DNA from: Streptosporangiales bacterium
GTDB lineage: Bacteria; Actinomycetota; Actinomycetes; Streptosporangiales; Streptosporangiaceae
Length of the DNA stretch: 32,424 bases
Assembly: GCA_017882645.1 (NCBI GenBank)
Contig: JADGPC010000019.1
Span: 1 to 32,424, forward strand
Direction: 5' to 3'
The position numbers were made by a program, and so were the translations under genes. The notes under the pieces are model-generated. The model was not told the DNA's origin. It made no database searches and saw only the letters and a program-made list of their open reading frames with translations. This document shows, one piece after another, positions 1 through 32,424 of the stretch. Positions within the stretch are counted from its first letter, which is position 1; every line of letters begins with the position of its first letter.

Positions 1-198
1 ATGGTGTCGCGGAGGGCCATGAACATGCTCCTAGTCGTGCGGAACGGTGCTGCCGGACCTCGGGCTGCCGGGCCTGGGCCTGCCGTCCGCTGGCTAACTG
101 GCTTACATGCAGATGGGCGGTCCATCCTGTGCCGTCCCGTTCCACGCCGGAACGGGCTCGGCGTGCCCGGCCGGGTTGCGGCCCGGTGACCGGCCGAG

Positions 199-2295
199 TC
201 AGGCCGGCCAGTAGGAGCAGCGCGCGCCGGTATGCACGGTCTGGCGCAGGTGCGCGCCGACGACCGCATCGGCTTCCTCGATCCGGACGAGCGCACGGCG
301 GATAGCCTTGCCCACCGCGACGCGGGCGCGTTCGGCGTCGTCGGGAAACGACCGGACGCGCCCGCTCAGTCCCGCGGCGCTGGCCAGCTGCGCGGCGAGC
401 CACTCGCGTTCGCCGCGGGCCCGCTCGGCCCGGTCGTGCGCGGCTGCCGTTTCCAGCTCGGCCATCTCGGCGTCCAGTTGCGCCAGGCGGCCGCGGTACT
501 CGGCGATGGCCTGATGGTCCAGGACCGGCTGGGCCCCGAGGCCGGCGGCCGGGCTGCCCAGCGTCGGACTGCCCAGCGTCGGACTGCCCAGCACGGCGAG
601 CCCTTTCACGAGATCGGCGGCCGGTATCTGCTGGCGCGGATTGGCGATCAGGACGGCGAGGTGAAGCATGCCGATGCTGTCCTCGACCAGCACGGTCCGG
701 TCCGCCACGGCGAGCCGCCACTTCCGCCCGACCCGGTCGCACGCCGCGAACCGGCGGCCCCGGCTCGCCCGGTCGCGGCTCGCCCGGTCGCCGGTCGCCC
801 GGTCGCGGCTCGCCCGGTCGCCGCTAGCCTCGCCGCCGCTAGCAGGGCCGCGGCCGTCCGGGCCGGGGATGCCCAGCGCGCGTGACTCGCTCGCGGCTGC
901 GTCCAGCTCCCGCCCGGCGGCCTCGTCGTCGCCGGGATGCCCGCGAAGCTGGTGCGCCCGCGCCAGCCGCTGCCTGGACGAGACCACCGCGGGCCAGTGC
1001 GCGAGCGCGAGATTGTGCTGGACGGCCGCGCGCAGGTGGTCAACGGCCCGGTCGAGCTGCCCCGCGGTCAGCGCGGCGATCCCGAGGGCCTGCTGAGCCG
1101 AGCCGAAGCAGGTGACTCCGAGGCTGCCGACCATCGGCAGCTGCGCATACGGGCGGAGCAGCTCGTACGCCTCGGCGGCGATGTCGGCATCCTCGACCAG
1201 GTACCCCGCCTCCACGACGCCGTTCATCGTCACCAGCCAGCTGCTGGACCGCGGCAGCCGGGCGAGGTCGCTGCCGCGCAGCACCGCCAGGCAGCTGGCC
1301 GCCGTGCGCGCGTCGCCACCCAGGGCCGCGGCGACCGCGAGCCCGGCGACGGCCGAGTTGTCCACGGCGCTGAGCGCGGGGGAGCGGACCCGCTCGGTCA
1401 GCATCGGCAGCAGCTCGACCAGGCGGCCCTGGTACCAGCGGATGGTCGCCAGCTGAGCGCCGGGCCACCACTGGGCGTCGATATCGCCCGCCGCCACGCC
1501 GTTCTTGGCGCAGATGCTGGCCAGCGACTCGGCCTCGTCGAGGTCGCCCGCCCGGATCGCGAGCATGACCTCGATGGCGCTGACGACGAAGCCGACCGCC
1601 GGATGGTCATTCTGGTCGAGGTGATCGCGCAGTTCGCCCAGGAACCGGCCGGCGTGCGGATCCCCCGCCGAGTAGGAGTCGACCGTCTGCCACATCAGGC
1701 CCATCAGCTGGTCGCTCCGGCGCTCGGTGCGGAAGCTCGCCTTGATCAGCTCGACGGCCAGCTCGCGGCGCAGGGTGACGTGGTCCGGGCCGAGCAGGCA
1801 GTGGTGGGCCAGGCTCAGCGCCTCGGCCAGCGGCACGGAATCGCTGGCCGCCCTGGCCTGGTCGAGTACCGCCAGGATGCCCGCGGTCTCGCCCTGGCGG
1901 TAATCGGCTTCGCCGGCCAGCCTGGCCCGGATGCGAAGCGCGATGCAGGAGTGCTCGTCGAGCAGCGACAGGGCCTGCTGCAGCCGCGCCTCGAGCATGA
2001 CCGAGCCGGTCACGGTGCGGCGCTCGCTCACCCAGAGCCCGGCCAGGCCCAGGGCGGCCACGGCCATCGCCGGCACGTCACCCGCGAGATCGGCCAGCTG
2101 GTACGCCCGCTCGAAGCTCTGCCGGCTGGCTCGCAGATCGCCGTCGGTGTTCAGCGCGCGGTCGCCGTCCGCCAGCGCGGCGTGCAGCTCATCGGGCAGC
2201 GGCTCGGACGGGAACTCACCGGGCGCGAACTCATCAGGCGGGCGGGCGGCCGACTGCCGCCGACTCGCGGCATCCTGATCGGCCTCGCTCGTCAT
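199..2295 (-). CDS. TPR-like/regulator-associated protein with the C-terminal domain common in actinobacterial LuxR/AAA regulators (ends ...HTGARCSYWPA)
   Basis: ORF track gives 199..2877; ATG at 2295 (MTSEADQDAASRR...) is a better start because upstream residues are low-complexity Arg-rich. Stop TGA at 199-201. Alpha-helical repeat-like body plus C-terminal 'RLAQLDAEMAELETAAAHDRAERARGEREWL...GRVRSFPDDAERARVAVGKAIRRAL'. Confidence 0.75.
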   Translation of the reverse strand: MTSEADQDAASRRQSAARPPDEFAPGEFPSEPLPDELHAALADGDRALNTDGDLRASRQSFERAYQLADLAGDVPAMAVAALGLAGLWVSERRTVTGSVMLEARLQQALSLLDEHSCIALRIRARLAGEADYRQGETAGILAVLDQARAASDSVPLAEALSLAHHCLLGPDHVTLRRELAVELIKASFRTERRSDQLMGLMWQTVDSYSAGDPHAGRFLGELRDHLDQNDHPAVGFVVSAIEVMLAIRAGDLDEAESLASICAKNGVAAGDIDAQWWPGAQLATIRWYQGRLVELLPMLTERVRSPALSAVDNSAVAGLAVAAALGGDARTAASCLAVLRGSDLARLPRSSSWLVTMNGVVEAGYLVEDADIAAEAYELLRPYAQLPMVGSLGVTCFGSAQQALGIAALTAGQLDRAVDHLRAAVQHNLALAHWPAVVSSRQRLARAHQLRGHPGDDEAAGRELDAAASESRALGIPGPDGRGPASGGEASGDRASRDRATGDRASRDRASRGRRFAACDRVGRKWRLAVADRTVLVEDSIGMLHLAVLIANPRQQIPAADLVKGLAVLGSPTLGSPTLGSPAAGLGAQPVLDHQAIAEYRGRLAQLDAEMAELETAAAHDRAERARGEREWLAAQLASAAGLSGRVRSFPDDAERARVAVGKAIRRALVRIEEADAVVGAHLRQTVHTGARCSYWPA
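556..595. repeat. 15-bp tandem repeat (gcccagcgtcggact x2 plus a partial third), in frame (GSPTL repeats)
   Basis: Exact copies at 556-570 and 571-585, partial from 586. Confidence 0.85.
761..820. repeat. 15-bp tandem repeat, four units (cggctcgcccggtcg), in frame (5-aa DRASR/GDRAT-type repeat)
   Basis: Units at 761-775, 776-790, 791-805 (diverged) and 806-820. Confidence 0.85.
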
Positions 2296-2396
2296 GCCCC
2301 CAAATGTATTAGCGGCGGATCTGTCCCGTCGAGGGGAGAACCCGTGCTTCGGCCAGACTGGTAACACGATGACAGTCGATCGGGCAGGCGGTAGCG

Positions 2397-2855
2397 GTGA
2401 GCAGCACACGTTCGCAGGTCGTGAAGGCAATGGTGGTGATCCGGCGGCCGCGGGACGGCGCGCTGCTGGTGTCCGGGCACGACGATACGGCTCTGGCTCC
2501 GTTTCACCGGCCGCTCGGCGGTCACGTGGAGTTCGGCGAGTACGCCGAGGCGACCGTGCATCGCGAGTTCGCCGAGGAGATCGGCCAGGCCCTGACCGAC
2601 GTCGTGCTGCTCGGCGTGGTGGAGAACATATTCGATTGGCAGGGCGCCACCGCGCACGAGATCGTGTTCGTCTACGCGGCCGCGTTCCGTGACCCGGCCG
2701 CCTATGAGATCGCCGAGCAGTGCATCCTCGACGAGACGGACGGCGCGAACCGCGTGGTGTGGCGTTCGCCGGCCGCGACCAGCCCGCCCTTGTACCCCGA
2801 CGGGATCGCGAGACTTGTGCACGAGGCCGCCCAGGCAGGGCTGATCCCGGGTTAG
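2397..2855 (+). CDS. NUDIX hydrolase
   Basis: Nudix box GHVEFGEYAEATVHREFAEEIGQ fits GX5EX7REUXEEXGU; GTG start; divergent from the upstream gene. Confidence 0.88.
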   Translation: MSSTRSQVVKAMVVIRRPRDGALLVSGHDDTALAPFHRPLGGHVEFGEYAEATVHREFAEEIGQALTDVVLLGVVENIFDWQGATAHEIVFVYAAAFRDPAAYEIAEQCILDETDGANRVVWRSPAATSPPLYPDGIARLVHEAAQAGLIPG

Positions 2856-2893
2856 TCAAGCGCTTGACTTGAGGCATCGAGCGGATGTAGCGT
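2854..2893 (+). promoter_or_regulatory. Putative promoter with an overlapping 16-bp palindromic operator AGTCAAGCGCTTGACT
   Basis: Perfect palindrome 2854-2869; TTGACT (2864-2869), 18 bp, TAGCGT (2888-2893), upstream of the CDS at 2969. Confidence 0.5.
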
Positions 2894-2968
2894 CCGCGTA
2901 ACGGCCGGAATCAGCGTGCTCAGCTGGTCGCCGGGCGGGACAGGGATGGCGCTCGGGAGAGGCCGCGG

Positions 2969-3346
2969 ATGAGGGTCTTCTTCGTCTCGGACATTCACGG
3001 CTCGGAGACGTGCTTCCGCAAGCTGGTCACCGCCGGGAAGTTCTACGGGGCCGACCTGCTGATCATGGGCGGCGACCTGGCCGGCAAGGAACTGGTCCCC
3101 GTTGTCGAGCATGCAGGCTCATGGACGGCGCGATTCCGCGCTACCGAGTTCACCGGGCGGCGGGTGTTCCTGCGCGCCGTCGATGTCTTCCATATCGACA
3201 GCGGCCTGGTGCGGCATGAGTCCTCCTGGTACGGCGACGGCTGGCTGCGGCAGCGACTGGGCGAGCAGGCAGGGCAGCCTGACCTGATCCCGCCGTCGCT
3301 GCCGGTGACCCCGCCGCTCGGCGCCTCGGGGATGCGGTTCCGTTGA
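2969..3346 (+). CDS. Short chimeric protein: N-terminal calcineurin-like metallophosphoesterase stub fused to an unidentified C-terminal segment
   Basis: [46 protein letters not shown] is a classic phosphoesterase N-terminus, but later metal motifs are absent. TGA at 3344-3346 overlaps the TTG start of the next gene. Confidence 0.55.
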
Positions 3347-4515
3347 CCGCGCGGATTGACTGGGTGCGCGACAGCTGCCGGCTGCTGTCGGGGATCTCGG
3401 CGGAGTTCGCCAGGACCCGCCCGTTCGACGGGCTGACGATCGGCACCGGGATACACCTGGAGCCGAAGACCGTGGCCCTCATCCTGACCCTGGCCAGCGG
3501 CGGGGCGCGGATGATCTCGACCGGCAACCTGTCAAGCACGCAGGCCGAGACGGTCGGCTACCTGCGCCACCGGTGCGTGCAGGTGATCGGCGAGACCACC
3601 ACGGACCGGGCGCGGCATGCGGCCGACCTGCGCGAGGTGATCGGCGAGAAACCCGGCCTGCTCCTGGACAACGGCGGTGACCTGTTCCTCGGCTACCTCA
3701 GCGATCCCTACCCGGGGCTGCTCGGCGGCACCGAGGAGACGACCTCGGGCCGGACGCGGCTCAGGCCGCTGGCCGGCCGGCTGGACGTGCCGGTGCTGGT
3801 CATCAACGACAGCCCGATCAAGCAGTTCGCCGAGAACCGGCACGCCGTCGGGCTGAGCGTGCTCGAGTCATACCTGCGGATCACTAACCGGATGACCAAC
3901 GGCCGCCGGGCCGTCGTGTTCGGCTACGGTGCCTGCGGCAAGGGGATCGCCGCCGCGTTCCGCAGCGCGCACGCGCTCGTGGCGGTCATCGAGACCGACC
4001 CGGTGGCGCGGCTAGAGGCCTGCCTGGACGGATTCGACGTTCCGGCGCGGGATGATGCGCTGCGCGAGGCCGACATCGTGATCACGGCGACCGGCGCCGA
4101 CGCGGTCGTTCGGGGCGCGGATCTGGCAGTGCTGCGGGACGACGTGGTGCTGTGCAACGCCGGTCACTTCCCGGTCGAGATTGCCGTGGACGAACTGGAG
4201 AGCTCGCCGCTGACCCGGCGCCGCGAGGCCGCGGCTGACGGGATCGCGACCCTGCTGCTGGATGACGGCCGCCGGGTTCACCTCCTCGCCGGCGGTCACA
4301 TGGTCAACCTGGCTGGTCCCCGGCCGCTCGGGAACTCGATCGAGTCCATGGACCTCGGGTTCGCCTTGCAGGCCCGCTGCCTGGAAGCGATCGCCAATGG
4401 CTCGGTCGGCGCCGGTCAGGTCGTCGTGGCCGTGCCGAGGTTCATCGACGAGCGGGTCGCCCGCGCGTTCCTCGACGCTTACGGCACCTCGGTCACGCGG
4501 CCCGCGGACGCGTGA
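3343..4515 (+). CDS. S-adenosylhomocysteine hydrolase-like NAD-binding protein (diverged paralog)
   Basis: [48 protein letters not shown] and [10 protein letters not shown] align with SAHH motifs; 390 aa, lacks the SAHH C-terminal tail. Confidence 0.8.
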
Positions 4516-4551
4516 GCAGCGAGGTCGGCCGCCGAGCCGGGCTGTGCCTCA

Positions 4552-4577
4552 GCCGTGGCGCTGGGCCGTGGCGCTGG
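4552..4577. repeat. 13-bp tandem duplication gccgtggcgctgg x2
   Basis: Copies at 4552-4564 and 4565-4577. Confidence 0.8.
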
Positions 4578-4585
4578 GCCTTGCT

Positions 4586-4616
4586 GGGCCGTTGCGATAA
4601 GGGGCCGTTGCGATAA
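4586..4616. repeat. Tandem direct repeat gggccgttgcgataa x2, period 16 bp, intergenic
   Basis: Copies at 4586-4600 and 4602-4616. Confidence 0.85.
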
Positions 4617-4717
4617 AAGGTCAACCAAATTACCCTTGGCACAGCGCGGCGCAGCCCCGCTCACTGACCCCCGGATCGCGAGGTCGCGATGGCAGTTCAT
4701 GTCCTGGCGGAGTTGCC

Positions 4718-5734
4718 GTGAGCGCGCCGACGCTGGCCGCGCCGGAGCGGGTGGACGCGGCGGGCACCGCGGACATGACGGAGCTGGCCAGGGTCGCTTG
4801 CGGCCGGTACGGGATCTCGCCGGACAGCAGGCTGCACCTCTATCCGCTGACCGAGAACTGGACCTACCGGCTGCAGGCCGGGTCGTCGGCTCCGGTCGTG
4901 CTGCGCATCTACCGGCCCGGCGGCCGCTCGCCGGCCGAGATCATGTCGGAGCTCGCGTGGATGAACGCCATCGGAACGGGCGCCCGGTCGCTGGTACCCG
5001 CGGTCATCCCCACCCTCACGGGCAGCCAGGTGCTCGAGCTGAGCCGCGCCGCGCCGCTCGCCCCCTGTTACTGCGTGCTGTTCAGCTACGCGGCCGGCCG
5101 CGAGCCGGCCGAGGAGGAGCTGGCGGCCTGGTTTCCCGAGCTCGGCGCGATCACGGCGCGACTGCATCAGCACGCCAGGTCGTGGAACCGGCCGCCGTGG
5201 TTCCGGCGCCCGCGCTGGGACGTGAGCACGACGCTCGGCGGCCGGCCCCACTGGGGACCGTGGCAGTCGAGCGTGACCGATGCCGAGCAGCTCAGGCAGC
5301 TGGAGCGCCTCGCCGAGGTGGTCACGGCGCGACTGCGCGCGTTCGGCGAGGGAGCGGACAGGTTCGGCCTCGTGCATGCCGACCTGCGGCTGGCGAACCT
5401 GCTCGTCGAACGGGACCGCATCACGGTCATCGACTTCGAGGACTGCGGCCTCAGCTGGTACCTGTATGACCTCGCTTGCGCGCTCACCTTCAACGAGGAC
5501 CGCGGTGACGTCCGCGAGCTCGTCGCGCTGTGGGTCGACGGATACCGGCAGGTCGAGCGGCTATCGGCCGAAGACGAGAAGGAGATCGACACGTTCCTCA
5601 TGCTCCGCCGGCTGATGCTGACCGCTTACGCGGGCCTGCGGCACGACACCGAGCTGGCGGCGGAGATGCGGGCGAGCGGCTATAACGCGCGGACGTGCGC
5701 GATCGCCGAGCCGTACCTGAGCCGCTTCGGCTGA
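4718..5734 (+). CDS. APH-family phosphotransferase/kinase
   Basis: Catalytic loop and metal motif GLVHADLRLANLLVERDRITVIDFEDCGLSWYLYDLA; GTG start. Confidence 0.85.
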   Translation: MSAPTLAAPERVDAAGTADMTELARVACGRYGISPDSRLHLYPLTENWTYRLQAGSSAPVVLRIYRPGGRSPAEIMSELAWMNAIGTGARSLVPAVIPTLTGSQVLELSRAAPLAPCYCVLFSYAAGREPAEEELAAWFPELGAITARLHQHARSWNRPPWFRRPRWDVSTTLGGRPHWGPWQSSVTDAEQLRQLERLAEVVTARLRAFGEGADRFGLVHADLRLANLLVERDRITVIDFEDCGLSWYLYDLACALTFNEDRGDVRELVALWVDGYRQVERLSAEDEKEIDTFLMLRRLMLTAYAGLRHDTELAAEMRASGYNARTCAIAEPYLSRFG

Positions 5735-5794
5735 GAAACGGCTGCCCGCGCCCGGATGACCTCTGACCGCGACCTGCTGGCGCGGCCGTTGGCA

Positions 5795-5823
5795 TTGGCG
5801 TGGGCGGGGAGCTCAGCTAGGAT
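5795..5823 (+). promoter_or_regulatory. Putative promoter TTGGCG-17-TAGGAT upstream of the FAD oxidoreductase
   Basis: TTGGCG 5795-5800, TAGGAT 5818-5823, about 38 bp before the GTG at 5861. Confidence 0.4.
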
Positions 5824-5860
5824 TTGGGCATACCATTTCTCTCGCAGGTGAGGTCCGCCG

Positions 5861-7090
5861 GTGCCTGGTCCGCGTGACGCCGAGATCACGATCATCGGAG
5901 GCGGGGCGGTCGGCGCCGCGGTCGCCTACTTCCTGGCCAGGAACGGCTGGCGTGACATCCAGCTGCTCGAAGGCCGGGGGCTGTGCGAGGCGACTAGCAG
6001 CCAGGCGGCCGGCTTCGTCGGCCAGGCCAGGCCGACCGTCGAGCGGGCGCGGCTGACGATGGCAGCCGCCGACGTGTTCCGCCGTTTCGAGGCCGACACC
6101 GGCTATCCGACGGACTTCCGCGAATGCGGGGCGGTCCGGCTGGCCCTTTCCGATGCATCGGTCCGCGAGCTGCGGCAGATCGCCGAGACAGCGGAAAGCA
6201 CCGGCCTGCCGGTCGAGTTCCTGACCGACGCGCGGCTGCGCGGCATCTTCCCCGTGCTCGAGCGCACGGAGGGGGTCAAGGCCGCGCTGTGGTCGCCGAC
6301 CGACGGCTATCTGCAGCCCAACAGCCTCGTCACCGCCTACGTCAGCGCCGCGCGGGACCTGGGTGTCACGGTCGCCACGCACGCCGCCGTGACCGGCATC
6401 GGGGTGCGAGGCGGCGCGATCGAGTCGGTCTCGACCGATGCGGGCAGCTGCCGGACCGATCGGGTGATCATCGCGGCCGGGCCCTGGTCCGCGGCGGTGG
6501 CCAGGCTGGTCGGCCTGGAGCTACCGATCGTTCCGGTGCTGCACGAGTACTTCGTCACCGAGCCGGTTCAGGGCTGGCACGCCGGCCTGCCCTGCCTGCG
6601 CATCCCCGAGGTCCAGGTCTACGCGCGCGGCGAGAGCGACCGAGTGCTCTGCGGCGGTTTCGAGAACCGCGGGACGAGCATCGATCCGCGCGAGGTGCTG
6701 GTGACGTCCAGGCTGGCCGCGCGACCCGACTGGGATGTGCTCGGCGGCTTCGCGGCCAGCCTGAGCGCCTTCGCGCCCGCGGTCGCGGCGGCCGGAGTTG
6801 CCGCCACCTTCCAGGGCTGGCCCGCGTTCAGCCCGGACGGCAGGTTCATCGTCGGGCCGGTGAGCGCGATCGGGGGCCTCGCGTTCGCCGCGGCCTGCAA
6901 CGCCCACGGCGTCTCCGGCTCGGCGGGACTCGCCATCAGCCTGGTCGAGAGCCTGAGCGGCGATCCGTCGGGTTACGTGCGGTCGCTGAGCCCGGACCGG
7001 TTCATCCCCAGGACCTGGTCCTGGGAGGACGCGCGCCGGGACGCGCAGGCCGTCTACGAGAACTACTATCCGATGCCGGTCGCCTCCTAA
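5861..7090 (+). CDS. DAO-family FAD-dependent oxidoreductase (glycine/sarcosine/D-amino-acid oxidase-like)
   Basis: ITIIGGGAVGAAVAYFLA Rossmann GxGxxG; C-terminal FNAHGVSG-like 'ACNAHGVSGSAGLAI'. Confidence 0.88.
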   Translation: MPGPRDAEITIIGGGAVGAAVAYFLARNGWRDIQLLEGRGLCEATSSQAAGFVGQARPTVERARLTMAAADVFRRFEADTGYPTDFRECGAVRLALSDASVRELRQIAETAESTGLPVEFLTDARLRGIFPVLERTEGVKAALWSPTDGYLQPNSLVTAYVSAARDLGVTVATHAAVTGIGVRGGAIESVSTDAGSCRTDRVIIAAGPWSAAVARLVGLELPIVPVLHEYFVTEPVQGWHAGLPCLRIPEVQVYARGESDRVLCGGFENRGTSIDPREVLVTSRLAARPDWDVLGGFAASLSAFAPAVAAAGVAATFQGWPAFSPDGRFIVGPVSAIGGLAFAAACNAHGVSGSAGLAISLVESLSGDPSGYVRSLSPDRFIPRTWSWEDARRDAQAVYENYYPMPVAS

Positions 7091-7095
7091 CCGCG

Positions 7096-7860
7096 TCAGA
7101 TCGCCGGGTGCATGGCCGTCAGGCCGCCGTCGACGTTCAGCGTGATGCCGGTGATGTAGGTCGCCCCGCTGCCGCACAGGAACGAGACGGCGGCCGCGAC
7201 CTCGGCCGCCTGGCCCACCCGCTTGAGCGGGCTGATCCGGCCCAGCGAGTCCTCGCTGAGCGTGGCGACGAACGGCTCGCTCAGCGGCGTCAGCACCCAG
7301 CCAGGGGCGACGGCGTTGACCAGGATGCCGAGCGGGGCGAGCTCGACGGACATCGACTTCGTCAGCGAGATGATCGCCGCCTTGGACGCGTTGTAGTGGG
7401 CGAACTCGGCCTCGGACAGCTGCCCGTTGGTTGAGGCGATGTTGACGATCCGGCCGCCCGTGCCCTGGTCGCGCATCGCCCGCGCGGCGGCGCCGCCGAT
7501 CAGGACGGGGCCGCGGACGTTGATGTCCATCAGCGCGTCCCAGGTATCGGCCGTGAAGTCGACGAACGGCACGGGGCTGTAGACGCCCGCGTTGTTAACG
7601 AGGACGTCGATCCGGCCGAGATGCTCGCGGACGGCCGGGACCAGGCGGGCGCAGTCGTCCGCCGAGCCGACGTCGGACCGCAGGCCAAGGACCTTGTCCT
7701 GGCGGGTCTGGTCCTGACCGGCGAGCCGGGCTGCCGCTGCGCTGACCTCGCCGGCGTTCCTGGCGCAGATCGCCACGGCGTAGCCGTCCGCGAGCAGTTG
7801 CTCAGCGCAGGCGTAGCCGATGCCCTTGCTCCCTCCGGTCACCAGTGCGACCTTGTCCAC
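7096..7860 (-). CDS. Short-chain dehydrogenase/reductase
   Basis: TGGSKGIG, NNAG, YNASK catalytic motif and the VDGG C-terminal motif. Confidence 0.92.
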   Translation of the reverse strand: MDKVALVTGGSKGIGYACAEQLLADGYAVAICARNAGEVSAAAARLAGQDQTRQDKVLGLRSDVGSADDCARLVPAVREHLGRIDVLVNNAGVYSPVPFVDFTADTWDALMDINVRGPVLIGGAAARAMRDQGTGGRIVNIASTNGQLSEAEFAHYNASKAAIISLTKSMSVELAPLGILVNAVAPGWVLTPLSEPFVATLSEDSLGRISPLKRVGQAAEVAAAVSFLCGSGATYITGITLNVDGGLTAMHPAI

Positions 7861-7897
7861 AGTGCCTCCTCGGGTGCCCTGAATGCGCGTCCGCGCG

Positions 7898-8905
7898 CTA
7901 CTGAGAATGAGCGCCGGCGCTGGCCGCGGCGATCAGCGGCTCCAGCGACGGATCCGCCAGCCTGGCCCTGGTCCAGTCCCAGCGTGACGAGGCCTCCTGC
8001 CAGTAATCGAAGCCCTCGGCGGGGGAGTCGGTCAGCAGCGCGTTCATGCCGACGAACAGGAGCGACCAGGTGTACTGGGCCGCGATCCCGAACAGGCTGG
8101 CCCGCGCGTACTGCACCGGATCGTGCGAGCCGAAGTAGGCGGTGCAGGCCGTCCGGATCTGGTCCGGGTCGTAGTCGCCTTCCATCGCCAGGTCGCCCAC
8201 GTCGAACATCGGGTCGTTCATCCCGCTGAAGTCGTAGTCGATGATCCGGATCCGGCCGTCGTCCATGATGTTCTTGGCCAGCAGGTCGTTGTTGCTCGGC
8301 ACGGCAGGCAGCGCGTTGAGCGCGAGGGCGGCCTGGATCCTGCGGATGGTCGGCAGCCAGTCCCTGATGCCCGGCGGGCAGGCCAGCGCATGCTGGTCGA
8401 TCAGGGCGAGATAGTCGTCGAGGAACTTCCAGATCACCGTGGTATTGCGCATCGGCGGGGCCTTGACGTGCAGATCGCGGATGGCGCGGCCGATGCGCGG
8501 GATGTAGTCAGGCCTGGCCAGGTCCGGGGTGTCCAGGGTCCGTCCGTCGATGTACTCGAGCACGAGCGCGGGTATGTCCGGCAGTGACTGGACGACCCGG
8601 GCGCCGACACCCGACGCGCCCGCGGCGACCGTGTTCGCGATCAGGTCGCCGATCGGGATCATCAGCCCGAAGTCATCCATCTCCTGGGTGAGGAACTTGA
8701 CCACGTACCGGTCGCCGCCGTCTGCGCTGACCGCGTAGGTGACGTGCGCCAGGCCGCCGAACAGCTGACGCCACTCAAGCCGCCGGCCGCGCAGCAGGCC
8801 GGCCGCCGCCGCGACCTGCGCCATCTGGCTGGCGAATCGCCGGTCCGCGGCGCTGGCCACGGGCTGGCTCGCCGCTGCGGTCCCGGGATCGCTCGCTGCG
8901 GTCAC
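7898..8905 (-). CDS. Choline/ethanolamine kinase-like (LicA-type) phosphotransferase
   Basis: NNDLLAKNIMDDGRIRIIDYDFSGMNDPMFDVGDLAMEG; 1 nt from the upstream permease stop, so probably co-transcribed. Confidence 0.83.
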   Translation of the reverse strand: MTAASDPGTAAASQPVASAADRRFASQMAQVAAAAGLLRGRRLEWRQLFGGLAHVTYAVSADGGDRYVVKFLTQEMDDFGLMIPIGDLIANTVAAGASGVGARVVQSLPDIPALVLEYIDGRTLDTPDLARPDYIPRIGRAIRDLHVKAPPMRNTTVIWKFLDDYLALIDQHALACPPGIRDWLPTIRRIQAALALNALPAVPSNNDLLAKNIMDDGRIRIIDYDFSGMNDPMFDVGDLAMEGDYDPDQIRTACTAYFGSHDPVQYARASLFGIAAQYTWSLLFVGMNALLTDSPAEGFDYWQEASSRWDWTRARLADPSLEPLIAAASAGAHSQ

Positions 8906-8906
8906 G

Positions 8907-10418
8907 TCAGGGCTCAGGGTCGTACTGGTCGATGGCCAGCGGGTGGTCGTGGATCCGCCTGGACCGGAACGCGTAGAACACCACGCCGACCAGCAGCGGC
9001 AGGCCGATGATCAGCCAGGCCATCGGGGCATTCTTGAGGAAGAAGCCGCCGGACGTGCCAGAGATCTGGTTGTAGGTGGGGTTGGTAGCCGGGCGCGGCC
9101 ACAGCAGGTCGAGTGCGGTCAGCCCGGTGCCGACGACCGCGACGATGTTCACCGCGATGCCCCAGCGCCCGAGCGAGAACTGGCCCTTGACCTTCGGCCA
9201 GCCCCGGAAGCGGTAGATCAGGGTGACGCTCATGATCAGGAAGTACGCCAGGTACATCGCAGCGGTCGCGCCGCCGACGATCGAGGAGGTCTTGGTGGTG
9301 AACACGAAGACCGGGACTAGGGACAGCACGCCGAGCAGCAGGACCGCGGCCCACGGCGCACCGTCCTTTAGTGTCTTGGACCACGTGGCCGAGAAGGGCA
9401 GCTGCCCGTCCCTGGCCATGCCGTAGATGTGCCGGACCGCGCCGGTGAACATGACGTTGGTGGCGACGATCAGCCCGATGGAGACAACGACGAGGAAGAG
9501 CTTGAAGACACCGACGGGCAGGTGCGCGGTGATCGCGTTCTCGGCGGGCACCCCGCCCAGCATCGCGGCCTTCATGTCGGGGATCGACGGCGTCAGGCAG
9601 ACCAGGAACAAGAAGCCCGCGACGATCGCGAACAGGTAGGCGCCGATCACGGCACGCGGTGCGTTGCGCCCGGCGTCGACGGTCTCCTCGCCCAGCGTGC
9701 CGCCATTCTCGAACGTGTACAGAACCCAGAGCGCGTTGAACACCCCGGCACCGATGAACAGCGGGAAGACGTTCTTGAGGCCGCTGAGCATCTGGACGGT
9801 CGCGGCGCCCGAGCTCGTTGTCGTCACGGTTGCGGTCTGGGTCAGGTTGCCGAAGTGCTTGGCGCCCAGGATGAAGGTCACGAGGCACACGATCGTAACG
9901 ACCGTCAGCTCAAGCCCCATCGCCCATTCGGTAATGCGGCCGAGAGTGCCGATGCGGGCGACATTCCACACCACCGCGATGACCGCGGCGATGACGATGA
10001 TGACCGCGTCGGTCGTGAAGCTGGGCGCCAGGTTGAACAGCGGATGGATCAGCACCGTCAGGCTCGCGTAATAGGCGGTCATCAAGGGGAACAGCGCGCC
10101 GGCGTAGACCCAGCCCATCCACCAGCCCACCCGCTTGCCGGCCAGGATCGTCGGCCACTGGTACATGCTGCCGGCGAACGGGTATTTGGACGCGAGCTCG
10201 GCGATAACCAGGACCATCGCGCCGACGCTGACGGCGACCAGCGGCCAGCCCCAGAACTCGGCGCCGCCGACGCTGGACATAGAGAACCCGTACAAAGAGA
10301 AGAGCCCGGCGAACACGCCGACGCCCGCGAAGGTGAGCGCGCCGTTGGTGAGGGCCGTCAGGACTCTGGTGAGCTTGCCGGCGGCAGTGAACTGCTGTGA
10401 GGTCTCGACAGCTCCCAT
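8907..10418 (-). CDS. APC-superfamily amino acid/amine permease
   Basis: About 12 hydrophobic segments; N-terminal 'GALTFAGVGVFAGLFSLYGFSMSSVGGAEFWGWPLVA', typical of APC transporters. Confidence 0.85.
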   Translation of the reverse strand: MGAVETSQQFTAAGKLTRVLTALTNGALTFAGVGVFAGLFSLYGFSMSSVGGAEFWGWPLVAVSVGAMVLVIAELASKYPFAGSMYQWPTILAGKRVGWWMGWVYAGALFPLMTAYYASLTVLIHPLFNLAPSFTTDAVIIVIAAVIAVVWNVARIGTLGRITEWAMGLELTVVTIVCLVTFILGAKHFGNLTQTATVTTTSSGAATVQMLSGLKNVFPLFIGAGVFNALWVLYTFENGGTLGEETVDAGRNAPRAVIGAYLFAIVAGFLFLVCLTPSIPDMKAAMLGGVPAENAITAHLPVGVFKLFLVVVSIGLIVATNVMFTGAVRHIYGMARDGQLPFSATWSKTLKDGAPWAAVLLLGVLSLVPVFVFTTKTSSIVGGATAAMYLAYFLIMSVTLIYRFRGWPKVKGQFSLGRWGIAVNIVAVVGTGLTALDLLWPRPATNPTYNQISGTSGGFFLKNAPMAWLIIGLPLLVGVVFYAFRSRRIHDHPLAIDQYDPEP

Positions 10419-10482
10419 CCGCTGAACCGTCCCTTCTCTCGATTGGGTGGTCCATTTGATGGATCAGCAGGACTTTTGGCGC

Positions 10483-10516
10483 ACTGTAACGTAGCCCCAC
10501 GAGGTCTGACAAGACC
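10483..10516 (-). promoter_or_regulatory. Putative permease promoter (TTGTCA-18-TACAGT, minus strand) with inverted repeat GGTCT-N4-AGACC over the -35
   Basis: Inverted repeat 10503-10516; -35 complement 10507-10512; -10 complement 10483-10488. Confidence 0.45.
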
Positions 10517-10683
10517 CCGCAGGCAGGATGGTCTCAGGGTGCACCGCGGCTAGCGCGGCAGGTCGTGCCGCGGTTACGCTGACGGTCGATATGGTGCGCC
10601 CAAATGGCGACAGTCAGGCCGGGTCCCCGAGGCTCGGGGCGGCCGGGCGGCGGGCGCGTGCGGTACCAGCGGAAGGCCGACCA

Positions 10684-13143
10684 ATGCCCACCAATGACCT
10701 CCCGCAGCGAGCGCAGGTCGTCATCGTCGGCGGCGGTGCCGTCGGCTGCAGCGTCGCCTACCACCTGGCCAAGCTCGGCTGGACCGACGTGGTGCTGATC
10801 GAGCAGGGACAGCTGTCCTGCGGGACGACCTGGCACGCGGCCGGTGTCGTCGGCCAGCTCCGGACGCATCCGTCCCTGACCAGGCTGATGATCTACAGCA
10901 GCAGGCTGTACGAGGGCCTGGAGGCGGAGGTCGGTCTCGGCACCGGATGGAACCCGTGCGGCGCGCTCTGGGTCGCGGCCTCCGCCGACCGGATGACGCA
11001 GCTGCGCAGGACCGTCGACCTGGCGCGCGCACAGGGTCTGGAGGCGCATGACATCTCGGTGGCCGAGGCGGGGGCGAGGTGGCCGCTGATGCGAACCGAG
11101 GACCTGGTCGGCGCGATCTGGCTGCCGAACGACGCCAAGGCCAACCCCGCCGACCTGACCCAGGCGCTGGCGAGAGGCGCCAGGCGCCTGGGGGTGCGGA
11201 TTGCGGAGCGAACAAAGGCTCTCGGCTGGGTCGTCGACTGCGGCCGGGTCACGTCCGTGGCCACCGACCGCGGCGACATCGAGTGCGAGTACGTGGTCAA
11301 CTGCGGCGGGCAGTGGGCCAAGGCTCTCGGCGGGCAGGTCGGGGTGACCGTCCCCTTGCAGCCGGCCGAGCACTACTACATCGTCACGGAACCGATCGGC
11401 GGGCTGGACAAGGCCGCGCCCACGCTGCGCGACCCTGACGGGTATACCTACTTCAAGGAGGAAGTCCGCGGGCTGCTGATGGGCGGCTTCGAGCCGGACG
11501 CCAAGCCGTGGGTCGCCTCCGACGAGATTCCCGAGCCGTTCGAGTTCCAGCTGCTGCCTGAGGACTGGGACCAGTTCGACATCCTGATGCGCAACGCCGT
11601 GCACCGGGTGCCCGCCATGGAGAGCGCAGGGGTCAAGAAGTTCTACAACGGGCCCGAGAGCTTCACGCCGGACCACAACTTCATCATGGGCCTGGCGCCC
11701 GAGCTCGATAACTACTTCGTGCTGGCCGGCTTCAACTCCTCGGGCATCGCGTTCGCCGGCGGGGCGGGCCACGCCCTCGCCCAGTGGATCGTCGCCGGGG
11801 AGCCCGACCTCGATCTCAGCCCGGTCGACATCCGCCGGTTCGCGCCCATGCAGGGCAACAAGCGATGGCTGCGCGAGCGGGTCAAGGAAATTGTTGGCCT
11901 GCACTTCGCGATGGCCTGGCCGAACCGCGAGCCGCAGAGCGCCCGCGGTATTCGCCGATCCCCGGTGCATCACCTGCTTGAGGCGCACGGGGCGTGCTTC
12001 GGGACCAGGATGGGCTGGGAACGGGCGAACTGGTTCGCCCCGGCCGGCACGAAGCCGGTCGTGGAGTACGGCTGGGGACGGCAGAACTGGTTCGGCCACA
12101 GCGCGGCCGAGCACCTGGCGGCGCGCGAGGGCGTCGCGCTCTTCGATCAGACCTCGTTCGCCAAGATCGCGGTCCGCGGCGCCGACGCGGAGGCCGCCCT
12201 GCAGTTCCTGTGCTCCAACGACGTCGCGGTCCAGCCGGGCCGCACGGTCTACACGGCGCTGCTGAACGAACGCGGCGGCTACGAGGCCGACGTGACCGTG
12301 ACCCGCGTCCGGTGGAACGAGTACCTGCTGGTGACCAGCAGCGCCCAGGGGGTGCACGACCTTGACCTGCTGCGCCGGGGGGGTCCTGCCGGCCTGCGGG
12401 TCGAGTTCTTCGATGTCACCTCGTCCTACGCGGTGCTGTCGGTGATGGGCCCGCAGTCCCGGGCGCTGCTCGGCGGCCTGTCCGGTGACGACTTCTCCGC
12501 GGCGGCGTTCCCGTTCGGCCACAGCCGCGAGGTCGACCTTGGCGGCCTGACCGTCCGCGCCACCCGGCTGACCTACGTGGGCGAGCTGGGGTGGGAGCTG
12601 TACATTCCGAGCGAGTTGGCGGTGGCCGCGTTCGAGCGGCTGACCGATCCCGGCAATCCGATCAGGCCGACGCTGGCCGGCTACTACGCGATCGAGTCCC
12701 TGCGGCTGGAGAAGGGGTACCGCGCTTTCGGCCGGGAGCTCGGCCCGGACACCTCGCCGCTCGAGGCCGGCCTCACGTTCGCCTGCAAGCTGGACACGGA
12801 TATCGCCTTCCGCGGCCGCGAGGCAGTGGAGCGGCTTCAGGCCGAAGGCGTCGCCCGCCGCCTGGTGAGCCTGGTGGTCTCCGATCCTGATGCCTACGCG
12901 TGGGGCGGCGAGCTGCTGCTGCGAGATGGCGAGCCAGCTGGGTTCGCCAGCTCGGCCGCCTACGGTCACACGGTCGGCCGGACGGCGCTGCTCGGCTATA
13001 TCGAGCGGCGTGACGGCGGCAAGGCCGACCGTGACTGGCTGGGCCGGGGTACCTATCAGGTCGCCATCGGCGGCGAGCGCTACGACGCCAGCGTGTCCCT
13101 GCGTCCTCCCTACGATCCGGCCGGGGCCCGGATCCGGGCCTGA
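10684..13143 (+). CDS. Dimethylglycine/sarcosine dehydrogenase-like FAD oxidoreductase with C-terminal GcvT (aminomethyltransferase-like) domain
   Basis: VVIVGGGAVGCSVAYHLA; covalent-flavin type motif CGTTWHAAG; C-terminal GcvT-like half (YGWGRQNWF...VALFDQTSFAKIAVRG...). ATG at 10684 preferred over the 10528 start in the track. Confidence 0.88.
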   Translation: MPTNDLPQRAQVVIVGGGAVGCSVAYHLAKLGWTDVVLIEQGQLSCGTTWHAAGVVGQLRTHPSLTRLMIYSSRLYEGLEAEVGLGTGWNPCGALWVAASADRMTQLRRTVDLARAQGLEAHDISVAEAGARWPLMRTEDLVGAIWLPNDAKANPADLTQALARGARRLGVRIAERTKALGWVVDCGRVTSVATDRGDIECEYVVNCGGQWAKALGGQVGVTVPLQPAEHYYIVTEPIGGLDKAAPTLRDPDGYTYFKEEVRGLLMGGFEPDAKPWVASDEIPEPFEFQLLPEDWDQFDILMRNAVHRVPAMESAGVKKFYNGPESFTPDHNFIMGLAPELDNYFVLAGFNSSGIAFAGGAGHALAQWIVAGEPDLDLSPVDIRRFAPMQGNKRWLRERVKEIVGLHFAMAWPNREPQSARGIRRSPVHHLLEAHGACFGTRMGWERANWFAPAGTKPVVEYGWGRQNWFGHSAAEHLAAREGVALFDQTSFAKIAVRGADAEAALQFLCSNDVAVQPGRTVYTALLNERGGYEADVTVTRVRWNEYLLVTSSAQGVHDLDLLRRGGPAGLRVEFFDVTSSYAVLSVMGPQSRALLGGLSGDDFSAAAFPFGHSREVDLGGLTVRATRLTYVGELGWELYIPSELAVAAFERLTDPGNPIRPTLAGYYAIESLRLEKGYRAFGRELGPDTSPLEAGLTFACKLDTDIAFRGREAVERLQAEGVARRLVSLVVSDPDAYAWGGELLLRDGEPAGFASSAAYGHTVGRTALLGYIERRDGGKADRDWLGRGTYQVAIGGERYDASVSLRPPYDPAGARIRA

Positions 13144-13166
13144 CTATGGGGCCGGGGCAGGCTGGC

Positions 13167-13943
13167 TCATCTGGAACTCTGCACCTCGCCATGGGCCCAG
13201 GCGATGACCGTCGTGCGGTCGCCGACAAACAGGTCGGTCGAGTACTCGACCGGCTTGTCGTCGAGGTCGAACGCGACCCGCTCGATGGCCATCAGCGGGT
13301 CGCCGACCTTGATGCCGAGCAGCTCCGACTGCTCATGGTTGGCCAGCACCGCGACCATGCGCTCGATCGCCTTGACGCACGTCACGCCGTACCGGTTGAT
13401 GAGCAGGTCATAGATGCTGTCGTCGAGTGGCTGGGACAGCAGGTCGGGCGCGAGCGACACCGGGATCCGCGCGGTCTCCAGCGAGATGCGGACCTCGTCA
13501 GCCAGGCGGATCCTGACCACCTCGTACACGAGCGTGCTGGCCGGAAGGTGCAGCGCGCCGGCTACGGCCTCGTCGGCCGGCAGCATCCGCGCGGACACCA
13601 CGTGAGCACCCGGCCGGAAACCCTGAGCACGCAGGTAAGCGGGGATCCCGGCCAGGTAGGTGAAGTCGATATCGACCCGCGGCCGGTTGACGAAGGTGCC
13701 GCCGCTGCGTCCCCGGCGGCGGTGCACGGCACCCTCGTGCTCCAGCCGGTCGAGGACCTGGCGTACGGTGGTCCGGCTCACGCCAAGCTGCATGGCGAGC
13801 TCGCGCTCGGTAGGCAGCCGTCCGTCCTCGCCCAGCCTGCCGCCGGAGATCAGCTCGTGGATGCGCTGTGCTACCGAGTCGCGAATGGTGCGGGAGTTCT
13901 CGATTCTGGTGACCGATCCGGCCTCGGCCTGACGGGCGCTCAT
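13167..13943 (-). CDS. GntR-family (HutC/UTRA-type) transcriptional regulator
   Basis: wHTH 'GRLPTERELAMQLGVSRTTVRQVLDRLEHEGAVHRRRGRSGGTFV' and a UTRA-like ligand domain. Confidence 0.9.
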   Translation of the reverse strand: MSARQAEAGSVTRIENSRTIRDSVAQRIHELISGGRLGEDGRLPTERELAMQLGVSRTTVRQVLDRLEHEGAVHRRRGRSGGTFVNRPRVDIDFTYLAGIPAYLRAQGFRPGAHVVSARMLPADEAVAGALHLPASTLVYEVVRIRLADEVRISLETARIPVSLAPDLLSQPLDDSIYDLLINRYGVTCVKAIERMVAVLANHEQSELLGIKVGDPLMAIERVAFDLDDKPVEYSTDLFVGDRTTVIAWAHGEVQSSR

Positions 13944-13978
13944 AGCGCAACGATAGACGCACGCTGGCCTGAGTCCGC

Positions 13979-14863
13979 ATGTCGTCCCCGTCCCCGGTCA
14001 CCGCGCTTGCCAGGGAGAATGCCGTGCGGATCCTGCTGACCAACGACGACGGATTCGATGCCGAGGGCATCCTGGCGATCCGTGCGGCGCTGGCCGCCTG
14101 GTGCGACAGCGTCGTGACCATTGCCCCGGACGAAGATTGCAGCGGTTTCGCGCGCAAGTGCACGTACTCCAGGCCGGTCGTGGTGACTCGCGTCTCGGCC
14201 GGCCCGCACCCCGTCTACCGCTGCGACGGCACGCCGACCGACTGCGTGCGGGTCGGGCTGCTCGGCGGCCTGGCCGCCGCTGCCGACCTCGTCGTCAGCG
14301 GCATCAATCACGGCGCGAACCTCGCCGATGACGTCACCTATTCGGGCACGGTAGGCGCGGGCCTGGAGGCTGCCATTCTCGGCACGCCAGCGATCTGCCT
14401 GTCACAGCAGACGCCGACCGGCTCCTTCTCGGTCAACTATCAGGAGGATCTGGGAAGCGCCGGGCTGGCCTACGACTTCGGTTTCGCGGCCGCGCACGGC
14501 GCCGCGCTCGCCCGGTCGGTGATCGGAGCCAGGCCCGCCGAGCCGGTGGTGCTCAGCGTCAACTATCCCGCCCGCCGGAGCGGTGCCGGCCGCCCCAGCG
14601 TGCTCACCAGGGCGGGCCGACGTGACTACCCGAGGGCGGTCGAGACCGGTCCGGCCGACGCCGACGTGTACCGGATGTACCTGTTCGGAGAGCCGGACGA
14701 GGTCATCCCCGAATCCGACGCGTCATTCGGCACCGACATCGGTGCCTTGCGGGCCGGCTACGTCTCGCTGACTCCGCTGTCGTTTGCTGTCGAGCTCGGT
14801 GACCTGTCCCCCGGCTTCCAGGCCTTCATCGCCCGCCTGAGCGAGACCTTTCCGGTCGGCTAA
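13979..14863 (+). CDS. surE: SurE-family 5'/3'-nucleotidase
   Basis: RILLTNDDGFDAEGI, PDEDCSGF, SGINHGANLADDVTYSGTVGAGLEA; an alternative GTG start at 14024 gives the canonical N-terminus. Confidence 0.88.
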   Translation: MSSPSPVTALARENAVRILLTNDDGFDAEGILAIRAALAAWCDSVVTIAPDEDCSGFARKCTYSRPVVVTRVSAGPHPVYRCDGTPTDCVRVGLLGGLAAAADLVVSGINHGANLADDVTYSGTVGAGLEAAILGTPAICLSQQTPTGSFSVNYQEDLGSAGLAYDFGFAAAHGAALARSVIGARPAEPVVLSVNYPARRSGAGRPSVLTRAGRRDYPRAVETGPADADVYRMYLFGEPDEVIPESDASFGTDIGALRAGYVSLTPLSFAVELGDLSPGFQAFIARLSETFPVG

Positions 14864-15883
14864 CGCCTGACCCGTGGACTCGCGGACGACCAGGGACGTT
14901 CTCAGTACCCTGCTCTTCGGCGGTCGGCCGGTGGCGACGTAGTCCTGGAGCAGCTCGGCCGCTGTCTCGCCGAGCTCCCTGGCCGACAGGTTCACGGTCG
15001 TCAGCGGCGGGGCAGTGAACTCGGAGTACGGCAGGTCGTCGAAGCCCACCAGCGACAGCTCGCCGGGAACCGGCACGCCCAGGGTTCGGCAGGCGTGCAG
15101 CACCCCGTACGCGTACAGGTCGTCGCCGCAGACGACGGCGGTCACGCCCGCCGACTTCCAGTCGGGCCATCTGGCCAGGAAACCGCGGAAGGCCGCCTCC
15201 ATCGTCAGCTCGTCCAGGACGAGGTCGTCCGCGGCCAGCCCGGCGCCTAGCCGGCGCAATCCGGTTTCCAGCCCCTGCCGGCGATGCTGAAGCGAGGCCT
15301 TGTCCCGGCTGACGCCGACATAGGCCACTCGCCGGTGCCCGAGCGCGAGCAGGTAGTCGGCCAGCTCGCTGGCCGCGTGCCGGACATCCAGGTCGATGCT
15401 CGGGAAGGACCCGGCCGACCCGTCGGAATCGAGAATCACCGTCGGGCAGGTCGGGACGACCCGTTCGAGCAGCCTGGTTCCCGGGCTGGCCAGGATCAGG
15501 CCGGCCAGGTTGCCGGCCAGCGCCCGCTGCACGGTGCTCAGGTCATAGTCCTCGCCGCCGTGCGGCATCAGCACGGTCACCGACAGGGCGCTGTCGAGCT
15601 TGCGGGCCAGGCCGTCGAGCACCATGGAGAAGAACGGGTTGGTCGGGTCCGGGCTCACGAAGCCGATGGAGTCGAGCTCTCCCCGCGCCAGCGCGCTGGC
15701 GGTCGTGTTGAGCTGGTAGCCGAGCTCGCTCGCCGCGGCCAGGATCCGCTCGCGGGTCTCGGCCGCCACCCGGCCCTGGTCCTTGCCGTTGATGACCAGG
15801 GAGACCGTCGACAGCGAGCGGCCCGCTAGCTCGGCCACATCCCGCGCGGTCGCGCGGCGGGAGCGGGCAGGACGGGTCGCCAC
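14723..15883 (-). CDS. LacI-family transcriptional regulator
   Basis: HTH 'ATARDVAELAGRSLSTVSLVINGKDQGRVAAETRERILAAASELGY' and a periplasmic-binding-like core; 3' end overlaps surE antisense. Confidence 0.9.
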   Translation of the reverse strand: MATRPARSRRATARDVAELAGRSLSTVSLVINGKDQGRVAAETRERILAAASELGYQLNTTASALARGELDSIGFVSPDPTNPFFSMVLDGLARKLDSALSVTVLMPHGGEDYDLSTVQRALAGNLAGLILASPGTRLLERVVPTCPTVILDSDGSAGSFPSIDLDVRHAASELADYLLALGHRRVAYVGVSRDKASLQHRRQGLETGLRRLGAGLAADDLVLDELTMEAAFRGFLARWPDWKSAGVTAVVCGDDLYAYGVLHACRTLGVPVPGELSLVGFDDLPYSEFTAPPLTTVNLSARELGETAAELLQDYVATGRPPKSRVLRTSLVVRESTGQALADRKGLAQAGDEGLEAGGQVTELDSKRQRSQRDVAGPQGTDVGAE

Positions 15884-16374
15884 GACGAGAATTGTGTCAT
15901 GCTGCCGGCCCGAGGGTTTCCCCTAGATCGGTGGCTCCGGCTGGCGGGCGGATCGCCCCGCCCGCGGCCGGGATCCGCGGGCCGGGCTTCGCGGCTCCGC
16001 TGCGTCGTGCCGGGCATGACGGTTATCGGGGTGTTTGCTGGAATAGTGCGGCGATCTCGGGTGCTGGCGGTGGATCACGTCTCTTGCGGCGCGCACGCGC
16101 CATTTTTGCGCGGGACATCGTCAACTTATCGACGTGCGGCGCACGCTTTTAACCCGACAGGGAGCGGTTTTGGCGGCTGTGCGGCCGGCTCGGCGCGAGC
16201 TAAACACGTCTGAGCGATAAGTGACTTCTCTCATATTCGGCTGTTCCTGGACGTAGGACGCCTGATCAGCGGGTTGTGTAGGGAGGTACTCGGAGCCGCG
16301 GGAGCGGCAGGCACCGCTTCCGGGAGAAAGGAGAATTGCTTAGCCCAGACAAAATTGGGACGAGAACTGAATAG

Positions 16375-16490
16375 GCCATGACCGCGATCGATGAGATAAC
16401 GCGGGCCATGGCAGTCAAGGTCACGCCTGATATCCGCTAGTCGCTGAAGACCGCGAAGAGCTGAGGGCGGACAGAGGAGGGCAACCTCCG
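16375..16490 (+). promoter_or_regulatory. Structured 5' leader of the LysM/Rpf-like gene (conserved with the leader at 18604-18739)
   Basis: Hairpin GCCATG-a-CCGCG / CGCGG-gc-CATGGC (16375-16412) and RBS hairpin GGAGG-GCAA-CCTCC (16476-16489) directly before the GTG at 16491. Confidence 0.6.
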
Positions 16491-17276
16491 GTGAATATCA
16501 AGAAGATCGCAACCGCAACACTCCTGCCAGCCGCTATCACCGGCATCGGCCTGTCGAGCGTGGCAGTCGCCGAGGCCGCGACCGGCCAGGCGGGCGGGCA
16601 CACCCAGGCTCAGCTCGCCGGGCAGCACAGGCAGCGCGCCGCGCATGGCAAGACCCGCAAGTGGGTCAGCGTGCGGCACGGGGACACCCTGAGCCGGATC
16701 GGCGCGGCGCACCACATGTCGTGGCAGGCGATCTACGCTACCCCGCCGAACTTCCGGCGCCTGGCCAGCCCTGACCTCCTGACGGTCGGCCAGCGGCTGC
16801 GCATCCCGGCCAACCCGAAGCGGCGCGAGGCCGAGTTCGCGGCCAGGTTCGCTGCCATGCAGCCACGCGTTCCTGTGGCGGCGCAGCAGCCGTCCGCGAC
16901 GCAGGTCCCCGCGGTGCCGGCCCATGGCAGTCAGTCCCAGGCCGGGACTGGCCAGACGGGAACCGGGCAGGTTCCGGCCAGCCAGGTTCCGGCCAGCCAG
17001 GCCCCGGCTGCTCAGGGCACCCAGGCGCCGTCGGCTACCCAGACGTCGCCGGCCGGCGGGACGTCGTCCTTCCAGCAGTGCGTCGCGCTGCACGAGAGCG
17101 GCAACAACCCGACCGCATCCTCGTCGGGCCTGTACGGGATCCTGCCGTCTACCTGGTCGTCGCTCGGCTACTCGGGCACGGCCGGCCAGGCCTCCGTGGC
17201 CCAGCAGAACGCGGCGTTCAGCAAGCTGTACGCCCAGCAGGGCACGCAGCCGTGGGCGCCGTACGACGGCTGCTGA
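16491..17276 (+). CDS. Secreted LysM + Rpf/transglycosylase-like protein
   Basis: Signal peptide MNIKKIATATLLPAAITGIGL...; LysM 'VSVRHGDTLSRIGAAHHMSWQAIYA...LTVGQRLRIP'; C-terminal 'SSFQQCVALHESGNNPTASSSGLYGILPSTWSSLGY...PWAPYDGC'. Confidence 0.87.
   Translation: MNIKKIATATLLPAAITGIGLSSVAVAEAATGQAGGHTQAQLAGQHRQRAAHGKTRKWVSVRHGDTLSRIGAAHHMSWQAIYATPPNFRRLASPDLLTVGQRLRIPANPKRREAEFAARFAAMQPRVPVAAQQPSATQVPAVPAHGSQSQAGTGQTGTGQVPASQVPASQAPAAQGTQAPSATQTSPAGGTSSFQQCVALHESGNNPTASSSGLYGILPSTWSSLGYSGTAGQASVAQQNAAFSKLYAQQGTQPWAPYDGC
16968..16997. repeat. 15-bp tandem repeat caggttccggccagc x2, in frame (QVPAS)
   Basis: Copies at 16968-16982 and 16983-16997, with a diverged third after them. Confidence 0.8.
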
Positions 17277-17304
17277 CCTGGCGGCGTAACCAGAAGTAAC
17301 TGAA

Positions 17305-17348
17305 TCCGGCCCCGGCCAACGGATGATTGCCATCCGGCCGGGGCCGGA
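17305..17348 (+). terminator. Strong intrinsic-type hairpin downstream of the LysM/Rpf-like gene
   Basis: 13-bp perfect stem TCCGGCCCCGGCC/GGCCGGGGCCGGA (17305-17317/17336-17348) with inner GGATG/CATCC stem; no long U-tract. Confidence 0.75.
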
Positions 17349-17555
17349 CGCCTGCCCGACTCCGGCCGCGAGACAGTTCCGCGCCAGCAAAGTCCCGGCT
17401 TGCCCGGGACGATCGTGAACGCGCAGTATGGCAACTACCGCCCAGTTATGTCATCCTGCTCGCGACAGACATCGGCAACCTCGCCAGCCCGGCGGCGATT
17501 GTGCCCACGGCGGCGTATCGGCGGATGGCGCGGCGCGCGAATATGAGGTGCAGGC

Positions 17556-18497
17556 ATGGCCACGACCGAACTGCCAGCCCCCTCCGAGCCATCCGCCCCC
17601 TCCGAGTCTTCGGCCGCCGAGGGCTATATCGAGGTCCCCGGCGGGAGGGTCTGGTACCGGATCGCCGGCGCTGACCGCCCGGGAACGCCGCTGCTGTGCC
17701 TGCACGGCGGGCCCGGGATGCCGCACGACTACCTGGAGCCGCTGGCCGACCTCGCCGACACGAGGCCGGTGATCTTCTACGACCAGCTCGGATGCGGTCG
17801 GTCGGACCGGCCGGCGGACGACTCGCTGTGGACCGTCGACCGGTTCGTCGAGGAACTGGCCACGGTCAAGCGGGAGCTCGGACTTGACCGCCCGCACCTG
17901 TTCGGCAATTCGTGGGGCGGCTGGCTGGCGCTTCAGTTCACGCTCGACCGCAAGCCGGAGCTGGCCAGCCTCGTGCTCAGCAGCTCGCCGCCGAGCGTCG
18001 AGCGCTGGATCACGGACTGCGCGCAGCTCCGGGCGGAACTCGACGCGCCGGTCCGGGATGTGCTCGACAGCCACGAGGCGGCGGGTTACTTCGGCTGCCC
18101 GGAGTATCAGTGGGCGGTCACGCAGTTCTACCGCAGGCACCTGTGCCGGCAGCATCCCTGGCCTGACTGCCTGGAGCGAACCTTCGCCGGGATGGGCGGC
18201 GACGTTTACCTGACGATGTGGGGGCCGAGTGAGTTCGGCCCGGTCAGTGGCCGCCTGCGCGACTGGGATGTCACAGGGCGGCTGCATGAGATCGAGGTGC
18301 CGGCGCTCGTCACCGGCGGTCGGCACGACGAGGCGCGGCCTGAGCACCTGGGCGTGCTGGCGGCCGGCATCGACGGCGCCGAGCTGGTGATCTTCGAGGA
18401 CAGCTCGCACCTGGCCTTCATTGAGGAACGCGCGCGCTACCTGCAGGTCGTCGGTGAGTTCCTGGCGCACGCGGAGTCCCGGTCGCGGATTAGTTAA
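17556..18497 (+). CDS. Alpha/beta hydrolase, proline iminopeptidase-like
   Basis: CLHGGPGMPHDYL, FYDQLGCGRSD, nucleophile elbow GNSWGG, C-terminal SSHLAFIEE. Confidence 0.88.
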   Translation: MATTELPAPSEPSAPSESSAAEGYIEVPGGRVWYRIAGADRPGTPLLCLHGGPGMPHDYLEPLADLADTRPVIFYDQLGCGRSDRPADDSLWTVDRFVEELATVKRELGLDRPHLFGNSWGGWLALQFTLDRKPELASLVLSSSPPSVERWITDCAQLRAELDAPVRDVLDSHEAAGYFGCPEYQWAVTQFYRRHLCRQHPWPDCLERTFAGMGGDVYLTMWGPSEFGPVSGRLRDWDVTGRLHEIEVPALVTGGRHDEARPEHLGVLAAGIDGAELVIFEDSSHLAFIEERARYLQVVGEFLAHAESRSRIS

Positions 18498-18557
18498 CGC
18501 TGGTCTTCCGAGATGTGAGATGCCTCATATCGGCCGGAAACCGGAAGCGCCGCAGAC

Positions 18558-18600
18558 GATCGGGGGGTTGTATCGGGGGTGCTCACGATTCCCCCCGATC
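18558..18600 (+). terminator. Inverted repeat GATCGGGGGG-N23-CCCCCCGATC with an alternative inner partner (ATCGGGGG)
   Basis: Perfect 10-bp arms at 18558-18567 and 18591-18600; a second ATCGGGGG inside the loop can compete for the 3' arm. Confidence 0.5.
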
Positions 18601-18603
18601 TGA

Positions 18604-18739
18604 GCCGTGACCGCCCGTGAGCAAACCCCGCGGTCATGGCGGCGACGTCACGCCCGACAACTGCTAGTCGCGTCATCCGCAACCCCCCGGGTCGCGGTCC
18701 GCGAAGCGCTGAGGGCGGACAGGGCAGGTTTACCCTCCA
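18604..18739 (+). promoter_or_regulatory. Structured 5' leader of the second Rpf-like gene (paralogous to 16375-16490)
   Basis: Stem GCCGTGACCGC (18604-18614)/GCGGTCATGGC (18630-18640); shared GTCACGCC, GCTAGTCGC and GCTGAGGGCGGACAG blocks. Confidence 0.6.
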
Positions 18740-19339
18740 ATGAAGATCAAGAAGATCGCTGTAGCAACGCTCGTGCCGGCGGCTGTCGTCGGCGTCACCG
18801 TGTCGAGCTGGGCGGCTGTCCAGGCGGCGACCAGCCAGCCGGACGCTATCGCCGCGGTTCATCATGTGCGTAACGCTCCGGGCCATCCGGTCAGGCAGCA
18901 CCAGGCCGGGCAGCACAAGGCCGGGCAGCACAAGGCCGGGCAGCACAAGGCTGGGCACGCGGCGCACGGCAGTACTCAGAAAAAGGCCAGCAAGGCGCAG
19001 GCGGCTGCCGAGAGCCTGAATCACGCCGGCCATCAGGCGAAGGCCAAGGCTCATCACCGGGCGCACGCTAAGGCCGCGGCCGCTCCGGCGGCTCCGGCGC
19101 AGCCAGTCTCGCTGACCTCCGGAATGTCGTCCTTCGAGCAGTGCGTGGCGTGGCGCGAGAGCGGCGACAACCCGACCGCCTCGTCGGCGGGCCTGTTCGG
19201 GATCCTGCCGTCGACCTGGGCGTCCCTCGGGTTCACCGGAACGGCCGGCACCTCGTCAGTGGCGCTGCAGAAGGCGGCGTTCGACAAGCTCTACGCGCAG
19301 GACGGCACGTCCCCGTGGGCGCCGTACGACGGCTGCTGA
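18740..19339 (+). CDS. Secreted Rpf/transglycosylase-like protein with KAGQH repeats (paralog of 16491..17276)
   Basis: MKIKKIAVATLVPAAVVGV signal; C-terminal 'SSFEQCVAWRESGDNPTASSAGLFGILPSTWASLGF...PWAPYDGC'. Confidence 0.87.
   Translation: MKIKKIAVATLVPAAVVGVTVSSWAAVQAATSQPDAIAAVHHVRNAPGHPVRQHQAGQHKAGQHKAGQHKAGHAAHGSTQKKASKAQAAAESLNHAGHQAKAKAHHRAHAKAAAAPAAPAQPVSLTSGMSSFEQCVAWRESGDNPTASSAGLFGILPSTWASLGFTGTAGTSSVALQKAAFDKLYAQDGTSPWAPYDGC
18896..18955. repeat. 15-bp tandem repeat (cagcacaaggccggg) x4, in frame (QHKAG)
   Basis: Units at 18896, 18911, 18926 and 18941. Confidence 0.9.
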
Positions 19340-19346
19340 GGTACCC

Positions 19347-19387
19347 GCTCCGGCTCAGGGCAGGCAGCTGCCGCCCTGGGCCGGGGC
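19347..19387 (+). terminator. Intrinsic-type hairpin downstream of the second Rpf-like gene
   Basis: gctccggctcagggc / gccctgggccggggc, 15-bp stem with two G-U pairs; the loop contains palindrome ggcagctgcc. Confidence 0.65.
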
Positions 19388-19429
19388 TAACGCGGGTTGA
19401 GTCCTCGGCGGCACGGGGAAACCTCAGCT

Positions 19430-20134
19430 ATGACTGGTTATCCGCCCGAAGGCGAGAGTCAGCCGCCTGTCGCTGGGCAGGGCCCGTTCCCGCCGCCGGG
19501 GCAGTTCCCGCCGCAGGGCCAATACCCGCCTCAGGGCCAATACCCGCCGCCGCCTCAGGGGCAGTTCCCGCCGCAGGGGCAGTATCCGCCGCAGAAGGTG
19601 CGGCCGGGGCGGGTCTGGTACCTGCTGCCGCTGGCTGTCTTCGTGGCGGGCCTGGTCTGGCTGATCGTCGGCATCACGTCGCTGGCCAGCACGGTCGACG
19701 GCTTGCCGCGAGTCCCGCTGCCCGCGGGCGGGACGGTCAACCTGAGCCACAGCGGCGGCTACACGATCTACTACGAAGGCCAGGGAGCTCAGAGCGGGAA
19801 CATCCCGGCATTCCACATCAACGTCACGCCGGCCTCTCCGGGCGCGGCCGTGTCGAGCCTGACCCGTTACGGGTCGACAGTCACCTACAACATCGGCTCG
19901 CACCACGGGCGGGCCGTCCTGACGCTGCAGGTGGCGAAGCCGGGCACGTTCGCGGTGCGACCGGCCGGCGCTCCCAGCGGGGCCGACCTGGCGTTCGGCG
20001 GGAGCATCGCGAGCGGGATCGTCGGCATCGTGCTGCCGTCGGTGCCGCTGATCATCCTCGGCATCCTCGGCGCCGTGGTCTTGCTCATCATCCGCATCGT
20101 CCGCAAGCGATCATCCCGGCCGCGATACGCCTAA
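19430..20134 (+). CDS. Membrane protein with Pro/Gly/Gln/Tyr-rich N-terminal repeats and two TM segments
   Basis: MTGYPPEGESQPP...PPQGQYPP repeats; TM 'WYLLPLAVFVAGLVWLIVGI' and 'IVGIVLPSVPLIILGILGAVVLLIIRIV'. Confidence 0.75.
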   Translation: MTGYPPEGESQPPVAGQGPFPPPGQFPPQGQYPPQGQYPPPPQGQFPPQGQYPPQKVRPGRVWYLLPLAVFVAGLVWLIVGITSLASTVDGLPRVPLPAGGTVNLSHSGGYTIYYEGQGAQSGNIPAFHINVTPASPGAAVSSLTRYGSTVTYNIGSHHGRAVLTLQVAKPGTFAVRPAGAPSGADLAFGGSIASGIVGIVLPSVPLIILGILGAVVLLIIRIVRKRSSRPRYA

Positions 20135-20277
20135 CGGCGGACGCCTGGCCGGCTGACAGCCTGGCCGGAAGATGGGGCAGTTGCCCCATGCGCTCGCGGC
20201 CGGACTCTCGCCATGCTCAGGAACAGCGGGCGGCTCCGGCTTGCCGCCCGGATGACGCGAGCGGACGAGGAGACGCC

Positions 20278-20643
20278 ATGGCGAGCAAAGCAGTGATCAG
20301 CCTGACCACCGGCCTGGAGGACCCCGAGAAGGTGACGGTCGCCTTCCTGGTCGCCGTCGCGGCGGCCGAACAGGGGCGCCCGACCCTGATGTTCTGCACC
20401 AAGGAGGCCGTCCGGCTCGCGCTCGACGGCGTCGCGCAGGGCGTGGCCTGCGAGGGATGCCCGGCGCTGGGGGACCTGACGAAGCGGTACGAGGCGGCCG
20501 GCGGCCGGTACCTGGTCTGCCCGATCTGCTTCAACGCCAAGCACCTGGACGACGAGGGCCTCGTCGCCAATGCGACACTCGGCGGAACCGTGCCCATGTG
20601 GGAGTGGATCGGCGATGAGCCAGCAACAACGTTCAGCTACTGA
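20278..20643 (+). CDS. DsrE-family small protein
   Basis: MASKAVISLTTGLEDPEKVTVAFLVAVAAAEQGRPTLMFCTKEAVRLAL...CEGCPAL...YLVCPICFNAKHLD. ATG at 20278 replaces the much longer track ORF. Confidence 0.78.
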   Translation: MASKAVISLTTGLEDPEKVTVAFLVAVAAAEQGRPTLMFCTKEAVRLALDGVAQGVACEGCPALGDLTKRYEAAGGRYLVCPICFNAKHLDDEGLVANATLGGTVPMWEWIGDEPATTFSY

Positions 20644-21058
20644 CGGGGCCGCCGCCGAAGGCGGCGCGGCGGGCTCCCCGGCTGCTCCGGTCACGGCGGG
20701 CGAGCGCTTCGCGCGGGCACTGGCCGCCAAGGACCGTGCCGCGCTGCGCGCGCTGCTGGCCGACCCGGTCGACTTCCAGGCGCTGACTCCCGGCCGGCAC
20801 TGGCAGGCGTCGGAGTCCGGCGAGGTCGTCGACGAGATCATCCTCGGCCGCTGGTTCGATCCTGGTGATGACATCCTGCGGCTGGAATCTTTCAGCGAAG
20901 GACTTCTTCCCGGCCGCGAGCATGTCAGCTACCTGCTGCGGGTGCGTAATGCCGACGGTGACCACCTGGTCGAGCAGCAGGCGTACTACAACAGCGAGGC
21001 CGGGCGGATCACCTGGATGCGGGTCCTGTGCTCGGGGTACCGCAAGCTGCCCGGCTAG
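20615..21058 (+). CDS. SnoaL/NTF2-like protein
   Basis: MSQQQRS...FARALAAKDRAALRALLADPVDFQALTPGRHWQA; overlaps the DsrE-like gene by 29 bp. Confidence 0.65.
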   Translation: MSQQQRSATDGAAAEGGAAGSPAAPVTAGERFARALAAKDRAALRALLADPVDFQALTPGRHWQASESGEVVDEIILGRWFDPGDDILRLESFSEGLLPGREHVSYLLRVRNADGDHLVEQQAYYNSEAGRITWMRVLCSGYRKLPG

Positions 21059-22620
21059 GGTTCCGGCTCGCCGATCAGGCCGTGGCTGGCCGCGTACAGG
21101 CTGGCCAGAGCGCGGTTCGCGGTGCCGGTCTTGGCATAGATGTGCTCGACATGATGGCCGGCTGTCTTGCGTGAGATAACCAAGCGCTCGGCAATCTCCC
21201 GGTTCGACAGCCCGCGGGCCAGCAGCCGGAGCACCTCGACCTCGCGCGGCGTCAGGCTCGCCGGGCCGGCCTGCCGCCGGGTGGTGCGGTGCCCGGCCGC
21301 GGACAGGACGGCCGCGGCCGCCTCGGCATCGAGCCGGCCGGCCGTGGCCTCGGCCCGGACCTGGGCCGCGGCCTCGGCGGCGGGGCAGGCCGGGCGGTAC
21401 GGCCGCGGCTCGGTCCGCGAGTGGTAGAAGTCGGCCGCGGCGAGCAGCCTGCCCTCCGGGCTGATGGCGCCCCCGGCCAGCCCGCGCGGGTAGCCGGAGC
21501 CGTCCATCCGCTCGTGGTGCTGGACCGCGATGGCGGCCAGCGGGGCAAGAGCGGGCGAGCAGGCCAGCATGCGCTCGGAGAGGTACGGGTGCAGCCTTAC
21601 CCGCTCGGTCTCGGCATGACTGAGCGGGCCGGGCTTATCCCAGATGGTGTTCGGCACGCCGAGGCGGCCGAGGTCGTGCACCAGGCCGGCCAGGCGGACC
21701 TGGCGGGCGGCTGGGTCGCTGAGGCCGTAGGCGCGCGCCGCATCGCCCGCGAGATCGGCGACTCCGCGCGAGTGGCCGAGCGTGTAGGGCGACTTCACGT
21801 CGGTGAAGTCGGCGATCGCCTCGAGGGCGGACTCGAACTGCTCGTCGCCCAGGCGGACGCCGAGGTCCGGCTCGGCGGCCATCACCGCGTGCCAGGTACT
21901 GGCGTCGTCGAGGCCTGCGCAGATGGCTTGCGCGTCCGCGGTGAACAGGTCGACGAGGTGCGGATCGAACTGGGTTCCGCGCCGCTGGCGGGCGACCTCG
22001 ACCGCCGCGTCGGTGCCGCCCGCGCGGTGGAACACCTCGACTACGTCGGCCAGGGTGACCAGCCGTGACGCGACAAGGATCTGCTCGCCGCTGGCGCCCT
22101 TCGGCACTCCCTTGCCGTCCCAGCGCTCGAAGGTCTGCTCGACGCTGTCCCGGACCCGCTGGGCCAGGCCGAGCCGGGCGGCCAGCTCGTCGGCCGCGGT
22201 CCAGTGGTTGTCCAGCATCGCCTCGGCCGCCTTGCGCCCGTCGCCGAGGAAGGTCAGCCCGAGTCTCGTCCGCTCGGCGAGCGGCCGGCCGGCGCCGAGA
22301 TGGCGGAGCATGAAGACCGGCTTGGAAGCGGCCGTGGCGAAGTCGGTGCGACGGAAGTCGGTCTTGAGCGCGGTGTCGTCGCCGAACCACTTGGCCTGCT
22401 CGTAGGCGTCGACATGGCAGCCGACCCAGGCGACGAGGGCGGAGTAGTAGACGACCTCGCGCTGCGCCTCGTCCAGGCCGAGGCGCTCGGCGAGACGGAG
22501 GGCGATGAGAGTCTGGCGCAGGACGTGCTCCATCGGCTGGCCCATGCCGAGGTCCGCGGCCAGCGAGAGGACAGCGAGCAGCTCGGCCAGCGTCACCCGC
22601 GGCCGGACCGTCTGCGTCAT
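21055..22620 (-). CDS. HD-GYP domain protein with C-terminal LuxR-type HTH
   Basis: LVHDLGRLGVPN...HHERMDGSGYPRGL (HD-GYP) and LTPREVEVLRLLARGLSNREIAERLVISRKTAGHHVEHIYAKTG (LuxR HTH). ATG at 22620. Confidence 0.87.
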   Translation of the reverse strand: MTQTVRPRVTLAELLAVLSLAADLGMGQPMEHVLRQTLIALRLAERLGLDEAQREVVYYSALVAWVGCHVDAYEQAKWFGDDTALKTDFRRTDFATAASKPVFMLRHLGAGRPLAERTRLGLTFLGDGRKAAEAMLDNHWTAADELAARLGLAQRVRDSVEQTFERWDGKGVPKGASGEQILVASRLVTLADVVEVFHRAGGTDAAVEVARQRRGTQFDPHLVDLFTADAQAICAGLDDASTWHAVMAAEPDLGVRLGDEQFESALEAIADFTDVKSPYTLGHSRGVADLAGDAARAYGLSDPAARQVRLAGLVHDLGRLGVPNTIWDKPGPLSHAETERVRLHPYLSERMLACSPALAPLAAIAVQHHERMDGSGYPRGLAGGAISPEGRLLAAADFYHSRTEPRPYRPACPAAEAAAQVRAEATAGRLDAEAAAAVLSAAGHRTTRRQAGPASLTPREVEVLRLLARGLSNREIAERLVISRKTAGHHVEHIYAKTGTANRALASLYAASHGLIGEPEP

Positions 22621-22713
22621 GACATGACTATAAGCAGCCTGGTTGCCGCCTGGGCCGAGCAGGTTTCGTGTTGCTCGCAGGGGGCACCCGGGCAGGCGGG
22701 GAGTAACTACCGG

Positions 22714-22767
22714 GGATCGCCGGGATCGCCGGGATCGCACGGATGGCGCGGATGGCGCGGATGGCGG
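22714..22767. repeat. 9-bp tandem repeats: (gggatcgcc)n followed by (cggatggcg)n
   Basis: cgggatcgccgggatcgcc...cggatggcgcggatggcgcggatggcg immediately upstream of or within the 5' end of the next ORF. Confidence 0.8.
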
Positions 22768-22786
22768 AGGACGGGGGGCGGACGGG

Positions 22787-23548
22787 GTGGCTGTTCTGCT
22801 GGGCTCCAACTCCAAGGTCTTTGACCCGATGCGCGCGGCGGGGATCGAGGTCCGCACGTTTCGCGCGTATCGCGATCAGTACAACTTCATCCCGACGGTC
22901 TGGCCCGCGAAGGAGAGCGTGCCGGACGCGAGGGTCACGCTGTCGATCAGGCCGGTGCCGGACGACCTGCTGGCGGGCAGGCTGGACGAGCAGCTGAGAT
23001 CGTTCATCGCGACGGCGCCGCCGGGGGTGAAGCTGTCGGCATGGCATGAGGCGTCGAACCTGGAGGGGTATCCCGACTACGTCACGGACAGCAGCATGTC
23101 GGCGGTGCACGAGTACATGCAGGGCCTGTGCCGCGGGTCGAACGTCCGGTACGGGTCCATCATCTGCGCGGTGCCGAGCGAGACCAAGACGTGGATGGGG
23201 ACCAGCCTGGACTGGTACGGACTGGACATTTACGACTTCGGCGAGGGGCAGTTCCGGGACTGGCACGGCGGGATCAGCAAGAAGAAGCTGTTCGACCGGC
23301 TCGAGGACATGCGCCAGACGTGCCGGGAGCTGACCGGGCGGGACGCGCCGGAGATCGATATCTGCGAGACCAATGACCCGCGGGCGGGGCACCGGGGCGA
23401 GTGGTTCGCGCTGCTGGCCGAGTGGCTGGCCGGTAACGGCGGCGGGCGGCTGCAGACGTTCTGGAACCCGTCCGGATCGCTGAGCGGGCCGTGGCTGCCC
23501 GACGACGAGGAGACCATCGGGGCGCTGCGCTCGCTGGCGAGCGGCTAG
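22787..23548 (+). CDS. GH26-like (beta/alpha)8 glycoside-hydrolase-type protein, no signal peptide
   Basis: AWHEASNLEGYP and ICETND as candidate catalytic Glu motifs, DWYGLDIYDFG; GTG 22787 chosen (the track start at 22643 reads through the repeats). Confidence 0.55.
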   Translation: MAVLLGSNSKVFDPMRAAGIEVRTFRAYRDQYNFIPTVWPAKESVPDARVTLSIRPVPDDLLAGRLDEQLRSFIATAPPGVKLSAWHEASNLEGYPDYVTDSSMSAVHEYMQGLCRGSNVRYGSIICAVPSETKTWMGTSLDWYGLDIYDFGEGQFRDWHGGISKKKLFDRLEDMRQTCRELTGRDAPEIDICETNDPRAGHRGEWFALLAEWLAGNGGGRLQTFWNPSGSLSGPWLPDDEETIGALRSLASG

Positions 23549-25436
23549 GAACAAGGAGTCTGCCGCCCCTTGGGAGACAGCCTCCCCGTTCAAGCGGCTT
23601 CCGAACACGTCCGCTAGTTCGAGATGACGTTGCGCGTCTGCAACATCCATGCCCTGCATCATGAGCTGAGCGTGCACGTCAGTCTCGCCTCTGGCCTGGA
23701 CAATCAGTCCGTTACGCACGATGACTACTGACGGTCCTATTTCACATCCCACGTTCACTGCCGCGCTAAGCCTCGCAACAGGTTGCCCGTCTACCAAAAG
23801 GTCGACGGGCTGTTCGAAGGTGACTTCCATCCTGTGGGCGGGCAAGTGAATAATCTCCTCCTGCGCTCCTTCTTCACGTGTTCGGCTCATCGCACTCGTC
23901 AAATCAGATCTCTTATTCCAGCCCGTGAGAATCAGTTCGGAAAGGCTTACGTCTAGCGAACGAGCAAGTGTGTCCTTAACCTGCTCCACGAGCAGACGCC
24001 GGACCTTGGCGGTCAGGCTGCGACCAATATTCAAACCGCTAAGAACCGGCCCAAGGATGCCGTCAAGCTCACGCGTCCCGACGGCGAGGATAGACCACAG
24101 GGCCATCCTTCCTCGATCCGATGGGCCGACCGCGTCGGACACGGCGACGGCCGAAGTGAGAGTCAGGTACGGCTGTATATCAAGGTCGGCTGCGATTGGC
24201 ACGAGACGCAAGGCCTGTGCCAGTCCAGGTGCGGGCGCGACGTATTTAACCCAAAGTTCCGCGGGATCGATATGCGTGACCGAGTCGGTGGGGTCCGGGG
24301 ATGAATCCTGATCCTGGGCAGGCAGCAACTCGTGGATTGCCGTCGGCTGCATCCGCAGGATCCGGTACAGGGCAGGGGTCAGGTTCTGGATAAGAACGAC
24401 CACAGCTAGGACTCGCGGGTCGTAGGCCGGAGTGAACGACTCTGGGTCGACGAGGGAGTGGCTAAGGAGAAGGACGTTGATCATCCGCTTGAGCTGCCGC
24501 GGGTCGTCGGGAGCTGCGGTACTCAAAACTTGGCGGCAGGCTCTGAGCTCATATGGCACTCGCGATGTGACGAAATCGTTTATGACAGGTTTGTTGATGG
24601 GCGGCAGAGCAAAGGGCAACTGAATGATCTTGTCGAGAAACGACTCTGCCCGCAGGCCGAGCTCGCCATACTCCGCGGCGACTGCCGCCTCGATCGGCTC
24701 GCGATCGAGGCCGAGAACGAAGATGCAGTTCTCGAAGTCCAAAAACAGGTGCAGCGCCTCAAGCAGGCGCAGTGCAGTTCGCGGGCGGCAGCGATCGAGA
24801 TCGTCGATGAGAAAAACGAGGCCTGCCATCCTTCCTGCCCGCAGCATCAAGTACAGACTCGAAGTGCTTGCGGATTTGAGCCTGCTGGGTGCGCCGCTCG
24901 TACAAACCCTCGGCAACTTCGTCAAGTACTCGACCCACCCGAAAACCGATAACTGGCACCTGCACCTCGGCTGCCATCGCCCGCCCAATGTTGACCAGAG
25001 CCTCCTTCACCCTTTGCTTTCCCAGCTGGCCAAGTTGTTCAGCGGTTTCGTGAAGCAACCCGAGAACGGGAGTCTCGTCAGACTGATGCATCCAGGGATT
25101 GAACCAAACCGTGCGCGGCACACGGCCTGACTCCCGAGACAGCTTCAGACTGTCTCGTAGTTGGATCATCAACGATGTCTTTCCGGCTCCCCAAGCGCCG
25201 TAAATGGCAATGACAAGAGGCGTGTCGGCATGGGTGATCACGTTTGCGAGGGCTTGAACGTAGGAGCCTCTACCCAGCTCGTCCTTCTGGGCCGGGGCGT
25301 CGCCGTGGATTGTGAGCTGAATCGGACCAGGCGTCGCGCTCGTCTCCGAGATGCCGACCGTTGCCGGAGGTACGGCGCCGGGTTGGACTATGAAAGACGG
25401 CGCAGAGCCTTCGACGTCACGACGCCAGCGGTTCAT
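23549..25436 (-). pseudogene. KAP-family P-loop NTPase, frameshifted (Walker A and Walker B in different frames)
   Basis: IAIYGAWGAGKTSLMIQLRDSL...VWFNPWMHQSDETP in ORF 24759..25562; MAGLVFLIDDLDRCRPRTALRLLEALHLFLDFENCIFVLGLDREPIEAAV in ORF 22628..24988; the switch is near 24828-24840. Boundaries approximate. Confidence 0.78.
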
Positions 25437-25571
25437 CCCAAGCACTCTATGACCACCACCGTGGCGATGTCGGCCCGCTGCTGCCTCGGCTTGTGCTGCC
25501 CGCCGCAGGCCAACCGTTGCGAGCGGAAAGGCGACGCGTTGTGCTCGCAAATGGTCGGGCATCGGCTCCCT

Positions 25572-26357
25572 TTAGACGCGGGCGACGAGGTAGCGGAACA
25601 CGTTGTCCTGGCGGTAGGTGCCGTCGGGCTGGCGGCTGCCGGCGAACGCACGGGTGAGCGCGCCGCGGACGGCGGGCAGCCCGGTGTTTCGGATGGCCTT
25701 CTGGGCCGGGCCCGAGCTGAGCTGGGTCCGCACAGCGGTCGCCAGGTCCGGGTAGATGAGTGGGTTGGGGACGTCGGCGACCGTCAGCGGCGTCAGCCCG
25801 GCCCTAGCGGCCAGGTCCTCGAGCCGGCCGTCCTCGCTCCAGGCGACGGCCCCGGGGGCGGCCGGGGGCGCCGGCGGCAGCAGCGGTCCCAGCTCGGCGA
25901 ACAGGACGCCGCTCTCGCACTTGTCCGGCGGCCCCCAGACCACGAAGCTGACCAGCCCGCCGGGCTTGACGACCTGGCTCACGCCCTTGACCACTGCCAC
26001 CGCGTCGTCGGCGTACTGGACCGAGTTGAAGGCGGTGACCACGTCGAACGCGTCGCGGGGGAACGGCAGCGGATCCTCCAGATCGCCCGCGACCAGCGTG
26101 GCGCCTGGCACTCGTTCTGCCGCGATGTCCAGCAGTGGCTGGGTCACGTCGATGCCGGATACCTCGGCCCCTCGCCGGGCCGCGAGCAGCAGCGCGAAGC
26201 CGCCGCCGCAGCCGACGTCGAGCAGTTTCGTGCCCCGGCCGACCTCGGTCGCGTCGAGGACTGCCTCGTAGAACGGGGTGCACATCGGCTCGTTGTAGTC
26301 GGACCAGTCACGTGCCCCTGGGCCCCACAGTTCTGCTTCTTCCTTGCCGGTACTCAT
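25572..26357 (-). CDS. Class I SAM-dependent methyltransferase
   Basis: LLDVGCGGGFALLLAARRGAEVSGIDVTQPLLDIA...FDVVTAFNSVQYADD; ATG at 26357. Confidence 0.88.
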   Translation of the reverse strand: MSTGKEEAELWGPGARDWSDYNEPMCTPFYEAVLDATEVGRGTKLLDVGCGGGFALLLAARRGAEVSGIDVTQPLLDIAAERVPGATLVAGDLEDPLPFPRDAFDVVTAFNSVQYADDAVAVVKGVSQVVKPGGLVSFVVWGPPDKCESGVLFAELGPLLPPAPPAAPGAVAWSEDGRLEDLAARAGLTPLTVADVPNPLIYPDLATAVRTQLSSGPAQKAIRNTGLPAVRGALTRAFAGSRQPDGTYRQDNVFRYLVARV

Positions 26358-26517
26358 GGGCTGCGCTCCTTGCGTGGGGATCGGATTGCAGCCAGCGTCC
26401 GCCCGCGGCCTGGGGCAGCGCATCGGTGCGATCACGTATCGCGCTACGTATCCGCGCGCCATCGTCGGGGTTTCTCAGGCCGATCAGGGCCGGCCAGGGA
26501 GCGCAGTAGTGATTCCT

Positions 26518-26566
26518 TGATCACGGAAGCGAGTCAGCAGAATCTGCTGACAGCCTTCCGTGATCA
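26518..26566 (-). terminator. Nested perfect inverted repeat (12-bp outer and 8-bp inner stems) overlapping the stop codon of the LuxR gene
   Basis: TGATCACGGAAG (26518-26529)/CTTCCGTGATCA (26555-26566); GTCAGCAG (26533-26540)/CTGCTGAC (26544-26551). Confidence 0.65.
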
Positions 26567-29395
26567 TGGAAGTGCCCGGCGCGGCGGGGCTGCGTCGGCA
26601 CGGATTGTGGCGAGCTGGGTTCGCGATCGGGCGCCGGTCTTGCGCAGCAGGCTTTCGACGTGCTTCTCCACGGTCCGGTGCGAGACGGTCAGCTGAGCGG
26701 CGATGTCCCGGTTCGACAAGCCGAGCGCCACGAGGTCGAGGATCTCGCGTTCCCGCGGCGTGACGCCCAGCGGCGCCAGCCGGTCCGGGGCCGGTCTCGC
26801 GAGCAGGCTGGCACAGCGCTCGGCGAGCGGGTCGAGGCCGGCGGCGGTGAAGGCCTTCGACGCCGATGTGAGCCAGCGCCGGGGATCGCCCCAGCCGTCG
26901 GCCAGGGCGGGTTCGGCCACGAGCAGCCGGGCGAGGTCGGACCAGACCGGGAAATGGGCGAGTTCGGCGGCCGCCTGGTCAGCGAGCTCGCCCGCGCGGT
27001 CATGGCCCGACGGGGCGCGGTCGGGACCCGGGGGGCGGCGCCCGGCTAGCACGGCCTCGGCGTAGAGGAGCATTCCGCGGTTGGCGCGGTTGACGGTCAT
27101 GCCGGTTCGCCGGGCGGCGGCAACGGCCTCGGCCGCGTCCGGGTCGGCCTGCGCGGCGAGCAGGACCGGCCACAGGCCGAGGTAAATGCCGGGTCCGGAG
27201 TTGGGCAGCGGCTGCAGGTGATCGACGGCGCGCTGGAGCGCGTGGCGGGCGCCCGCGTCGTCGCCGTCCAGCAGCGCGGCTATCCCGCGCGCGCCCCAGA
27301 CCGACCCCGCGATCTCCGCGTCACCGGGGGCGGCCGCGAGGGCGAGGCTGTTGTAGCGCTCCATCGCCTCGGTGTCCCGGCTGAGCGCGCGGAGTTCGGC
27401 TATGAACACCAGGGCAGTGGCGGTGAGCTGGGTCAGGCGCAGCTGCTCGGAGGCGGCAAGGGCAGCGGCCGCGTGCCGTTCGCCGGTGACGGGATCGAAC
27501 CGGAACAGGCACGCCGCGGCCAGCTGGATGTCCAGGACAGCCGCCGTGCTCAGCGCGCCTAGGTCCTCGGCGGCCAGCCGGGCCTGTTTCAGCCGGTCGA
27601 CGCCGGCGCTCTCGAACAGCTCGATGGTCCCGAGCTCGTGCAGGGAACGCAGCCGCCACAGCGGCAGGTTCGCCAGTTCCGCGCAGGCCAGGGCGTCCTC
27701 GAATGCCGCTCGGGCGGCGTACAGGTCACGGGCGCGATGGCTGCGCCCGACCAGGCCGAGCGCATGACACCGTACGTCGGCGGGGGCCTCGGCCGAGCCA
27801 AGGACCAGCTCGGCGAGCTGCTGGACAGCGGCTAGGTCGCGGCGGGCGAGCGCGGTTTCGGCGGCCAGCACGCGCCAGCGCTGTGTTGCTGCCGGGTCCG
27901 GGTTCGCGGCTAGCAGCCGCTCGGCCGCGGCAAGGTGGTCGGCGGCGACCGGCCAGCGGGTCGCCTCGACCGCCGCGTGAGCGATCGCGAGATGGATCAT
28001 GGCCGTCTCGGCGGGCGCGGCTCGCGTGGCTGGCGCCGGAATCCGCAGGGCGGCGGACCCGGCGGTCAGGCACTCGTCGAGTCGTCCGGCCAGCGCCAGA
28101 GCCTCGGTCAGCAGCGCGTTCGCGGTGCGCCGCAGGCTGTCGTCGCCGGCCAGGTCCGCGGCGCGCCGGAGCGTGGCGGTCGCGGTGGCGAGTGCTCCCC
28201 GGCGGAGCGACTCGCGGCCGGACCCGATCAGCAGCCGGGCGGCCTCGTCGGCGTCCCCGGCCTGCTCGGCCAGGTCGGCGGCCAGATCCCGGTTGGGTTT
28301 CAGCATGGCCGGACCGGCTTGCTTGAGTGCGGCCAGCGCCGTGCGGGCTAGTTCCGCCCTCAAGTGAGGCAGGAGGCCTTCGATGATGGCCTCGCGCGTC
28401 AGCGCGTGCCGGAACTGATAGCCGCCGCCGTGGGCGGTGAGCAGCAGGCTGGCGACCGCGTTCTCTAGGGCCGCGCCCACTATCTGCGGTTCTTGATCGC
28501 TCGCGGCCTGCAGGAGCCGCCAGTCGAACTGGCGCCCGAGCGCCGCGGCGAGCTGGATCACCCGGCGCTCGGCTGGATCGAGGTGAGCCATCCGGGCGGC
28601 CGCCGATGCGGCGAAGGTGGCCGGCACGCCGGGGGTGGCCAGCATCTCCTCGACCAGGAACGGCACCCCGTCGGCCGCGCGCACAATGTCCCGCAGGTCG
28701 TCCGGACGTGCGGACGGACGGCAGGCCAGCACCATCCGGCGCGTGTCCTCGTCGGACAGCCTGGCCAGCGAGAGGATCCGGGCGGTGCGCCGGGCGTTGA
28801 GCGCCTGGACGAGGTCGTTGGGCGGCGAAGCGGGTTCTGGGCGGACGGTGATGACGCACAGGATGTGCTCGGCCCGGATGTTGTCCGCGAGGTATTCGAC
28901 GATCGTGAGGGTGTCCGGGTCGGCCCACTGCAGGTCTTCCAGGCCCAGGAGGAGCGCGACCGGGCCGGCCAGGGTGCGGAGCAGGCGGAGGATGGCCTCG
29001 GCTCGCATGACCGGGCTGATGTCGGGGGGGTCTGTTGCGCGGTCGGGTGCGCTGGCGGGTTGCGGGTCGGGGAGTACGTCGCGGAGGGCTGCGGGCCAGG
29101 GGTTTTGTTGCTCGTCGGGGAGCTGGCCCGCGCGGATGGCCTGCAGGATGGCCTCGCTGAGCGGGCGGAACGGGGTCGCCGCGCCCGACGCAACGGCGCG
29201 GCCGGTGACGGCCAGGTCGCCGCGGGCAAGTGCCGTCGCAGTGACCTCGCGGAGGAGGCGCGACTTGCCGATGCCGGCGTCGGCGGTGAGCACGATCAGG
29301 CCGCCGCGTCCCGCCTCGGCGTCGGTCAGGGCGGCGTGAAGAACGGCCAGCTCGGCGTCGCGGCCGAGAACGACCGGGCACAGCACGGGCTCCAT
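26564..29395 (-). CDS. Large ATP-binding LuxR-family (LAL/MalT-like) regulator
   Basis: Walker A ADAGIGKSRLL, TPR-like middle, C-terminal LuxR HTH LGVTPREREILDLVALGLSNRDIAAQLTVSHRTVEKHVESLLRKTG. Confidence 0.92.
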   Translation of the reverse strand: MEPVLCPVVLGRDAELAVLHAALTDAEAGRGGLIVLTADAGIGKSRLLREVTATALARGDLAVTGRAVASGAATPFRPLSEAILQAIRAGQLPDEQQNPWPAALRDVLPDPQPASAPDRATDPPDISPVMRAEAILRLLRTLAGPVALLLGLEDLQWADPDTLTIVEYLADNIRAEHILCVITVRPEPASPPNDLVQALNARRTARILSLARLSDEDTRRMVLACRPSARPDDLRDIVRAADGVPFLVEEMLATPGVPATFAASAAARMAHLDPAERRVIQLAAALGRQFDWRLLQAASDQEPQIVGAALENAVASLLLTAHGGGYQFRHALTREAIIEGLLPHLRAELARTALAALKQAGPAMLKPNRDLAADLAEQAGDADEAARLLIGSGRESLRRGALATATATLRRAADLAGDDSLRRTANALLTEALALAGRLDECLTAGSAALRIPAPATRAAPAETAMIHLAIAHAAVEATRWPVAADHLAAAERLLAANPDPAATQRWRVLAAETALARRDLAAVQQLAELVLGSAEAPADVRCHALGLVGRSHRARDLYAARAAFEDALACAELANLPLWRLRSLHELGTIELFESAGVDRLKQARLAAEDLGALSTAAVLDIQLAAACLFRFDPVTGERHAAAALAASEQLRLTQLTATALVFIAELRALSRDTEAMERYNSLALAAAPGDAEIAGSVWGARGIAALLDGDDAGARHALQRAVDHLQPLPNSGPGIYLGLWPVLLAAQADPDAAEAVAAARRTGMTVNRANRGMLLYAEAVLAGRRPPGPDRAPSGHDRAGELADQAAAELAHFPVWSDLARLLVAEPALADGWGDPRRWLTSASKAFTAAGLDPLAERCASLLARPAPDRLAPLGVTPREREILDLVALGLSNRDIAAQLTVSHRTVEKHVESLLRKTGARSRTQLATIRADAAPPRRALP

Positions 29396-29420
29396 GCAGT
29401 TAGTGTGCCCTCCGCGCCGC

Positions 29421-30638
29421 TTATCCGCGCACCTTGCGTCCGGCTACGTAGACCGCTCGTATGTTGGCCTTCAGGCTGGCGAGGTCGAACGGGTCGCCGT
29501 CCAGCAGGACTAGGTCGGCGCGCTTGCCGGGCATGATCGTGCCGGTGTCGTCGCCGATCCGGAGGAGGTCGGCGGCCGACTGCGTCGTGGCGGTCAGCAC
29601 CTCCGCCGCGGTCATCCCGCCGGCGGCCATCAGCGGCAGCTCGTCCAGGTTGGTGCCGTGCGGCCCGACCCCGGTGTCGGTGCCCATGGCGATCTTGACC
29701 CCGGCGGCCGCGGCGCGGGCGAAGGCGCTGGCGTGCGCGGCTATCACTTCTCGCGCCTTCGCGGCCACGCCATCGGGCAGCTGACTGCCGGCGTCGGCCG
29801 CGTTCAGGACCGCGTGCGGTGCCACCAGGGTCGGGACCAGCCACGCTCCGGTGCTGAGCATCAGTTCGATGGCCTCGTCGTCCAGGTAGATCCCGTGCTC
29901 GATGGACCTGACCCCGGCGCGCAGGGCGTTCTTGATCCCGTCGGTGGCCTGTGCGTGCGCCATGACCGGCAGGCCGGCCGCGTTCGCCTCGGCCATCAGG
30001 GCGGCGAGCTCGTCGGGCCCGAACTGGGCGTGCTTCGGGCTGTCGCGGGGCGACAGCACGCCACCTGAGGTATGCACCTTGATGACGTCGGCGCCGGCGC
30101 GGATAATCTCGCGCACCCGCTTGCGCATCTCCTCGGGCCCGTCGACTAGGCCCGCTGGCCGCCCCGGGTGCGGCGTCAGGAGGAAGGTCGTCATCCCGGA
30201 CGGCAGCCAGCCGTCGCCGTGGCCGCCGGTCTGGCTCAGTGCGCTGATCGAGATCTGCATCCGCGGCCCGTCGACCAGGCCGTCGGCGACGGCGCGCTGC
30301 ACGCCGAGGTCCGCGCCGCCCGCGTCGCGCACGGTCGTGATGCCGCAGTCCAGCGTCGCCGCGAGGTTCGCCGCCGCTTGGAAGAACTGGTAGGAGAACG
30401 GGCGCTGCAACCGTCGTACTAGGTCGATCCCGGACACCATCACGTGCACGTGGCAGTCGATGAAGCCTGGCAGCACGGTCAGGCCGCTGATGTCGACCTG
30501 CTCGTCCCCGTCCAGGCCGGCCCCGACGTCGACGATCTTCCCGTCGCTGATCACGAAATCCGCTTCGGCGACGGCGCTGCCCGTCCCGTCGAAGACTCGC
30601 CCGCCGCTCAGGACGGTCCTCGCCAGGGTCCTCGCCAT
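29421..30638 (-). CDS. Metal-dependent amidohydrolase (imidazolonepropionase/prolidase-like)
   Basis: VLPGFIDCHVHV, DVIKVHTSGG, MAHAQATDGIKNALRAGVRSIEHGIYLDDEAI, MGTDTGVGPHGTNLDEL. Confidence 0.9.
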   Translation of the reverse strand: MARTLARTVLSGGRVFDGTGSAVAEADFVISDGKIVDVGAGLDGDEQVDISGLTVLPGFIDCHVHVMVSGIDLVRRLQRPFSYQFFQAAANLAATLDCGITTVRDAGGADLGVQRAVADGLVDGPRMQISISALSQTGGHGDGWLPSGMTTFLLTPHPGRPAGLVDGPEEMRKRVREIIRAGADVIKVHTSGGVLSPRDSPKHAQFGPDELAALMAEANAAGLPVMAHAQATDGIKNALRAGVRSIEHGIYLDDEAIELMLSTGAWLVPTLVAPHAVLNAADAGSQLPDGVAAKAREVIAAHASAFARAAAAGVKIAMGTDTGVGPHGTNLDELPLMAAGGMTAAEVLTATTQSAADLLRIGDDTGTIMPGKRADLVLLDGDPFDLASLKANIRAVYVAGRKVRG

Positions 30639-30887
30639 GGGCCGCCTCCTGTTCTGCGCCGCTCATCGTGAGACCGTGCTCGGGCTACGTTAGCTAGGTG
30701 CCCTATGGGCGGTCTAGCGGACGGTGTCGGGGGGCTTGCCGGGCGCGCCGAGCTTGTAGGCGATGATCAGCGCCTGCTGGTCCTTCGAAGGCGGGACGGA
30801 CGCTCCGGCGATCACGTAGTCACCGTCGACGGGTGACGGGAGCGTTCGACCCGGCGCAGTCAGGCGAGCAGCGACTTGCAGCAAGAC

Positions 30888-31341
30888 CTAGGTTTGCTGC
30901 GCCAATCCAGCATCCTGGATGAGGTCTTGATAGTTCACGCCGTCGAGATACGTGTCCAGGATTGCCTGCGCCACCGCTGGCCTTGCCGGGTCCGATTTCC
31001 GCATCAGGGTTGTACATAGGTTCGAGCAGCCCGCTGATCGGCTGGTTCTCGATGAACCAGCGACGCAGCTCCGCGTCGCCGTGCGCTGCCGGTGCAGCTC
31101 CGTGATGCCCCGTCATCTCCCACAACCCCGCCCGGTACAGAGCGGCAACTGGGTAGTCAGGACGACGACGTTCCCCGTGTATGCCGTGCCGTTCGAGGAG
31201 CCGCCCGACCTCCTGCTCCGTCTCGGTCCAAGAGGTCATCCGAGTCATGCCGTGCCCCGCTCGACCAATCGCCCAGAGCAAAGTGATGGGCTGACACAGA
31301 GCAGCGTGGCCTCCGAACCGGTACACCCTGAGCTTCTCGAC
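30888..31341 (-). pseudogene. N-terminal fragment of an SBD/ScoMcrA-like restriction endonuclease (frameshifted; no HNH domain)
   Basis: VEKLRVYRFGGHAALCQPITLLWAIGRAGHG...PDYPVAALYRAGLWEMTGHHGAAPAAHGDAELRRWFIENQPISGLLEPMYNP then, in another frame, MRKSDPARPAVAQAILDTYLDGVNYQDLIQDAGLAQQT*. Confidence 0.55.
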
Positions 31342-31435
31342 GGCCTGCGGTGCCGGTGTACTACTGGCGCCCGGATGCCGGCCGACATGGTGCCTTCTTG
31401 ACGTCGCCGGTCTCGTCCACCACCAGCACATGGAC
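31342..31435 (-). pseudogene. Remnant of an IS701-type DDE transposase
   Basis: VLVVDETGDVKK followed in another frame by RQ*YTGTAGR, the adjacent signatures in IS701-like transposases (VVDETG.LKKG...RQYTGTAGR). Confidence 0.5.
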
Positions 31436-31574
31436 GAAGTAGATGGCATCTTCGCCGTAGCCACGCCGACCGATAGCGCCGACAGATAGTCGCGACTGCA
31501 ACCACTTGGCTCCCCGGCCTGGCTCCCGGCTCAAATGCTGCGGAACCGCTCTGAACCCCTGACCTGCTGGAACT

Positions 31575-31651
31575 TGGTGGAGCTGAGGGGATTTGAACCC
31601 CTGACCCCCTCGATGCGAACGAGGTGCGCTACCGGACTGCGCTACAGCCCC
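31575..31651 (-). tRNA. tRNA-Ala, anticodon CGC, CCA encoded
   Basis: Minus strand GGGGCTG TA GCGC AGTCCGGTA GCGC A CCTCG TTCGCAT CGAGG GGGTC AGGGG TTCAAAT CCCCT CAGCTCC A CCA; cloverleaf with G3-U70 Ala identity pair. Confidence 0.95.
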
Positions 31652-31807
31652 AAGACCGGGAGCCAGCGTACCAAACCCCGGGCGTGCCCGGCTCCTCCAT
31701 ACTCGGCTCGAGCCCGGTTCGCGCTCGCGGGGTTGGAGCACGAACCCGGACCAGGCCCCAACAGCGCAGCCCCAGCGCCCCAGGGCGCCAGCGCCCGGCT
31801 ACAACGC

Positions 31808-32424
31808 CTAGTCGCCCACAGCCCGGACAGCCGCGTCCGCGTACTGGTCGTACAGCTGGTCCGACACCCGCCCGGAAATGTCGATGATCTGCGCCCCGGC
31901 ATCGGCCTGCGCCAGGCCAGCCTCGTACGCCTCCCGCTCGGCCTCCGCCTGCGCATGCGCCTCCCAGGCCCGCCGCCGGGCCTCGCCGGCCTCCCAGACG
32001 GCCCGCTTGCGGGCCTGCTCGGCTTCCACCGTCGCAATCTCGCGGAGCAGCAGAACATACAGCACCAGCATCCCGGCGGGCGGCACGCAGATCCACCACT
32101 GGACCAGGCCCAGGCCGAAGAACGCCATCGTCACGGCGGTCATCCCGGCCAGGATCGTCAGCATCCGCCGCCGGGCCCGCAGCATCTGCTCGCGGCTCTG
32201 GGACGGCCGCGGCGCCGCGGCCCCCACCTCGGCGTGGCCGTCCGACTCCGCATCGAGCGCATATCCGGCGTAATTGGGCACCTCGTGACGGTACTCCTGG
32301 TACTCATGCTCGTGGCGACTGACCTCGACGTGGAAGTCGGCTTCGACGCTGACTTCCACGTCGTTCTCGGTATCGGTCACGTACTCCACGTGCAGGTCGC
32401 TGTCCGCGTGCTCGAACGTCTCGG
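31808..32424 (-). CDS. Two-TM membrane protein with acidic/His-rich N-terminus, probably continuing off the window (possibly GlpR/SepX-like)
   Basis: MLTILAGMTAVTMAFFGLGLVQWWICVPPAGMLVLYVLLLREIATVEAEQARKRA; frame stays open to the window end (TFEHADSDLHVEYVTD...). Confidence 0.6.
   Translation of the reverse strand, partial: ETFEHADSDLHVEYVTDTENDVEVSVEADFHVEVSRHEHEYQEYRHEVPNYAGYALDAESDGHAEVGAAAPRPSQSREQMLRARRRMLTILAGMTAVTMAFFGLGLVQWWICVPPAGMLVLYVLLLREIATVEAEQARKRAVWEAGEARRRAWEAHAQAEAEREAYEAGLAQADAGAQIIDISGRVSDQLYDQYADAAVRAVGD

Follow-up and report, generated by a model that had tools for sequence, protein, structure and literature searches.

The window examined here, a 32,424-nucleotide stretch of DNA from a Streptosporangiales bacterium, carries a gene whose predicted product has the fold of SAH hydrolase (SAHH) and substitutions at several catalytic positions. 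This combination raises the question of whether the protein is a housekeeping SAHH or a paralog with another substrate or chemistry, as the original prediction proposed. As far as can be judged from sequence, the paralog is probably a new nucleoside-processing enzyme and not a housekeeping SAHH.

The gene, its fold and its active site

Residue numbers follow the human AHCY sequence and were cross-checked with the residue roles described in PMC4647836. The gene and the codons of its predicted active site lie at the following positions:

3343..4515, forward strand: open reading frame of the SAHH-fold paralog, 390 amino acids, TTG start
3454..3468, forward strand: HxExK base-recognition motif, H38-L-E40-P-K42, where H38 corresponds to human H55
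3670..3672, forward strand: codon of N110 (human D131 replaced by Asn), invariant across the family
3820..3837, forward strand: K160-Q-F-A-E164-N165 (human K186 to D190-N191), with Lys and Asn kept and Asp replaced by Glu
4165..4170, forward strand: H275-F276 (the human H301-F302 molecular gate), kept
4324..4356, forward strand: base-binding loop P328-L-G-N331-S-I-E-S-M-D-L338, with a two-residue insertion and H353 replaced by N331

The TTG start and the stop codon of the preceding open reading frame overlap, and the start position matches the starts of homologs, which begin M-T-x-R-I-D/E-W-V. The high-GC codon composition (0.73, 0.51 and 0.91 at codon positions 1, 2 and 3) indicates that this is a genuine gene. 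Pfam detects AdoHcyase_NAD (PF00670, 124 bits) and AdoHcyase (PF05221, 47 bits) and, together with the fold match, reveals that both the substrate-binding and the NAD-binding domains are present. The AlphaFold2 model has a mean pLDDT of 91.6, and its best match in the PDB is the SAHH of T. maritima (3x2f; TM 0.91, 38-39% identity), with the P. furiosus enzyme and further SAHHs or S-inosylhomocysteine hydrolases (SIHHs) among the other near structures. The coordinates and SAHH fold assigned earlier to this gene are thus borne out. The protein scores 277.4 bits against the equivalog model TIGR00936, below the cut-off of 497.6, and clears the more permissive threshold of NCBIfam NF004005 (306.8 bits, cut-off 275). 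Since the latter model names adenosylhomocysteinase, carrier genomes may be annotated with two SAH hydrolases.

Alignment places H38, E131/E132, T133, K160, N165 and H275 at the positions of human H55, E155/E156, T157, K186, N191 and H301, all of which are kept. It places N110, E164, V169 and N331 at the positions of D131, D190, C195 and H353, all of which are changed. In mouse SAHH, D131 has been assigned as the donor and acceptor of the C4ʹ proton, and D190 and E156 as ligands of the 2ʹ-OH (PMC4647836). The prediction had named all of these retained residues except T157, together with the changes at D131, D190 and C195, and on these points it agrees with the alignment. Its reading of the GHPSFVMSNSF segment as lost does not hold, because this segment aligns to P328-L338 after the two-residue insertion, with N331 in place of H353. 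The prediction also overlooked that GIHLEPKT constitutes the HxExK motif, a signature of enzymes that prefer hypoxanthine over adenine (PMC10978960). The change of STQDHAAA to STQAETVG is correct for the window protein and varies within the family. The KPDHYRY tail is indeed absent, and this is not distinctive, as archaeal-type SAHHs naturally lack a C-terminal tail (PMC10978960) and those of the Thermotoga type do so as well. Tail loss and the C195 change were both dropped as signs of a new function, being common to archaeal/Thermotoga-type SAHHs or failing to discriminate the paralog from them.

A family separate from SAHH

The substitutions are a property of an entire protein family. Among the 35 members tabulated, from Actinomycetota, Chloroflexota and Alphaproteobacteria, the D131N, D190E and H353N changes are each found in all 35, as are the HxExK motif and the retained residues H55, E155, E156, T157, K186, N191 and H301. 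The gate Phe (human F302) is nearly invariant, and the other sites compared are uniform. Relative to the enzymes of T. maritima, P. furiosus and M. maripaludis, the family also has Ser at T159. The D131N change extends to 82 of 82 aligned members, while all 56 non-family rows tabulated carry Asp at this position and every SAHH reference group retains it.

In a tree built by a quick search with SH-aLRT support and without bootstrap, the 35 members form a single clade (SH-aLRT 100) whose very long stem measures 2.87 changes per column. This clade falls outside every SAHH included, namely the canonical long enzymes, the archaeal-type enzymes of Chloroflexota and the short actinobacterial paralogs. 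Profile scores are likewise bimodal, with family members at 448-626 bits (the 448-bit value is from a truncated gene) and all other proteins at or below 269.

One pattern scan recovered 182 related loci, and the number of genomes with the family is well above one hundred. Of the two patterns scanned, one (LDNGGDLF) contained the Asn of D131N, and an unbiased profile search of approximately 1,080 genomes was run to check for bias toward Asn. Those of its clear family matches that were rechecked all carry LDNGG and KQFAEN, and those having the relevant segment all carry GNSIE or GNTIE. The Asn is therefore not an artefact of the scan pattern. The family was found in three of 398 genomes from the phylum of the window (its own genome included), two of 387 in the alphaproteobacterial class sample and six of 301 Chloroflexota genomes, the latter two counts including the genome on which each search was centred. 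It is common in Rhizobiaceae, and annotated plasmid records also gave matches, at which no gene was annotated. By its conserved sequence features, this is a large bacterial family with the SAHH fold that has lost one key catalytic acid. The open-access literature searched, which leaves most subscription journals outside, yielded no earlier description of the family and nothing direct on SAHH-like proteins in nucleoside catabolism.

A separate, full-strength canonical SAHH is encoded in 10 of the 10 family genomes tested, and the relatives G002 and G021, both with the paralog, also carry one. No second SAHH match was present in the MAG of the window, which is 78% complete and consists of 536 contigs. 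Tree position, residue changes and the canonical SAHH in 10 of 10 genomes together uphold the proposal that the protein is a diverged paralog whose active site has changed. Given that the family lies outside the SAHH clades and occurs alongside canonical SAHH, an altered substrate or chemistry is the best reading. To this extent the proposal that the protein is not a housekeeping SAHH stands, whereas the arguments from the missing tail and from the local neighbours fail.

Most genomes in the bacterial family of the window carry a different arrangement, in which canonical ahcY is in tandem with a second, short archaeal-type SAHH that has an HVTxE motif (loci L006-L022, sampled from the family, order and class of the window). 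Gln replaces E156 in seven of these 17 short copies.

Gene neighbourhoods

The locus within the window contains the following features in addition to the paralog gene:

2969..3346, forward strand: open reading frame fused in frame, with residues 1-61 matching a metallophosphoesterase N-terminus and residues 63-125 a SnoaL-like C-terminus
4718..14863, strand not applicable: block of genes between the paralog and the LacI gene, not shared across the family
14723..15883, reverse strand: LacI-family regulator, ortholog of the paralog-adjacent LacI in relatives

At four related loci from G021 and other actinobacteria (L023, L029, L030 and L032), the metallophosphoesterase and SnoaL-like proteins are encoded by separate genes with an APC permease gene between them. 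This arrangement suggests that the fused reading frame arose by a deletion of approximately 2.7 kb that included the permease, or by misassembly. An ortholog of the missing permease is absent elsewhere in the MAG (best match 30% identity). The LacI regulator of the window is 69% identical to that of G021 (L023), where it lies 49 bp from the paralog, and 55-58% identical to the paralog-adjacent LacI proteins of L029, L030, L032 and L036. Approximately 10 kb of unrelated genes separates the window paralog from this orthologous regulator, encoding an APH kinase, a DAO oxidoreductase, an SDR, an APH/choline-kinase-like protein, an amino-acid permease, a dimethylglycine-dehydrogenase-like protein, a GntR regulator and SurE. 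The setting among kinases, oxidoreductases and a permease had been offered as a functional argument, which the homologous loci contradict by lacking these neighbours. We do not consider the intervening genes to be pathway partners, since the regions around homologs do not repeat them and they sit between the paralog and its orthologous LacI. The block resembles an amine-utilisation cluster, and one of its FAD oxidoreductases is DMGDH/GcvT-like. No nucleoside gene adjoins the paralog within the window. By eye, locus L024 of G002, from the same genus, has an apparent permease and an apparent acetamidase/formamidase downstream of the paralog.

Across the family, neighbourhoods were compared by using a simple gene caller, BLAST clustering and family scans. 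Outside the Rhizobium clade, the recurrent partners are a LacI regulator, ABC transporters and nucleoside-catabolism genes. A regulator similar to the LacI of the window occurs at 22 of 52 such loci. Any of eight nucleoside-catabolism genes, including those for cytidine deaminase, thymidine, uridine and purine phosphorylases, uridine hydrolase and ribokinase, is found at 14 of the 52 loci, compared to none of 32 control regions. The controls were drawn from genomes with the family and from related genomes, and comprise 12 regions flanking canonical SAHH and 20 arbitrary ones. The Fisher p value for the contrast, 0.00066, is optimistic because the eight reference genes were picked after the neighbourhoods had been seen; moreover, the 52 loci are partly non-independent (L059 and L175 are apparently one record) and the control DNA is modest, at 587 kb against 900 kb around the paralogs. 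Within the flanks examined, none of the eight genes is present at the other 38 of the 52 loci or at any of 36 loci of the Rhizobium clade.

Cytidine deaminase is encoded no more than 130 bp upstream and in the same direction at seven loci (L034, L035, L037, L047, L049, L073 and L098), and 953 bp upstream at L174, where a purine-nucleoside phosphorylase gene lies in between. In the transporter operon of L034, L035, L037 and L047, cytidine deaminase and the paralog are the sole enzymes among the called genes. Thymidine phosphorylase directly follows the paralog at L098 and L174, a uridine-type nucleoside hydrolase follows it at L064, and uridine phosphorylase is present at L033 and L173. At L062, ribokinase precedes the paralog, and deoxyribose-phosphate aldolase and a uridine-type hydrolase are encoded there as well. 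This nucleoside island also includes thymidine phosphorylase, a phosphomutase, a PfkB-type kinase, a permease and, by eye and with no NCBIfam match, a probable pseudouridine-phosphate glycosidase.

At L052 and about 35 other loci of the Rhizobium clade, the paralog lies beside a LysR-like regulator and, by eye, upstream of apparent glycolate oxidase genes glcDEF. This setting was set aside as a functional clue, given that it represents one chromosomal neighbourhood common to close relatives.

Predicted function and relation to known systems

Our preferred reading, to which we assign a probability of about one half, is that the family comprises NAD-dependent nucleoside-processing enzymes derived from an archaeal/Thermotoga-type SAHH, with a predicted role in nucleoside catabolism. 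The fold, the retained residues, the nucleoside-gene neighbours and the separate canonical SAHH all point in this direction. Counting against it, HxExK is placed for a purine while the neighbouring genes are mostly pyrimidine-specific, the flanks examined show no reference nucleoside gene at 38 of the 52 loci outside the Rhizobium clade or at any of the 36 inside it, and the window paralog has none beside it.

In a possible mechanism, an oxo-base nucleoside resembling inosine or uridine would be bound through HxExK. As the conserved residues suggest, its ribose 3ʹ-OH would be oxidised to a ketone by tightly bound NAD+ with K160 and T133, as in SAHH. The 4ʹ,5ʹ-elimination of a 5ʹ leaving group would then be expected to be blocked, because Asn replaces D131, to which C4ʹ proton transfer is assigned in SAHH. 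Speculatively, the likeliest other outlet for the 3ʹ-ketonucleoside might be loss of the C2ʹ proton, perhaps aided by E164 at the D190 position, with departure of the base from C1ʹ and then addition of water and re-reduction. Such a catabolic, redox-assisted nucleoside hydrolase or lyase, acting in three phyla through transient C3ʹ oxidation and C1ʹ elimination, is a tentative proposal that we consider doubtful. The strict retention of H55 and H301, whose role in SAHH is at the 5ʹ position, would instead fit 5ʹ chemistry. If correct, the proposal would add a third route for cleaving the N-glycosidic bond of nucleosides, besides hydrolases and phosphorylases. Any nucleoside-cleaving or -oxidising activity would be a new reaction for an enzyme that ranks among the best studied of those using NAD, and might account for the use of modified or unusual nucleosides by soil bacteria.

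A serious rival, with a real if minority chance of being correct, is SAHH-type 5ʹ chemistry (3ʹ oxidation, 4ʹ,5ʹ-elimination and water addition) on an oxo-base nucleoside substituted at 5ʹ, for example S-inosylhomocysteine or a 5ʹ-modified uridine, with another residue replacing D131. It would account for the retention of H38, H275-F276, K160, T133 and E132, including the gate and 5ʹ-OH residues, and for a HxExK motif that matches S-inosylhomocysteine-preferring enzymes (PMC10978960), and the nearest solved relatives are SAHHs and SIHHs. It is opposed by the Asn that every member has where all SAHH reference groups retain the Asp positioned for the C4ʹ proton (PMC4647836), and the recurring neighbours seen at the family loci include no genes for methylation, SAM or homocysteine. 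That one catalytic acid and the C-terminal tail are missing could alternatively signify a catalytically dead or regulatory paralog comparable to the eukaryotic AHCYL proteins. This is improbable, as a dead enzyme would have no need for the near-complete invariance of the other catalytic and gate residues across three phyla, and the genes belong to small metabolic operons that also encode transporters and enzymes.

We regard as more improbable still a biosynthetic tailoring enzyme, such as a nucleoside dehydratase of antibiotic synthesis. AgmF is a proven SAHH-like protein of this kind with a different reaction (PMC8599513). However, judged by the description of AgmF, the family lacks the Asp that this enzyme reportedly uses at C4ʹ (Asp129), and its neighbours are transporters, LacI and catabolic enzymes with no recurring biosynthetic cluster. 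Least credible is an ordinary SAH hydrolase of the methyl cycle, even though the paralog is the sole SAHH-like gene found in the 78%-complete MAG and passes NF004005 (306.8 against 275). The failure against TIGR00936 (277 against 498), the separate clade, the altered catalytic residues and the canonical SAHH that coexists in 10 of 10 other genomes and in G002 and G021 all argue otherwise.

The preferred reading, a nucleoside-processing enzyme, can be placed relative to four known systems. The family resembles the SAHHs of T. maritima (3x2e, 3x2f and 5tov) and P. furiosus (7r37) in fold (TM 0.90-0.91, 36-39% identity) and shares with them HxExK, a short C-terminus and H55, E156, T157, K186, N191 and H301. 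These enzymes have D131, D190 and, in the GHP loop, H353, whereas the family has Asn, Glu and Asn, together with a two-residue loop insertion and a separate, long-stemmed clade. The methanogen S-inosylhomocysteine hydrolase (7r3a) is similar in its HxExK motif, predicted hypoxanthine preference and archaeal-type architecture. Unlike the family, it retains D131, as part of the full SAHH catalytic set, and the GHP loop, and it serves SAM recycling, not nucleoside operons.

The short SAHH paralog located beside ahcY in the bacterial family of the window has a similar archaeal-type length and is approximately 37% identical to the family. It differs in its HVTxE motif, in keeping D131 and D190 (and H353 in 16 of 17 copies) and in belonging to a different clade. 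Finally, the angustmycin dehydratase AgmF is an SAHH-derived protein with bound NAD+ and a nucleoside substrate, whose Asp129 has been described as handling the C4ʹ proton (PMC8599513). By that description, AgmF is set apart from the family by Asp129 in place of Asn and by its biosynthetic instead of catabolic context. Both are relatives of SAHH, and the precedent of AgmF, which is no longer an SAH hydrolase, makes a change of reaction plausible among such proteins.
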